This document shows, one piece after another, positions 1 through 64,000 of a DNA stretch of 64,000 nucleotides. Source of the stretch: Nitrospira sp. (GTDB lineage: Bacteria > Nitrospirota > Nitrospiria > Nitrospirales > Nitrospiraceae); NCBI GenBank assembly GCA_029194535.1, contig JARFXR010000001.1, positions 1,124,721 to 1,188,720 of the forward strand, in the 5' to 3' direction. The notes beneath the pieces are model-generated. The model was not told the origin of the DNA. It saw nothing but the letters and a program-made list of their open reading frames with translations, and made no database searches. The translations under genes were made by a program, and so were the position numbers. The first letter of the stretch is position 1, and each line of letters opens with the position of its first letter.

Positions 1-1
1 C

Positions 2-2872
2 AAGGATTGGCAGCAGCGGTGGAAGCAGCGGGACAAGCGGAGCGAATTTCCGCTCTTCATCAATCGAATCGTGACCAACTATCTGATCCGGTGGCACGAC
101 ATCCGAAAAGCCGATTATGTGGGTATTCTGGTCACCGACGTGCAGGGGGCGCTGGTCGTCAGCTCCATTCCCCAGGTGGAGTACTTTTACGGCAAGACCG
201 GCTGGTGGCAGGCCCTGGTGAAAAGCGGGACCCGTCAACCCTACGTCGGCGACATTGCCTTCGACCCTTCCTTCGGGACTCATGTCGTCGTCGTCGCAGC
301 TCCCATCATTGACGATCAACAACGGACGGTCATCGGAGCCATTACGATTTTGTTGCGGCGGGATACCCTGTTCCATTCCATCGCCGAGGTCTCCATCGGC
401 GCGACAGGGCACGCCATGTTGTTCAGTTCGGACGGCGTTCCGCTGATTTGCCCGATTCTCTCCCCGGAAGAGCATACCGTGAAACCCGAACTCATCCAGA
501 CGCTCCAGATGCTCAAGGCCGGCTGGGCCGTGGCGTCCGATGATTCTCATGGGAGCCGCGATGCCTTGATCGGATTCGCTCCTGTTCGGTTCAGTGATCG
601 GCTCGCGCCCGGCAGCATCGGAGGGAAACAGTGGATTACCGTCATCCGCCAAGACCCAAGAGAAACCTTCGCCCCCCTCGCCGATCTTGTCGCCAAGGTT
701 CTGCTGTACGGGTTGGTCGTGTTGGCGGTGCTGTGGGGAACGGGCTTAGTGGTGGCCAGGCGGATCGCCAGGCCGATTAAGCTGTTGCATGAGGGCGCGA
801 GAGAACTCGGCAGCGGCCGCCTGGAACAGCGATTGGTACTGAAGACGGGAGACGAAATCGAAGGGTTGGCCGGCGCCTTCAATGAGATGGCCGAGAACCT
901 ACAACGGTCATTCGGTCAAGTCGAGCAGCGGGTAGTGGAAGTCCGCAGGCTGGAGGAAAAGTATCGCGACCTCATCGAGCACTCACCGGAGATGATCTAT
1001 CAGTTGGATCGGAGCGGACAATTTGTTCACGTCAACAAGACGGGATTGGACAAGTTGGGTTATCACTTGGATGAAATGCTGGCGATGAAGCTCTGGGATC
1101 TGGTCCCGCAAGGGCAGGCTACCCGAGTGTTACAATACCTCGAACGGCTGGTTTCGCAGGGGCAGACGACGATGGAAACGGTCTTGTTGGCCAAGGACGG
1201 ACGTCCGATCGATGTGGAGATCCATGCGACCGCCTTGTTCGATCAGGAGCGAGGCGGACTCGTGCATTCTCGTGCGTTCGTGCGCGACGTCACCGAACGG
1301 CACCGCCTTGAACAGGAGCTTCAACAATATACGTCGAAGCTCGAACAGGCCGTGACCGAACGCACCAAGCAGCTGGTTGCCTCTCAGGCCCGGTACAAGG
1401 CCCTCTTCGATCTCGTCGCCGACTCGGTGTTCATGGTGGACCCCAGCGGCACGATCGTCTCGGTCAACAAGCGCGAGGAGCAGGCGCTCGGGTATGCGGA
1501 GCCGTACATCGTCGGGCGCAGCATTTTGGAGGTTGCACTCGAGGCCTATCGAGAGCCTCTGCGACTGTGGCTGGACGACATCAACACGGGTCAGCAAAAG
1601 GCTCCCACCCAGGAGATCACGGTGTACAACGCCGCCGGCGTGGAAACTCCGGTAGAAATGGATCTGATTCAAGTCGGAACTCCCGATCAGCTGTTGGTCA
1701 TGGTGCAATTGCGGGATATAACCGACAGAAAGAAACTTGAGCGGCAGCTGCAGACCTATCGGGAAGAGCTCGAAATCAAGGTCAAGGAGCGGACCAGGGA
1801 GATCGAACAGACCAAACAGTACTTGGAGAATCTGCTCGAGAATGCCAACGACGTGATCTATACGCTCGATACGGACCAACGGTTCACATATGTCAACAGC
1901 AAGGTCACCGTGTGGGGGTATCGGAAGGACGATCTGCTGGGACGGCCCTACCTGTCGCTGCTCTCGAGGCGACATCGGGGACGTCGGTTGAAGAACACAC
2001 TGGACATCGGCGCGAAGCAAGTCTACGAAGTCGAGGTGGTGACCCGCTTGGGGGAGGCGCGCACGGTGACGGTCAGCGTGTCGCCGCTTCATGGGGCCGA
2101 CGGCGAAATTCTCGGCGTGCTCGGCATCGCGCGAGATATGACGGAAACCAAGCGTCTCGAACAGCAGATCCGTAACTCTGAGAAGCTGGCTTCGGTGGGA
2201 AAATTGGCGGCCGGAGTGGCGCATGAAATCAACAATCCTCTCGCCGGAATTCTGAACTGTCTGTACAACCTGCGCAAAGGCGCGCTCTCGCCGGCCCGAC
2301 AGGAGGAATACTGGGCGTCGATGGAGGACGGCGTGCGACGGGTGCAGAAGATCGTCCGGCAGTTGCTCGATTTTTCCCAGCAGCACGACCCGGAATTCAG
2401 CTTGACGGACATCAATCAGGTGGTCGAACGAGTCCTGGTGCTCACGAACCATCTGTTCGCGTCCAATCGCATCGTCTTGGAAACGGTGCTCGGTTCCGCG
2501 CTGCCGAATCTGATGATCGACCGGCATATGATTGAGCAGGTACTCATGAATCTGGTTCTCAACGCCGTCCAGGCGATGAAGGGCGGCGGGATGTTGACGA
2601 TTCGCACCTCCGTCGCGGAAGGGGTGTGCCTGGTCGAGGTGTCTGATACGGGATCGGGAATCGCCCCGAGCGTGCTGCCTCGCATCTTTGACCCCTTCTT
2701 TACGACGAAAGGCGAGGGAGAGGGTACGGGACTGGGATTATCCGTCAGTTTGGGCATCATCGAGCGTCACGGAGGAAAAATACACGTAGAGAGTGAAGTG
2801 GGCAGGGGAACGACCTTCACGCTCTGCCTGCCCTTGTCGAGGGATCGCTCGCTCGTGGAAAGGGCGTTATGA
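2..2872 (+). CDS. Sensor histidine kinase, Cache-HAMP-PAS x3-HisKA-HATPase (5' end cut by window)
   Basis: The frame is open from base 2 with no stop, so the gene begins left of the window; the first ATG at 71 is internal to a Cache-type periplasmic sensor domain. In order the protein shows the Cache region (to about base 690), one membrane segment (about 700-760), a HAMP linker, three PAS domains (about 965-1320, 1385-1735, 1820-2160), a HisKA H-box (GVAHEINNPLAG, His codon 2222-2224) and a HATPase with the N-box (NLVLNAVQA), DTGSGIAP, FDPFFTTK and GTGLGLS. It should sense an extracytoplasmic ligand and redox or small-molecule cues through PAS, then phosphorylate the regulator encoded next, which it overlaps by 4 bp (ATGA). 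The ligand cannot be read from sequence. Confidence 0.93.
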   Translation, partial: KDWQQRWKQRDKRSEFPLFINRIVTNYLIRWHDIRKADYVGILVTDVQGALVVSSIPQVEYFYGKTGWWQALVKSGTRQPYVGDIAFDPSFGTHVVVVAAPIIDDQQRTVIGAITILLRRDTLFHSIAEVSIGATGHAMLFSSDGVPLICPILSPEEHTVKPELIQTLQMLKAGWAVASDDSHGSRDALIGFAPVRFSDRLAPGSIGGKQWITVIRQDPRETFAPLADLVAKVLLYGLVVLAVLWGTGLVVARRIARPIKLLHEGARELGSGRLEQRLVLKTGDEIEGLAGAFNEMAENLQRSFGQVEQRVVEVRRLEEKYRDLIEHSPEMIYQLDRSGQFVHVNKTGLDKLGYHLDEMLAMKLWDLVPQGQATRVLQYLERLVSQGQTTMETVLLAKDGRPIDVEIHATALFDQERGGLVHSRAFVRDVTERHRLEQELQQYTSKLEQAVTERTKQLVASQARYKALFDLVADSVFMVDPSGTIVSVNKREEQALGYAEPYIVGRSILEVALEAYREPLRLWLDDINTGQQKAPTQEITVYNAAGVETPVEMDLIQVGTPDQLLVMVQLRDITDRKKLERQLQTYREELEIKVKERTREIEQTKQYLENLLENANDVIYTLDTDQRFTYVNSKVTVWGYRKDDLLGRPYLSLLSRRHRGRRLKNTLDIGAKQVYEVEVVTRLGEARTVTVSVSPLHGADGEILGVLGIARDMTETKRLEQQIRNSEKLASVGKLAAGVAHEINNPLAGILNCLYNLRKGALSPARQEEYWASMEDGVRRVQKIVRQLLDFSQQHDPEFSLTDINQVVERVLVLTNHLFASNRIVLETVLGSALPNLMIDRHMIEQVLMNLVLNAVQAMKGGGMLTIRTSVAEGVCLVEVSDTGSGIAPSVLPRIFDPFFTTKGEGEGTGLGLSVSLGIIERHGGKIHVESEVGRGTTFTLCLPLSRDRSLVERAL

Positions 2873-4320
2873 AGGGGTTGACCATCTTGCTGGTGGACGA
2901 CGAGCCGCTCATGCGTCTCTCGATGGTGGATGCCATGGAGGCCGTGGGGTACGAAGTTCGCGCGGCCGCTACAGGAACGGAAGGGATCGAGGTGCTCCGC
3001 CAGAAGACATTTGACCTCGTCATCACGGACTTGCGACTGCCAGGCGCCGACGGCTTGGCGGTTCTCAAGGCGACAAAGGAAACGGCGCCGGAGACCGAAG
3101 TCGTTGTCATCACCGCGCATGGATCGGTTGAAACCGCCGTAGGAGCCATGAAACTCGGCGCGTTCGACTACATCACCAAGCCGTTCCAGATGGATGAACT
3201 GCTGCTCATCGTCGAGCGGGTTGGACGGGTCGTCAGGCTTCGCCGTGAAACTGAGGAGTTCAAAGAGATTCCCGATGACACGTTCTGGTTCGGTGGAATC
3301 CTCGGGACCAGCAGCCGGATGCGGGCGGTATTGGACCAGGTCAGGACGGCGGCGGGGTCGAATTCGCCCATTCTGATTATGGGAGAAAGCGGAACAGGAA
3401 AGGAATTGCTCGCCAACGCTATTCACCAGAACAGCCCCCGCAATCATCATCCGTTGATCAAGGTCAGTTGCGGTGCGTTGTCGGACGCCGTGCTCGAGGC
3501 CGAGCTCTTCGGGTATGAAAAAGGCGCGTTCGCGGGAGCGTCTCGGCAGCGAAGAGGACGTTTCGAACTGGCGCACAGAGGGACAGTGTTTCTTGACGAG
3601 ATCGGTGAGATCCCGCTCGGTATTCAGGACAAGTTGCTTCGGCTGCTGCAGGAACGACAATTCGAACGTGTGGGAGGCCGCGAGTCGATCGAGGTAGACG
3701 TCCGTCTCGTCGGAGCCACGCGCGTCGATCTGGCCCAGGAAGTCGAGAAGGGGCGCTTCCGCGAGGATCTGTATCGATGGCTCGGCGCGGCGCAGGTCGT
3801 CCTGCCTCCGCTGAGGCAGCGTTCGGAGGACATCATGGTCATCGCGGAGCACCTCCTCCAAGCCTGCTCGGTCCGGACGAACAAGAAGTGTAACGGCCTT
3901 TCACCTTCAGCTCGCGATCTCCTGCTGCGGTATTCATTTCCCGGCAACGTGCGGGAACTGGAAAAGATCATTGAACGGGGCGTGGCATCCGGTCGCGACC
4001 ATGAGATGATCCAACCCGCCGATCTTTGCGAGTTTCCGTCTTGTCCGTTCACAGGAGGGGTGCCGCAGGAATCCTGCGGCTTCTGTCAGGAAGGACTATC
4101 GGCTGGGGGCAAGGCCAAAGATGCACCGCTCACGTCCCTGTCCGCCGCTCGGGAAGAGTTCGAGAAGAGCCACATTATGTCCGTGCTGGGGCGTGTCGAG
4201 GGTAACCGAACCGCCGCGTCAAAGATCCTCGGTCTCTCCCGTAAGGCCCTCTTGGAGAAATGCAGACGCTACGGGATTCCCTCCGGCAAAGGTGAGGCAG
4301 AGGGCGAAGGGGAGACGTAG
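2869..4320 (+). CDS. NtrC-family response regulator with variant GAFAGA loop
   Basis: Partner of the upstream kinase (4-bp overlap). The receiver domain spans about residues 4-115, with the phospho-acceptor Asp54 in ITDLRLPG. The AAA+ domain follows (Walker A GESGTGKE near 172-179, Walker B FLDEIGEI), then a Fis-type helix-turn-helix near residues 443-470. Residues 219-224 read GAFAGA. The family norm is GAFTGA, whose Thr contacts sigma-54, so sigma-54 activation may be weakened or lost. Between the AAA+ and HTH parts lies a Cys cluster, C387-x4-C392-x10-C403-x2-C406, not usual for NtrC proteins. The order and fold assignment are secure; target genes and sigma-54 dependence are not. Confidence 0.93.
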   Translation: MKGLTILLVDDEPLMRLSMVDAMEAVGYEVRAAATGTEGIEVLRQKTFDLVITDLRLPGADGLAVLKATKETAPETEVVVITAHGSVETAVGAMKLGAFDYITKPFQMDELLLIVERVGRVVRLRRETEEFKEIPDDTFWFGGILGTSSRMRAVLDQVRTAAGSNSPILIMGESGTGKELLANAIHQNSPRNHHPLIKVSCGALSDAVLEAELFGYEKGAFAGASRQRRGRFELAHRGTVFLDEIGEIPLGIQDKLLRLLQERQFERVGGRESIEVDVRLVGATRVDLAQEVEKGRFREDLYRWLGAAQVVLPPLRQRSEDIMVIAEHLLQACSVRTNKKCNGLSPSARDLLLRYSFPGNVRELEKIIERGVASGRDHEMIQPADLCEFPSCPFTGGVPQESCGFCQEGLSAGGKAKDAPLTSLSAAREEFEKSHIMSVLGRVEGNRTAASKILGLSRKALLEKCRRYGIPSGKGEAEGEGET

Positions 4321-4380
4321 CATAGCCACACGCCGGCTGTATGCGGGGCCTAGTCCAGGCGAACAGCTCGAGGTTGTGGA

Positions 4381-4751
4381 ATCCACCTCAACTGTGTGGT
4401 TGCCGACACGAAGCAATGGAACAGTCAGCCGCCTCTTACCTGGACAAGAGCAAAGCGGTCGATGCCTTCGTCAAGAATTCCGGCCTCGGTTTTGCGATTC
4501 CCTACCTGCACAATGGCCAGATGCACGATTATGTGCCGGACTTTATTGTTCGACTGAATGCCGAATCGGTGAGCTATCTGATCTTGGAAACCAAGGAGTA
4601 CGATCCGCTCGAAGAGGTCAAACGGGCGGCGGCTGAGCGATGGGTTACTGCAGTCAATGCGGATGGGACTTATGGGCGATGGCGGTATGCGGTGGCAAAG
4701 AAGGTTTCCGATGTCTCTCAGCTAGTGGACGGATCGACTGTCTCTGCTTGA
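4381..4751 (+). pseudogene. Remnant of type III-like restriction endonuclease C-terminus
   Basis: Only the C-terminal tail of a DEAD/PD-(D/E)XK restriction subunit remains. The reading frame from about 4384 gives HLNCVVADTKQW. It then continues one base out of register at 4419 as EQSAASYLDKSKAVDAFVKN, so a single base appears deleted. The rest contains VPDFIVRL and LILETKEYD, which fit the PD and ExK parts of a nuclease core, and then AAERWVTAVNADG, typical of the end of such enzymes. Helicase motifs and most of the protein are absent and no methyltransferase or specificity gene is nearby. I read it as a decayed, non-functional fragment. The intact in-frame portion could still yield a short peptide. 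Confidence 0.7.
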
Positions 4752-4789
4752 GACGCATGCCCGGCTGTATTTGTGGTGAAACAGAACGG

Positions 4790-4822
4790 CGACAGGCTTT
4801 CAAACGGCCTGTCGTCTTTTTT
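4790..4822 (+). terminator. Rho-independent terminator
   Basis: An 8-bp GC-rich stem (CGACAGGC at 4790-4797 with GCCTGTCG at 4807-4814) is followed by TC and six T at 4817-4822. It would end transcription from the kinase/regulator operon and the endonuclease remnant. Confidence 0.8.
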
Positions 4823-4988
4823 CCTTTCAGGTGGAGATCAGGGAAGACGGGCTGACTGGTCGCAACTCAGGAAATATCCTGCGGGTGGAGCAGTGAACGG
4901 GGTGCCCCATCGCGCATAGCGGGGGACCCCACACCGGGCGTGGGTGCGAGCACGGTAGGGCTGTTCAGCGCGACAGGACCCGCGAACC

Positions 4989-6068
4989 TTATTCCTGGGG
5001 TTCCGCGCCGCCTTCCCACAGCTTCACCGTCCGATCCCATGACGCGCTGGCCAGCTTGAGCCCGTCTGGAGACAGGGCGACGCAGCGAACGGCGCCTGTA
5101 TGTGTCTTGATAGTTCTGAAGCAACGGCCCGTCGCCAGATCCCAGAATCGGATCGTATTGTCGTCGCCTCCGCTGATGAGCACCTTACCGTCCGGCGTCA
5201 CCACCAGCGTTCGCACCCAGCTCGTATGTCCCCGGAGTATCCGGCGTTCGAGACCCTGCGGAACTTCGAATATCTTGATCGTCTGGTCCCGGCTGCCTGT
5301 GATCAGATATTTGCCGTCCGGAGTGAACGTCATGGCCCCGATCCAGTAGTCCATCGGTTTCTGAAATCCACCATCATCTTCGATGAAGTATCCGCGTGTT
5401 TCGGTGCAGTCTTCTTCGTCCTCTTTCCAGTGCCCGTTATGCAGGACTTTTTCCTCCCCGCTCGGCAAGACTTCCCAAATCTTGATCTTGCCGATGTCCG
5501 TCCCGCTGGCCAGGTGGATGCCGTCGGGAGAAAAGGCCACACAGACCGACCAATGGTGATCGAACTGATCCTTACCCAGCAGGGTCATCAGTTCGGTTCC
5601 GGTCGTCACTTCCCAAATCTTGATGTCCTTGTTATGGCTGCCGCGCGCCAGCATCAAGCCGTCCGGCGAGAGGGACAGACTGCAGACATTGTGATCGTAT
5701 CGACTGAAGAGGAGCTTCAGCGGTTCACCGGTCTTGGGGTTCCACAGTCTGATCGTCCGGTCTTCGCTTCCGGTCGCCAATGTCTGCCCGTCCGGCGTGA
5801 AGGCCACGGCCCTGATGTCATTGGTGTGGCCGCGCAGGGAACGAAGGAGCCGTCCGGTTTCGATGTCCCAGATGCGGACGAGACGGTCCACACCGGCGCT
5901 GGCCAACGTGAGTGCATCAGGGGCAAAGGCGACGGACCAAATTCCGTGGGAGTGTCCCCGGAAGGTTTTCACCTCTCTGGCTCCCGTGGTCCAATATTCC
6001 AAGAAGTCGATGTTGGGATGCTGTGATGTCGGCGCCGGAACCGTCGAAACAGGACTTTGTTCAGCCAT
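4989..6068 (-). CDS. WD40-repeat protein, seven blades
   Basis: The product is almost entirely WD40 repeats: GH-dipeptide openings (GHSHGIW, GHTNDIR, GHTSWVR) and closings such as RIWD, RLWN, KIWE and RFWD give about seven blades, enough for one closed propeller. An acidic, Cys-containing insertion separates blades 4 and 5. No signal peptide, kinase or protease domain is fused, so this is probably a cytoplasmic scaffold with unknown partners. I chose the ATG at 6068; a TTG 60 bases upstream would add a low-complexity extension. It is transcribed away from the next gene, and the promoter of that gene lies between them. Confidence 0.85.
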   Translation of the reverse strand: MAEQSPVSTVPAPTSQHPNIDFLEYWTTGAREVKTFRGHSHGIWSVAFAPDALTLASAGVDRLVRIWDIETGRLLRSLRGHTNDIRAVAFTPDGQTLATGSEDRTIRLWNPKTGEPLKLLFSRYDHNVCSLSLSPDGLMLARGSHNKDIKIWEVTTGTELMTLLGKDQFDHHWSVCVAFSPDGIHLASGTDIGKIKIWEVLPSGEEKVLHNGHWKEDEEDCTETRGYFIEDDGGFQKPMDYWIGAMTFTPDGKYLITGSRDQTIKIFEVPQGLERRILRGHTSWVRTLVVTPDGKVLISGGDDNTIRFWDLATGRCFRTIKTHTGAVRCVALSPDGLKLASASWDRTVKLWEGGAEPQE

Positions 6069-6122
6069 GAGAATACCCGATCGTGATGGGGTTGATTCGT
6101 GGGCCGGCGGCGGCCGGCTCGA

Positions 6123-6152
6123 TTGCAAATCGTCGTTTTAGGTCAGTATAAT
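6123..6152 (+). promoter_or_regulatory. Sigma-70-type promoter (TTGCAA-18-TATAAT)
   Basis: TTGCAA at 6123-6128 and a perfect TATAAT at 6147-6152 are separated by 18 bases and lie about 86 bases before the start of the gene at 6239. Confidence 0.55.
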
Positions 6153-6238
6153 TTCCCTTTCAACATTGTCGATCGTAAGAGAAGCCCGGTCGTCAAGTCA
6201 AGCCGCGGTCAACGCTCACTTCGAGATTGGGGAACCCT

Positions 6239-7237
6239 ATGGAACTTCGCTTTCAGCCGGCCCTGTTGCAGGAAGTTATCGATTCCTTCGTGGAGAAGAC
6301 CGAACGGGAAGGAGATCCCACCTATTATAAGGAATTCCATGAGCTGGCGGATCCGATCTACGAGAAGTTCACGCTGGACGATCGCGAGAGCGAATTCAAG
6401 AAGCTGTATCAATACTTGTTCGGGACGTGGGGCTTTTCCGACATCATCAGGGACGCCTTCGATGAATACCCGGTTCTCAAGGATCAGGTCGGGATCGTCC
6501 TGGTCAAGGGCGTGCTCAAAGAGGACCAGGAAGGCGTCGACATTCTTCGCAAGTGGGGCTCCGTCGAACACGAATTAGCCAAGCAGTTTGAGGAGAAAGG
6601 GTTGAAGGGGGTCGGCATCAAGCTCATTCCCCGTCGGTTCTACGATCCCGCGCTCACCCGCTACTGCCGGCATGAATTGATGCATATTTCGGACATGCTG
6701 AGCCCGCAATTTAGTTATGACCCCGATACGAAGGTCGGTCAGAACCCCGGAGAGGAAACGTTGATTCTCCAGCGGTATCGTGTGCTGTGGAGCTTGAGCG
6801 TCGACAGTCGGCTGATGGCGGTGGGCAAGGAGCCGATGCTCCGGAAAGAGGATCGCTTCAAGGAATTCCGGTCTTGGTATCGAAAGATTCCGGCCCCTCA
6901 ATTGAAATCTGTGTTCGAGGGTTTGTGGCAAACAGGGTTCTTCACCCATTCCGAACTGATCGAGATGGCGACGGATACTCTGCGGGTGATGGATCGTGCG
7001 GTGGATGTCGAAGGCGGGGAAGTGCCGGAAACCGAAAACAAGGTCATGTTGATGCCCGGGTTCCCTTGTCCGCTCTGTCGTTTTCCGACGTATTCGTGGG
7101 TGGAGGATCTGGGAAGTAAAATCGAAACCTACGTGTTGGATTTCATCCGAGAGAATCATCCGGGATGGGACGTCGAATTCGGCGCCTGTGATCGGTGCGT
7201 AGAAGTGTACAAGCTTCGGGCTGACGGCGTGATGTAA
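6239..7237 (+). CDS. Conserved hypothetical protein with HELMH motif and two CxxC pairs
   Basis: I do not recognise a named family. The 332-residue product has no signal peptide or membrane segment and is acidic. Residues 145-149 read HELMH, matching the HExxH zinc-protease signature, set in a helix-like context (YCRHELMHISDML). The C-terminus carries CPLC (C277, C280) and CDRC (C317, C320), which together could bind one zinc as a ribbon. It may be a zincin-like hydrolase or simply a zinc-binding structural protein; a third metal ligand for the HExxH site is not obvious. Start chosen at ATG 6239 (MELRF); a TTG at 6227 is possible. A promoter-like TATAAT lies upstream and a Tat-motif ferredoxin gene follows. 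Confidence 0.75.
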   Translation: MELRFQPALLQEVIDSFVEKTEREGDPTYYKEFHELADPIYEKFTLDDRESEFKKLYQYLFGTWGFSDIIRDAFDEYPVLKDQVGIVLVKGVLKEDQEGVDILRKWGSVEHELAKQFEEKGLKGVGIKLIPRRFYDPALTRYCRHELMHISDMLSPQFSYDPDTKVGQNPGEETLILQRYRVLWSLSVDSRLMAVGKEPMLRKEDRFKEFRSWYRKIPAPQLKSVFEGLWQTGFFTHSELIEMATDTLRVMDRAVDVEGGEVPETENKVMLMPGFPCPLCRFPTYSWVEDLGSKIETYVLDFIRENHPGWDVEFGACDRCVEVYKLRADGVM

Positions 7238-7282
7238 AGAAGGCTGAGGCTCCGGTCGAGATGAACCTCAGTCTGCTTTTCA

Positions 7283-7876
7283 ATGGCTACTGATCCCAAA
7301 TATGGTCGTCGGGACTTTCTCAAGGACTCTGTGCTGTCCGTCGCCAAGGCCGCGCGAGAGTACTCCAAGCATGCCGAGGTCCTTCCCGAAAAACCCGCCG
7401 CGGCTCCAAGAACCGATTGGTTGCGCCCGCCGGGAGCGGTTGCTGAACCGCTGTTTCTGGATCGATGCACACAATGCGGCGATTGTGCGAAAGCTTGTCC
7501 GCACGGCGCCATCGTCTTTCATCAGGAGGATGGGACGCCGATCATCTTTCCTGACCAGACGCCCTGTTTCCTCTGCGAAGATTTCCCCTGTACCGCGGCC
7601 TGTGGGACGGAGGCCCTCGTGTCGGTCCCTGATCGGGACCATGTACAAATGGGGATGGCGGTTGTCGCCCATCGTCTATGCACCGCGGCGCAAGGCTGCC
7701 ATGCGTGCGCCTCGAAATGCCCCACCGAGGCGTTGTCCATGGACTTTGATGGACAGCGGTTGCTGGTCTCAGAAGAGAGGTGTGTCGGGTGTGGTCTCTG
7801 TGAGCAAGTCTGTAAAACGGTCAATGATCACATTGCGATTCGAGTGACGCCCTTCAGGCTGCTGTCCGGCACCTAG
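7283..7876 (+). CDS. NapF/NapG-like ferredoxin with four 4Fe-4S sites and twin-arginine motif
   Basis: The 197-residue protein starts with a twin-arginine motif (GRRDFLKD), though the hydrophobic stretch after it is weak. Four Cys groups follow: CTQCGDCAKACP, CFLCEDFPC with CG, CTAAQGCHACASKCP and CVGCGLCEQVC, the pattern of NapF/NapG-type proteins with four [4Fe-4S] clusters. It probably transfers electrons to or within a molybdoenzyme system. Placement ahead of a TorD-like chaperone and NxrC supports that. Whether it is exported by Tat or stays in the cytoplasm, like NapF, cannot be decided here. Confidence 0.85.
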   Translation: MATDPKYGRRDFLKDSVLSVAKAAREYSKHAEVLPEKPAAAPRTDWLRPPGAVAEPLFLDRCTQCGDCAKACPHGAIVFHQEDGTPIIFPDQTPCFLCEDFPCTAACGTEALVSVPDRDHVQMGMAVVAHRLCTAAQGCHACASKCPTEALSMDFDGQRLLVSEERCVGCGLCEQVCKTVNDHIAIRVTPFRLLSGT

Positions 7877-8070
7877 GCATAGGAGTCTGCCCGAGTCATG
7901 CCATTCTACTGCGGTAAACGATCTGCAGGTATCTGCATCGTTCTCGGCCCGAAAAAATCCTCAACGTATTCCAGCCAATACGCTTTCGGTTTTTTCGAGC
8001 CATGCGCCGCTCATCTGCCGGCAGCTCCTTCGCCTCGCCACGAAGGATTACTCGGACAGACTCCTAGCCT
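7875..8070. repeat. Fold-back (MITE/REP-like) element with terminal inverted repeats
   Basis: The ends AGGCATAGGAGTCTG (7875-7889) and CAGACTCCTAGCCT (8057-8070) are near-perfect inverted repeats. The palindrome continues inward: CCGAGT matches ACTCGG, GGCCCGAAAAAA matches TTTTTTCGAGCC, and the centre is CGTATT-CCAGCC-AATACG. The whole of about 195 bp could fold into one long imperfect hairpin. It contains no gene and begins on the stop codon of the ferredoxin gene. Confidence 0.7.
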
Positions 8071-8171
8071 GTCGTAGGGGGAGGGGAGCACGAGGTCGAC
8101 CGAAGGAGCCTGTGCGAAAATTTCGGTATTTCAGATGGTTAAGTTTCGTCCATGTGAATAGGAGAACGTGC

Positions 8172-8200
8172 TTGACATCACCCGAGCCATTACCTATCAT
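8172..8200 (+). promoter_or_regulatory. Strong sigma-70-type promoter (TTGACA-17-TATCAT)
   Basis: A consensus TTGACA (8172-8177), a 17-base spacer and TATCAT (8195-8200) lie just past the fold-back element and upstream of the chaperone gene. It probably drives the TorD-like gene and NxrC. Confidence 0.75.
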
Positions 8201-8285
8201 ACCCGAGCTTGTGCCAGGGGTTTGACCGCATATGCCGGAAAATCTAGGCCACGGTACAAGGTCACACCGAGGAGCTGATTCTCAT

Positions 8286-9257
8286 ATGACGAGTAAACAG
8301 CCGGTACCAAATGTTTCCGCCTCCGGAACTGCCGTCATCTCGACCCCGACGCCGATCAAAGACTCTCCCGCCGTCGAACGTGCTCTCAATCGCAGCAAGA
8401 TTTACCTTCTCGTCTCCTGGAGCCTGTTGTACCCGGAAGACGACGAATTTCTCGACTACGTGCAATGCGGCGAATTTGTCGAGGATGGTCGAGCGGCTGT
8501 CGAGGCCTTAGAGAAGGCGCTTGACGGCATCGACGGCGATCGCGCGAAGCAGAAGTTGAATGCATTGAAAAAGCAGTTTGATCAGCTGGAGAAGCTGGTT
8601 GCGTCGGAATGTGTGAATTGGCATCTGACCGATCTGCAATCAGAGCATCGCCGAGTCTTCAGCAATGTGATCACCTTGGACTGCCCGCCCTACGAGACCC
8701 TTTTCGGTAACGACCACGTGTTTGCGCAGTCCCACGTCATGGGTGACATCGCAGGCTTTTACAAAGCTTTCGGCGTGGAATTATCGAAGGACATTCACGA
8801 ACGACTCGACCATTTGAGCGTTGAGTTTGAGTTTATGCATTTTCTGGCGTACAAGGAGTCCTATTCGCGTTGCCACGATGGAACGGATAAAACTCAGATC
8901 GTCGTGGAGGCGCAGAAGAAGTTCGTCAAGAACCACATCGGACGGTGGGTTCCGTTGTTTTGCCGGATGTTGGTCAAGAAAGCCGATTCCGGGCTCTTCA
9001 AGCTGGTTGCCGATATGACCGCGGACTGGATGGATTTCGAATCCGCCTTTCTCGGCGTGACTCCTCAACCCTATTCAGAAACGGATTATCGGCCTGCGAC
9101 GTTCAACGCTCCGGAAGGGCAGACGTACGAATGCGGCGCGCAAGACCAGGGGAATGAGCTCAGCCTGTTGTTGAATGAGACCGGTGCACAGGATTTCATG
9201 GATCAGGGGGAGAAGAACAAAAACAAAGAGGAGGGGGGACCCGTCGGGACTGCGTAA
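8286..9257 (+). CDS. TorD/NarJ-family molybdoenzyme assembly chaperone
   Basis: A cytoplasmic all-helical protein of 323 residues. The central part has the TorD-family pattern: LSVEFEFMHFLAYKE after a PYETLFG-type segment, followed by a conserved W-x-PLFC helix. Such chaperones bind the signal peptide of a molybdopterin enzyme and hold it until the cofactor is inserted. The likely client is NxrA, encoded outside the window; NxrC, encoded immediately downstream, supports this. The hydrophilic C-terminal tail (EKNKNKEEGG) is not part of the fold. Start: ATG 8286 has GAGGAG 11 bases upstream; ATG 8232 is an alternative adding 18 residues. The strong promoter at 8172 lies upstream of both. Confidence 0.85.
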   Translation: MTSKQPVPNVSASGTAVISTPTPIKDSPAVERALNRSKIYLLVSWSLLYPEDDEFLDYVQCGEFVEDGRAAVEALEKALDGIDGDRAKQKLNALKKQFDQLEKLVASECVNWHLTDLQSEHRRVFSNVITLDCPPYETLFGNDHVFAQSHVMGDIAGFYKAFGVELSKDIHERLDHLSVEFEFMHFLAYKESYSRCHDGTDKTQIVVEAQKKFVKNHIGRWVPLFCRMLVKKADSGLFKLVADMTADWMDFESAFLGVTPQPYSETDYRPATFNAPEGQTYECGAQDQGNELSLLLNETGAQDFMDQGEKNKNKEEGGPVGTA

Positions 9258-9351
9258 TATCCGCATTCATGTCCGGTGTTATTATTTCCGTTTCTCGGGA
9301 GTCATTTGGGTCACAGTTTTTAATCACTTACTTGAGAGGAGGGCATAGTCC

Positions 9352-10305
9352 ATGAGAGTAGTGCAGACACACAACAAGTCTGTGGTGTTTGGCATTCTTC
9401 TCTCTGCCCTGATCGTGGGCGTGATGCTGACGATTGGGCAGGTACCCTTGGCTGTCAGCCAGCCGGTTACGATTCCGGCCAAGGCGGTGAAGGGCCCCAT
9501 CCCGATGGATGGTGCGAACCCGTTGTGGGAGAGCGTGCCTGGTGTGATTGTGCCGTTGAGCGGGCAGTTGATCACGACGCCGATGCATCCGAATATTTCC
9601 GTCAAGTCGGTGTTCGTGAAGTCCATGACGAACGGTAAGGAGCTCGGATTGCGGGTTGAGTGGAACGATCAGACCAAGAACGACACGACGATCGGTCCTC
9701 AGGATTTCCGCGATCAGGTGGCGATCATGTTCCCGGTCAATACCTCGGGCGCGCCGCCGTTCCAGTGCATGGGCCAGTCCGGTGGAACCACCAACATCTG
9801 GCGGTGGAATGCGGAATGGCAAAAGGATCTCGGGAAGGACAGCGCGGGTATTTGGGACGTGGACGATCAATACCCCGGGATCTTCTGGGATTACTACTTT
9901 GAAGAACCGGCGGGCGGTGTGACCTATCCGGATCGGATCGGGCGCAGCCTTGGTCCCTTCAATCCCGGAATCTGGTCGGGCAACATCATGTCCGATCCGA
10001 CGTTGCGCGTGAGTTCGGTGGAAGACCTGAACGCCAACGGATTCAGCACGCTGACGACGCAAGCCCATCAGGATGTCATTGGAAACGGCGTGTGGGAGCC
10101 GGCCGGATCCGTCAAGGGCGGCGGCTACAGTGGTCCAACCTGGCGTGTCGTGGTGAAGCGCACCCTGGAAACGGGTGATGCTAACGACACCCAGTTCAAG
10201 GCGGGCATGTCCGTTCCTATCGCGTTCGCGGTGTGGGACGGCAACAACATCGAGCGTAACGGCATGAAGGCGCTCTCCACGTGGTTTACGCTCAAGCTTC
10301 CGTAA
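9352..10305 (+). CDS. nxrC: Nitrite oxidoreductase gamma subunit-like haem b protein (NxrC)
   Basis: A 317-residue exported protein with an N-terminal hydrophobic signal or anchor followed by an ethylbenzene-dehydrogenase-type haem-binding domain. In EbdC, a relative, the haem b iron is held by Met and Lys. Met140 in QCMGQ and Lys306 in NGMKAL are conserved in the second copy encoded at 16045 and are the likely ligands here. The role would be to carry electrons from NxrB to a cytochrome c on the periplasmic side. AGGAGG precedes the ATG by about 12 bases, and a terminator follows at 10367. No NxrA or NxrB is encoded in the window, so the assembly partner is inferred. Confidence 0.88.
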   Translation: MRVVQTHNKSVVFGILLSALIVGVMLTIGQVPLAVSQPVTIPAKAVKGPIPMDGANPLWESVPGVIVPLSGQLITTPMHPNISVKSVFVKSMTNGKELGLRVEWNDQTKNDTTIGPQDFRDQVAIMFPVNTSGAPPFQCMGQSGGTTNIWRWNAEWQKDLGKDSAGIWDVDDQYPGIFWDYYFEEPAGGVTYPDRIGRSLGPFNPGIWSGNIMSDPTLRVSSVEDLNANGFSTLTTQAHQDVIGNGVWEPAGSVKGGGYSGPTWRVVVKRTLETGDANDTQFKAGMSVPIAFAVWDGNNIERNGMKALSTWFTLKLP

Positions 10306-10366
10306 GTTGTAGGTAAGAAGATCACCGCATTCGGCAGTTCGGCCGAACCTGCGGCGAGAGTAGAGG

Positions 10367-10418
10367 AAGGCCCCGGTTCGGGGATCACCATGGTGATCTG
10401 AATCGGGGCCTTTCTTTT
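10367..10418 (+). terminator. Rho-independent terminator after nxrC
   Basis: A long hairpin pairs AAGGCCCCG (from 10367) with CGGGGCCTT (to about 10412), with an inner GATCACCA/TGGTGATC stem. It ends in a T-rich run, TTTCTTTT. Confidence 0.85.
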
Positions 10419-10482
10419 CCCGAGATGGATTGTAGAGCGAGCCTCACATGGCTCGGACTCGGGAATCTCGACGTGATCAGGG

Positions 10483-10512
10483 TTGCTTTTCGGCCGCGGC
10501 GGAGTGTATAAA
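10483..10512 (+). promoter_or_regulatory. Promoter candidate (TTGCTT-18-TATAAA)
   Basis: TTGCTT at 10483-10488 and TATAAA at 10507-10512 sit about 60 bases before the radical SAM gene and after the nxrC terminator, so the downstream genes appear to be separately transcribed. Confidence 0.5.
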
Positions 10513-10572
10513 ATACGATCATTTCCATCTAAATTCGTCTTATTTTTCAAGTACGTCGGGTAGAGATTTCCT

Positions 10573-12351
10573 ATGAAAGTCTCTTTGCTTTTCCCTCCGA
10601 CTTGGCATCCCTCCCAACCGTATCTGAGTCTCCCTTCACTCACCGGGTTTCTGACCCAAGCCGGTGTTCCACATGTCTCGCAGCGTGACCTCGGGATCGA
10701 GCTGCTCGATGACATCGTGACGCAGGCCTACGGCGTGGAACTCTATCAAGGTCTGATCGATAAGAAAAACGCGCTTGAGCGTGAGCACCAAGGAGAGACG
10801 GGTCCTGGCAGCGCGGAACATCTGGCGAGAGTCGTGGAATCGCTCGATCGGTTTCCCTACATTGTCGATCGCATCGAGTCGGCAAAAGCGACCCTCCGCG
10901 GCGAAGGCTTCTATGACCTGGAGGAATACCGGGAGAGCCTGTTTCTGATCGACAAGTGGCTGGAAGTGCTTTCCACTCTGTATTTTCCGACCAGACTTAC
11001 TGTCGTGGACAACCAATTCAGCACCTATTCCATTTATTCATCAAAGGACCTGATGAAGGTCATCCGTGACGAACAGCAGAACCCGTACGTCGCGTTGTTC
11101 CGGGAACGCTTCATTCCGTCGATTGTGGGGGACCATCCGGAGCTCGTCGGTGTGTCGATCACCGCTACGTCGCAGATCATTCCCGGGTTGACGCTCTGCC
11201 GCTTAATTAAGGAAGCGGCTCCCGATATTCATGTCACAATCGGGGGGAGCATTTTCACCCGACTGGTCGACAATCTGCGCCGTTGTCCGAGCCTATTCGA
11301 GATCACCGACGACATCGTCGTCTTCGAAGGCGAGACGGCCCTGCTGGAATTGGTCAATCAAATGGCCGGGAAGAAGGATTTCAGCAAGGTGCCCAACCTG
11401 ATCTATCGTCAGAACGACAGGGTCATCGTCAACCAGCCGTTCTATTCTGAAAATGTCAATCAGCTGCCGGCTCCCAATTACGACGGATTTCCCCTCGGCC
11501 GATATCTTTCGCCCGAGCCGGTGCTGCCCGTCCAGTTTTCACGGGGCTGCTACTACAAGGATTGCGCCTTCTGCGCGCTCACGCTCGATCACCAGAACTT
11601 CCGCCAAAAGGACCCGGGCAGGACGATTGAGGAGTTGGAGTGGCTTAAGCAGCGGTATGGAGTCCGGCGATTCTTTTTTACCGATGAGTGCTTCGCCTTG
11701 TCGCCGACCAAGCGGCTGTGCCAACAGATGATCGACCGACGGCTGGAGATCAAGTGGACGTGTGAGATGAGATTTGAAAAGCATCTCTCGCGTGAACTCT
11801 TGACCTCCATGCGGGATGCGGGCTGCCTGAAGATCGTCTTCGGACTGGAGTCCTTCAATCAGCGGATCATGGATTTCATGAAAAAAGGCATCCAGCAGGA
11901 ATGGGTCCGGCGTATTACGGACGACTGCGTGGATCTCGGCATCGCCGTCCACTGTTACATCATCGTGGGTTTCCCGACCGAGAAGGAGGAGGAAGCGCTG
12001 GAGACGATGAACTTCATCGTCGACAACCAGAAGCTGCACGACTCCTACGGGTTCTCGTGTCAGCCTTGTCTCTTCGACCTTGAGAAAGAAGCTCCCATCA
12101 TGAGTGATCCCGGCGGATACGGCATTCGACGGATCATGCGGCCGTCTGCGGAAGACCTGAGTCTGGGATTCTTCTATGAGGTGCAGGAAGGCATGACCCC
12201 GGACCAAGCGGAGCGACTCTATCAGCACGTGTACGAAAAAATCAGCGAAGTCGTGTGTGAGTTGCCGTTCAACTACTCGATGGCCGATGGTCTTCTGTAT
12301 ATCGCCCGGGCCAAATCGGAAACGGAGCGGGCGACGGTCGCGCGTTCGTAG
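10573..12351 (+). CDS. B12-binding-domain-type radical SAM protein
   Basis: The 592-residue protein has an N-terminal region with a Rossmann-like segment (GVSITATSQ ... VTIGGS, about residues 195-235), as in cobalamin-binding radical SAM enzymes, but without a clear DxHxxG cobalamin motif. The radical SAM core begins with RGCYYKDCAFC, a C-x4-C-x2-C spacing that is seen in some B12-type members instead of CxxxCxxC. HCYIIVGFPTE and FGLES match the core strands. Substrate unknown. Its position between nxrC and a polytopic membrane protein suggests modification of a cofactor, lipid or peptide used in that respiratory module, but this is inference. Confidence 0.85.
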   Translation: MKVSLLFPPTWHPSQPYLSLPSLTGFLTQAGVPHVSQRDLGIELLDDIVTQAYGVELYQGLIDKKNALEREHQGETGPGSAEHLARVVESLDRFPYIVDRIESAKATLRGEGFYDLEEYRESLFLIDKWLEVLSTLYFPTRLTVVDNQFSTYSIYSSKDLMKVIRDEQQNPYVALFRERFIPSIVGDHPELVGVSITATSQIIPGLTLCRLIKEAAPDIHVTIGGSIFTRLVDNLRRCPSLFEITDDIVVFEGETALLELVNQMAGKKDFSKVPNLIYRQNDRVIVNQPFYSENVNQLPAPNYDGFPLGRYLSPEPVLPVQFSRGCYYKDCAFCALTLDHQNFRQKDPGRTIEELEWLKQRYGVRRFFFTDECFALSPTKRLCQQMIDRRLEIKWTCEMRFEKHLSRELLTSMRDAGCLKIVFGLESFNQRIMDFMKKGIQQEWVRRITDDCVDLGIAVHCYIIVGFPTEKEEEALETMNFIVDNQKLHDSYGFSCQPCLFDLEKEAPIMSDPGGYGIRRIMRPSAEDLSLGFFYEVQEGMTPDQAERLYQHVYEKISEVVCELPFNYSMADGLLYIARAKSETERATVARS

Positions 12352-12386
12352 CGACGGGCGTCGCCGACCGGGTTTTTTCAAGTCGG

Positions 12387-12392
12387 TATAAT
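12387..12392 (+). promoter_or_regulatory. Isolated -10 box (TATAAT)
   Basis: A perfect TATAAT lies in the short gap before the membrane-protein gene. No good -35 box is found 16-18 bases upstream, so it could be weak or depend on an activator. Confidence 0.3.
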
Positions 12393-12412
12393 TTTTACGC
12401 TGGACGCGGGGC

Positions 12413-13540
12413 GTGGTCGTGACGGTTTCGACGAGAACTATGGAGCGCATGGCCGGGAAGCTGAGCGATCAACCGCTTCTCTTTCAATACACGATCAAGC
12501 TCGTGCTCTTGGTGTCCTTCCTGGAGTTGATTCTCTATCGCCTGGTGTCCCGTCTGGGCATGCACCTCAGCAAGTTGGCGGCCGACCATCAATGGATCAT
12601 TCCCACCTTTACGGCACTGACGGAGATCGGGCAGTGGCTTCTGAATGCCGTGGCGATTCTCTTGTTCTTGGGGCTGATCCTCGGACTGACGAATCGGCTT
12701 GCCAGTCGCGGCTGGAGCGGTTTGAACAAAGCGACGGTACCCTGCGTGGCGCTGCTCCTGCTCTTGACGGTGGGGTTCCTGTTTGTTCCACCGACGATGA
12801 TCGGGTCGGCCATCTACAATCTGATTGCGTTGACGGCGATCGTGTTGTTGATGGCGGAGTACCTCATGACCCATCACGATTGGTCTCAACGGGTCTTGGG
12901 GGTGGTGTATCTGCTTGGAATTTCGGGCTGGCTGTATTATCAGATGGTCTCCACCTTCTACAGTTTTCTTGGCACCGTAGCGGCTCCCCCCTTCGTCTAC
13001 GAATTTCACCGCGGCGGGGAGGCTCTGATGGTGCTGGCCAGCATCCTGGTCTACGGAGCCTACGGCCGCGGATTGTCCTTTCGCTCTCGGAACCAGCATC
13101 AACGTCGTCGGGCCATCTGTTTTTGGGGGACAGCCGGATGCATTTTCACGGGCATGCTCTTCTTGGATTACCTTCTCAGTCGATACGATCCCGTCATGGC
13201 CAGCAACATCCGCAAGGGTGCCGACGGCATCGGGTGGATTTTCCAGTTTGGAATGGGATACACCTTTTACCTGCCGTTCGCACTGTATATGGCCGGGCTT
13301 CTCTGCTGGTCCTACACCGTGATCCGGCTGTTGACCATGGGAAGGCTTGCCGGCTATGGTCTGGCACTGATGTTCATCGCGGGTTATGCGTTGCTCTATT
13401 CGAATCTGACGTTGATGGTCGTGCTTGGTGTCATGTTGTTGACGATGGATCGGTATCGACGGGAGCCGCTGGAAGCCTCGTCCTCGGTCGGAGCGCCCAT
13501 GCTGGGCAGTCCTGACCGGCTGGCGGGGGATCATATTTAA
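12413..13540 (+). CDS. Polytopic membrane protein, unknown function
   Basis: About nine or ten hydrophobic helices span most of the 375 residues, with a basic loop near residues 223-235 (SRNQHQRRR). No transporter or enzyme motif is recognised. The gene starts at GTG 12413 or, more conservatively, ATG 12440; neither has a good ribosome-binding site. It lies between the radical SAM gene and the TPR/TatA genes in the same direction with small gaps, so a role in the envelope part of the same module is possible. Haem or quinone binding cannot be supported, because no conserved His pairs stand out. Confidence 0.7.
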   Translation: MVVTVSTRTMERMAGKLSDQPLLFQYTIKLVLLVSFLELILYRLVSRLGMHLSKLAADHQWIIPTFTALTEIGQWLLNAVAILLFLGLILGLTNRLASRGWSGLNKATVPCVALLLLLTVGFLFVPPTMIGSAIYNLIALTAIVLLMAEYLMTHHDWSQRVLGVVYLLGISGWLYYQMVSTFYSFLGTVAAPPFVYEFHRGGEALMVLASILVYGAYGRGLSFRSRNQHQRRRAICFWGTAGCIFTGMLFLDYLLSRYDPVMASNIRKGADGIGWIFQFGMGYTFYLPFALYMAGLLCWSYTVIRLLTMGRLAGYGLALMFIAGYALLYSNLTLMVVLGVMLLTMDRYRREPLEASSSVGAPMLGSPDRLAGDHI

Positions 13541-13570
13541 CGAACGGTTGAGGACAGGTGGGAACTTCAC

Positions 13571-14380
13571 ATGAGCGATGATACGAGTGCACAGGCGCAG
13601 CAGAGCCGCGCGGCGGTCGAGCCAAACGACCAGCCGTTGAACCCGGACGAAGAAATCTCCGAAATCGAGAAGCTGTTGACCACAGAGCCTGACGATTTTC
13701 AGGCCCGGTGCCGGCTAGGTGAGCTGTATTTCAGCAAGGGGCGTCTCGACGATGCGCTTGTGGAGGTCAAGAAATCCATCGAAATGGCGGAAGGGCTGCG
13801 CGCCGAAATGAATCGGTCTCTGGCCATGTATTACTCGAATCTGGGAACGATCTATGCGACCAAGAACATGTCCGACGAGGCGGAGACCGAATTCAGGCAC
13901 GCCCTTGACGTGTTCCAGTATGATGTGCTGGCGCTCTTCAATCTCGGGCGAGTCTATGCGGACAAGAAGAAGTACATGGAAGCCAAGGGGTATTACGAGC
14001 GCCTCGTGGAGATCACGCCCGACGACCCCATCGCCTGGTACAATCTGGCGGGGGTTTATGTGGAGCTCGATAATCCCCAAGTGTCTGACTACAATACGAT
14101 TGATATGGCCATTCAATGTTATCTGCGCACGCTTGAGTTGGACCCAAAACATCTGGAGGCGAGTTTCAAGCTGATGGAGCTGGCGTTGAATCACAAGAAA
14201 TCTGATTTGGCCATCAAGGTCATGGAGGATGCGGTCGAGCAGAATGCCGACGAGCCGCTGGCGTACTACAATCTCATCAGCGTGTACGATAAGTGTAAGA
14301 TGTTCGAGCAGGCTGAGCAGGCCCGCCAGCGTTTGAAAGAGCGGTTTGCAAAACGGAGCAAGGAAAGCAGCCCGTCCTGA
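13571..14380 (+). CDS. TPR-repeat protein
   Basis: A soluble 269-residue protein made of about five tetratricopeptide repeats (for example RLGELYFSKGRLDDALVE, ALFNLGRVYADKKKYMEAKG and AWYNLAGVYVEL). There is no signal peptide, so it is probably cytoplasmic and mediates protein-protein contact. The N-terminal 30 residues are acidic and disordered, and the C-terminus is basic. It is followed after 24 bases by tatA, which suggests a joint role in assembly or export of the respiratory proteins encoded around it. Confidence 0.85.
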   Translation: MSDDTSAQAQQSRAAVEPNDQPLNPDEEISEIEKLLTTEPDDFQARCRLGELYFSKGRLDDALVEVKKSIEMAEGLRAEMNRSLAMYYSNLGTIYATKNMSDEAETEFRHALDVFQYDVLALFNLGRVYADKKKYMEAKGYYERLVEITPDDPIAWYNLAGVYVELDNPQVSDYNTIDMAIQCYLRTLELDPKHLEASFKLMELALNHKKSDLAIKVMEDAVEQNADEPLAYYNLISVYDKCKMFEQAEQARQRLKERFAKRSKESSPS

Positions 14381-14404
14381 CACATCTATACGGAGGAGCA
14401 CGCC

Positions 14405-14674
14405 ATGTTTGGGAGTCTTGGTTTCACAGAGTTGATCCTCATCCTCTGCATCGTGTTGATCATCTTCGGTGCCGGAAAGCTCCCGCAGTTGGGAGAAGGG
14501 CTCGGGAAAGCCATCAAGGGGTTCAAGAAGTCCGTCCACGAGGCGGACGCGATTGAAGCGGAAGCTCAGGCGGCTCAGCAACAGGCTGCGGCTTCACAGC
14601 AAGCCATTCCGTCGGCGCCTGCTCAGGCACCCGTGGCGGATCAACCGGCTCCGCAGCCGGTTTCCCACGCGTAG
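14405..14674 (+). CDS. tatA: Sec-independent translocase subunit TatA
   Basis: The 89-residue protein has the TatA plan: a short N-terminus, one membrane helix ([13 protein letters not shown]), the [22 protein letters not shown] hinge and amphipathic helix, and a Gln/Ala/Pro-rich tail. TatA forms the pore-like part of the twin-arginine export system, which moves folded cofactor-bearing proteins. The location beside a molybdoenzyme chaperone, a twin-arginine ferredoxin and NxrC suggests dedicated export of that system. No tatB or tatC is nearby. GGAGG precedes the ATG. Confidence 0.9.
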
Positions 14675-14698
14675 GACAAAGGGGGCGCCGCACTGAAG

Positions 14699-15952
14699 AT
14701 GGAAGCGGAAGTTCAGCTTACACCGGGCTATATCGAAACGTTTGCCGGCAACGGGAAGGCTCGCAGCACCGGAGACGGTAAGCGCGCGGTGAAGGCCGGT
14801 ATTCCACTGCCGCATCACGCCGCCGTGGACCGGGACGAGCGCTGGCTCTATTTCGCCGAATCCGGTTCCGACCGAATTCGGCGCGTCGATCTCCAGGAAG
14901 GCACCCTTCACAACTTCGCCGGAATCGGAGAAACCTGTTACAGTGGCGATGAAGGCCTCTGCGGAGAAGCGGGGCTGTATTTGCCTCTTGACGTTGCGTT
15001 CGATTCACACAACGACCTCTACGTCTGCGACTCCGGCAGCAATCGCATCAGAAAAATCACCCATGATACGGGGATCATTACGACGATCATCGGAACGGGA
15101 CAGCATGGCTTTAACGGGGACGGCCCGGCCTTGGATGTGAATCTGACCTGGCCGGCCGCCATCGCGTTCGACAAGGACGATGTCCTGTACATCGCGGATA
15201 CCCAGGCTCACCGAATCCGCCGGTACGATCCCTCCTCGGGCATGGTGACCACGATTGCGGGAAGCTGGACGACGGAGGACGATGCGCGCGAGCAGCCGTT
15301 GGTCGCCAGGAATCTCGTCGTACTGTCCGGAGACGCCATCGGAATCGACTTCAGCGACGATCACGGATGGCTGATGCCCGTGTGTTCAGACGGGTTGGAT
15401 ATGTCCATGTATCTGGACGACGGACGTCCGGCCTTGGACGCGCGTCTCTATGACGTGGTCGGCATCAGCGTTGACAGCAGGGGGCACGTGATCATCGTCG
15501 ACAAGGGAAGCAATCGTGTGCGGAAGATCGACCGGCAGACGGGCGTCATTTCGACCGTGGCCGGCGTCTGCCGGTACGGCTATGACGGAGACGAGAAGCC
15601 GGCGGTGCGCGCGATGCTGCATGCTCCCGAGGCCGTCGTGCTGGATGAGCAGGACAATCTGTATGTCTCCGACACCATGAACCATCGTGTCCGCCGGGTG
15701 GATGCGGCCACCGGCGTCATCACCACCGTCGCCGGCAACGGCGACAGCGGGTACGAGGACAAGAACATGGGTGGCTGCGGCGCCGCACGGTTCGTGGCGA
15801 AGGAGGCGGCCGGGGGACCGAAACACGGCGACGGGCTCCTCGGCGTGGACGCGGTCGTGAATTCTCCCGTTGGGCTCGCCCTGGATTCACGCGGCCATCT
15901 CTATATCTGTGAGCGCGGGGAAAACAAGATTCGTCGCGTGCGGCTTCGTTAG
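14699..15952 (+). CDS. NHL-repeat beta-propeller protein
   Basis: The 417 residues contain at least five repeats of the type DLYVCDSGSNRIRKI / ITTIIGTGQHGFNGDG, the signature of NHL propellers that often occur in redox or binding proteins. No signal peptide is visible at the start (MEAEVQLTPGYIETFAG), so unless the start lies elsewhere it is cytoplasmic. A longer Gly/Lys-rich loop interrupts the last blades near residues 350-385. It starts 24 bases after tatA and is followed by the second NxrC-like gene. Ligand unknown. Confidence 0.85.
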   Translation: MEAEVQLTPGYIETFAGNGKARSTGDGKRAVKAGIPLPHHAAVDRDERWLYFAESGSDRIRRVDLQEGTLHNFAGIGETCYSGDEGLCGEAGLYLPLDVAFDSHNDLYVCDSGSNRIRKITHDTGIITTIIGTGQHGFNGDGPALDVNLTWPAAIAFDKDDVLYIADTQAHRIRRYDPSSGMVTTIAGSWTTEDDAREQPLVARNLVVLSGDAIGIDFSDDHGWLMPVCSDGLDMSMYLDDGRPALDARLYDVVGISVDSRGHVIIVDKGSNRVRKIDRQTGVISTVAGVCRYGYDGDEKPAVRAMLHAPEAVVLDEQDNLYVSDTMNHRVRRVDAATGVITTVAGNGDSGYEDKNMGGCGAARFVAKEAAGGPKHGDGLLGVDAVVNSPVGLALDSRGHLYICERGENKIRRVRLR

Positions 15953-16044
15953 GAAGACCGAACGCATCCGGATTGGTCTCGTCGGAAAGGTATGGTATTG
16001 TGGCATCGTCGAGCCCGGTTGCGTCGGTCATCCGAGGGCCTTTC

Positions 16045-16875
16045 ATGGGACGCATGACGACGAAGACGCCTTCCCGTTCTCTTCTGGCGATATTCTCTTC
16101 CATCCTCGTCATGGCTGGGGTCCTCGGAGGACTGGGGATTCCCTTGGTCAGTTCCGAGGGGATGGTCATCCGGGCGCATTATGCGCAGGGATCTCTCCCC
16201 TCGACTCCCGAGGATGCCGCATGGGCAAAAGTCTCCCCTATGACGTTGCCGCTGAGCGGTCAGATCATCACAAGGCCGGTGTGGCCTGAGCCGACGGCCC
16301 GGGCTTTGACGGTTCGAGCCATCCATAACGGCACCGACCTTGCCTTTCTTCTGGAATGGCAGGATAACACCAAAAATGACCGACTCACACCGGGCACCTT
16401 CCGTGACGGCGTGGCGATCGGTCTTCCATTGGGAGACGCGCCGGCCTTTTTCTGCATGGGCCAACTCGATCACTACATCAACATCTGGCACTGGAAAGCC
16501 GACTGGCAGAGCGATATCGATCGCCGAGCGGCCAGGAATCCGGACAAGCAGCGAGAGGGAGTCAGAACGTTCGAAGTGATCCCGCGACGTGTGTCATCGG
16601 TGGAGGATCTCATCGGAGGGGGGTTCAGTACGTTGACCACTAAGGAGAAGCAGGGTCGCGTGCAGGGCAAAGCCCTCTGGAAGGATGGAGTCTGGCACGT
16701 CGTCATGCGGAGACCGCTGGTGAGTGAGGAACAGGAGAACGAAGCCAAATTGATTCCCGGGCGGGTTCAGACCGTCTCCTTTGCGGTGTGGAACGGTGAG
16801 AACAAGGAGCGGAACGGTCAGAAGGCAGTGGCTCCCTGGTTTCAGTTGTCGATCGATCCTGTCGCGAATCTTTGA
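16045..16875 (+). CDS. Second NxrC-like haem b subunit (shorter paralogue)
   Basis: A divergent paralogue of the protein encoded at 9352. Shared landmarks are PLSGQIITRP, FCMGQ (Met138), NIWHWKADWQ, RVSSVEDLIGGGFSTLTT and ERNGQKA (Lys260). Met138 and Lys260 are the probable haem b ligands. It lacks roughly 35-40 residues present in the first copy before RVSSVEDL. The N-terminus has a hydrophobic signal region. Start taken at ATG 16045; an upstream frame to 15973 adds residues unlike a leader. It may serve an alternative complex or electron acceptor, as it is followed by a PDZ protein and two pentahaem cytochromes instead of a chaperone. Confidence 0.85.
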   Translation: MGRMTTKTPSRSLLAIFSSILVMAGVLGGLGIPLVSSEGMVIRAHYAQGSLPSTPEDAAWAKVSPMTLPLSGQIITRPVWPEPTARALTVRAIHNGTDLAFLLEWQDNTKNDRLTPGTFRDGVAIGLPLGDAPAFFCMGQLDHYINIWHWKADWQSDIDRRAARNPDKQREGVRTFEVIPRRVSSVEDLIGGGFSTLTTKEKQGRVQGKALWKDGVWHVVMRRPLVSEEQENEAKLIPGRVQTVSFAVWNGENKERNGQKAVAPWFQLSIDPVANL

Positions 16876-16934
16876 GGGGGCGAACCGGACGGATTCGTCC
16901 GTGAACGGCTGTTGAGGGGAGAGACCGCAACCGT

Positions 16935-17396
16935 ATGAAAGCGCGTACAAAGGCCCTTCGTCCCTGGAGGGCCTTTTTTCTGTGTGCCGGGTTGTGGGGA
17001 GGGCTGATGGGAAGTTTGGCGGTGTCGCCGGTTCACGCGATCGATCAGACTCCCATGACGGAGGAGGAGGCTGCCAAACTCGGAGAAGAGTTCGGGGTCG
17101 TGGTCGGCGAAGTCGACGAAGAGATTCAGAAGGAATTGAAGTTGCAGCGGCCCCAGGGCGTCGCGGTGTTTGAGGTCATCGGAAATTCGCGGGCCGATTA
17201 TGCAGGAATCAAGGTGCGGTCGGTCATCAAGGAGATCGACAAGACCGAGATCAAGAATATGCTGGAGTTCGGGCGAGCGATCAAAAAGGCCATGAGGGAA
17301 TGCAACTTTACGGTAGGGACGTATGAGCCGGCGGATCCCGGTGATCCGGTCGGCTGGGGAGTGAACTTCCACTTCGTGGGTTGCAAGAGAGACTAG
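16935..17396 (+). CDS. Exported PDZ-domain protein
   Basis: Residues 1-35 form a signal peptide ending in VSPVHA. The mature part has one PDZ-like domain (GVAVFEVIGNSRADYAGI ... VIKEIDKTEIKN). There is no protease domain, so it is probably a periplasmic adaptor. Two Cys (in RECNF and VGCKRD) could form a disulphide. The first codons overlap a terminator-like hairpin at 16949. It sits between the second NxrC-like protein and the cytochrome pair, about 60 bases after the former and 12 bases before the latter, so it is probably in one operon with the cytochromes. Confidence 0.8.
   Translation: MKARTKALRPWRAFFLCAGLWGGLMGSLAVSPVHAIDQTPMTEEEAAKLGEEFGVVVGEVDEEIQKELKLQRPQGVAVFEVIGNSRADYAGIKVRSVIKEIDKTEIKNMLEFGRAIKKAMRECNFTVGTYEPADPGDPVGWGVNFHFVGCKRD
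16949..16979 (+). terminator. Terminator-like hairpin inside the PDZ coding start
   Basis: A perfect 9-bp stem (AAAGGCCCT 16949-16957 with AGGGCCTTT 16968-16976) with a 10-base loop is followed by more T. It lies 15 bases into the PDZ gene and may act as an attenuator or a leftover terminator for the NxrC-like gene upstream. Confidence 0.5.
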
Positions 17397-17408
17397 GAAG
17401 GTCGGACC

Positions 17409-18704
17409 GTGCGAGTCAGACATCGGATCATCACCGCGGGATTCTTGTTCCTGGCGATCGGCCTGATCGGTCTCTTTCACGATCGTGCCATCGCCCAGAA
17501 AGCGGACGGGCAGGTCTCCGGCGATTGGATTGCCGAGATCGAGAAAATCTTCATCCGGTCCGAGGATTGCAAACAGTGCCATGACCGCCACTATGAAGAG
17601 TGGAAGGGCGCGCGGGAGCAGACGCCGGACCTCAAAACCTTCGGCCGGGTGGATGCGGCTCTCCTGCACGGGACGTCACTTGAATCGCCGGTGTTCCGTA
17701 CCGTATTGGGCATATGGATTCAAACAAATCCAACGGCCGAGGAGCGTACGCGTTGCTTGTCGTGCCATGTGCCGTCGACCACCGTGTTTCCTCAGCATGC
17801 GGAAAAAATGGTGACGCAGGTTCTGGCCGGCAAACCACAGATTGAGGGCATAGGCTGCGCATCCTGCCACCTCATCAAGTCCGTCCAAACGACCCCTTCG
17901 CCACCTCCGACGTTCGCCATCGAACCGGGCAAGACCATGTACGGTCCCTATGCGGATCCCGAGGAGAACCTAGTTCATCCGGCAATCCAATCGGAACTCT
18001 ACCGAGGGGCGAATTTCTGTGCGTCTTGCCATTTCGACAAGGTCAAGGACGTCACGCAGAAGAATCTTCCCGGAGAGATCCTTCAAGGTACGATTTGCCA
18101 GGACTGCCACATGGAGCCTTCGACGGGTAGTTCCACGTCGAAACGCGGGGCGATGACGCGTTCGATCGGCCGTCACTGGTTCCGTGGCGTGGTCATTCCC
18201 GGCATCCTGTTGAAGAACCGCAATCTGCAGGCAGAATGGATGCCGCGGATCGATATCGAAACCGCCAAATCGTCGGCCGCGGTGGAAGGAACGGTGTTGG
18301 TCAAAGTGGGAAGTCTTCCCCACAGTTTTCCGGACGGCGATCCGGTCCTCAAGCAATTCCTTCTCGAGATTATCGTGAAAGACGCTCGTGGTGCGGTGTT
18401 GGCGACGGAAACGAAACGGTTCGGATTAAGTTACGACAAAATCCTCCGCGGCCCCATCCCCGATCCCTTCATCAAGGGCGGGAACACCAGAAAGGTGCCG
18501 TTTTCCCTCGCAGTACCCACAGGAGGAAGCCCGGCCTTGATCGAGGCGGTGCTGAGCTACGGATTGATTCCGAGCCCCCCACCCGAACTGAAAGCGAAAT
18601 ACCTGGCCACGCTTGGCGGGGACAAGGAGCGGGAGACAGCGACGAAAATCCTCGATGAATATACACAGCCACGCATGCTGACCTATCGGGCCAAGAATCT
18701 CTAG
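17409..18704 (+). CDS. Pentahaem cytochrome c, copy 1
   Basis: A signal peptide (ending near AIAQ) precedes five CxxCH haem motifs: CKQCH, CLSCH, CASCH, CASCH and CQDCH, all in the first 240 residues, as in cytochrome c554-type folds. The C-terminal half (from about residue 275) is a beta-sandwich-like domain without haem. Additional His (for example GRHWFRG and SLPHSF) may be distal ligands. Start is GTG 17409, 12 bases after the PDZ gene. It is probably periplasmic and passes electrons from the NxrC-like subunit. A paralogue is encoded immediately downstream. Confidence 0.9.
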   Translation: MRVRHRIITAGFLFLAIGLIGLFHDRAIAQKADGQVSGDWIAEIEKIFIRSEDCKQCHDRHYEEWKGAREQTPDLKTFGRVDAALLHGTSLESPVFRTVLGIWIQTNPTAEERTRCLSCHVPSTTVFPQHAEKMVTQVLAGKPQIEGIGCASCHLIKSVQTTPSPPPTFAIEPGKTMYGPYADPEENLVHPAIQSELYRGANFCASCHFDKVKDVTQKNLPGEILQGTICQDCHMEPSTGSSTSKRGAMTRSIGRHWFRGVVIPGILLKNRNLQAEWMPRIDIETAKSSAAVEGTVLVKVGSLPHSFPDGDPVLKQFLLEIIVKDARGAVLATETKRFGLSYDKILRGPIPDPFIKGGNTRKVPFSLAVPTGGSPALIEAVLSYGLIPSPPPELKAKYLATLGGDKERETATKILDEYTQPRMLTYRAKNL

Positions 18705-18705
18705 A

Positions 18706-19974
18706 ATGGTCGGGCAACGGATACATACGACATTGCGCACCTTGATGAGGGGGAAGGCGACTCTGACGGTCTTGCTCGTCGCGCTGGCCGCTGCCTGGTT
18801 GGGAATTGTGGAGGACCGTACGCTCGCTCAGGACGCGAAGTCTCAGGCTCTGATCGAGAAAGCGTTCCCGAATTCCAACAAGTGCAAACGCTGCCATGAG
18901 CGCGTGTTCGAGGAATGGGAGACATCACCGCTCTCCCGATCCATCCATTCGCCTGCTTTCCGGGCCACACTCGATGCGTTTCTCGCTTCACCGGAGGGAA
19001 AAGACAAGGCGCTCTGTTTCCGGTGCCACGCCCCCCACGTCCGTGAGTTTCAGGACCACACTCAGCTCTTCATCGATCAGGTCAAATCGGGCGATCCGCA
19101 ACTGGACGGTGTCGCGTGCGCGCAGTGCCATCTAATCAAACAGGTGGATCGCGCCAAGCATCCGCCGGAGCCGAAGTATGAAGCACCGGGCAGTAAGACC
19201 CTCTACGGCCCATACAAAGACTTTGCGCCGAACTTGGCGCACCAATCCATGGAACTGGGACTGTTCAGAAAATCAGACCTTTGCCTGAACTGTCATCAGG
19301 CGGTGCCGTCGGCCGCCAACCTCGGAAAAGCGAACGATCTGCTGGGGAATTGGGATCAGAGCAAGGCCGTCAAATCCGGGAAGGAATGCCAGTCCTGTCA
19401 CATGCCCGAGCAGACCGGAGAATCGGCCAACGGCGAGAAGAAGCGGACCGTGGCGAACCATACGTTCCCCGGCAGGATCGGGAAGCTTCGGCAGGAAGCG
19501 GCGAAACTGGATGTGGAAACGAAAGTCGAGGGCGACAAGACGACGGTGACCGTGAAGGTTCAGAGTCTGGTGCCCCACAACCTTCCGACGACTCATCCCG
19601 CTTGGGCGAGCGTGGTTCTCGATCTTGCCATCAAGGGGAAGAACCTCAAGACTGTCTTTTCCGACAAGCGGATCTATGGTCGGGTCTATCAGAACGTAAA
19701 GGGCGAAAAGACCCAGTTTGATTTCGACGCCGTGAAGGTCGTCGAGGACACCGTGCTGAAGCCGGAAGAATTGCGTGTCGAAACCTTTACGTTCCCCACG
19801 CCGAAAGAAACCAAGACGTTCGACGTCGAGACAACATTGAGTTATGCGCCGGTTACCGGACCGGCTCCCTTCCTTCAACGAATCGAGGCCGAGTCTTCCA
19901 AGGGTCCCTCGGACCCTGTCTTTCAGCCGATCGAGATCGTCACGAGAACTGACAACATTCCGATCAACAAGTAG
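18706..19974 (+). CDS. Pentahaem cytochrome c, copy 2
   Basis: Paralogue of the preceding gene, one base after its stop. Five CxxCH motifs: CKRCH, CFRCH, CAQCH, CLNCH and CQSCH. It shares the same plan: a signal peptide ending near TLAQ, the TLYGPYKDFAPNLAHQ segment (copy 1: TMYGPYADPEENLVHP) and a C-terminal beta domain with LVPHNLPTTHP in place of SLPHSFPDGDP. Tandem duplication with divergence is clear. Start is ATG 18706; ATG 18745 is also possible. The pair may form a ten-haem relay or serve different acceptors. Confidence 0.9.
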   Translation: MVGQRIHTTLRTLMRGKATLTVLLVALAAAWLGIVEDRTLAQDAKSQALIEKAFPNSNKCKRCHERVFEEWETSPLSRSIHSPAFRATLDAFLASPEGKDKALCFRCHAPHVREFQDHTQLFIDQVKSGDPQLDGVACAQCHLIKQVDRAKHPPEPKYEAPGSKTLYGPYKDFAPNLAHQSMELGLFRKSDLCLNCHQAVPSAANLGKANDLLGNWDQSKAVKSGKECQSCHMPEQTGESANGEKKRTVANHTFPGRIGKLRQEAAKLDVETKVEGDKTTVTVKVQSLVPHNLPTTHPAWASVVLDLAIKGKNLKTVFSDKRIYGRVYQNVKGEKTQFDFDAVKVVEDTVLKPEELRVETFTFPTPKETKTFDVETTLSYAPVTGPAPFLQRIEAESSKGPSDPVFQPIEIVTRTDNIPINK

Positions 19975-20134
19975 CAGGTCCGCTCGTTTCATTCCTCGCT
20001 CCCCGGTCCGTGATGGTCCGGCCTGTGTATGAGCGGGTTGTCGTTCGTGCGGTGAAATCTCCACTGGAGCAGGTCGACGAGGGATCGGTACCTGCTGGAG
20101 AGGTCGAATGGTGAAGATGTTGAGCGGGATAGTT

Positions 20135-20389
20135 CTATTCGAAGATGATGCGGGACCCAGGCGATTTCATCTTAAAGATCTGGAGTGCGTGATAGATTCC
20201 CTTGGCAGGATGGTTCAGAATCAACCGTGAATTCGTGATGTGGGTGTCGATCAGTTCGTATTGTCCTCCGCTGTAGTACAAGTCGCAATCATCGATCTGG
20301 CAGTTCTTGTAGACGTGATTGTCCAATCCCAGCTTCGCTTTGCTGAAGGTCTGACCATCGACCACGATGTAATTGGGTTCGAGCCCCAC
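20135..20389 (-). CDS. Small hypothetical protein, repeat-like
   Basis: About 84 residues, not recognised. GTG at 20389 is preceded by GGAGG at 7 bases, better than the upstream TTG at 20437. The sequence has a periodic N/C/D pattern (VYKNCQIDDCDLYY ... ITNSRLIL), faintly like right-handed beta-helix turns. It has no signal peptide and stands alone, facing away from the gene at 20535. Confidence 0.5.
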   Translation of the reverse strand: MGLEPNYIVVDGQTFSKAKLGLDNHVYKNCQIDDCDLYYSGGQYELIDTHITNSRLILNHPAKGIYHALQIFKMKSPGSRIIFE

Positions 20390-20534
20390 TGATCTGCCTC
20401 CGGGCGAGACTATAGCAAAGTCCTTCCGATCCGGCAACGAACATGAGTGCTAGTTCCCCCTGTAGCACAGCAAAGCCTGCTCGCTGAGGCAGGGACGTTG
20501 TCTCTCCGATGTAGATGCTGTAGGCTGACGGCTT

Positions 20535-20915
20535 GTGTATATCCTCTACGCAAGCGCTCTTTTTCTTCTGCTCTCAGGCGGATGCGCGTCGACGCCACTG
20601 GAACCGAGCAGCAATCCAATGGCACAACGCCTGATCGGGAAATCCCAAGCCAGCATTCTTCAATGTGCGGGAATACCGATTAGGCAGGCTCAATATGGCA
20701 AGGGTGTCATCCTGCGCTATTACAAGGAAGCACCCATGTTCGAGGAGTCGCGCCCATTTTTGAAGGGCAGTACGTCCGGGGAGCACCACGGCTGCTGGGC
20801 CAGCCTGCTGATCGAGCACGAGGAAGTTACGGGAGTAGAATTCCGAACAGTTCCTCAAAAAGCGGGAACCGAAGACGATGATTGCGAGGCGATTTTTGAA
20901 AGCTGTTTCCGGTAG
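20535..20915 (+). CDS. Small lipoprotein, unknown
   Basis: A GTG start gives a 126-residue protein whose N-terminus is a lipoprotein signal (LFLLLSGGC, modified Cys at about residue 17). The mature part has several Cys (ILQCAG, HHGCWA, DDCEAI and ESCFR). The IGKSQASILQCAGIPIRQ segment recalls SmpA/BamE-like outer-membrane lipoproteins, but the match is weak. There is no clear ribosome-binding site. It is isolated between intergenic regions. Confidence 0.55.
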   Translation: MYILYASALFLLLSGGCASTPLEPSSNPMAQRLIGKSQASILQCAGIPIRQAQYGKGVILRYYKEAPMFEESRPFLKGSTSGEHHGCWASLLIEHEEVTGVEFRTVPQKAGTEDDDCEAIFESCFR

Positions 20916-21215
20916 ATCCAAGCGCGAAGCCAAGGCGCTTGACAGAGTGCTCCTCATTCGGTAGAAGCCAAGCTGAAACAGAGTCGTGATCGCGCAGCCC
21001 CAGGCCGCGAACAACGAATGCATCTAGACAATCCGCCGCAATCAGACTGAGAGGCCCAGACATGGAGAGCGACGGTAGTAGACAATTAACCGATCTCATT
21101 GATCACCGACCTGCGAGACCCAATCGGAATCTTGTCAATACGCCCTCTGAGCTTGCTTTAGACGCGTGACAACGGCTCCAGTGGTCCGCAAGGGACCGGG
21201 AGAAGGAGCCTCGTC
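20916..21215. other. Gene-free stretch
   Basis: I see no convincing gene or RNA here. A TTGACA at 20939-20944 lacks a good -10 box. GAAGGAG just before 21216 is the ribosome-binding site of the next gene. Confidence 0.4.
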
Positions 21216-22205
21216 ATGACGCATTCGATTCACATACTCGACTCCCCGCGATCCGGTCGACGGACACCTGTCGCCCGTTCCGGAACAATCCCAGACTGTG
21301 GCCTGCAGCTGAGGTGTTTCTTGTTGATGCTGCTTGCCGAGATGCTGTGCGCTCTTTCCGTTCATGCCCTGGAGAAATACGGTCGTCCCCTGCCTTCCAT
21401 GGAGACACAGGGCGAGGAAGGCAAGGAGGTCCGCGAGGCTGAAGAAACCTTATTCGGAGGGTACCTGCTCGTCGCCCCTTTTGTCGTGAACCCAACATTT
21501 GCCGCCCGCCCCGACAATACAGGCCTTGTTGGGATGCGGTATATGGGTCATCTTGAGATGGACCTCTATAAGCAGTACCTCACCTTTTATACAGATCAGA
21601 ATTTCTTTTCCGATCGCAAGAATGGTTGGATCATCCTCACGGAGTGGGATATGACCTATGCCCTGACGGGCCTCATCGATCGCTGGGGTTGGCGTATCCA
21701 GTATGAGCGTGATGCCCCGCTGGACAGGAGCGGCCTCAAGCAGATTTATGCCGATGTGTTAGCGACCGGTAATCTCCACGCCGTCGATGATTTCTCCTGG
21801 TGGCGGCGGCACTTCCCGAACCAGAAATTGAACGCATACATGGGATTTGGCTGGTTGTTTCACAACAGCAACTACTTTGCCCGGCCCGACAATACCGGCC
21901 TGGCGCTGTTCCGGTATGTGGCTCATGTCGACCTGGATTTGTACCAGAACAAAGTCGTGCTGTATGGCGATACGAACTTCTTTACGGACCGCGAATTGAG
22001 CAACAAACTCAGGCCCACAGAATTGGATTGGATCGTGGGCCTAGCCTTTCGGTTCAAAGATAACTACGAAATCAGCGTCTATCGCGAACAGGACATGCCA
22101 TTGGACACACCGGGCACGTTGATCCAGGAGTATTGGGCGGTTCAACTGCGCTTCGCATTTGATGTGCCCAAAAGGATGTTTTCTCGCGCAGCAGTGAAGC
22201 CATGA
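21216..22205 (+). CDS. Outer-membrane-like protein with internal duplication
   Basis: A 329-residue product with a long pre-signal N-terminus and a hydrophobic core ending in VHA near residue 51. The mature part has two copies of a unit of about 85 residues: ARPDNTGL occurs at residue 97 and again at 222, each followed by RYMGHLEMDLY / RYVAHVDLDLY, TDQNFFSDR / GDTNFFTDR and ERDAPLD / EQDMPLD. Alternating hydrophobic and aromatic residues suggest a beta-barrel wall. No named family is recognised. AAGGAG lies 7 bases before the ATG. Confidence 0.7.
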   Translation: MTHSIHILDSPRSGRRTPVARSGTIPDCGLQLRCFLLMLLAEMLCALSVHALEKYGRPLPSMETQGEEGKEVREAEETLFGGYLLVAPFVVNPTFAARPDNTGLVGMRYMGHLEMDLYKQYLTFYTDQNFFSDRKNGWIILTEWDMTYALTGLIDRWGWRIQYERDAPLDRSGLKQIYADVLATGNLHAVDDFSWWRRHFPNQKLNAYMGFGWLFHNSNYFARPDNTGLALFRYVAHVDLDLYQNKVVLYGDTNFFTDRELSNKLRPTELDWIVGLAFRFKDNYEISVYREQDMPLDTPGTLIQEYWAVQLRFAFDVPKRMFSRAAVKP

Positions 22206-22361
22206 CGGTCGCATTCTTTCAGGAACTCGTTGCACAATTTCTTCGAGCCCGGCATCCGGTCCGAAATTTTTGTCGTCTGCTTGTGCTGGAGACCTTCCCC
22301 ACATCAGCCATTGAAAGTCACGATTATCGTTAGGGAGTGAGGGTGTATCCCGGAACCGCGT

Positions 22362-23558
22362 CTACTTGGCGATGGTGATGGGCAAGTCTCGGCGTGGTAT
22401 TTCGGTCACCGTCATCTGGAACAGCTGAAACAGCAACTTGAAGGCTTCTCGGTTCCACCTGCCTTGAGGGCCTGTGGCATTGACGGCGTAATGCCGTCCA
22501 TGTGAATAGACGCTCAGGTCGGCGCCTTGGGGCGAAGCCTCTTGGACGAGCAGATCCATGGTTTTGACAGGATTCTCCGCCACCTCGGGGGTGCGAGGGT
22601 CTTGTTCGACCTGGTATTCGAATTCTTCCTCCACCGACGCCCCGAGGAAATTCAACATGGCGTTGAAACTCCGCAGGCGGAACTCTCCCTGCAACGGCCA
22701 CTCGCCGCCGAAGTGTCCCGGTCGTATGTCGAATGAGACGTCATTCGACAGGTGTTGTTCGGCTGTCTCATGAAAGGCCGTCCGCTGCTCTGCGGAGAGC
22801 GTATCCGGATCGTAGTTGGTAATCAGGACTCGCCCGGATACCGGCTTGCGGAGGGTATAGGTTTTTTCATCCGCATGGTAAGTGAGGAGATATTCCTGCT
22901 CCAACGCTTTGAAGCCTTCGGCCGTCACGGACTCGGCCGGGATCGTCCATACCCGTTCGAAGACCAGGGATTCGGCATAGAGCCGATTGGCGTCCTGAAT
23001 AGCCGACAGATGGAGGACCGCTTTTCTGAACATTTCATAACCGGCCCGATCGGTCGGGTTATTGCGGTAGGCGATATCCTCGCCCCCTTGTTTCACGCGG
23101 AGTTCCTTGGCCATCAGCCTCAGGAGCAGGTCGATATCCACCCCTTGACGCAGGAGGAGCAAGAACTTGCTTTCTTGAAAGGGCGTCAGCAGCCGCTTGG
23201 TGAACTCTTCGCCTTCGATCGGGGCGATGCTGATGGTCGGGTTTTCCGCGACCGATCCTCCGAAGACCGGCATGATGGCTCGGCTGGCCTCGCCCGTGAG
23301 GGCCGGGGTTGCGCCGGCACTGAATCGAAAATCAAAAGTGGCGGCGATGTTGGAGACGCCCGTGAAATGGATGGGTTGGTGATGGTGCGCTCGGGCGATG
23401 TTGATCAGCAATTGCTTGGATACCGTGTCAGTGACCGCCTCGTCATAGGCGACGACGGCCCGGTTGAGCGCAATAGGGGAGAGGCAACCGGACACTGTCA
23501 AGACCAGGAGGCTGGCTGCAATGAAGAAGCCAAGTCTGTAGGGCCGTATCCTCGTCAT
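22362..23558 (-). CDS. Lipoprotein of unknown function
   Basis: The N-terminus is a lipoprotein signal (LLVLTVSGC, Cys at about residue 25). The 398-residue mature part is soluble and of mixed helix and strand, with no recognised domain. It contains an SxQLLINIARAHHHQPIHFT segment and a basic C-terminus. It faces the outer-membrane-like gene at 21216 tail to tail and diverges from hppA. Probably anchored to the outer membrane. Confidence 0.7.
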   Translation of the reverse strand: MTRIRPYRLGFFIAASLLVLTVSGCLSPIALNRAVVAYDEAVTDTVSKQLLINIARAHHHQPIHFTGVSNIAATFDFRFSAGATPALTGEASRAIMPVFGGSVAENPTISIAPIEGEEFTKRLLTPFQESKFLLLLRQGVDIDLLLRLMAKELRVKQGGEDIAYRNNPTDRAGYEMFRKAVLHLSAIQDANRLYAESLVFERVWTIPAESVTAEGFKALEQEYLLTYHADEKTYTLRKPVSGRVLITNYDPDTLSAEQRTAFHETAEQHLSNDVSFDIRPGHFGGEWPLQGEFRLRSFNAMLNFLGASVEEEFEYQVEQDPRTPEVAENPVKTMDLLVQEASPQGADLSVYSHGRHYAVNATGPQGRWNREAFKLLFQLFQMTVTEIPRRDLPITIAK

Positions 23559-23645
23559 TGGTCCGGTGCGGCAGCACGGGAATTTTGGAGGGTATCTATC
23601 ACACTGCGCGCGTATTGCCTAGCCGGCGGATCCCGCCATTCCCTC

Positions 23646-23674
23646 TTGATCCTTCTGTCGCATGTCTATAGAAT
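23646..23674 (+). promoter_or_regulatory. Promoter candidate for hppA (TTGATC-17-TAGAAT)
   Basis: TTGATC at 23646-23651 and TAGAAT at 23669-23674 with a 17-base spacer lie about 150 bases before hppA, leaving a long leader with no clear structure. Confidence 0.4.
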
Positions 23675-23820
23675 GGCCCGACTTTTCGGACTCGCAGCTT
23701 CGCTAAGGGCGTATCACACCACTCCGCGGTTTCCCCTTCTGATTTCCGTACTTTCGTTGGGTTGAAGCCACGGGTCACCGTGTGACATATAAGCGTCGCT
23801 TAACCACCAGGAGGCATCCC

Positions 23821-25875
<2,055 letters not shown>

Positions 25876-26036
25876 TCTGCTCTGCGCTGCTCGGGACCGG
25901 GGCGGACGAATGTCCGACACAAGGCCCTTCGCATTTTTGCACTCGGCTTGACGCGCTCAAATCGCCTGGAGTAAGGTGAAGACGCGGACCAGAGGTGGAT
26001 CCACGAGACGGCCCCAGTTGTACGGGAGGTGCTCGC

Positions 26037-26234
26037 ATGGAGAAACAAGAGCGTAAGCAAGAGCAGCGGAGAGACCCGCAGGCGAAGGAGGAGGTCAAGG
26101 CCAATCCGAAAGTCGTCGAAGCGGGAAAGAAATTGAAGGAAGACATCGACAAGTTGGTCGACGAGATCGACGACGTCCTCGAGAAAAACGCGGAAGAATT
26201 CGTCAAGAACTACGTACAGAAGGGAGGGGAGTGA
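26037..26234 (+). CDS. pup: Prokaryotic ubiquitin-like protein Pup
   Basis: A 65-residue, highly charged, disordered-looking protein ending in the Pup signature: LVDEIDDVLEKNAEEFVKNY then VQKGGE. The C-terminal Glu is encoded directly, so no deamidase step (Dop) would be needed before ligation by PafA. GGGAGG lies 7 bases before ATG 26037. Pup tags proteins for the Mpa/ARC-proteasome. None of pafA, dop, mpa, prcA or prcB is encoded within the window, which is unusual because pup normally lies next to prcBA. It lies between hppA and recJ. Confidence 0.9.
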   Translation: MEKQERKQEQRRDPQAKEEVKANPKVVEAGKKLKEDIDKLVDEIDDVLEKNAEEFVKNYVQKGGE

Positions 26235-26329
26235 GGGCGATTGCGAAGCCCTCCCTCTCCCGCCGTTCATTCTGCTTCCAGAATCCTCCTCCCTGACGCA
26301 ACACTGGTCCAGAACTCCGTGTCTGCGGT

Positions 26330-26358
26330 TTGACAAAGCGGAGATGACCTTATACTAT
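26330..26358 (+). promoter_or_regulatory. Promoter for recJ-rel (TTGACA-17-TACTAT)
   Basis: A consensus TTGACA at 26330-26335 and TACTAT at 26353-26358 (overlapping TATACT at 26351) lie about 60 bases upstream of recJ. Confidence 0.6.
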
Positions 26359-26416
26359 CCGCTTAAAATCCGACCAGTTACGTCTCCTTAGGCTCGGGCT
26401 CCTACTCGAGGGTGGT

Positions 26417-28120
26417 ATGAAGTCCAAGCTCTGGGTTTTCCGCGAAATCGATCCCATTCATCGTGAGATCCTGGCACAGGCTCTGTCGATATCGTCTGCG
26501 ACCGCCTCGCTGCTCGTTGCGAGGGGAGTGACGACCCCTGACGAAGCCGCTTCCTGGATGTCCCATCAGCCTTCCCACGATCCGTATCTCATCCCAGACA
26601 TGGAACAGGCAGTTGAACGTCTGCGGCGAGCGGTGGTCGATCACGAGCAGATCTGCTTTTATGGGGATTACGATGTTGATGGGATGACCGCCACCAGCCT
26701 GTATCTTTCGTTCTTCGGCGCTTTGGGCGCCCGGGTTCGCGCGTATGTACCTCATCGCCTGCGTGAGGGGTATGGGCTCAATATGGAAGCAGTACGGCAG
26801 TTGCACGCCGGAGGTATTTCGCTGCTTGTCACGTCCGATTGCGGTACCACCTCTCATCGAGAGCTTGCATTGGCAATGGAACTGGGACTGGACGTCATTG
26901 TGACGGACCATCATCAGACGGATGAGCGGATGCCGCCGGCCGTCGCGGTCATGAATCCGCATCGGGTGGACGCTCAATATCCGTTTCGCGGGCTTTGCTC
27001 TGCTGCCTTGGCCTACAAGGTGGCCGAGGCATACCAGTCCCGTTATGGAGCGGCCGGGATATCGTTGGAATCTCTGCTGGACTTGGTCGCTCTGGCCACG
27101 GTTGCGGATGTGGTCCCACTGCAGAATGAAAACAAAGGATTTGTCCGAGCTGGGCTGGCGCAGCTGTCGCGTGGCGCCCGCTGCGGCATACGTGCCCTGA
27201 AGCAAGTTGCCGGCATCACGAAGGAGTGCACTGCCGAAACCATTGCCTTCAAGTTGGCTCCAAGGCTCAATGCGGCCGGCCGGCTGGATCATGCATTGCT
27301 GGGGGTGCAGCTGTTGACGACCGACTCGCCGGTCGAAGCGCACCGCCTCGCAGATCGACTTGAGCAACTCAACCGTGAACGGCAATCGATTGAGGCCGAG
27401 GTCCTCGCGGAAGCCATCGCGATGGTCAAAATGCTGGAACCGGAGTTGCCGGCCGCGCTGGTACTCGCCTCCCGGCGTTGGCATGTGGGAGTGGTTGGTA
27501 TCGTCGCAGCGAGGCTGGTTGATCGCTATCATCGTCCTTCCGTAGTCATCGCGGTCGACGACCAAGGGGTGGGGAAGGGGTCCGCGCGGACCGTCGGGAA
27601 GTTCGACCTGTATCAGAGCTTGGCGGCATGTCGCGATCTTCTGGAAGCGTTCGGGGGACATCCGAGCGCGGCTGGCGTCACGGTTCGCGAATCGCGGCTT
27701 GCTGAATTTCGTGACCGGTTTGCGGCGATCGCGGCAGCTTGGACGAACACCCATGCCGGGGTTCCGACGTTGCACGTGGACGCGGAATTGCGGCTGGTCG
27801 ACGTCACGACCGGATTGATTGAGGAAATCCGCTCGTTACATCCGTTCGGCGCGGGTAACCCTGAGCCGACCTTTGCGGTAAAAGGCCTCGAGGTCATGGA
27901 GGCTCGCACCGTAGGGGAACGGCATCTGAAGATGACGGTCCGACAGGGCGGTTCACTGCCGTTTGATAGCATCGGGTTCGGGATGCGATCATTGGAGGAT
28001 CGGGGAATTTCACCACGCTCCCCGGTCGATTTGGCTTTTGTGCCCGAGATGAACCGCTGGAACGGCTTCGATCGGATACAGCTCAGAATTCGCGACCTGC
28101 GCCCGAGTGTTCCGGAGTAA
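26417..28120 (+). CDS. recJ: Single-strand-specific 5'-3' DNA exonuclease RecJ
   Basis: 567 residues, the usual length. DHH-family motifs are present in order: YGDYDVDGMTATSL, TSDCGTT and TDHHQ, with RLNAAGRLDHA and the DHHA1-domain GGHPSAAG. The enzyme degrades single-stranded DNA in recombination and mismatch repair and needs Mn or Mg at the DHH site. It ends 4 bases before rel, so the two are co-transcribed. Confidence 0.96.
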   Translation: MKSKLWVFREIDPIHREILAQALSISSATASLLVARGVTTPDEAASWMSHQPSHDPYLIPDMEQAVERLRRAVVDHEQICFYGDYDVDGMTATSLYLSFFGALGARVRAYVPHRLREGYGLNMEAVRQLHAGGISLLVTSDCGTTSHRELALAMELGLDVIVTDHHQTDERMPPAVAVMNPHRVDAQYPFRGLCSAALAYKVAEAYQSRYGAAGISLESLLDLVALATVADVVPLQNENKGFVRAGLAQLSRGARCGIRALKQVAGITKECTAETIAFKLAPRLNAAGRLDHALLGVQLLTTDSPVEAHRLADRLEQLNRERQSIEAEVLAEAIAMVKMLEPELPAALVLASRRWHVGVVGIVAARLVDRYHRPSVVIAVDDQGVGKGSARTVGKFDLYQSLAACRDLLEAFGGHPSAAGVTVRESRLAEFRDRFAAIAAAWTNTHAGVPTLHVDAELRLVDVTTGLIEEIRSLHPFGAGNPEPTFAVKGLEVMEARTVGERHLKMTVRQGGSLPFDSIGFGMRSLEDRGISPRSPVDLAFVPEMNRWNGFDRIQLRIRDLRPSVPE

Positions 28121-28124
28121 TACG

Positions 28125-30293
28125 ATGGTGTATGAAACTGTGACGGATCTTGACCAGTTGCTCGACCGAGTCAAGAGCTATCATGTCGACGCAGATCTGG
28201 GAGTCGTGCGCAAGGCGTATGAATTTTCGGCTCGGGCGCACCAAGGCCAAGTCCGACGGTCCGGTGAGCCGTATCTTCAGCATCCCATCGCCGTGGCGGG
28301 AGTCCTGACTTCGCTGAAGACGGACGTGACGGCCATCGTGGCCGGGCTGCTCCACGATACTCTGGAGGACACTGTCGCGACGCCCGAAGAGCTTGAAAAG
28401 GAGTTCGGCAAAGAGGTCGTGCATCTTGTCGACGGCGTCACCAAGATCGGCAAGATCACCTTTAAGAGCTACGAGGAAAAGCAAGCGGAGAACTTCAGAA
28501 AGATGGTGCTCTCGATGGCGGATGACATCCGCGTCGTGCTCATTAAGCTTGCCGATCGTCTACACAACATGCGCACCCTGGAGCATCTCAGCCCCATGAA
28601 GCGGCAGGCCATTGCGCAGGAAACGTTGGAGATCTACGCGCCGCTTGCCAACCGTTTGGGAATCGGTTGGATCAAGAACGAATTGGAGGACCTGTGCCTG
28701 AAACATCTGAAGCCAGATGTGTACGAAATGCTTCGGGTGCGTGTCGCGAAGCGAGATGAGGATCGCCAACAGTATATTCAGGAAGTCATCGAATTGGTGA
28801 ACCACGCAATGCGAGAGAATGGGCTGTCCGGGCAGGTGTATGGCCGTCCCAAGCACCTGTACGGGATTTATCAAAAGATGAACAAGCAGGCCATCTCCTT
28901 CGAAGAAGTCTACGACCTGACCGCGCTGCGTATCGTCACCGATACCAAGATGGGCTGCTATGCCTTGGTGGGTGTGATCCATTCTCTCTGGCGTCCCGTT
29001 CCTGGGCGCTTCAAGGACTATATCGCCATTCCCAAGTCCAACCTGTACCAGTCGTTGCACACAACGGTCGTCGGCCCAAAGGGTGAACATGTCGAATTTC
29101 AGATCCGAACGGAAGATATGCACCGTGTGGCCGAATATGGGATTGCGGCTCATTGGAAGTACAAAGAGCAGGGGCGCGTCACGGATCGTGACAGCAAGGC
29201 CTTCGGTTGGCTGCACCAATTCGTGGAATGGCAGCGTGACCTGACCGATAATCGTCAGTTCATGGATTCCGTCAGACTCGACCTCTTTCATGACGTCGTC
29301 TATGTGTTCACGCCCAAGGGCATCTTGAAGGAGTTGCCGAAGGGCTCGACTCCGGTGGACTTTGCCTTTGCGATCCACACCGAAGTCGGCGATCATTGTG
29401 TCGGCGCCAAGGTCAACGGGAAAATCGTTCCCTTGAAGCATCAATTGGAAAGTGGAGACACGGTGGAGATCCTCACGTCACCCACGCAGACTCCGCACAA
29501 AGATTGGTTGAAATTCGTCCGCACATCGCGCGCCAAGACGAAGATCAAGCATTGGATCAAGGTCGAAGAGCAGAAGCGCAGCATCGAAATTGGACGCCGT
29601 CTGTTGGAATCGGAGTTTAGACGACACGGCATGGCTCCCGCCCAGATGTTGAAGTCGGCTGAATTGTTGGATGTGGCTCAACAGGCGGGATTCGATACGA
29701 CCGATGATCTGGCGGCTGCGGTAGGGTTCGGCCACATGTCGACGGCGCAGGTGATCGGTAAACTGAAGGCTGCCTCGACACCGGCCGAAGAGCGACCGAC
29801 CGTGCAAAAGGCGTCGTCCGTCAGAAGCGACGACAAGGGGGTCAAGGTCAGAGGGGCTCGAGATCTCTTGATGCAACTGTCACGTTGCTGCAATCCGGTG
29901 CCTGGGGATCGCATACTCGGATACATCACGCGTGGACGAGGCCTGACAATCCACGCCATTGATTGTCCCAATCTCGAGGCGCTGGACTACGATCGAGAAC
30001 GATTGGTCGAAGTGGAATGGGATTCCGCTACGCCCAGTACGCATGCGGTCAAAGTGTCGGTGATGGCCGTAGACAAGACGGGAGTGCTGGCCAACGTCTC
30101 CTCGGCCATCGCGGAATGTCACGCCAATATCAGCCGGGCGGAGATCGCGACGCGCGAGGACCGAAAAGCCGTCCTGGACTTTATCATCGAAGTGTCCGGT
30201 ACGCAGCACTTAGATCAAGTGCTGAAAGCAATCGAGCGAGTCGACGGGGTGATTACAGCCAGACGAGTGCGTGCCTGGCAAGAGCGGTCATAG
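28125..30293 (+). CDS. rel: Bifunctional (p)ppGpp synthetase/hydrolase
   Basis: Domains in order: an HD hydrolase (LLHDTLEDT), the synthetase (GRFKDYIAIPKSNLYQSLHT, EFQIRTEDMHRVAEYGIAAHWKYKE), TGS (PKGILKELPKGSTPVDFAFAIH), a helical/zinc-finger segment (LSRCCNPVPGD, with HAIDCPN) and a C-terminal ACT domain. Both catalytic halves look intact, so it should make and break the alarmone in response to starvation. Start at ATG 28125, just after recJ. A hairpin follows at 30332. Confidence 0.95.
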   Translation: MVYETVTDLDQLLDRVKSYHVDADLGVVRKAYEFSARAHQGQVRRSGEPYLQHPIAVAGVLTSLKTDVTAIVAGLLHDTLEDTVATPEELEKEFGKEVVHLVDGVTKIGKITFKSYEEKQAENFRKMVLSMADDIRVVLIKLADRLHNMRTLEHLSPMKRQAIAQETLEIYAPLANRLGIGWIKNELEDLCLKHLKPDVYEMLRVRVAKRDEDRQQYIQEVIELVNHAMRENGLSGQVYGRPKHLYGIYQKMNKQAISFEEVYDLTALRIVTDTKMGCYALVGVIHSLWRPVPGRFKDYIAIPKSNLYQSLHTTVVGPKGEHVEFQIRTEDMHRVAEYGIAAHWKYKEQGRVTDRDSKAFGWLHQFVEWQRDLTDNRQFMDSVRLDLFHDVVYVFTPKGILKELPKGSTPVDFAFAIHTEVGDHCVGAKVNGKIVPLKHQLESGDTVEILTSPTQTPHKDWLKFVRTSRAKTKIKHWIKVEEQKRSIEIGRRLLESEFRRHGMAPAQMLKSAELLDVAQQAGFDTTDDLAAAVGFGHMSTAQVIGKLKAASTPAEERPTVQKASSVRSDDKGVKVRGARDLLMQLSRCCNPVPGDRILGYITRGRGLTIHAIDCPNLEALDYDRERLVEVEWDSATPSTHAVKVSVMAVDKTGVLANVSSAIAECHANISRAEIATREDRKAVLDFIIEVSGTQHLDQVLKAIERVDGVITARRVRAWQERS

Positions 30294-30331
30294 TGGAAGG
30301 CCGGAAGGCGCACCTGGCTTCGTGCATGACA

Positions 30332-30364
30332 GGGACTGGCTCCCGCGTAGCCGGTGCCAGTCCC
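30332..30364 (+). terminator. Terminator-like hairpin after rel
   Basis: A 9-bp perfect stem, GGGACTGGC (30332-30340) with GCCAGTCCC (30356-30364). The following bases are T-poor, so it may be Rho-assisted. Confidence 0.45.
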
Positions 30365-30412
30365 CGTCTATTTGAGCATGGAGACAGGCGTCGGCAGGAT
30401 AGGCGGCTGTCC

Positions 30413-30865
30413 CTATGGTTCCCGAAATTGCAGCTTGGCTCCTCTCTCGATCTTAAGGCGTTCCGCCTCTCCGCTTCCGAGTTCCAAGACATAGAGCGCT
30501 GGATCGTTCGGCTGATACTGGGGGCACCCATCGTCCGTTCTCGTGCAGATAGGGACCCTGTGCGCGATGTGGATGACCTGCTTTTTCTCGTTCATCCAGA
30601 TGATGTCGAGAGGTATCTTTGTGTTTTTCATCCAGAAGGTCCAGGGTTGGGCCTGTCCGAAGGTGAAGAGCATCCCTCGATCGCGAGGGAGGTGCTCGCG
30701 GAACATGAGTCCCTCTGCGCGTTTTCGTTGAGTGTCGGCGATTTCTGCATTGATGATCGTGCCGTTCGGAAGACGGATCTGGACCAAGTGATCGTCCGCT
30801 TCCGTGGTGGCCGGTTGGAGAAGAATCCAGCCAAACAACGCTATGAGCAGCCAATTCATCCGCAT
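30413..30865 (-). CDS. Exported DUF192 protein
   Basis: A signal peptide (ending near TTEA) is followed by a DUF192 domain: QRKRAEGLMFRE, GMLFTF and FWMKNTKIPLDIIWM. The function of the family is not known; members are small beta-rich proteins, often periplasmic. Start chosen at ATG 30865 with AGGA 8 bases upstream; a longer frame to 30901 is possible. It is convergent with rel. Confidence 0.85.
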   Translation of the reverse strand: MRMNWLLIALFGWILLQPATTEADDHLVQIRLPNGTIINAEIADTQRKRAEGLMFREHLPRDRGMLFTFGQAQPWTFWMKNTKIPLDIIWMNEKKQVIHIAHRVPICTRTDDGCPQYQPNDPALYVLELGSGEAERLKIERGAKLQFREP

Positions 30866-30980
30866 CGCAGGCATCCTATCGAGGTGAGTGAGGGCAGTCA
30901 ATACAGTGCAGCGTCTCGTTTCGCGGCTTGAATTCAGCCGCGGGCTGTGCCATCCTCGCCGTCAAAGGAGCAGATCCACA

Positions 30981-31166
30981 ATGAAAGAAAAGCGTCGGGT
31001 CTTGTACAAGAAAGGGGTCTTCGTTTGTCCCAAGTGCCGCCAGTCATACGTCCAGGAAAAATGGATCGAAGAATGGAGGATCCGCTGCCATAAATGCGAC
31101 TATCGCGGGACATTGACCGAGGTTTCGGTTGAAGAGCACATGGATGAAGAAACCATCCGCCACTGA
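30981..31166 (+). CDS. Small zinc-ribbon protein
   Basis: 61 residues with CPKC (16-19) and CHKC (36-39), a single zinc ribbon. AGGAG lies 10 bases before ATG 30981. The rest is charged. Such proteins often bind RNA polymerase, RNA or DNA, but no function can be named. It is followed by the exported flavodoxin gene. Confidence 0.7.
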   Translation: MKEKRRVLYKKGVFVCPKCRQSYVQEKWIEEWRIRCHKCDYRGTLTEVSVEEHMDEETIRH

Positions 31167-31207
31167 CCGCCCGCTGTCCCGCCGCCCCTGAATTCCAGAG
31201 CCTTCCA

Positions 31208-31813
31208 ATGAGATTGCCGTCGGTTCTACTTGCCGTCGTTCTGGGGACTCTCAGCTACCCGTCTGCGAGCGTCGGAGGAGAAGAGGCATCCTCTCCGACC
31301 GTAAAAGTCCTGGTGACATTTCATTCGTTGTCCGGCCATACGGAGCGGATGGCGGAGGCCGTGGCCTCGGGTGCGGAAGAACTGCCCGGCACGCAAGTGC
31401 TCGTCAAGCGCGTACGAGAGGTGACGTCCGAGGACCTGTTTTCTTCTGACGCAATCATCGTCGGGTCGCCGGTCTATTGGTCGAACATGTCGGGAGAGGT
31501 CAAATCGTTCTTTGACGACTGGCAGTTCAAGTTCGGCGTCTTTCCCGAGTTCAAGATGAAGAATAAGGTCGGCGCAGCCTTCGCGACCGGGGGGCAGGTT
31601 TCCAGCGGCAAAGAGGTGACCATGCTCACGATCCTTGCCGCAATGTTGGGCAATCAAATGATCGTCGTCAGCGGTGGCGGGGCGTTCGGCGCGTCGGCCA
31701 CGACGGAAGGAGACAGCCCGGGAGTCGATAAAGGGGAACTCGCCGACGCTCGTCTGCTCGGCAGACGGGTCGCCGAAGTGTCGGCGATGCTCAAGCACAT
31801 TCCGGTGAGATAG
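31208..31813 (+). CDS. Exported flavodoxin/WrbA-like protein
   Basis: An N-terminal signal peptide (ending near ASVGGEEA) precedes a WrbA-type flavodoxin fold: the FMN phosphate loop SLSGHTERMAEA, VGSPVYWSNMSGEVKSFFDDW and FATGGQ. WrbA proteins are NAD(P)H:quinone oxidoreductases and normally cytoplasmic, so export of a flavodoxin fold is unusual and would need either Tat or periplasmic FMN attachment. No twin arginine is seen. It lies tail to tail with bfd. Confidence 0.8.
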   Translation: MRLPSVLLAVVLGTLSYPSASVGGEEASSPTVKVLVTFHSLSGHTERMAEAVASGAEELPGTQVLVKRVREVTSEDLFSSDAIIVGSPVYWSNMSGEVKSFFDDWQFKFGVFPEFKMKNKVGAAFATGGQVSSGKEVTMLTILAAMLGNQMIVVSGGGAFGASATTEGDSPGVDKGELADARLLGRRVAEVSAMLKHIPVR

Positions 31814-31832
31814 ACGCCTCAGGACGCGGAGG

Positions 31833-32039
31833 TTAGGTGCGGACTTCGCTGGGAGCAGGGAGGCGATGCTCACCGGTCGCTAGTTCGACGAACTCCCGAA
31901 TGTTCTTCGAGCAACGCCCGCAACAGCCGGATTCTTTCAAGCCAAACTTCGATTTGAGCTGGCAGGCCATCACAAGACCGGCTCGCCCTGCCGCTCGCAC
32001 GTCAGATTCCGTGATTCCCTTGCAGAGACAAACATACAT
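31833..32039 (-). CDS. bfd: Bacterioferritin-associated ferredoxin-like [2Fe-2S] protein
   Basis: 68 residues with the BFD pattern: Cys4-x-Cys6 (YVCLC) and Cys40-x2-Cys43 (CGRC). Bfd reduces stored ferric iron in bacterioferritin so that it can be released. The promoter just upstream carries a Fur-box-like palindrome, so iron repression is likely. No bacterioferritin gene is seen in the window. Confidence 0.88.
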   Translation of the reverse strand: MYVCLCKGITESDVRAAGRAGLVMACQLKSKFGLKESGCCGRCSKNIREFVELATGEHRLPAPSEVRT

Positions 32040-32066
32040 GAGCGCCTCGCGATAAATCGACGATTA

Positions 32067-32109
32067 TGAGAAGCATTCTCAGTATGCCGCCGAGAGACCG
32101 TTTTGTCAA
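32067..32109 (-). promoter_or_regulatory. Iron-responsive promoter: Fur-box-like palindrome with -35/-10
   Basis: On the minus strand, TTGACA (plus 32104-32109), a 17-base spacer and CATACT (plus 32081-32086) form a promoter for bfd. TGAGAAGCATTCTCA at 32067-32081, a 7-1-7 palindrome close to a Fur box, covers the start-site region. Confidence 0.65.
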
Positions 32110-32151
32110 GCCCTGTCCACCATCTGGTTTCTTCAATTTTTACGCCGAGAA

Positions 32152-33951
32152 CTATGAGAGGGTGGCTTCTAACTGGATGACCATCCCCCTCATCGCATCG
32201 AAACCTGACTGCCAGAATCTCTGGGCGGTCATGTCCACGCCGAGCTTGCTCAGGATCTGATTCGGGGATTGCGAGCCCCCGGTGCCGAGCAGGTCCAGAT
32301 ATTTCGGAACGAAGTCCTGGCCTTGCTCCTGGTACATGCGATAGAGGGCCAAAACGAGCAAATTGCCGAAACTGTAGGAATAGCAGTAGAACGGACTGGC
32401 GAAGATGTGAGGGATCGTGAGCCATTCCCACCGAAACTCATCCGGGACGGTCACCGCCTTACCGAACTGCTGGCGGAGTTCACCCAGATAGGTGTGCGCG
32501 AGTTGGTCGGCCGTCGCGCCGTCGTCGATCATCTGGTGAGCCATCCGCTCAAAACGAACGAAGTACGCTTGCCGCATGACGGTGGCGTACATGTCGTCCA
32601 GCTGGGTCAGCAGCAGTCCCTGTCGGACCTCCCTTCTGGTTTCCTGGCGCATGAGCGCCTCGGAGAGAATGCGTTCCCCGAAGACCGAGGCCGTTTCGGC
32701 GAGAGGCAACGTCGCGTGAAATGTAAACACGGAATGGTGCCCGGCCAGCATTCCGTGGACCGCGTGACCCAGTTCATGGGCCATCGTCGCGATGTCGCGT
32801 GCGTCACCGGTATAGTTCAACAACACATAGGGCGTTCGTCCCGGCACCACGCTGTAACAGTAGGCTCCACCCATCTTGCCCGGTCTGGTCGCCGCGTCGA
32901 TATGACGCTCGCTGAAGACCTGGTCGACAAGATCGGCCAGCCGGGGTGAGAATTCCCGATAGGCTGCTCTCACCATGGAGACCGCATCGGCATAGGCGTA
33001 CTTCTTCGATTCGGTCTGATGCGGCGCATAGAGATGGTAGCGGCTCATGGGCTTGATTCCGCAGATTCTGGCCTTCAGCTTAAAATAAGTCTGAAAGACG
33101 TCGGCGTTCTTGGCGCAAATCGAGAGCAACGCCTCGACGGCTTCGTCGGGCACATCGTTCCCGAGGTTGCGTGCCGCGATCGGAGAGGAGAAGCCTCGCA
33201 AGGAGCGATTTTCAGATTTCCAGTCGTTGACCAAGGTCTTGTAGATTTCTCCCAGGAGGTCGCGTTGAGCCGAGAACACGCGATAGAATTCGGTATACGC
33301 GGCCTGTCGGACTGCGCCTTTCGGGCTGCGCACGTAGGACATCAATTCTTCCCGGCCGACGACTTTCTTCTTCCCACGATCCCGAATGACGAAGGACAAG
33401 CCGTTCGTGACCACTTCGTAGAGCGTAATGACCGCGCTGCGTCCCGTGACGTTCTTGATGTTGATGATCTTTTCTTCGACCTCGGAGAGCGTATGGGGTT
33501 TGTGCCGGCGAATCGTTTCAAGATAGTAGCGCAGGTCATGCGAGTCGGCCATGAGGCGATTCGCGGTCGACTCGTCCACGCCCTGCCACCAGAGATCGAA
33601 AAACAGCAAGCGATTGTTGAGGGCGGCGAGGCGTTCCTCCACGCGCGTCTTGAACGAGCGTGCCTTCAGGTCTTTCGTATTCTCCGAGAACCAGAGGTAC
33701 GCATAGGCACTGAGGCTGGACGAACGCCCGGCGACGGCCTCGAGCGTCTTCAGAATCGATTGGAAGGCATCGCCGGACATTGTGTGAGTCAAGGTCGGTC
33801 GGGCCGACTCGATCTGCGCGACCTGCGCATCGAGGTCGGCGAGGTACCGGTCGAGTCGATCCACGGGGTTCTCCACAAGATCGCCGAGCATCCATCGCCC
33901 GGGCACGGCGAACCGCCGTGCCCGCTGTCGAACAGAGACTGTCGCCGCCAT
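32152..33951 (-). CDS. pepF: Oligoendopeptidase F, M3 family
   Basis: 599 residues with the M3 zinc motif HELGH at residues 392-396 (MAHELGHAVHGML) and the downstream GERILSEALM. The helical N-terminal part (LDRYLADLDAQVAQIESARP) fits the PepF group. The enzyme cleaves oligopeptides in the cytoplasm. Start chosen at ATG 33951, because AAGGAG lies 7 bases upstream; the open frame extends to 34098 with an unlikely Cys-rich leader. The genes at 34097 and beyond diverge. Confidence 0.92.
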   Translation of the reverse strand: MAATVSVRQRARRFAVPGRWMLGDLVENPVDRLDRYLADLDAQVAQIESARPTLTHTMSGDAFQSILKTLEAVAGRSSSLSAYAYLWFSENTKDLKARSFKTRVEERLAALNNRLLFFDLWWQGVDESTANRLMADSHDLRYYLETIRRHKPHTLSEVEEKIINIKNVTGRSAVITLYEVVTNGLSFVIRDRGKKKVVGREELMSYVRSPKGAVRQAAYTEFYRVFSAQRDLLGEIYKTLVNDWKSENRSLRGFSSPIAARNLGNDVPDEAVEALLSICAKNADVFQTYFKLKARICGIKPMSRYHLYAPHQTESKKYAYADAVSMVRAAYREFSPRLADLVDQVFSERHIDAATRPGKMGGAYCYSVVPGRTPYVLLNYTGDARDIATMAHELGHAVHGMLAGHHSVFTFHATLPLAETASVFGERILSEALMRQETRREVRQGLLLTQLDDMYATVMRQAYFVRFERMAHQMIDDGATADQLAHTYLGELRQQFGKAVTVPDEFRWEWLTIPHIFASPFYCYSYSFGNLLVLALYRMYQEQGQDFVPKYLDLLGTGGSQSPNQILSKLGVDMTAQRFWQSGFDAMRGMVIQLEATLS

Positions 33952-34096
33952 GTGTCCGCTCCTTGCCATAGACGAAGGCCGGATCATATCACTCTCGCAT
34001 AGTGAGCCGGGACAAAAAATGCGCCGTCGCTGACGTGGGCGCGCGCATTGACAGCATTCCGACAGGATGTGACAATCCCCCCATCTTGAGATCGAC

Positions 34097-34426
34097 ATGA
34101 CCGATCAAGAACTTAATCGCGCCGTACAGTATGTCATTGCCAGTACGTCGTACGGCCGAGACACGGTGGAATCCGTTCTCAGAACCGGCTTTCGGGAGTT
34201 GACGGAACTCGCGTTTCAGACGACTCGGCGCTTCGAGCGGGACTCGCTTCTGGAATACGTCTCGCAGTGGACCATCAGGCAGACCAGACAGCCGGAACCA
34301 TTGGTTCGAGAGATTCTGGCATGTGCCGGCCGCTGGATGGATGAGGTGTGTGAAGAGGTCTCCAGGCGCGACTCCGAAGCGAGCCGATCGACGCCCGATG
34401 AGCACGAGGGTACGGAACTGACGTGA
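34097..34426 (+). CDS. Small hypothetical helical protein
   Basis: 109 residues, predicted helical and charged, with no signal, membrane or metal motif, and no recognised family. The start at ATG 34097 has no strong ribosome-binding site. It lies between pepF (divergent) and the putative nuclease-like gene. Confidence 0.55.
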   Translation: MTDQELNRAVQYVIASTSYGRDTVESVLRTGFRELTELAFQTTRRFERDSLLEYVSQWTIRQTRQPEPLVREILACAGRWMDEVCEEVSRRDSEASRSTPDEHEGTELT

Positions 34427-34532
34427 GTCCCGGTCCGGCGCGCCGCTAGGGAGGCTGCCGCTCCGTTCCTTGCGGTACCGAGCGCATTGGTCGCTCACGA
34501 AGTTCTGTCCCCGAATCCATCCTGCGCACTCC

Positions 34533-35372
34533 ATGGCTCGCTTTCGTCCCAGACAGACAATCAAACTGGTCAACGGCCTCCTCCATACCAGAGTCGCAGC
34601 GGAGGCCACGCTCTGGACCGATGAGCCGGTGCTCCCCCTCGAGATTCGGGAGCGATACGCCTCGCTGCAGCGGGAGTGCCGCGATCACTCGAGTCGCCTC
34701 CGGCTGGGGCGGCTTCTCCATCGGCTGACTCAACACGATCATGGTGTTCGGGAATCGGCTCTCGCGGAGATGGAACTGGCTTCGCAGTTGATTCGTGTCG
34801 GTGCCGCCGTCACGTTTCTACCCGAGTCCCAAGCGAAGACCGCGGATTTCGAGTGCCGTATCGGCCCGGACCGATTCTTCGTCGAAGTCACGGCGATGGT
34901 CGGCTCGAGCACGCCGCGGCGGAGCCGAGTGGCCGGGCTCACTGATGGGGAGCATGAAGCGCCGGACCGAGGCGCGCTCCTGATTCATCGCGTGCTCGCC
35001 CGTATCCGGCAGAAGGCCAAGCAACTGGCTGACTATGCCGATCCAGTCGTTCTCAGCCTTTCGATCCCCCGGGCGGAACTGGAAGGGGGCGGCCGCATCC
35101 GGCGAGAGATTGTCAGGCTCGACCTGAGGGCGCTCGCCGGCTCGGCGACCATGCTCTTGACCAAGCTCCGACACCTGAGCGCGGTCTTGATCACGCTGTG
35201 GGACGTGGAGCCTCTTCCGTTCGGTGCCGCGACCCGGTTGGTCAACGCCGATGTGCACCAGCGGAGCCGGCGTCAGACCGGCCATCCGCGTGTGAAGCTG
35301 TTCATCCGGAATCCTTCCGCTGCGACGCCGTTGACGGAATATCAACAGAACTCGTTCGATCAGTTGCTGTGA
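34533..35372 (+). CDS. Hypothetical protein, possible PD-(D/E)XK-like fold
   Basis: 279 residues, basic and Arg-rich. After a helical region (residues about 60-95) comes ADFECRIG then RFFVEVTA, a D ... E-x-T arrangement that resembles the core of PD-(D/E)XK nucleases, with Thr where the catalytic Lys is common. A later segment (VVLSLSIPRAEL) looks like further core strands. It may be a nuclease or a structurally related inactive protein. No partner genes of a defence system are adjacent. Confidence 0.5.
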   Translation: MARFRPRQTIKLVNGLLHTRVAAEATLWTDEPVLPLEIRERYASLQRECRDHSSRLRLGRLLHRLTQHDHGVRESALAEMELASQLIRVGAAVTFLPESQAKTADFECRIGPDRFFVEVTAMVGSSTPRRSRVAGLTDGEHEAPDRGALLIHRVLARIRQKAKQLADYADPVVLSLSIPRAELEGGGRIRREIVRLDLRALAGSATMLLTKLRHLSAVLITLWDVEPLPFGAATRLVNADVHQRSRRQTGHPRVKLFIRNPSAATPLTEYQQNSFDQLL

Positions 35373-35383
35373 GGTGTGGAGGA

Positions 35384-35701
35384 TCAGGCAGGCAGGGAAC
35401 CCTTGAGGCTCTCAAGGTTCTTCGTGACCATCGCATCGCCGTTCTTGGCTGAGATCTCGATACCCGTGGCGGCAATGTCCCGGCACTCGGCGTACCGACC
35501 CAATTTATGCAGCGACTGGGCAAGAGCGTAGTAGGCGGCCGAGTACCCCGGCTTGACGGTGATGCATTGGCGTAACGCCGTCACGGCTTCCTCGAAATTT
35601 CCGTCGTCCATGTAGGCCTTCCCCAAGCCGAACCACGCCACGTCATCGTTCGGATCCATGGCAAGGACTTTCTTCAGGGGGTCGATTCTGGGGTTGGGCA
35701 T
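35384..35701 (-). CDS. Small TPR protein
   Basis: 105 residues with two to three tetratricopeptide repeats (AWFGLGKAYMDDGNFEEAVTAL and AYYALAQSLHKLGRYAECRD). No signal peptide, so probably a cytoplasmic adaptor. It is convergent with the preceding gene. Confidence 0.8.
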   Translation of the reverse strand: MPNPRIDPLKKVLAMDPNDDVAWFGLGKAYMDDGNFEEAVTALRQCITVKPGYSAAYYALAQSLHKLGRYAECRDIAATGIEISAKNGDAMVTKNLESLKGSLPA

Positions 35702-35838
35702 TGGCCGCTCCGGCTGTTGTGGCCGGACGGTAGCATGAGGCGGCGCTCATTGTCTATGCGCGACGGCGCGTGCTAATCTCAACACCTGCGCGTCTTGCAC
35801 GATGGCGCGCAGCGCGCGATGTCTTGTGGATACTCATT

Positions 35839-36783
35839 ATGGGCAGGACAGGGCTTGTCTATCATGCCGCCTATCTCGATCACGACATGGGGTCTGGGCA
35901 TCCCGAGTCGCCCAACCGGCTTCGCGCAATCATGCAACAATTGGAGCATGGCGGGACGGCTGCTCGACTCTTCAAGATCGAACCCAGAAAAGCGGAGCAT
36001 GAATGGGTGACGCAAATCCACGACAGCCGTTACGTCGCGGCCCTGGAAGGCCGTGCGCCTGCGAGTGGACGAGTGGCGCTCGATCCAGACACGTCGATGT
36101 CGCCAGGGTCGCTGGAGGCGGCATACTTAGCAGCGGGCGGGGTGCTGGCGGCGGCTGATGCCATCTTGGCCGGTCGTGTCGACCATGTATTTTGCGCCGT
36201 GCGGCCTCCCGGCCATCATGCCGAGCGTGATCGCGCCATGGGGTTTTGCCTGTTCAATAACGTGGCGATCGCGGCGCGATACGTTCAGAAACGTCACGGC
36301 CTCACGAGAATTTTGATCGTCGACTGGGACGTGCATCATGGGAACGGGACGCAGCATAGTTTCGAAGAAGACCCGACCGTACTATTTTTCAGTACGCACC
36401 AGTATCCGCATTATCCGGGAACCGGACGTGCCACCGAGCGGGGAACGGGAGCCGGAGAAGGCTTTACCGTCAATGTTCCTATGGAGCAGGGCGAAGGGGA
36501 CGAGGCCTATCGGGACGTATTTCTGAAGTCCCTGGTTCCTGCGGCGAATGCGTTCCGGCCGGAGTTTGTGATCATCTCGGCCGGATTTGATGCACATCGA
36601 GAAGATCCCCTGGCCGGTATGGAACTGACCGAAACCGGCTATGCGGAGCTGACCGGCATCGTTGCCGATATTGCCAAGCGGTATGCCAAGGGACGCATCC
36701 TGTCTTGCCTGGAGGGAGGCTATCATTTGCCGGCGCTGGCGGCCTCGGTGGAAACCCATGTCCGAGCGCTTCTGGACGCATAA
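35839..36783 (+). CDS. Histone-deacetylase-family metal hydrolase
   Basis: 314 residues with the class II-type deacetylase motifs: HPESPNRL, RPPGHHAERDRAMGFC, DWDVHHGNGT, AGFDAHREDPLAGM and LEGGYH. The His-His pair, Asp (DWDVHH) and Asp (GFDAH) are the expected charge-relay and zinc residues, so it should be active. Bacterial members remove acetyl groups from polyamines, acetoin-pathway compounds or proteins; the substrate here is unknown. Start at ATG 35839. Confidence 0.9.
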   Translation: MGRTGLVYHAAYLDHDMGSGHPESPNRLRAIMQQLEHGGTAARLFKIEPRKAEHEWVTQIHDSRYVAALEGRAPASGRVALDPDTSMSPGSLEAAYLAAGGVLAAADAILAGRVDHVFCAVRPPGHHAERDRAMGFCLFNNVAIAARYVQKRHGLTRILIVDWDVHHGNGTQHSFEEDPTVLFFSTHQYPHYPGTGRATERGTGAGEGFTVNVPMEQGEGDEAYRDVFLKSLVPAANAFRPEFVIISAGFDAHREDPLAGMELTETGYAELTGIVADIAKRYAKGRILSCLEGGYHLPALAASVETHVRALLDA

Positions 36784-36904
36784 GTGAAGGAACTCGCTGC
36801 GCTGACCTGTACGGTTGCGGGGTGTGTGGCCGGACCGATGTGAGCATCTGTGCAAAATGGCTGATTGAAAGGCTTGAGGCACCAGCAGAGGATTGAGGAA
36901 CGTT

Positions 36905-37783
36905 ATGACACATCCGCTACTGATCGATACGGAAACCTTGCAGAGCAAATTGGGCCGTCCGAGGCTCGCCATCATCGATGTCCGAGGGAAGGCGGCATAC
37001 GAATTCGGCGGCCATATTCCGGGCGCCGTCAATTCGACCTGGCACGAATACAGCGACCCGAACGCTGTGGCGAAAGGACTCCTGGATCCCGATTTGCCCA
37101 GGATGCAACAGCGGATCCGAGCACTGGGCATCAGCAGCGACAGCGAGGTCGTCATCTATTCCAATCCCTTCGACAACTGGGGAGATGAAGGGCGCATGTT
37201 CTGGATGCTCGAGTATCTTGGGCACAAGAATCTGCGGATCCTGGACGGGGGATGGGTCAAGTGGGTCGATGAGCGTCGCCCCTTTGAGCACGGGCGTGTC
37301 GGTGTCCAACCCGGCACCTTCGTCATCCAGATCAACAAGGACGCCGCGATTGCGAAAGACGAGCTCCGGGCGCTGGTGAAGCAGCCCCATCCGCGCGTCA
37401 CCATCGTAGACGCCAGGAGTCTGGAGGAGTTTCTGGGCAAGGAAGTGTCCGGTATCCCTCGCCCCGGCCATATCCCCTCCGCCATCAATATCGCGTGGAA
37501 CGGCTTCCTGAATCAGAATGCCACGGTCAAGGAACTCGATCTGATTCGCACGAGCCTGGAGGAGAGGGGCTTGTATCCGGACCAAGAGGTCGTCTGTTAT
37601 TGCACCGGCGGCGTTCGATCGGCCTGGCTGTACGTGGTGCTCAAATTGGCCGGCTTTCCGAAGGTGCGCAACTATGCCGGATCCTGGTGGGAGTGGAGCC
37701 GGGATTTTGCCTGCCCGGTGGAAAAGGATTTTCAAGGCCTTCAGAAGGTTCTAGGGATCGACGCTCCGACCAGGCCGTCTTGA
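36905..37783 (+). CDS. Two-domain rhodanese (sulfurtransferase)
   Basis: 292 residues with two rhodanese domains. The first (VRGKAAYEFGGHIPGAVN) lacks the active Cys. The second has the loop CTGGVRSAW with Cys233, which would carry the persulphide. The loop (CxxGxR-like) is nearer to thiosulphate sulfurtransferases than to mercaptopyruvate enzymes (CGSGVT). Likely roles are cyanide or thiosulphate metabolism or sulphur transfer. It is followed by the smbP promoter, which overlaps its stop. Confidence 0.9.
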   Translation: MTHPLLIDTETLQSKLGRPRLAIIDVRGKAAYEFGGHIPGAVNSTWHEYSDPNAVAKGLLDPDLPRMQQRIRALGISSDSEVVIYSNPFDNWGDEGRMFWMLEYLGHKNLRILDGGWVKWVDERRPFEHGRVGVQPGTFVIQINKDAAIAKDELRALVKQPHPRVTIVDARSLEEFLGKEVSGIPRPGHIPSAINIAWNGFLNQNATVKELDLIRTSLEERGLYPDQEVVCYCTGGVRSAWLYVVLKLAGFPKVRNYAGSWWEWSRDFACPVEKDFQGLQKVLGIDAPTRPS

Positions 37784-37808
37784 CACTCAAAAAACGGCTG
37801 TGTAAGGT
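37780..37808 (+). promoter_or_regulatory. Promoter for the SmbP-like gene (TTGACA-17-TAAGGT)
   Basis: A consensus TTGACA at 37780-37785, overlapping the rhodanese stop codon, and TAAGGT at 37803-37808 with a 17-base spacer. Confidence 0.55.
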
Positions 37809-37874
37809 GAACACATTAGCGGTCCTTATCCATCTTTCTCGCACATCGAGCGGATAACCATAAGAGGAGGTCCC

Positions 37875-38216
37875 ATGATGGTCACAATCCGACGCGGAAC
37901 GCTCTTGATGGCAGCTGCGGCACTGCTGGCGATGCCGTTGGTTGCTCACGCAGACAACAAGCATGTCAGTGAAGCCGTCGAACACGCCAAAGAGGCGGTG
38001 GCGCATGGCAAGCAGGGGCATGCGGACGCTTTGACGAAGCACGCCGAAGGCGCGCTGAAGCATGCGCAGGCCGCCCAGAAGGACACGAAGAACCCGCACC
38101 TGGACGAGGGAGTCAAGCATCTTCAGGAGGCGGTTGAGCATGGAAAGGCCGGACATGCCGACGTGGCCACGAAGCATGCCGAAGGCGCGGTGACGCACCT
38201 GTCCGAGGTGAAGTAG
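37875..38216 (+). CDS. SmbP-like small periplasmic metal-binding protein
   Basis: A signal peptide (ending in VAHA) is followed by a mature protein of about 85 residues made of His-rich helical repeats (EHAKEAVAHGKQGHADAL, EHGKAGHADVATKHAEGA). This matches SmbP of the ammonia oxidiser Nitrosomonas europaea, which binds copper and other metals. It probably buffers copper or similar metals in the periplasm. It has its own promoter (37780) and terminator (38265), so it may be highly expressed. Confidence 0.85.
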   Translation: MMVTIRRGTLLMAAAALLAMPLVAHADNKHVSEAVEHAKEAVAHGKQGHADALTKHAEGALKHAQAAQKDTKNPHLDEGVKHLQEAVEHGKAGHADVATKHAEGAVTHLSEVK

Positions 38217-38264
38217 GCCGCGCTGAGTATTTTCCGTTACCGGTTTCCGGATTGCAATTTGGAG

Positions 38265-38293
38265 CGGGCAGGGATCGTGATCCCTGCCCGTTT
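38265..38293 (+). terminator. Rho-independent terminator after the SmbP-like gene
   Basis: A 10-bp perfect stem (CGGGCAGGGA / TCCCTGCCCG) with a TCGTGA loop and TTT after it. Confidence 0.8.
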
Positions 38294-38349
38294 CTGTCTC
38301 AGGGGTGGAGCCGGTGACCCCTCCCGCGGTCGAGTGAAAGGAGTCTGTC

Positions 38350-39138
38350 GTGCGCATCGGCTACTACCAAAGCAATCCGGAATTCGGCAAGAAGTCCGCG
38401 AACCTCGACGCGATCTCCGCCAGGCTCGACGCCGTCGAGGCGGACCTGATTGTGCTACCGGAACTCTGCCTGTCCGGATACCAATTCATCTCGCAGGCTG
38501 AAGTCCGCGAACTGGCCGAACCCATTCCCGACGGCCCCACCACCGCAAGGCTGATCGGGATCGCACGCAAGAAGCATATGGTCATCGTCGCGGGGCTCGC
38601 GGAGCGGACCGGTGGCCTTCTGTATAACTCCGCGGTAGTGGTCGGTCCTAAGGGCTTCATTGGATCCTATCGGAAGACCCATTTGTTTTTCGAGGAGACG
38701 CTGTTCTTCGCTCCCGGTGACACGGGCTTTCGCGTCTGGGACATCGGCCAAGCCAAAATCGGGGTGATGATCTGTTTTGACTGGTACTATCCGGAATCGG
38801 CGCGCACCCTGGCCCTACAAGGCGCCGATATCATCTGCCATCCGTCGAATCTGGTCTTGCCGAACTGTCCGGATTCCATGCCGGTCCGTTGTCTGGAGAA
38901 TCGCGTTTTTTCCGTGACGTGCAACCGCATCGGCTCAGAGTCTCGTGGGGGGAAGACGCCGCTCGTGTACATCGGCAGCAGCGAGGTCGTCAGTCCGCGA
39001 GGGGAGATCCTCCACCGGTCGCCACGCGATCAGGAAGACGTCTGCATCGTCGAGATCGATCCCGCTCAGGCTCGGGATAAGGCCCTCACTCCATATAATG
39101 ACCTTCTTCGTGATCGACGGGAACCTCTTTACAAGTAG
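38350..39138 (+). CDS. Carbon-nitrogen hydrolase (nitrilase superfamily)
   Basis: 262 residues with the full catalytic triad: Glu38 (LPELCLSGY), Lys109 (YRKTHLFFEE) and Cys142 (MICFDWYYPE). This is the amidase-type branch, like N-carbamoylputrescine or omega-amidases; the substrate is not determined. The GTG start is supported by AGGAG 6 bases upstream. It stands between smbP and algH. Confidence 0.9.
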   Translation: MRIGYYQSNPEFGKKSANLDAISARLDAVEADLIVLPELCLSGYQFISQAEVRELAEPIPDGPTTARLIGIARKKHMVIVAGLAERTGGLLYNSAVVVGPKGFIGSYRKTHLFFEETLFFAPGDTGFRVWDIGQAKIGVMICFDWYYPESARTLALQGADIICHPSNLVLPNCPDSMPVRCLENRVFSVTCNRIGSESRGGKTPLVYIGSSEVVSPRGEILHRSPRDQEDVCIVEIDPAQARDKALTPYNDLLRDRREPLYK

Positions 39139-39220
39139 CAGGGTGAAGTTAAGGTCCAACTTCAGCCTGACTCGGCGGCGCGTCTTGCGTGTGACGGGAC
39201 GGCGCGATAGGATAAGCCAT

Positions 39221-39781
39221 ATGCAACTCCCTCTAGGCAAGGGCATTTTCCTGATCGCGGCTCCGACGCTTCGTGATCCGAATTTCCGCCAGACCGTGGT
39301 ACTGCTGTGCGAACACGGTGCGGATGGCGCGTTGGGAGTCGTGGTGAATCGTCCGACCGCCATGTCCGTGTCGGAGGCCTTGCCTCACGTACCCGTGCTG
39401 GAAGGGCAACGGCACGTGCTGTTTTCGGGGGGGCCGGTCCAGCCGAATCAAGTGATGTTGCTCTATCGGCTGAACCAGATGCCCGATAATTCGCACCACG
39501 TGTTCGACGGTGTCTGCCTGGGGGGCGATGTCGAACTCGTCGATCGGATTCTCACCGCCAGTCAAGGGCGAGAGGCGTTTCGCGCGTATGTCGGATATTC
39601 AGGCTGGGGGCCTGGACAGCTTGAGTCGGAAATGAAAACCGGGTCCTGGATCACCATACCGGCGGATCCCAGCATCGTTTTTGAGAAGGATCCGTTGCGT
39701 ATCTGGCCCGATATCGTCAGCACATTGGGCGAAGAGTACCGGCACTACGCCGACATGCCCATCGATCCTTGCCTGAACTAG
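39221..39781 (+). CDS. YqgE/AlgH family protein
   Basis: 186 residues with the family pattern: GKGIFLIAAPTLRDPNFRQTVV, HGADGALGVVVNRP, SGGPVQP and YVGYSGWGPGQLESE. The family is widespread, of unclear biochemical role, and linked to regulation in some bacteria. Start at ATG 39221 with no strong ribosome-binding site. Confidence 0.9.
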   Translation: MQLPLGKGIFLIAAPTLRDPNFRQTVVLLCEHGADGALGVVVNRPTAMSVSEALPHVPVLEGQRHVLFSGGPVQPNQVMLLYRLNQMPDNSHHVFDGVCLGGDVELVDRILTASQGREAFRAYVGYSGWGPGQLESEMKTGSWITIPADPSIVFEKDPLRIWPDIVSTLGEEYRHYADMPIDPCLN

Positions 39782-39917
39782 TCTGCCCCCGCCGTTCGTC
39801 CTGACACGATTGAACGTGACGTTCCGCCGTAGAACTCGCCGCATCATCGATCGATGCCTCCGAGACCTTTCGTCCGCGCGTTGCAGCGACCTGTACCTCG
39901 ATGATACGCTGCCGCCG

Positions 39918-41162
39918 ATGCGACGGTCCGCGGCTGCACAGCGAAGCCGGCTTCTCCTCAACATAATGGCGGCGGTCGGCATCATCACAGGCTCGTCTGG
40001 GTGCGGCGTGGCGTATACGATCGTCAAATCGGAGTCCAAGCTCGATCGTCTGTCGGTTCCGATGACCAAGACGCAGGTTGTCGAAGAAATCGGCCGGCCC
40101 GACCGGGTCCTGCGGGACGACGGCCGGCTGCTTGTCTGGGAATATTCGCTCACGGCGCGCAGGCAATGGTTGTACGAACTTGCGCTCTGTCCCATTTCGG
40201 TCTGGATCGGCGGGTGTCTCTTCTATCCGTTTACCAATATCGCGGCGGACCAGCAACGGGAATATCCGCATCACGTGGTGATGGTGAACGAGGAACTCTG
40301 CGCCTGGGGCCCCCCCGCCGCCATTCTGCAGCGGAGGAAAACCTGCGCCGCGACCGGTGTGCAGGCCATGCAGACGGTCAACGGCCGCCTGGAGCCCGTC
40401 GTGACCGGCAACGGCCCTATCGATCGCGAGAGCATCGATCGCTATCGAACGATGGCCGTCATGCTGTTCGAAGACGCAGCCGGCGCGCGCGGATCCGGCT
40501 CGCGCGTGACCGGGATCGTCACGACGTTGATGCTCGATCTGGACATCCACATGGTGGAGCGGGCCAAGCTGGACGAAGTCTTGAAAGAGCAGGTGATTCA
40601 GCTGACCCATGCAGACGACGCCAACGTGTTGAAGGTCGGAAGGCTGGTCGGCGCGCAGGCCATCATCGTCGGCGAGGTGCAACAATGGGAGCGGCGACCT
40701 CAGGACAGGATGCACAGCGTATCGTTGGCTCTGCGCATGATCGACGTCGAGACCGGCCTCCTGCTGTTCAACGGCGAGGGCCATCTGACGGACCCCACAA
40801 CCGACGATCCCGAGGGTTCCGCGCGGCTGATCGTCCACCGGATCCTTGCGCGGTTCGGCGCGCAGACCGGACTGCTCGGGTCCGGACGGATCGGCGTGAA
40901 CTGGGAGCTGCTCGAAGAGCGGGGCGCGCGCTTCTATCTGGTGCGCGAGCTCCGCAGCGGGCTGCCTGCCGAGAAGGCAGGACTCAAGGTCGGCGATCGA
41001 ATCGTAGCCTGCAACGGAGCGTCCTTGACGACCGCGAAGAACGAGCGTGACGCCAAGCGTCTGTGCCAGGTGCAGGCGGGCGAAGTCTTGGAACTTGACG
41101 TGCAACGAACCGACGAGCCGTTGCGTCTGATGGTCAAGGCGGACAAGCGGCCGGGATTGTAG
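39918..41162 (+). CDS. Lipoprotein with CsgG-like domain and C-terminal PDZ domain
   Basis: Starting at ATG 39918, a signal ends in a lipobox (ITGSSGC). After a segment like SmpA-type lipoproteins (LSVPMTKTQVVEEIGRPDRV) comes a CsgG-like region (AVMLFEDAAGARGSGSRVTGI ... DIHMVERAKLDEVLKEQ, VGAQAIIVGEV). It ends with a PDZ-like domain (FYLVRELRSGLPAEKAGLKVGDRIVACNG). CsgG proteins form outer-membrane secretion pores or are envelope-stress lipoproteins; fusion to PDZ is unusual. It probably sits at the outer membrane facing the periplasm. Confidence 0.7.
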   Translation: MRRSAAAQRSRLLLNIMAAVGIITGSSGCGVAYTIVKSESKLDRLSVPMTKTQVVEEIGRPDRVLRDDGRLLVWEYSLTARRQWLYELALCPISVWIGGCLFYPFTNIAADQQREYPHHVVMVNEELCAWGPPAAILQRRKTCAATGVQAMQTVNGRLEPVVTGNGPIDRESIDRYRTMAVMLFEDAAGARGSGSRVTGIVTTLMLDLDIHMVERAKLDEVLKEQVIQLTHADDANVLKVGRLVGAQAIIVGEVQQWERRPQDRMHSVSLALRMIDVETGLLLFNGEGHLTDPTTDDPEGSARLIVHRILARFGAQTGLLGSGRIGVNWELLEERGARFYLVRELRSGLPAEKAGLKVGDRIVACNGASLTTAKNERDAKRLCQVQAGEVLELDVQRTDEPLRLMVKADKRPGL

Positions 41163-41225
41163 TCGGCGGGTGCCGATGGAGCCGCTGAGGGAAGGACCAC
41201 GTCGTGATGACCGTAAGGGGGAGCG

Positions 41226-42614
41226 ATGACTGAACGAGAGTCCTCACCGTCCGGAACCGAGGCCATGCTGAAGAGACTCCACGAGCGGCCGCAGACGCCG
41301 TTGATTGAATGGCTCAGGGCTCCTGCCCACGTCCATTACATGGCCTTCCGGATGTCCGATCCTCCGGTGCAGCGGAAGGCCAGCCGGGAAGAATTCCAGT
41401 CCATACTCTCCGCCTTTTCCGTGCCGGATGAACAGGTGTTCCTCCACGAAACGTTCGGCTATGGAGTCAAGGAGACGGCGACCGGAGAACGGTTGATCGC
41501 CGTCTGGCAGGCTCATACCGAGTATTACAATTACCAGCTCTGGCATCTGCCTCTCCCGACGTGGGCTGAGACGTCCTTCGGTCCTTTGACCTTTCCCGGC
41601 TATCAGTTCCCCGTGACTCCGCTCGGCGCGGAAGTGTGCCGTCTCGACATCCTGCTCGCTTTGGACACGGCGCCGTCGCGCGAGCGCTTGCGATCGCTGT
41701 TGCCGGGGCCGGTGTTGTACGGGAGCCGGATTCTCGACGAACAGACCACCGTGGTGACGAGCTTTACCCCGGATGAGCAGGGGCGCGAACGGTATTGGGT
41801 AAGCGTCGGACAGCCGCAGAGGGTCGCATCGCGTCTGAAAGATATCGTCGATGCCATCGTCCGGATCGAGACCTACTACCATCTGTTGCTGATGCAGAAG
41901 CCCTTGTTCTCCGCCGCCGTGGATCAGATATATAAATTCGAACAGGTTCACTTGAAGCAGCGCGAAGTCATCAGCAGTCATATCGGCCACGCGGATTCGC
42001 AAACACTGCAACGCTGGCTGAACAGCCTCACTCAGGATCTGCTCAAGACGAATCGCATCGCCGGCCGGCTTCACTTTGAATTGTCCGCGTCTTTGCCGTA
42101 CGACAAGATCGTGCATGCCACACTGAGTTCCTTGGCCGAGCGTCCCCTGGACTCCTATCGGCCTGTGTCCGACTATGTGCTCGGCGGCATTACGGGTGTG
42201 GCGGAAGGCTATCAGCAACTGCTCCGTCGAATCGACACCCTACGAGCCGGCTTTGAAGGCATCATTTCGATCATCCGGGCGCGTGTGGATCTGATTCTTC
42301 AGGCGCAGAATCTCGCGCTTCTGCAAAGCGTGGACAAGACCACGAAGAGCCAGGTGATCCTCCAGCATACGGTCGAGGGCCTGTCGGTGATCGTCATCGC
42401 CTATTATCTGGCAGGATTGGCGGGATACATTCTCAAGGGGCTCTACGAGGCGGGATGGATCAAGAACGCCAATATCGCGTCGGCGGTGTTCGTTCCCATC
42501 GCCATCGGGGTGGCCTTTCTCATTACCACTGTCAGCAAACAGTATCTGCACAAGCGATTATCCGGTGGGCATGCGCCGCAAGAAGAGAACAAGGACGAAC
42601 AGAAGACAGAATGA
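41226..42614 (+). CDS. DUF3422 membrane protein
   Basis: 462 residues matching DUF3422: an N-terminal RLHERPQTPL motif, a large soluble middle with VRIETYYHLLLMQKP, and two hydrophobic helices near the C-terminus (VEGLSVIVIAYYLAGLAGYIL and VFVPIAIGVAFLITTV). Function unknown. ATG 41226 follows GGGGGAG. Confidence 0.88.
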   Translation: MTERESSPSGTEAMLKRLHERPQTPLIEWLRAPAHVHYMAFRMSDPPVQRKASREEFQSILSAFSVPDEQVFLHETFGYGVKETATGERLIAVWQAHTEYYNYQLWHLPLPTWAETSFGPLTFPGYQFPVTPLGAEVCRLDILLALDTAPSRERLRSLLPGPVLYGSRILDEQTTVVTSFTPDEQGRERYWVSVGQPQRVASRLKDIVDAIVRIETYYHLLLMQKPLFSAAVDQIYKFEQVHLKQREVISSHIGHADSQTLQRWLNSLTQDLLKTNRIAGRLHFELSASLPYDKIVHATLSSLAERPLDSYRPVSDYVLGGITGVAEGYQQLLRRIDTLRAGFEGIISIIRARVDLILQAQNLALLQSVDKTTKSQVILQHTVEGLSVIVIAYYLAGLAGYILKGLYEAGWIKNANIASAVFVPIAIGVAFLITTVSKQYLHKRLSGGHAPQEENKDEQKTE

Positions 42615-42626
42615 CGACCTTGCCGC

Positions 42627-42830
42627 CTATCGGTAAGGCCATGGTCGCTCATCACCTTTCAAGACTCCCTTGAACGGCCGCAGCCCCTTGCTGAGCCGTT
42701 GTTCTTCGACGAGGAGCGACAAGCCTTTGTCGATCGCTTCCTGCTCGGAAGCTACACGGAAGTATCGCTTTGCCGCGTTGATCTTACGCTGGTCCAGCAC
42801 GAGATGCTTGTGTTTGAGCGCGACGCCCAT
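42627..42830 (-). CDS. Lone VapB-like antitoxin (ribbon-helix-helix)
   Basis: 67 residues: HKHLVLDQRKINAAKRYF then SEQEAIDKGLSLLVEEQRL, the strand-helix-helix of DNA-binding antitoxins, followed by a positively charged tail. The toxin normally follows directly, but the next gene downstream on this strand is on the opposite strand (DUF3422), so no partner is visible. It may be an orphan, or act with a toxin elsewhere. Confidence 0.7.
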   Translation of the reverse strand: MGVALKHKHLVLDQRKINAAKRYFRVASEQEAIDKGLSLLVEEQRLSKGLRPFKGVLKGDERPWPYR

Positions 42831-42902
42831 GATATCTCCGTTATGTACATGAAGTATAGTCATGCACCTCAGGAAACGGCAGCAGGGGCACTACCGCTGC
42901 TC

Positions 42903-45737
42903 TCATAACGCTTTTGCCAAGAACCGTCCGGTGTGAGACGCTGTCACTTTTGCCACCTGCTCTGGCCTTCCCTCGGCCACGATCCGGCCGCCGGCTTCGC
43001 CACCTTCCGGCCCGAGATCGACGATCCAATCGGCGGACTTGATCACGTCCAGGTTGTGCTCGACCACGAGCACCGTATTGCCCGCATCGACGAGTCTGTG
43101 AAGGACCGCCAACAGTTTCTTGACGTCGTCGAGGTGCAGCCCTGTCGTCGGTTCGTCCATGATGTAGAGCATGCCTGGGGACTGGCTCCGCCCATGGCGG
43201 TGCCTGTCTTTGTCGGTTCCCCTCCGATGCCCATCCCCATTCATAGCCAGCTCGGCGGCGATCTTGAGCCGTTGGGCCTCGCCACCGGAGAGGGTCGTGG
43301 CGGATTGTCCCAGGCGCAAGTATCCCAAGCCGATGGAGGAGAGCAAATGCAGGCGTTCCTGCAGCTTGGGCACACCTGAAAAAAACGATAGGGCTTCGGC
43401 CGCCGTCATCGCGAGCACGTCGGAGATGTTCTTCCCTCGATGGCGGATGGCCAGAACGTCGGGCTTGAATCGTTTCCCCTCACACACTTCGCAGGGCACA
43501 TAGATATCCTCGAAAAAATACATTTCCAGCTTTTCCACGCCGCTGCCTTCGCAGCGTTCGCACCGCCCGCCCGCCGCATTGAATGAGAAATGTCCCGGCG
43601 TGAAGTTCCGGCGCAACGCGTCTCGCTCGGAGGCGAACAGCCGTCTGATCTCCTCAAACGCCTTCAAATAGGTAATGGGATTGGATCTCGGCGTCCGTCC
43701 GATCGGCTGCTGGTCGATCAGCCGGACGCCGTTGAGATGCTCGATCCCTTTGATTGCGGAGAACCGACCCATCGGCAGCGACTCCACGCGAAATGCGCGG
43801 GCCAGCGCGCGATACAGGACGTCTTCGACCAACGTGCTCTTGCCGGATCCCGAGACTCCGGTGACGCAGATCAGCATGTGAAGCGGCAGCCGGACGAGGA
43901 GGTCTTTCAGGTTGTGTTCGCTGGCGCCGGCAACTACCAGCAGTTTGCCGTTACCTCGACGGCGTATTCTCGGTACCGGAATCTGCTCCTCGCCGCGAAG
44001 GTAACGCGCTGTGATCGCATTCCGGTCCGACAAAAATTCCTTCGCCGGAGCGGCGCAGACGACTTCCCCTCCCTTCTCGCCGGACTGCGGCCCCAGCTCC
44101 ACGATATAGTCGGCGGACTCGATCATCCGGCGGTCATGCTCGACGACCACGACGGTGTTTCCGGCTGTCGCGAGATCCTTGAGAATCTCCGCGAGCAGGG
44201 CGGTGTCTCGTGCATGCAATCCGATGGTCGGCTCGTCGAGGACGTACAGTGTCCCGACCAACCTCGCGCCGAGCTGGTTGGCCAGCGAAACGCGCTGCGC
44301 CTCGCCGCCGGATAGGCTTCTGGTCTGCCTGCCCAATGTGAGGTAGCCGAGCCCCACCCGCGCCAGGAATCCCAGCTTGGCCCGCAGGTGTCTGAGCAGG
44401 TCCGCGGCGATCCCCATCTCGAACGGCCTCAAGGTCAGGTCGTTCAGCCATGCAACGACAGCATCGACCGTCATCTCGGCGACGTGGTGGATGTCTTTGT
44501 CGCCGACCTTCACAAAGCGGGCTTGGGGCCTCAGGCGGCTGCCGTGACAGCTCGGGCAGCTGACGGGCGTGCGATAGCGGCTAAGCAGGACCCGGACGTG
44601 CAGCTTATAGCGCTTGCCTTCCATGTACTTGAAGAAATCGTTGATGCCGTCGAAGGACTTGTCGCCCTTCCAGAGGAGGTCCCGGATCGCCTGAGACAGG
44701 TTCTTGAAGGGCGCCGAGATGTCCACTCTCTGTCGCTTCATGGCCAGCAACATCTGCTTCTGCCACCAGTCGGTGCCGGCTTTGCTCCAGGGTTCGACGG
44801 CCCCTTCGGCCAGGGATTTGCCGTGATCGGGAATCACCAGTTCCGGATCGTATCGCAAGACGTTACCGAAGCCTTTGCATTCGGGACAGGCGCCGAGCGG
44901 GTGGTTGAACGAGAACAAAACGGGCCTCAGCGGCTCGAATGTCCGGCCGCAGCGCTGACAGAGAAACCCGCTGCTGTAGGTCTGTATGCCGCTGCCGATC
45001 GCTTCGACGGCGCACCGGCCCTCCCCCTCTCGAAATGCGGTTTCCACGGCCTCTGCGAGACGCGACCGGTTGTCCTGTCCAAGGACGAGGCGATCGAGCA
45101 GGACGTACAGGGCGCCTCCTGTTCGAGCAAGCGACTGCGCCGCGTCGTGCAAATCGACGACCTCCTCTCCGAGCTTGAGGCGGGCGTAGCCTCTGGTCAG
45201 TAGGGCTTGCCGGAAGTCCTGTTCCTGCTTGGCGGTTGGCGCGTCGATTGGGAACAGGATCATGGCCCGTGCGCCGGAGAAACGGGCGAGCAGGTCATCG
45301 ACCACCGTGTCCGGATGAAAGGCCCGGGCTTCTAGGCCGCAGTCCGGACAGATCGGTTTGCCGATTTTGGCGAACAGCAGGCGCAGCAGGTCGGCGATCT
45401 CGGTGGATGTCCCCACGGTCGAGCGGGCGGTGCGCACCTGGTTTTTCTGCTCGATGGCGATCGCCGGGCGAACGTTGAGGATGCGGTCGACGTCGGGGCG
45501 GGAGACTTTTTCCAGAAACATCCGCGCATAGGTCGAGAGTGATTCGACGTAGCGCCATTGCCCCTCGGCAAACAGCGTGTCAAAGGCCAATGAGGACTTC
45601 CCCGATCCGGACAGCCCGGTCACGGCGGTGACGCGATCGTGAGGCAGAGTGAGGGAAATATTCTTGAGGTTGTTTTGCCGCGCTCCTTCGACGATCAGGC
45701 TACGGACCGTGGATTCGGGCTCTATAGGCGGCGACAC
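42903..45737 (-). CDS. uvrA: Excinuclease ABC subunit A
   Basis: 944 residues, two ABC ATPase halves (Walker [11 protein letters not shown] and [10 protein letters not shown]; signatures [14 protein letters not shown] and [14 protein letters not shown]) and zinc-finger Cys pairs (CPDC, CQRC/CPEC, CPSC, CERC/CEVC). UvrA finds DNA lesions and loads UvrB (encoded at 58021). There is a His/Arg-rich insertion after [10 protein letters not shown] before the second Walker B. GTG 45737 has AGGAGG 6 bases upstream. Confidence 0.93.
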
Positions 45738-45941
45738 GCGCTCCTCCTGAGTCGGGCAAGACCGGTCATCCTAGCAAGAGCCGTCGGCGTCTTCAATGAA
45801 GCTGTCCGGAACGGAGAGGAAAGAATGCCGCTTTGTCTTGGGGATTCCCCCGCTGAATGAGAATATGGGGCGGTGCGCTTCGCAGGCGCGTATCACATGA
45901 CGGGGCCGGCGCGCCACCAGACGGGAGGAGCTGCGATTCGT

Positions 45942-46517
45942 ATGGCACGGTCTTCTACGCCCGCTGATTATCTGAGCCTAGGCCGACGGTTAGCGGTCCT
46001 GCTCGGCTCCAGCCTGGAAGGGCAATCCGGCGAGGCCCTGAAGGAATTGGCGCGGGCCTACGACCCGTCGGCGAACGAGGCCCGCGTCAGCGCCGAGGTC
46101 TTTCTGTTCCACAAATATCTCGTGGTGCAATCCTGTGTCGGCATGTTTCCAGAATCCGAGGTCGAGCGGGTCATTGGGGGGTTGTTTGCCGCCTTGAACG
46201 AAAAGGCCACGACGTTGGAGTTCAGCCGGGAACGGCAGCATGCCATGGAGCAGATGTGGCAGATGCGAGCCAGACAATTCGACCGGCCCTTTACGGTGGA
46301 CCGGGAGCAGTTCATCCAACAGGAGCAGGACGGCATCTATTGGAAGCACTCATTGACTAGATTCTGTCAGAACGTGCTGGAATTGGATAACCCTCCGGAC
46401 ATCTGGGCCGGGGGCATAGGTCCGTCGCACAAGGCCAGCGCGGCCGTCACCGACACCATCGAGCAATTGGTATCGGCGATGAGAGAGTTGAGCCGCCTGC
46501 ACTTCGGTGCCTGCTAG
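45942..46517 (+). CDS. Hypothetical protein, helical
   Basis: 191 residues with long helical segments (VERVIGGLFAALNEKATTLE), no signal peptide and no metal motif. Not recognised. GGGAGGAG lies 12 bases before ATG 45942; longer frames start at 45873. It is divergent from uvrA. Confidence 0.6.
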   Translation: MARSSTPADYLSLGRRLAVLLGSSLEGQSGEALKELARAYDPSANEARVSAEVFLFHKYLVVQSCVGMFPESEVERVIGGLFAALNEKATTLEFSRERQHAMEQMWQMRARQFDRPFTVDREQFIQQEQDGIYWKHSLTRFCQNVLELDNPPDIWAGGIGPSHKASAAVTDTIEQLVSAMRELSRLHFGAC

Positions 46518-46648
46518 TCTCGCTTCCCTCTTGATCGCCTGTTCCTCCAAACGATACAGCATCATCCCTCATTACCCGGAGCCGAGGCCCGAAGCTCGGG
46601 TCATTCACATCACACTGAACGCAAGAGTCTCAAGAGGCGGGCAAGCGG

Positions 46649-46987
46649 TCATCGCAGGGTTATCCTTAGGAGGGCGATACCCATCATATACAGCGTCAGC
46701 GATATGGTGGCACCCGGCCAGAATCCCAGGCGCGGAACTCCGACGATCATGCTGACGACGTAGACGATCCACGGCGGGACGAACCACAAGAGGTTCTTTG
46801 CATAGCCCACGAGAGAGTCCGTGCCGTCGTTCAAGTAGATCAGAAGAAACGTCGCGCCGGTAATGGCCGGAAACGTACTGGCGAAGGCAGCCAGAAAGGA
46901 ACGTCCTTGTGAGCCCAAGTAGGTCGACAGGCTGACGATGGTACCCCCGAGCAGGAAATACACGCCGTACTTGACGAGTTCGTTCAC
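46649..46987 (-). CDS. DUF3147-like small membrane protein
   Basis: 112 residues with four hydrophobic segments (KYGVYFLLGGTIVSLSTYL, SFLAAFASTFPAITGATFLL, NLLWFVPPWIVYVVSMIVGV and ISLTLYMMGIALL), like DUF3147. Function unknown. It is last in the four-gene minus-strand run. Confidence 0.75.
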   Translation of the reverse strand: MNELVKYGVYFLLGGTIVSLSTYLGSQGRSFLAAFASTFPAITGATFLLIYLNDGTDSLVGYAKNLLWFVPPWIVYVVSMIVGVPRLGFWPGATISLTLYMMGIALLRITLR

Positions 46988-46999
46988 GACAGATTCTCC

Positions 47000-48019
47000 T
47001 CAATAGCCGCGGAACGCTTCCATGGCTTCCCGTTCGATCGCGTCGCCTTGTCCCGTATACCGCGGAGAATAGTGAAAGACGACCAGATTCCGTACCCCGG
47101 CCTTGCGCGCCATGGACCCGGCTTGCCGAGCCGTCAGATGATAGCGGTCAAAAGCCTTGGCCGCATCGGCGTCGAGATAGGGGGACTCGCAGTAGAGCGT
47201 ATCGGCCTCATGCGCCAAGGCGACGATCTTGGCCTCGTTGTCCGGATCGAAGCGGGTGTCGACGACATAGACGATTTTCTGTCCGCGCGAGATCGTGAGA
47301 AACCGCTCCTTCACATCACCCAGGAGGAAGTCGCGCTCTTCGCGCCGATGCTCGTCATACAACGTGGCGGTGAAGGGGAAATCGTCGGATCGGCCCTGCC
47401 AGATGTGTTGCTTGACGTCCTTGAGCCACGAGCCGACAGGCAGGCCCTCGTCGTGGAGCCGCTGCTTGTTCACGTTGATGTGAAACTGCTCCTCCAGCGC
47501 GTACGCAAACGATGGAATCCGGTGGTTCAAGGCAACGGCACGCACGGTGAACATGGGATCTTCGAGGACCATGAATTGACCGGTTGAAAGATCCGGCGTC
47601 AGGGAGGAGGAGGCCTCCTCCTCCGGGGCGAAACCGTCGCTTGCGTGAAAACGCGTCCTCCGGACCTGTCGGGCATGGAACTCTCGGACGTCCAGGCTGA
47701 GGGGATAGCCGTCCACCAGGTTCCATGTGTAGCCGCGGAGTTTCCCGTCCACATTATCGATGAGGCCGGGAGGACCGAACAGACGCACAGTCTTACCCCG
47801 CCCGAGGGCCACGCGTAGGACCGCATCGAATCCGATGAAGTGATCCACGTGCGTGTGCGAGATGAAGATGTCGCCGGCCCGCAGCAGCTTCGTTGGCCCC
47901 AACCTGTCGTTCCGGCCGAGGTCGAAGAGCAACGCCCGTCTCGACCAGCGCACGTCCACGTACACGCCGGGATCGCCGAACACATCGTTGACGAGGTAAC
48001 TGGAAAATGACGGATTCAT
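47000..48019 (-). CDS. RNase Z-like metallo-beta-lactamase-fold hydrolase
   Basis: 339 residues with the HxHxDH motif (SHTHVDHFIG, residues 55-60), a second metal region (VDTRFDP) and FHYSPRY near the end, which fits the RNase Z/ElaC branch. It would cut tRNA 3' ends, although related enzymes act on other phosphodiesters. Start ATG 48019. It is 12 bases from the DUF3147 gene and 7 from the CPBP gene. Confidence 0.85.
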   Translation of the reverse strand: MNPSFSSYLVNDVFGDPGVYVDVRWSRRALLFDLGRNDRLGPTKLLRAGDIFISHTHVDHFIGFDAVLRVALGRGKTVRLFGPPGLIDNVDGKLRGYTWNLVDGYPLSLDVREFHARQVRRTRFHASDGFAPEEEASSSLTPDLSTGQFMVLEDPMFTVRAVALNHRIPSFAYALEEQFHINVNKQRLHDEGLPVGSWLKDVKQHIWQGRSDDFPFTATLYDEHRREERDFLLGDVKERFLTISRGQKIVYVVDTRFDPDNEAKIVALAHEADTLYCESPYLDADAAKAFDRYHLTARQAGSMARKAGVRNLVVFHYSPRYTGQGDAIEREAMEAFRGY

Positions 48020-48026
48020 GCTCCGC

Positions 48027-48737
48027 TCAACCCAGGAGCACCGACCGTATGACACTATACATGACGAGGACCTCGACTGCATGCGCGGTGATCGGCACAT
48101 ACAAGTTGCGCGTCGCGACTTGAAGCGCGCCCCAAATCGCCCCGTCCCAAAGGGCGATCCAGTGAAGCTCGCGGAACGTGTGCGTCATGAAGGGGTCGAA
48201 GGAAAATGTCAGCGCGCTGAGGCCGACGGCGAGGCTCGAGCCGAGCCGGGGGTGGCCGGCTCCGAACGTTGTGCTCCCCAGCGACTGCAAGCGGCCGAGC
48301 AGGAAGCCGCGGAAGTTGAATTCCACGAAGAGCGCGATGCCGCAAATGAGCCATGGCAGCATCAGGTAGGCCGGGAGCCGGGCGTGCGGTGTTTGTGTGA
48401 GGAAGGTGATGTCGTATCCGGTCCGCGGAACGCACCAGAGAATCACGAACGAATTGAAGGCGCCGAGCAGGCAGCCGACGGGCAATCCTCTCAGGACGCC
48501 CGCGGCGAGCTTGGCCGGTTCGAGGCCGAAACTGGCCACAAGCCGGGGATTGCGGGCCGCCCACAGGAGGCAGGCCAGATAGCCCAACAGCTGTGGAATG
48601 AGCTGGACCGGCGGTTGATCTTGGAGTCGGGATGAGAGACTGTAAAACGCAACCGTTGCGACGATGGGGAGCAGCGCGACAGCGGCTCCCCGTTCCGCGC
48701 CGCGATCCTGAAGGGACCGATCCGGCTGCGGCGCCAT
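48027..48737 (-). CDS. CPBP-family intramembrane protease-like protein
   Basis: 236 residues with about six to seven hydrophobic segments. FVEFNFRGFLLGRL is close to the EExxxR motif of CPBP (Abi) proteases, though with a single Glu. A late His lies in ITAHAVEVLVMY. The reduced motif may lower activity. It lies 9 bases after the tolC-like gene, in one operon. Confidence 0.75.
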   Translation of the reverse strand: MAPQPDRSLQDRGAERGAAVALLPIVATVAFYSLSSRLQDQPPVQLIPQLLGYLACLLWAARNPRLVASFGLEPAKLAAGVLRGLPVGCLLGAFNSFVILWCVPRTGYDITFLTQTPHARLPAYLMLPWLICGIALFVEFNFRGFLLGRLQSLGSTTFGAGHPRLGSSLAVGLSALTFSFDPFMTHTFRELHWIALWDGAIWGALQVATRNLYVPITAHAVEVLVMYSVIRSVLLG

Positions 48738-48746
48738 TGCAGGCGG

Positions 48747-50303
48747 CTACTGCAGTTCGAGATGATAGCGGTCGAGTGTCGTCGCCTTGTGCCTCGTGAG
48801 GTTGGACAGGGATTTGTTGTAATCCACCGTCGCGCGCAATTCGTTGCCCTGCGCCGTCGCGAGGTCCCGCTGGAAGTCGAGCACGAAGCGGGTCGTGCTG
48901 AGGCCGACCTTCAGACGCTCTTGCTCCGCTTGGAGTTGCTTCTCGGCCATGATGCGGGCGGAACGAGTGGTCTCGATCCGTTTGAAATCCGTCTGGACCC
49001 GCCGCACCGCCTCCCGAACGCCCACGATGATCTGTTGCCGCACGCTGGCCAGGGCGGCTTCGGCATTCTTGGCTTCCAGCTGGCGTTTGTTGTAGGTGCT
49101 GATGGCCGAGCGATTGCCGAGCGGATAGCTCAGGACGAGGCCGGCGCCGTAATTATAGAAATCTCTGCTGATGTTCTGCTCGCTGGTGCCCTTATAGTCG
49201 CCGCCCAAGCCGAGCAGTCCCATAGTCCCTTGAAACGATAGGGTCGGGAGCAGCTGGTTCTTCGCGAACTGTTTGTTGAGTTCGCCGGAGTCCAGGTTCT
49301 TCTTGGCCTGCACGATCTCAGGCCGTTGATCGATCGCGATGTCGATCGCCTCCTGGAGACTCAGCGGTTCCAGCACCGTGACCGGCGGATCAGTCGGAGT
49401 GAGGCGGACGTCCAGCCGCAGGTCTTCTTCGCCCGGATTCAGCAGGCGGCGGAGCTGGTCTTCCTGGTCGCGGATGGCTTTTTCAGCGACCAGCACCTGC
49501 TCCACGCGCGACGCGACGGCGGCCTCGGCCTGCAGGACATCCACGATGGACATGACGCCCGCCTTCGACTTGGCCCGGTTGCTGGCCAACAGCTCCTGCG
49601 CGGCTTTGAGGGCGGCTTGCGCCACCTTCAGATTCTCGTTGGCAAAGACAAGTTCCCAATAGGTCTGCTCCACCGTGGCGATGACGGTCAACACGCGATC
49701 GCGAAAGACATGGTGCTCCACATCGGCGTTGTTCTGGGCCACCTTGATGAACGTCTTATTGATGTCGATGCCGGCGTTCCGGAGCAGCGGTTGTGTCAGG
49801 GTCATGGCCAAGCTGCTGGTATAGGCTGGGTTGTACAAGAACCCCTGGGCGACCTCCGGGTTGACGTTGGTTCGCGTCGGAGCATAGTTCAAATCGATAT
49901 TGCCGCCGGTGACAAGGTTGGTGACCGCGTCGACCGTCACTTGGGTGACCCGCTGATCGAATACTTGGATATTGGTCAAGTTGCCCTGGGTTCCGCCGAA
50001 CACCGGACGATTGAGGGGGCTGGCCGAGCGGTTGTACTGTCCGTTGACGCTCAAGGTCGGGTCGAATTTGGCCTGCTCCACGGTGATGTCGGCGAGCCGG
50101 CTCTCTTTCGTCTGGCGGCTGATGCTGATGTCCAGATTACTCTTCAACGCTCGGAGCGCCGCGTCGGCCAGTGAAATGGCCTCTCGTCGCTCTTCCGGCT
50201 GAGTCTTCAGATCGTCCGCGCCCCAGGCTGGTCCGGCCGCCCACGTCAGACCGATGCCCAGAAGCACCGGGCATGCCCTGGACACTTTCGATCTCTGTGT
50301 CAT
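48747..50303 (-). CDS. TolC-family outer-membrane efflux/secretion protein
   Basis: 518 residues with a signal peptide (ending in WGA) and two TolC-type repeats rich in long helices (QAALKAAQELLASNRAKSKAG and AENEKQLQAE-like segments). It includes QRPEIVQAKKNL and YNKSLSNL at the end. It forms the outer-membrane channel of an efflux or type I system. No inner-membrane pump or periplasmic adaptor is adjacent. GGGGGA lies 4 bases before ATG 50303. Confidence 0.92.
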   Translation of the reverse strand: MTQRSKVSRACPVLLGIGLTWAAGPAWGADDLKTQPEERREAISLADAALRALKSNLDISISRQTKESRLADITVEQAKFDPTLSVNGQYNRSASPLNRPVFGGTQGNLTNIQVFDQRVTQVTVDAVTNLVTGGNIDLNYAPTRTNVNPEVAQGFLYNPAYTSSLAMTLTQPLLRNAGIDINKTFIKVAQNNADVEHHVFRDRVLTVIATVEQTYWELVFANENLKVAQAALKAAQELLASNRAKSKAGVMSIVDVLQAEAAVASRVEQVLVAEKAIRDQEDQLRRLLNPGEEDLRLDVRLTPTDPPVTVLEPLSLQEAIDIAIDQRPEIVQAKKNLDSGELNKQFAKNQLLPTLSFQGTMGLLGLGGDYKGTSEQNISRDFYNYGAGLVLSYPLGNRSAISTYNKRQLEAKNAEAALASVRQQIIVGVREAVRRVQTDFKRIETTRSARIMAEKQLQAEQERLKVGLSTTRFVLDFQRDLATAQGNELRATVDYNKSLSNLTRHKATTLDRYHLELQ

Positions 50304-50321
50304 AGTTCCCCCTTTGACTGA

Positions 50322-50371
50322 TCGACAGGGAAGGTGTCCCATACTATAATGGGTTTATGCAGGGTTGTCAT
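50322..50371. promoter_or_regulatory. Overlapping divergent promoters
   Basis: Plus strand: TCGACA (50322-50327), 17 bases, TATAAT (50345-50350). Minus strand: ATGACA (plus 50366-50371), 17 bases, TATAGT (plus 50343-50348). The two -10 boxes overlap, so the tolC-like gene and the gene at 50357 may compete for polymerase. Confidence 0.45.
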
Positions 50372-50779
50372 GAAGTTCCTTCACCCACATCCTTCTGGGT
50401 CACCGCCTCCTGCGTTTTGCTGATCTGCAGCGCCGTGGGATCGTCGGCTTGGGGGCAAACGGTGTCTGGCGTACGAGGGTTCGACGGAGGTGTCGCGCCG
50501 CTCTTCAATTTAGTCGGGCCGGGGAGTTTGTATATCGACAACCAAGGGACGCAAGGGTACATGTACAACCCCGGGAATAATTTCCAATCCTTCAGCTTCC
50601 GAAACCCCACGACGAGCCAAGCGTGGAGCGGCGCACTCACGACGTTGGGGCCGCAGCTTTCGATCGGCCTGATTCAAGGGGCCAACCAAGTCGGCTCTCC
50701 TATCGTGCTTCCCCCACCTCCTCGAAGGACGGCTCCGCTGCCGCCCATCGAATCGACAGTTCTCGACGAAATCCCCTGA
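50357..50779 (+). CDS. Secreted hypothetical protein
   Basis: A signal peptide ends near AWGQ. The mature part is 107 residues, rich in Gly, Asn and Pro (YMYNPGNNFQSFSFRNPTT) and ends in a Pro-rich stretch (PIVLPPPPRRTAPLPP). No family recognised. If the plus-strand promoter at 50322-50350 is used, the transcript would begin at or very near the ATG, giving a leaderless message. Confidence 0.65.
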   Translation: MQGCHEVPSPTSFWVTASCVLLICSAVGSSAWGQTVSGVRGFDGGVAPLFNLVGPGSLYIDNQGTQGYMYNPGNNFQSFSFRNPTTSQAWSGALTTLGPQLSIGLIQGANQVGSPIVLPPPPRRTAPLPPIESTVLDEIP

Positions 50780-50883
50780 TCAAAGATGAACCAGCCTGGT
50801 CGGATGACCTGGTTCCCGGCAGCCGATAGCCCGTAACATGAGCGGTCGCTACTGAAGTGTCCCGTAAGTTCCAGTAATAATCC

Positions 50884-50985
50884 GTTCGCCCTGAGCCTGT
50901 CGGAAGGGCGCACACTTTCAAGGAGTTTCGTTCATGGTTCGGCAGGCCTGTCCTGAGCCAGTCGAAGGGCTCACCACGAACGAAC
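50884..50985. repeat. Palindromic intergenic repeat
   Basis: TCGTTCATGGT (50928-50938) and ACCACGAACGA (50973-50983) are inverted repeats (10 of 11). CCTGAGCC-xGTCG-x-AAGGGC occurs twice in direct orientation (near 50890 and 50952). The 327-bp gap holds no gene. It is typical of dispersed palindromic repeat units. Confidence 0.6.
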
Positions 50986-51106
50986 TTCTGGGACGCCACG
51001 CTAGTGTCCTGAGTCTCAAGTTCACATGATAATTCTTGGAGCCAACTGTTTGACTGATGACAACTTTATGCCCCGGACTTATTCCGCGCATTTCAGACTC
51101 CGGACG

Positions 51107-52672
51107 CTAGCGAGAATCCGCCAATTGCCAGACCAGTGCGAGGACGTAGCGGGCCGCCAATTGCAGGATTTCTGGGTTGATCGTCTCCGGCGCATCGGTC
51201 GGCTTGTGATAGTGGAGGTGGGGTCCGCCGCTGACGACCGTGACGGTTGGCACTCCAGCCTCTTTGAAGGGCACGTGGTCTCCGCCGGGGAAAAACCCGA
51301 ATAAATCTAATTGCTCCGCGAGGCCCGCCGCCTGCCCCGCCTCTTGTGCCGCCCGCTTGTCGAAACCGGTGACTCCGACCGTCAGCCGTCCGTTCCCTAT
51401 GCCGGCATGATCGACATTAATCATGCCGATGGGTTTCATGGGATCTCTTGGGCGACTGTTCACGTAGAGTTGTGAACCAAGCAGGCCCTGCTCCTCTCCG
51501 CTGAAGGACACGAAGGTGACCGTGCGGGCGGCCCGTAGGCCGGATTCCATGAGCACCCGCGCCACCTCCAGCACGACGGCGGTGCCGGAGGCGTTGTCGT
51601 CCGCTCCAGGAAAGAGCAAGCCCGCCTGCCGTCCGAAGTGATCGCGATGGGCGCCCAGGATGACGGACTGTTCCTTGAGGTCCGGTTGTCGTCCTGGGAT
51701 GCTGGCGACGACATTGTAGAGCGGACCTGACGTGCGCCAGCTGTCCCAGGCCATACGGACCACAGAGCCGGTGGGCTGCGAGCGCGGGCTGCGGGATTGA
51801 TTCAGACCCTCTTGCAAGGCGCGCAAAGGTTGATCTCCCGGGACCATCGACGAGAGGAGGTGGTCCGCGAATGCCGGACTGATCCAGGCGCCCGGCAGCG
51901 GGAGAATGCCGCCCTGGCGACCGTAGAAGGCGCTGGGGGCGGCCGTCATGCCCCGGCGGACTTCGTACTGATTCAATATCGGACCGGTGACCGTTAGAAA
52001 GGCGACGGCGCCGTGTTCGCGGGCGATTCGCTCCTTCTCCGCATGAGAAACGGGCGCCGGATAATGGTCCGGCTTGCCCCGCATGAAGAGCACGACGCGG
52101 TTCCGCACATCGAGACCGGCGTACTCGTCGTAGCCGCCGGCCGGATCGGAAATGCCGTAGCCGACGAAGACGACCGATGCGGTCACGTGGACCGGGGGGG
52201 AGTCGAGAATCGGAAGGTAGTCAGCCGGCGCACGGCCGATGGTCGTGCCTCGAGCGGTCGAGATCTCCAGGTGCGGATCATCGCCGATCACGTAAACGGG
52301 CACGGACGGAGCCGGCTCGCGCGTGGAGGTCGAAGAATCAGCCGTCTCGGAAGGAAGCACGGGATCGACGGTAAGGCGCAGGGCTGCGAAACGCCCCGCC
52401 ACCCATGCTGCAGCCCGTACATCGCCGGCGGTGCCGGTCTGGCGTCCTTCAAACGCCTGTCCGCTGAGCGTTTGGATGTCGGCCAGCATGCGCGTGCTCG
52501 AGATGGAACCCAACGCCGTGGACAAGGAACCAGCGTCGCTGGACGAAGCGACAGGATGAGATCCAGCCGGCGCTGCGGTCGACGACAGCGTCAGGACAAT
52601 CAACCAGGACCACCGGTCGACCCAGCGCCGTTTCGCTGAGCTGATTGAAACGGAGGGGAAGGACAATTTCAT
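51107..52672 (-). CDS. Secreted M28-family aminopeptidase with PA domain
   Basis: 521 residues. A signal region ([17 protein letters not shown]) is followed by a PA-type insert ([16 protein letters not shown]). The M28 metal motifs are [36 protein letters not shown] and HYHKPTD. It is probably a di-zinc aminopeptidase in the periplasm or outside the cell. It diverges from the DUF255 gene. Confidence 0.9.
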
Positions 52673-52788
52673 GCGGGTGTCGACGAATCGATCTGCTATC
52701 TTTGAGGGACTATAACATAGGGATGGGTCCCCATCGCAGTCTCTCCGGTCGGTTCCCTACCATCGAAGCGCCGAAAGAAGGAGCCCCA

Positions 52789-54849
52789 GTGAAGCCGCAG
52801 TCTGCCGATCATCCGCCCAATCGTCTGAACGCCGAGTCCAGTCCCTATCTCAGGCAGCATGCCGCCAACCCCGTGGACTGGTTTCCCTGGGGAGAAGAGG
52901 CGCTGACGCGGGCGAAAGCCGAAGATAAACCGATCCTCCTCTCCATCGGGTACTCGGCGTGCCATTGGTGCCATGTGATGGCGCAGGAGTCGTTCGAACG
53001 AGCCGACATCGCCGCGCTCATGAACCGGGATTTCATCAACGTGAAGGTGGATCGCGAGGAGCGGCCCGATTTGGACGAGATCTATCAGAAGTCGGTCCAA
53101 GTGTTTACAGGTCGCGGCGGCGGATGGCCCCTTACCATGTTTCTCACGCCGGACCAGGAACCGTTTTACGGAGGCACCTACTTTCCGCCGGCGCCCCGTC
53201 ACAATCTTCCGGGGTTTCCGGACGTCCTGCGGGGGGTCATCGAAGCCTATCGCCACCATCGCGGTGAAGTCGCGAAGCATGTGGAGCGCGTCAAGACGGG
53301 GTTGCTCCGGGTCGGATTACCGAAACGCTCCGATGAGCCGTTGACCGAGCGACTGCTGCAGGAGGCAGGACAAGAATTGCGCTGCCTCTTCGACGATGTT
53401 CATGGAGGTTTCGGCGACGGGCCGAAGTTTCCGACGGTCTCGCCGCTGAATTTCATGTTGAGGTCTTCGGCCTGTCCTGAGGACGAATCGCTCCGGCGGA
53501 AGGTCTTGTTCCAGCTGAGGAAAATGGCAGCGGGCGGGATTTACGACCATCTCGGCGGCGGATTCCACCGGTACTCGGTGGACGGTCGGTGGATGGTGCC
53601 GCATTTCGAGAAAATGCTGTACGACAATGCTCAGTTGGTGCGGGTGTACCTGGACGGTTGGCGGCTGACCAAGGAAGCGCGGTTCCGGCATGTCGTCGAG
53701 GATACGCTCGAGTATGTTCGCCGGGAATTGACCGATCAGGACGGCGGCTTCTTCGCCGCACAGGATGCGGACAGCGAGGGCCGCGAAGGAGCCTTCTTTG
53801 TGTGGGACCAGGTCGAACTCATGGCGATTCTTGGCGCTGATCTCGGTGGGGAATTTTGCCGAGCCTACGGGGTGACGGAGGGCGGGAATTTTGACGGGCA
53901 GAACGTACTGCATCGGTTGGGCGGACTCGAGGCTTCCGCGGACGAGGCGGAGCAGTCTGACGCGTTCTTAAGACCGGCGCGAGCGAAGGTATTGGCCGTT
54001 CGTGATCGGCGTCCCAGACCGGCGCGCGACGAGAACAGGTTGACCGGTTGGAATGCCATGATGGTGTGCGCCTTCCTCGACGCCTATCATGCCTTCGGCA
54101 CGACGACCTATCTGGCGACCGCCGAGCGGGCGCTGACCTTCCTGGTGGACTATGCCTATGCGGATGGGCGGGTGTACCGGACGATCACGTCCGGGCAAAG
54201 GCGACTGAATGGATATCTGGACGATGCGGCTTGGTTGGCAACAGCCTGCCTCGATGCATTTGAAGCGACCTCGCACCGATGGTACCTCGAACAGGCGCGC
54301 GAGATTGCGCATGCCGCTCTTAGACACTTCTGGGACGATGCGGCGGGGGGATGCTTCTTCACGAGCCACGATCACGAGGCCCTGCTCCAGCGGATGATGT
54401 CGGGGACCGACAGCGCCCTGCCCTCGGGGAACGCCGTCTTCGCTTCCTTGCTTCTGAGGCTCTTCTCTTTCACCGGAGAGGAAGGGTATTATGAGCGGGC
54501 GCGGCGGATCGTGACGCTGTTCCACCGAGCGATGGCGCAGAATCCATACGGCGCGTCGGCCATGTTGTGCGTCGCGGACTGGCTCCTGTCCCAGCCCAAA
54601 GAGGTGGTGGTCATCGGATCGCGGGGCAATCCGTTGACGGAGGCGCTCTTGACGACGGTGCATCAGCGCTACCTGTCGAATCGGGTGGTGCTGGCGGTCG
54701 ATCAGTCGATGCAAGCGAGTGGATCTCAGTTGCCGCTGGCTGCCGGAAAGACGGGCATACAGGGGAATCCGGCGGCGTATGTCTGTCATGGGCGGACCTG
54801 TTCAGCCCCGGTGACCGAGCCCAGAGAACTCGAACGGTTGTTATCATAG
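52789..54849 (+). CDS. DUF255 thioredoxin-domain protein (YyaL-like)
   Basis: The N-terminal thioredoxin-like domain has [20 protein letters not shown], the redox motif ACHWCHVM and [10 protein letters not shown] six-hairpin glycosidase-like domain follows. 686 residues from GTG 52789 (AAGGAG 5 bases upstream), the usual family length. Role unclear; conserved across life. It begins a small operon with the two genes below. Confidence 0.92.
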
Positions 54850-54865
54850 ATAAGGAGCGACAGTC

Positions 54866-55150
54866 GTGGCAGGCGAGGCGGGAAAAGGAATTTACGACCA
54901 TCTGTACCGGCGGTTCTTTGAGCGCCGCAACACCCATCAGGGGTATGATTTTCACCACGCGCCCGGCGGCAGTGTCCGTCCCCCGCTGGTGACCTTTCGC
55001 GACAAGCTGCACTGGTGGACGTGGAACCGCTGGCAGCGCCGAAAAGAGATTCTCCGGGAGAGGGATCGGCGTCAGTGGGACATCATCGATATCGGGCATC
55101 CCCGGTCCATTGCGACTCTGACGAGCCAACGGAAAGCGTCCGAATCATGA
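54866..55150 (+). CDS. Small hypothetical protein
   Basis: 94 residues from GTG 54866, with AAGGAG 8 bases upstream. The sequence is basic and aromatic-rich (YDHLYRRFFERRNTHQGYDF and LHWWTWNRWQRR), without a signal peptide. Not recognised. It lies 16 bases after the DUF255 gene and overlaps the next gene by 4 bp. Confidence 0.65.
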   Translation: MAGEAGKGIYDHLYRRFFERRNTHQGYDFHHAPGGSVRPPLVTFRDKLHWWTWNRWQRRKEILRERDRRQWDIIDIGHPRSIATLTSQRKASES

Positions 55151-55926
55151 ATCGGCGCAAGATCAGCGGCTACGTCAGTCTGGTGATGCTCGAGACCATC
55201 CTCAGTCAGGCGGCTGTCCTCCCTGGGCCGGCCCAGGCGATCCAAGCGGAGACGACGACGGAGAAGGAAGCCAACCTCAAGGGTCAGATTACCGGCGGCT
55301 TGTTTAACCGCTGGACCTTCGATCACCAGCGTCCGGCCGAAACGCCGGCAGAATTTTCCCAACTCACCTCCGGCGGTGAGTCCGTGGGAACGTGGACGAT
55401 CGAGTCGAATCTCGGGGCTCCGTCGCCTCCCAACATGCTTAAAGCCGTGGCCTCGTGTAAACAAGAGGTCTGCTACCGGATGCTTGTGGCAAGCAAGCTG
55501 CAGTACGAATATCCCGACGTCTCGGTTCTTCTGAGTTTCCCTGCCGAGGGGGGGACGGGGCAGGGAGGGATCGTCATCGGCCTGAAAGATGCGTCGCAAT
55601 TCTATGCCGCGATCGTCGACCTCTCGTCCAAGCGATTGGAGGTCGTCCGGGTGGTCGATGGGAAGGTGACGGTGTTGGGGCAGACCGCCATCGTTCCCAA
55701 GAGCGTGGACTGGCATTCACTCAGAATTCAACGAAACACAATCATCAGCAAAGATTTCATCGAAACATTTTTCGATGGTTCCTTGGTCCTCTCCATTCAG
55801 GACCATTCGCTCGGACTCGGCGAGGTAGGATTGGTGCTTTCGGGAAATTCATCCTTGTATTTCGACAGCTTGCACGCGATCCCGCTGTTTTCCCAACGGC
55901 CCCTGTCCTCGCCGGCTGCCTACTGA
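55147..55926 (+). CDS. Exported concanavalin-like (DUF1080-type) protein
   Basis: 259 residues: a signal peptide (ending near AQA) then a beta-sandwich-like domain (NRWTFD, GTWTIES, IVIGLKDASQFYAAIVDL and HSLRIQRNT). This resembles 3-keto-disaccharide hydrolase/DUF1080 folds, but no catalytic residues can be named. Translationally coupled (ATGA) to the gene before it. Confidence 0.7.
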   Translation: MNRRKISGYVSLVMLETILSQAAVLPGPAQAIQAETTTEKEANLKGQITGGLFNRWTFDHQRPAETPAEFSQLTSGGESVGTWTIESNLGAPSPPNMLKAVASCKQEVCYRMLVASKLQYEYPDVSVLLSFPAEGGTGQGGIVIGLKDASQFYAAIVDLSSKRLEVVRVVDGKVTVLGQTAIVPKSVDWHSLRIQRNTIISKDFIETFFDGSLVLSIQDHSLGLGEVGLVLSGNSSLYFDSLHAIPLFSQRPLSSPAAY

Positions 55927-56192
55927 CGCGATCGAATGGGCCAGCGATCTCGCTTGATGCTTGCAATTCTCTGCCGTTGTGCGGTACAGTCCAAAATCGT
56001 AGCGCTGCGAAAGGCCTGGTGGCGCGACAGCGGAAAGTGACAAGGCCTGATACCTGATGTTGTTTTGGTTCTGCCCGGGGATCTGATCGGAAGCCAGACC
56101 TAAGTCGCCATCGTGTTTGCGTCTTCGGCCCATTCCTTCCTCGCCTCTGCTCAAGTCCAAGACAACACCTATTTTCTCAAAGGAGGAACCCA

Positions 56193-56492
56193 ATGGGTTC
56201 GAAGATCTATGTTGGGGGTTTGCCGTATTCCACGACCGAGCAGCAACTGAGCGACTTGTTTGCTGCCCATGGGGCGGTGGCGTCAGCTCGAATCATCACT
56301 GATAAATTCACCGGACAATCACGCGGTTTCGGCTTCGTGGAAATGTCCAGCGATTCGGAAGCGCAGGCTGCAATCACCGCGTTGAACGGTACCCAACTGG
56401 GCGGCCGCACGTTGACGGTCAACGAAGCTCGCCCCCAGGAACCACGCTCCGGCGGCGGAGGCCGCGGCGGGTTCGGTGGCGGCCGGCACTAA
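56193..56492 (+). CDS. RRM RNA-binding protein with Gly-rich tail
   Basis: 99 residues: one RNA-recognition motif with RNP2 (IYVGGLPYS) and RNP1 (RGFGFVEM), then a short Arg/Gly-rich tail (GGGGRGGFGGGRH). Similar proteins are cold-induced RNA chaperones in cyanobacteria and other phyla. It has an AAAGGAGG site and a terminator at 56516. The gene ahead of the DEAD-box helicase suggests RNA remodelling in the cold, though each has its own transcription signals. Confidence 0.9.
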   Translation: MGSKIYVGGLPYSTTEQQLSDLFAAHGAVASARIITDKFTGQSRGFGFVEMSSDSEAQAAITALNGTQLGGRTLTVNEARPQEPRSGGGGRGGFGGGRH

Positions 56493-56515
56493 GTCCGCGC
56501 CGTAGTCGGTTCATG

Positions 56516-56547
56516 TCGGGGCCGTCGTGTCGATGGCCCCGTTCTCT
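56516..56547 (+). terminator. Rho-independent terminator after the RRM gene
   Basis: A 7-bp stem, CGGGGCC (56516-56522) with GGCCCCG (56534-56540), followed by a T-rich run (TTCTCTT). Confidence 0.6.
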
Positions 56548-56637
56548 TCCTAGAATTGCCCATCCTCACGATGCGTCTCTCGACCGTGTGACCGGTCGAC
56601 TTGCAGTCCCGGGAAGTCAATCCACAGAAGGAGTGCT

Positions 56638-57930
56638 ATGTTTACGTTTGTTCAGATGGATCTATCCCCTTTTCTTGCCCAGCGTCTGCAGCAGGCCGGC
56701 ATTACTGTGCCGACGCCGATTCAGCAGGCAGCGGTGCCTCCCGCCCTCGAGGGCCGCGATGTGATGGCTCAGGCCAAGACGGGCAGCGGCAAGACCTTGG
56801 CGTTTCTGTTGCCCATGATCGAGCGGGCTCTGCGGCCCGCGACGGGACCGGCGCAGGGGCGACACCCTCAGTACCTGATTCTGGCCCCGACCCGCGAACT
56901 GGCGCTCCAGATCGAGACGGAGTTGCGTAAGTACGCTCCGCCGTCCGTGACGTCGCTTGCCGTGTACGGCGGGACGCCGATCGAGCGCCACTACCGCGCG
57001 CTCAGGCGGCCGCCGGTGGTCGTGGTCGGAACCCCCGGACGGTTGTTGGATCTCGCCGGCTCAGGCCATCTCCACCTGGGCGCGGTCACGTGGCTGGTCA
57101 TGGACGAGGCCGATCAGATGTTGGATCGCGGTTTCCTGCGGGACATCCAGCGCATCCTCAGCCTGTTGCCGCGCGAGCGGCAGACTTTGCTGTTCTCCGC
57201 GACGTTTTCGCCGGAGATCCAGGAACTCGCCAGGAGCATGCAACGCGACCCCGCGCGGATCTCGGTCGATCCCGGCGTCAGCAGCCCCGCCACGATTACG
57301 CATGCCTACTACGTGGTGCCCGCCGAGCAGTCGCGCACGCAGCTCGTGCACACGTTGCTGCAGTCCGTGAAGGCGGGCGAGCGGTCGATGGTCTTTTGCG
57401 ACCAGAAGTACAAGGTGCGGCGTTTGGCCGCGAAACTGGGCGGAGAGCCGGCCTCCGTCGGTTCGATCACCGGGAATCACAGTCAAGCGCAACGGGAACG
57501 CACGCTGGGTGCATTCCGCTCCGGCCGGATCCGCTCGTTGGTCGCGACCGACGTGGCGGCACGCGGCTTGGACATTCCCGACGTGGCGCAAGTGATCCAC
57601 TATGAGCTTCCCGGCAATCCGAATTCATACGTGCACCGGACCGGCCGGACCGGGCGCGCGGAGAAGGAGGGAGCCACATACCTCATCCTCTCGGAGGCGG
57701 AGGAGCGGGAGTATTTGCGGATGGTGAGACAGCTGCGGATCCAAACCAAGAGGCTGCCGCTGCCGACGTTTGCCGCCTTGCCTCCTGCGGTCGCGCTTTC
57801 GCACGGCGAGCAGCAGCCGCACCACCGGCATCGCCGTCGAAACGAACCGATCCATCGGGCGAACGGGAACGGTGACGGGCTGCATCGTCGAGCCGTGTTG
57901 CCGGTCCGTTCGAGCGGATTCGGGCGCTGA
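56638..57930 (+). CDS. DEAD-box RNA helicase
   Basis: 430 residues. Motifs in order: Q region (PTPIQQAAV), AQAKTGSGKT, PTRELALQ, GTPGRLLDL, DEAD, SATF, RGLDIPDV and HRTGRTGR. It unwinds short RNA duplexes with ATP; the RhlE/DeaD type is likely. The C-terminal tail is basic (HHRHRRRNEP). Start ATG 56638, AAGGAG upstream. Confidence 0.95.
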   Translation: MFTFVQMDLSPFLAQRLQQAGITVPTPIQQAAVPPALEGRDVMAQAKTGSGKTLAFLLPMIERALRPATGPAQGRHPQYLILAPTRELALQIETELRKYAPPSVTSLAVYGGTPIERHYRALRRPPVVVVGTPGRLLDLAGSGHLHLGAVTWLVMDEADQMLDRGFLRDIQRILSLLPRERQTLLFSATFSPEIQELARSMQRDPARISVDPGVSSPATITHAYYVVPAEQSRTQLVHTLLQSVKAGERSMVFCDQKYKVRRLAAKLGGEPASVGSITGNHSQAQRERTLGAFRSGRIRSLVATDVAARGLDIPDVAQVIHYELPGNPNSYVHRTGRTGRAEKEGATYLILSEAEEREYLRMVRQLRIQTKRLPLPTFAALPPAVALSHGEQQPHHRHRRRNEPIHRANGNGDGLHRRAVLPVRSSGFGR

Positions 57931-58020
57931 CGGCTGCGTACTGGTACGGCAACGGCGGTATCGCGTCCCGCCGCGAGACGGCCAGGGCCTGTGTTAGAGT
58001 AACGGCCGAAGAGGGTGCCG

Positions 58021-60033
58021 ATGCCGCAGTTCCAACTTGAGGCTCCGTTCACGTCATGCGGAGACCAAGGTCAAGCCATCGACAAGCTGGCGTCCGGCGT
58101 TCTCGCCGGCCGCCGGCATCAGGCGCTGCTCGGTGTCACCGGCTCGGGCAAGACCTTCACGATGGCCAACGTGGTCGAGCGGGTCCAGAAACCCACGCTG
58201 GTTCTGGTCCATAACAAGACCTTGGCGGGTCAGCTCTATCAGGAATTCAAGCAGTTTTTTCCTCATAATGCGGTCGAATACTTCATTAGCTACTACGACT
58301 ACTACCAGCCCGAAGCCTACATTCCGCAGACGGACACGTACATCGCGAAGGACTCCTCGATCAACGATGCCATCGATCAGATGCGGCATGCGGCGACGAC
58401 GTCGCTGCTGCAGCGCAACGATGTGCTGATCGTGTCGTCCGTGTCCTGCATTTACGGGTTGGGCTCTCCGGAGGTCTATCACGACATGCTCCTGTACCTC
58501 GAAGAGGGAATGGAGATCAGGCGTGAAAAGATTCTCGCAAAACTCGTGGAGATTCAGTATGCCCGCAACGACATCGATTTCCATCGCGGGACGTTTCGCG
58601 CACGCGGCGACGTGATCGAGATTTTTCCGGCTTCGCAGGAGGCCAGCTCCGTCCGGATCGAGCTGTTCGGCGACGTCGTGGACGCCATCCATCAGATCGA
58701 CCCCTTGACCGGCAAGTCGCTGGGTAAGCTATCCAAGGTGGCCGTCTATCCGAACACGCACTATTTGATCGCGCCCGACCGGTACGAGCGCGCGATCACA
58801 GGCATCGAAGAAGAGCTCGACGAGCGGGTGGCGTTTTTTAAGCGTCAAAACCAGCTCGTCGAAGCGCAGCGCATCGCGCAGCGCACCAAGTTCGATCTCG
58901 AAATGATTCGCGCGATGGGCTACTGCCACGGGATCGAAAACTATTCCCGTCACCTGAGCGGGCGGGCCGCCGGCGAGCCGCCTCCGACATTGATTGACTA
59001 CTTTCCGAAGGATTTCCTGCTCATCATCGACGAGTCCCACGCGACAGTGCCCCAGGTCGGCGGCATGTACGAAGGGGACTATTCGCGCAAGCGGACGTTG
59101 GTGGAATACGGGTTTCGACTGCCCTCGGCGGTGGACAACCGGCCGTTGAAGTTTCACGAGTTCGAGTGCAGTCTCAACCAAGTCATCTATGTGTCGGCGA
59201 CGCCCGGTCCCTATGAACTTGAACATGTGAAGGGAGGGGTCGTCGAGCAGATCATCAGGCCGACCGGACTGCTCGATCCGATCATCGAACTCCATCCGGC
59301 CAAGGGGCAGGTCGACCATCTGCTGGAAGAAGTCCGGAAGGAAACGACCCAGGGCGGCCGCGTGCTGGTGACGACCCTTACGAAGCGCATGGCTGAGGAC
59401 CTGACCGAGTACTATCACGAATTGGGCGTGAAGGTGCGCTATCTGCATTCGGACATCAAGACCTTGGAGCGGGCCGAGATCGTTCGGGATCTTCGGCGTG
59501 GACAGTTCGATGTTCTGGTGGGGATCAATCTGCTGCGGGAAGGGCTCGATCTTCCGGAGGTCAGCCTGGTGGCGATCCTGGATGCCGACAAAGAAGGCTA
59601 CCTGCGGTCGTATCGCTCGCTCGTGCAGACCGCCGGTCGGGCCGCTCGGAACGTCCGCGGGCGGGTGATTTTCTACGGCGACGCGGTGACCGACTCCATG
59701 AAGGCCGCGATGGATGAAACCGCGCGCCGGCGCAAGATGCAACGCGAATATAACAAGCGGCACGGCATCGAGCCGACTTCAATCAGAAAAAGTATTCCGG
59801 TGTTGGATTATCCCGGCGTCGAGCCGGATCCGGTCCAGCTCGAGCTTGCAGCGGACGCGGAGCCGGCCTACGGGGCGGAGCCTCCGGGCGCCGGATTGAT
59901 TCAGTTGATTCAACGGTTGGAGCGCGACATGAAAGAGGCGGCCAAGCTGTTGGAGTTCGAACGGGCCGCCGTCCTCAGAAACCGAATCCGAGCGCTGAAG
60001 CTCAGGGACCTGGAGTTGAAGTCCGAGACCTAG
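58021..60033 (+). CDS. uvrB: Excinuclease ABC subunit B
   Basis: 670 residues with Walker A GVTGSGKT (38-45), the beta-hairpin region [23 protein letters not shown] and the C-terminal UVR domain ([21 protein letters not shown]). It verifies damage delivered by UvrA (encoded at 42903). Start ATG 58021; an upstream GTG at 58015 adds two residues. Confidence 0.97.
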
Positions 60034-60039
60034 TGCCCG

Positions 60040-60330
60040 TCAGACGTTCTTATAGAGGTAGACGCCGAGAAACATCCCCAGCAGGCTCAAGAGGCTGATC
60101 TTCAAGCTGAAGCCCAACGTCAGCTTGATCAGGATTAGATCGATCGTCAGAGGCGGACTGATGCCCGGCGTGAAATTGGTGGCGAAGATGGTCTGAATGG
60201 TGCCTTGCGGCGCCATCACGCGGAGAATCTCCCCCAACACCCCGCCAAGGAGTCCTCCAATGAGCAGAAAGATGAGTAGAACCCAGGGCGACTTTCTCAC
60301 GATCACGACCTCATAACCCGTTGAGGACAT
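60040..60330 (-). CDS. DUF4321 membrane protein
   Basis: 96 residues with two membrane segments (WVLLIFLLIGGLLGGVLGEIL and the C-terminal LLSLLGMFLGVYLY). This matches DUF4321, function unknown. It lies convergent to uvrB and divergent from ffh. Confidence 0.85.
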   Translation of the reverse strand: MSSTGYEVVIVRKSPWVLLIFLLIGGLLGGVLGEILRVMAPQGTIQTIFATNFTPGISPPLTIDLILIKLTLGFSLKISLLSLLGMFLGVYLYKNV

Positions 60331-60401
60331 TCAGCGATTCATGTTCAGGACCATAACGAAAGGTCCTGGGCATGTCAACAAAATGCGCTGCTGTCGATCC
60401 C

Positions 60402-60430
60402 TTGACTTCACTGGAGCGGTTCATTAGACT
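60402..60430 (+). promoter_or_regulatory. Promoter of the ffh operon (TTGACT-17-TAGACT)
   Basis: TTGACT at 60402-60407 and TAGACT at 60425-60430 lie 84 bases before ffh, with a 17-base spacer. Confidence 0.5.
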
Positions 60431-60513
60431 GGCCGGTGCTCTTTTGCTAGATTTTTCGAGGCGATCGGAGATCTGGATACAGCGGCTTCGATTGCCTTTT
60501 TCTTTGTGACGAT

Positions 60514-61860
60514 ATGCTCGACGCGCTCAGCGAAAAATTTGAAAAGATCCTCAAGAAGCTTCGCGGCTCCGGCGTGCTGACGGAGCAGAACATCGCGGAA
60601 GCCATGAAGGAAGTCCGTTTGGCGCTGCTCGAAGCCGACGTCAATTTCAAGATCGTCAAGGACTTCGTCGAACGGGTCGGGAAGAAAGCCGTCGGCCAGG
60701 AAGTGCTGCAAAGCCTCACGCCGGGCCACCAGGTCGTCAAGGTGGTCTGGGACGAACTTCGGGCCATGATGGGCGGGGAGAAGGCCGGCCTTGTCCTTGC
60801 CTCGACGCCGCCGACCGTCATTATGATGGTCGGATTGCAGGGCGCGGGCAAAACCACGACCTGCGGCAAGCTGGCCCGGTTCTTCAAGCAGCAGGGTCGA
60901 CGCGTGCTCCTGGTTGCGGCGGATCCCCGGCGCCCCGCCGCCGGCGATCAATTGGCGTCCCTGGGACGCGATCTCCTGGTCGAGGTGCACCGGCAGGATC
61001 TGGTCGGCGCTTCGCAGGGCGACGTCGTACGCATCTGCAGGGACGGCGTCCAGCGTGGAATGGACCAGGGTTTCGACGTGGTCGTGTTGGATACGGGCGG
61101 CCGCCTGCATGTCGATGATGAGTTGATGGGGGAGCTCGTGGCGGTGAAAGCCGCGGTGCAACCGCATGAAGTGCTGCTGGTCGCCGATGCGATGACCGGA
61201 CAAGATGCCGTCAACATGGCCGCACAGTTCCACGGGCGGGTCGGCGTGACGGGCATCATTCTGACCAAGGTGGAAGGCGATGCGCGGGGCGGCGCCGTGT
61301 TGTCCATCCGCGCGGTGACCGGCCAGCCGATCAAGTTCCTCGGTGTGGGGGAAAAGCTCGACGCGCTGGAACTGTTTCACCCGGATCGCATGGCTTCCCG
61401 CATTCTCGGGATGGGCGACGTACTGTCCTTGATCGAGAAGGCGCAGGAAACGTTCACGCGCGAACAAGCGGAAGAGGCGCAGAAGCGGCTGTCGAGCAAT
61501 ACCTTTACGCTGGAAGATTTCCGCGCTCAGTTGGCCCAGGTCAACAAGCTCGGATCGTTGGATCAGATTTTGGGCATGCTGCCGGGTGGCCAGAAGCTCC
61601 GGGGGGCCATGGAGGGACAGGTGCCGGAGCGGGAGATGAAACGCGTGGTCGCGATCATCGATTCGATGACCCGGCGGGAACGGCGCGACCATACGCTGAT
61701 CAACGGCAGCCGCAAGAAGCGGATTGCGCGTGGGAGCGGGACCAACGTGATGGAAGTCAACCGCTTGATCAAACAGTTTCTCTCGGCGCGCAAGCTCGCC
61801 AAGATGCTGACGGGCGCGGGCGGGCGGCGGCAATTGGCGCAGCTGCTCAACTCGAGGTGA
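60514..61860 (+). CDS. ffh: Signal recognition particle GTPase Ffh
   Basis: 448 residues: an N domain, a G domain with GLQGAGKTTT (G1), DPRRPAA and TKVEGDARGG, and an M domain ending in NGSRKKRIARGSGTNVMEVNRLI. G3 reads DTGGR (193-197) instead of DTAGR, and G4 reads TKVE (251-254) instead of TKVD or TKLD. It binds signal peptides at the ribosome and, with SRP RNA and FtsY, directs membrane insertion. The downstream genes rpsP to rplS follow with small gaps. Confidence 0.96.
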   Translation: MLDALSEKFEKILKKLRGSGVLTEQNIAEAMKEVRLALLEADVNFKIVKDFVERVGKKAVGQEVLQSLTPGHQVVKVVWDELRAMMGGEKAGLVLASTPPTVIMMVGLQGAGKTTTCGKLARFFKQQGRRVLLVAADPRRPAAGDQLASLGRDLLVEVHRQDLVGASQGDVVRICRDGVQRGMDQGFDVVVLDTGGRLHVDDELMGELVAVKAAVQPHEVLLVADAMTGQDAVNMAAQFHGRVGVTGIILTKVEGDARGGAVLSIRAVTGQPIKFLGVGEKLDALELFHPDRMASRILGMGDVLSLIEKAQETFTREQAEEAQKRLSSNTFTLEDFRAQLAQVNKLGSLDQILGMLPGGQKLRGAMEGQVPEREMKRVVAIIDSMTRRERRDHTLINGSRKKRIARGSGTNVMEVNRLIKQFLSARKLAKMLTGAGGRRQLAQLLNSR

Positions 61861-61979
61861 CGCGCCGCTTCCCGAGGGGCGCAAGCGTTCGGACCATCCA
61901 GATCGACACTCAACCGGGCTGACGGGGATTTCCAGCGGGTCTTTCGAGATGGCTCGCTTATTTCAAAGGAGGAACGACA

Positions 61980-62264
61980 GTGGCCGTTCATTTGCGATTG
62001 ACGAGAACCGGGCGACATAAACGCCCCCTGTATCGGGTCGTGGCCGCGGATTCGCGAAAGCCGCGCGACGGAAGGTTTCTGGAGATTTTGGGGATTTTCG
62101 ATCCACTCAAGCCGGCGGGATTGCCGGAGCTCAAGCAGGAGCGTGTGCTCAGATGGCTGCATCAGGGCGCCCAGCCCACCGTGACGGTCAAGACTCTGTT
62201 GCGCCGATCCGGGCTGTGGAAGCAGTTCGAAACCGAGAAGACGGCGAAGAAGAAGGGGGCGTAA
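61980..62264 (+). CDS. rpsP: 30S ribosomal protein S16
   Basis: 94 residues: VHLRLTRTGRHKRPLYRVVAADSR is typical of S16. GTG 61980 follows AAAGGAGG. It is the second gene of the ffh operon. Confidence 0.97.
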   Translation: MAVHLRLTRTGRHKRPLYRVVAADSRKPRDGRFLEILGIFDPLKPAGLPELKQERVLRWLHQGAQPTVTVKTLLRRSGLWKQFETEKTAKKKGA

Positions 62265-62268
62265 TTCG

Positions 62269-62811
62269 TTGGTCGCCGCGCAGGACGATCGCGTCACCGT
62301 CGGCAGAATCGAACGGCCCTTCGGTGTGAAGGGAGAGGTGAAGGTTCGCCCGCTGAGCGATGTGCCAGGGCGGCTTGACCGTTTGAGGTCCGTGAGCGTC
62401 GTCGGAGCCGAAGGGCTGGTTCGGAACGAAGAGGTCACGCATGTCCGGCGCGCCGGCGCGTCCTACATCATGCGGTTCGCCGGCATCACCACGCCGGAGG
62501 CCGCAGGTCTGCTGCGCGGAACGTGGATTCAGGTTCCTCCGCGCGAGAGGGAACAGGCGGTTGAACCGCCCGACGTGTTCTACGAATGCGATCTCATCGG
62601 GATGCGCGTCGAAGACGAAGGGGGTCGGGCGCTGGGAATGATCGACGCGATCTGGGAACTGCCGGGGCAGCATGTCATTGTCGTCCGCGACGGAGATCGG
62701 GAGATCTTGATCCCTGCCGTGAAGAATTTCGTGGCCTCGGTCGATGTGCCGGGCCGGCGCATGACCGTGCGGGCGATCGAGGAACTGGTCGAGGACCGCG
62801 ATGCGCTGTAA
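62269..62811 (+). CDS. rimM: Ribosome maturation factor RimM
   Basis: 180 residues with the RimM N-terminal barrel (VGRIERPFGVKGEVKVRPLS) and the PRC-barrel (YECDLIGMRVEDEGG ... QHVIVVRDGDREILIPAV). It assists 30S head maturation and binds S19. The start is TTG 62269, 4 bases after rpsP. It overlaps trmD by 11 bp. Confidence 0.95.
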   Translation: MVAAQDDRVTVGRIERPFGVKGEVKVRPLSDVPGRLDRLRSVSVVGAEGLVRNEEVTHVRRAGASYIMRFAGITTPEAAGLLRGTWIQVPPREREQAVEPPDVFYECDLIGMRVEDEGGRALGMIDAIWELPGQHVIVVRDGDREILIPAVKNFVASVDVPGRRMTVRAIEELVEDRDAL

Positions 62812-63583
62812 CGTCATCACGCTGTTTCCGGAGATGATCGCCCCGGTCGTCGGCGCCAGCATCCTGAAGCGGGCGCAGGAGAAGGGGCTGTTGACCGTGC
62901 AGGTGCACAATCTGCGTGACTACACGCTCGACAAGCACAAGGTGGCGGACGAGGCCCCGTACGGCGGCGGGGCGGGCATGGTCATGAAGGCCGAACCGAT
63001 CCTGCGGGCGGTCGAGGACATTCAGGCCGACTACCGGCGGAAGGGCGAGTCGATCCGGTTGCTGTTTCCGTCGCCGCAGGGCCGCCCGTTTACGCAGGAA
63101 TATGCAAAAAACCTGGCCGAGGATCCGCGACCGCTCGTGATGCTTTGCGGCCACTATGAGGGCATCGATGAACGGGTCAGGATGGCCCTGCGGCCGGAGG
63201 AAGTCTCGGTCGGCGATTACGTACTGACCGGCGGAGAGCTGCCGGCGCTGATGCTGATCGATGCGGCCGCCCGCCTGGTGCCGGGTGTATTGGGCGATCC
63301 CGCGTCGAACGTGGAGGAATCATTCAGCGAATCGCTGCTCGAGTATCCCCACTACACCAGACCGGTCGAGGTGCGGGGCCTGGCTGTTCCGGACGTGCTC
63401 CTGTCCGGCCATCACGAGGCGATCCGCCGCTGGCGGCGCAAGGAGGCGTTGCGGACGACGTATCGCCAGCGGCCGGATCTGTTGAGGGATCGCGTGTTGA
63501 ATCAGGAAGATCGACAATTGTTGGACGACATCATTCGCGAAGGCACGCCGGCCATGCCGGTTCGATGCGGGGAGGAGGGTTGA
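62801..63583 (+). CDS. trmD: tRNA (guanine-37 N1)-methyltransferase
   Basis: 260 residues with the SPOUT-class motifs DEAPYGGGAGMVMK, LCGHYEGIDERV, SVGDYVLTGGE and PHYTRPVE. It methylates G37 of tRNAs to prevent frameshifts. Start ATG 62801, within the end of rimM. Confidence 0.97.
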   Translation: MRCNVITLFPEMIAPVVGASILKRAQEKGLLTVQVHNLRDYTLDKHKVADEAPYGGGAGMVMKAEPILRAVEDIQADYRRKGESIRLLFPSPQGRPFTQEYAKNLAEDPRPLVMLCGHYEGIDERVRMALRPEEVSVGDYVLTGGELPALMLIDAAARLVPGVLGDPASNVEESFSESLLEYPHYTRPVEVRGLAVPDVLLSGHHEAIRRWRRKEALRTTYRQRPDLLRDRVLNQEDRQLLDDIIREGTPAMPVRCGEEG

Positions 63584-63586
63584 GCC

Positions 63587-64000
63587 ATGAATCAGCTGGA
63601 ACGAGTACAACGTTCGCTCACGAAGAAATCGGTGCCCCATTTTGAGATCGGGGACACGGTCCGTGTGCACGTGAAGGTCATCGAGGGCGAGAAGGAGCGT
63701 ATTCAGGTCTATGAAGGAGCGGTCATTGCCCGCAAGGGGTCGCTGAACACGGAAATGTTCACCGTGCGCAAGGTCTCCTACGGCGTCGGTGTGGAGCGCA
63801 TCTTCCCGGTGCATTCGCCGATCGTCACCAAGATCGACGTCGTGCGCCAAGGAAAAGTCAGGCGGGCTAAGCTCTATTATCTTCGGGGGAAGAAGGGTAA
63901 GTTCTCCCGCGTGGAAGATCGGGAGTTCGTGGGCGACGGCAAAGCCCATGCCCCGGCTGCGCGCGCGGAGGAATCGGCAGAGGCCGGAGTCGAATCTCCG
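63587..64000 (+). CDS. rplS: 50S ribosomal protein L19 (3' end cut by window)
   Basis: The frame from ATG 63587 is open to the right edge. [25 protein letters not shown], the conserved HSP segment and [13 protein letters not shown] are typical of L19. An Ala/Glu-rich C-terminal extension is starting at the edge, longer than the usual end of L19. GGAGGAGGG precedes it, 3 bases after trmD. Confidence 0.96.

Follow-up and report, generated by a model that had tools for sequence, protein, structure and literature searches.

Described Pup–proteasome systems

The closest described counterpart of the locus analyzed here is the Pup–proteasome system of Mycobacterium tuberculosis and other Actinobacteria, with which it shares the tag family and the five partner proteins, the C-terminal half of Pup being nearly identical between the two. 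They differ in that the pup of Nitrospira lies 46 kb away rather than between dop and prcB, and in that its product is encoded with a terminal Glu instead of Gln. A C-terminal Glu is also encoded in Corynebacterium glutamicum, which likewise retains dop (PMC3511204) but has no proteasome core, whereas the Nitrospira genome has one. In Leptospirillum ferrooxidans two copies of the whole system have been reported, the second with a tag lacking the terminal GGE (PMC3511204), and the UBact system is attributed to Lehmann et al. 2017 where that work is cited in PMC12751074. Thus, the presence of two parallel tag–proteasome sets per genome, which Nitrospira shares with both precedents, is not new to the phylum. 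However, for Leptospirillum the reported context of both tags is the standard one, while the Nitrospira pup is unlinked from its operon. One published summary places pup without exception beside a PafA-family gene (PMC2588565), and another describes the gene order as rigidly conserved (PMC3511204); the order including Nitrospira is a clear exception to both statements. We found no description of such a detached layout in the literature covered, which is largely open-access.

The Pup gene and its C-terminus

The window, a 64,000-nucleotide stretch (C1:1124721–1188720) of a Nitrospira sp. genome of 3.98 Mb that is 99.88% complete, contains on its forward strand a reading frame from an ATG at 26037 to a TGA ending at 26234. 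Its 65-residue product ends in VQKGGE, with the Gly-Gly-Glu codons at 26223–26231 directly followed by the stop codon at 26232–26234; the C-terminal GG[EQ] expected of a Pup is thus present as KGGE. Profile searches recover the Pup family (PF05639) at 78 bits (cut-off 27; E-value 1.1e-21) and the NCBIfam model of the Pup C-terminus (TIGR03687) at 61.6 bits (cut-off 41.45). Pup is the sole Pfam family matched, the UBact model (PF20513) giving no match to this product, and the solved M. tuberculosis Pup aligns without gaps with its last 38 residues. Comparison with 30 relatives yields a mean pS of 0.86 and pN of 0.058 per site, which marks a constrained coding gene under strong purifying selection and excludes a chance reading frame. 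The start at 26037 is supported by a Shine–Dalgarno sequence, GGGAGGTG (26024–26031, forward strand), conserved among relatives. A longer frame of 79 codons from a GTG at 25995 was also considered and ruled out, as both the Shine–Dalgarno sequence and the relatives favor the ATG.

One could read this gene as a decayed or stray copy without function on the ground that its position is unlike that of the published loci (PMC3511204, PMC2588565). We give this reading a negligible probability: the gene is the single PF05639 match in the whole genome, its coding sequence is constrained, and its position is common to the entire order (see below).

An initial annotation, made from the window alone, had singled out the encoded GGE. 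The ending is real but not special: the genome retains dop, GGE and GGQ replace one another in close relatives, and the above-mentioned C. glutamicum provides a precedent. Within the group sharing the relocated pup, the Pups of L042, L044, L125 and L126 end in GGQ and most others in GGE, and dop persists within the operon in those order-mates that were read. Dop doubles as the depupylase, so keeping it alongside a Glu-ending Pup is to be expected, as in C. glutamicum. The encoded Glu is therefore ordinary and carries no special message.

A complete partner operon without pup

The window carries no proteasome, ligase or depupylase gene, and such a single-window view invites the reading of an orphan tag, which the initial annotation indeed adopted, while allowing that the other genes might lie elsewhere and proposing a genome search for pafA, dop, arc/mpa and prcBA. 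Family searches across the whole genome recovered four PafA/Dop-family genes, five proteasome-fold genes and two ARC-like ATPases (plus weaker AAA matches), all outside the window. Among these, arc, dop, prcB, prcA and pafA form one operon on the same contig and strand as pup, 45.6–51.9 kb downstream of it and beginning at C1:1196561, 7.8 kb beyond the window end (L015 7841–14173, with pafA at 12773–14173). Hence, the suggestion that the partners lie elsewhere was borne out, and the remoteness of pup from proteasome and ligase genes holds within the window but not for the contig, on which the operon is complete. A second pup in a normal proteasome locus, which that annotation had named as grounds for abandoning its view, was not found in this genome.

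All five products exceed their NCBIfam equivalog cut-offs, and alignments with solved homologues span most of the length of ARC, Dop, PrcB and PafA. Residue 54 of PrcB corresponds to the first residue of the solved mature PrcB chains, consistent with the expected processing of a catalytic threonine. The ARC protein ends in GHYL, which resembles the GQYL tail of Mpa. The operon itself contains no pup, and its dop–prcB junction is closed to a 4-base stop/start overlap, ATGA. Thus, PafA, Dop, ARC/Mpa, PrcB and PrcA are all encoded in the genome, and the one departure from a canonical system is that pup does not adjoin dop or prcB, being 45.6 kb apart; such adjacency is the usual gene order and not a biochemical requirement.

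A Pup devoid of its enzymes, with a role other than PafA-driven proteasomal tagging, would fit the lack of ligase and proteasome genes in the window. We regard it as very improbable, given the complete partner set on pup's own contig and the observation that, in our phylum sample, every genome with the first enzyme set has Pup, and a genome with only the UBact set has none. The different tagging role that the initial annotation had entertained thus finds no support next to a complete standard partner operon. Instead, we hold it very likely that 26037–26234 encodes the sole Pup of a normal Pup–proteasome system with a split layout that arose by one ancestral relocation.

The UBact system and co-occurrence across Nitrospirota

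A second contig (C2) carries another set, complete and divergent, arc′–dop′–UBact–prcB′–prcA′–pafA′ (L016 5173–11927, reverse strand), and the UBact gene of the genome (C2:508429–508554) lies inside it, separate from pup. None of the proteins of this locus reaches the Pup-system NCBIfam cut-offs; its ligase (L016 5173–6657) is a PafA homologue scoring 330 bits with TIGR03686, under the cut-off of 551. In addition, a third proteasome-fold protein (L010 1285–2019, reverse strand; near 1069076 of C2) is clearly Anbu, matching Anbu structures in the PDB with E-values down to 1e-96, so that, together with the Pup-type and UBact-type cores, the genome has three proteasome-like peptidases.

Across a sample of 148 Nitrospirota genomes, Pup is found in 69, UBact in 53 and PafA/Dop-family genes in 70. 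Pup occurs without UBact in 17 genomes; each of these has exactly two PafA/Dop genes, and those examined carry the first-type operon (L100, L101, L102, L104, L105, L110 and L113, among others). The only genome with UBact alone also has two PafA/Dop genes and carries the second-type operon (L133). Genomes with both tags have four such genes, except for one with three and two with five, and those with neither tag have none. Each of the two tags follows a ligase/depupylase pair of its own, Pup traveling with the first set.

These patterns bear on whether Pup might be shared with, or mainly used by, the UBact-type ligase and proteasome, an idea that draws on the presence of both systems in one cell and on the homology of the UBact-locus ligase to PafA (TIGR03686). 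We consider it improbable: in the 17 genomes Pup is accompanied by a single PafA/Dop pair and UBact is missing, in one genome UBact is present with a pair of its own and Pup is missing, and the UBact system has its own tag gene adjoining its enzymes. This leaves the first operon as the favored partner of the Nitrospira Pup.

A probable single relocation of pup in the order

In the Nitrospira genome, pup is preceded on the same strand by hppA for a membrane pyrophosphatase (23782–25875; NF001951, 1018 bits) and followed by recJ (26417–28120; TIGR00644, 528 bits) and a gene of the relA/spoT family (28107–30293; TIGR00691, 798 bits). Each of the 28 pup loci found on named contigs of close relatives is flanked by hppA on the upstream side, by recJ on the downstream side, or by both. 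Where only one neighbor is seen the contig usually ends there, though L041 keeps hppA and shows no recJ within 7.4 kb downstream of pup. The gene lies away from dop in seven genomes of the family and six of the sister family read in detail; indeed, in all order-mates examined it is detached from dop and nearly always positioned 5′ of recJ–relA. In the order's second family this position is seen in 6/6 genomes, with no pup at the dop–prcB junction. Where both are on one contig, the pup–dop distance in the family is 40–62 kb in 16 genomes and 130–220 kb in four, reaching up to 1.4 Mb in the second family. The order dop–pup–prcB is found in six genomes of the class's other families and recurs elsewhere in the phylum.

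In a tree built from the Dop, PafA and PrcA sequences, all Nitrospirota with the relocated gene form one clade (local support 1.000) that nests among lineages keeping pup in place. The layout thus has a single origin, and the tree implies, as the simplest history, one relocation of pup in the ancestor of the order. The outgroup operon L050 has no hppA, recJ or relA in its 10-kb flanks, suggesting that it was pup, and not the operon, that moved.

Detached pup genes also occur in MAGs of NC10/Rokubacteria, with other neighbors (L047 10001–10195, L048 10001–10195, L055 5469–5669 and L120); in L047 these are an Mrp/NUBPL-type and a MoCF_biosynth gene. The genome of L055 has a dop–prcB junction without pup (L120) and falls outside Nitrospirota in the tree, likely reflecting a second, independent detachment. 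A MAG labeled as Nitrospinota (L044 882–1082) shows the pup–recJ–relA layout typical of this Nitrospirota order and is probably mislabeled, or else records a transfer. One MAG has two near-identical pups on contigs ending at the same place (L031 10001–10195 and L036 130–324), which are probably strain variants in the assembly.

A putative promoter of pup

The gap between hppA and pup aligns poorly among relatives except for an element of the form TTGACG-N17/18-TAWGGT, kept about 65–100 bases 5′ of pup. In Nitrospira it reads TTGACG-N18-TAAGGT (25948–25977, forward strand), a promoter-like assignment based on the relatives' upstream pattern and alignment, with a weak second hexamer. A looser version of the pattern is present in 36 of 40 upstream regions from relatives, which as kin are not independent, against 0.5% of shuffles. 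The strict pattern has no occurrence in the arc-operon locus. The element escaped a generic promoter scan, which we ascribe to the weak TAAGGT hexamer, and an Rfam search of the 64-kb window returned no match. These features suggest that pup probably has its own promoter beside recJ–relA, which would allow the tag to be regulated separately from the machinery.

Proposed function and implications

By homology to the known Pup pathway, Pup would be made from its own promoter and, by virtue of its Glu end, be ligated by PafA directly onto substrate lysines; the ARC ATPase would then capture the tagged proteins for delivery into the PrcBA core, with Dop removing and recycling Pup. On the evolutionary side, a single departure of pup from the dop–prcB junction would have taken place in the order's ancestor, with pup settling 5′ of recJ–relA, a move after which the tag level could be set apart from the machinery level. 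More speculatively, the promoter beside recJ–relA might set the amount of Pup throughout the order independently of ligase and proteasome, making tag supply the rate-setting step of pupylation, perhaps along with proteasome-independent Pup signaling, and this in bacteria that mostly operate UBact as well; we regard this as doubtful.

What the locus offers is thus a known tag and known machinery in a split layout, with no sign of new chemistry: the system is complete and only divided. As most bacteria of this order carry two parallel tag–proteasome systems, they are a natural place to study whether such tags are kept apart and what governs their supply.
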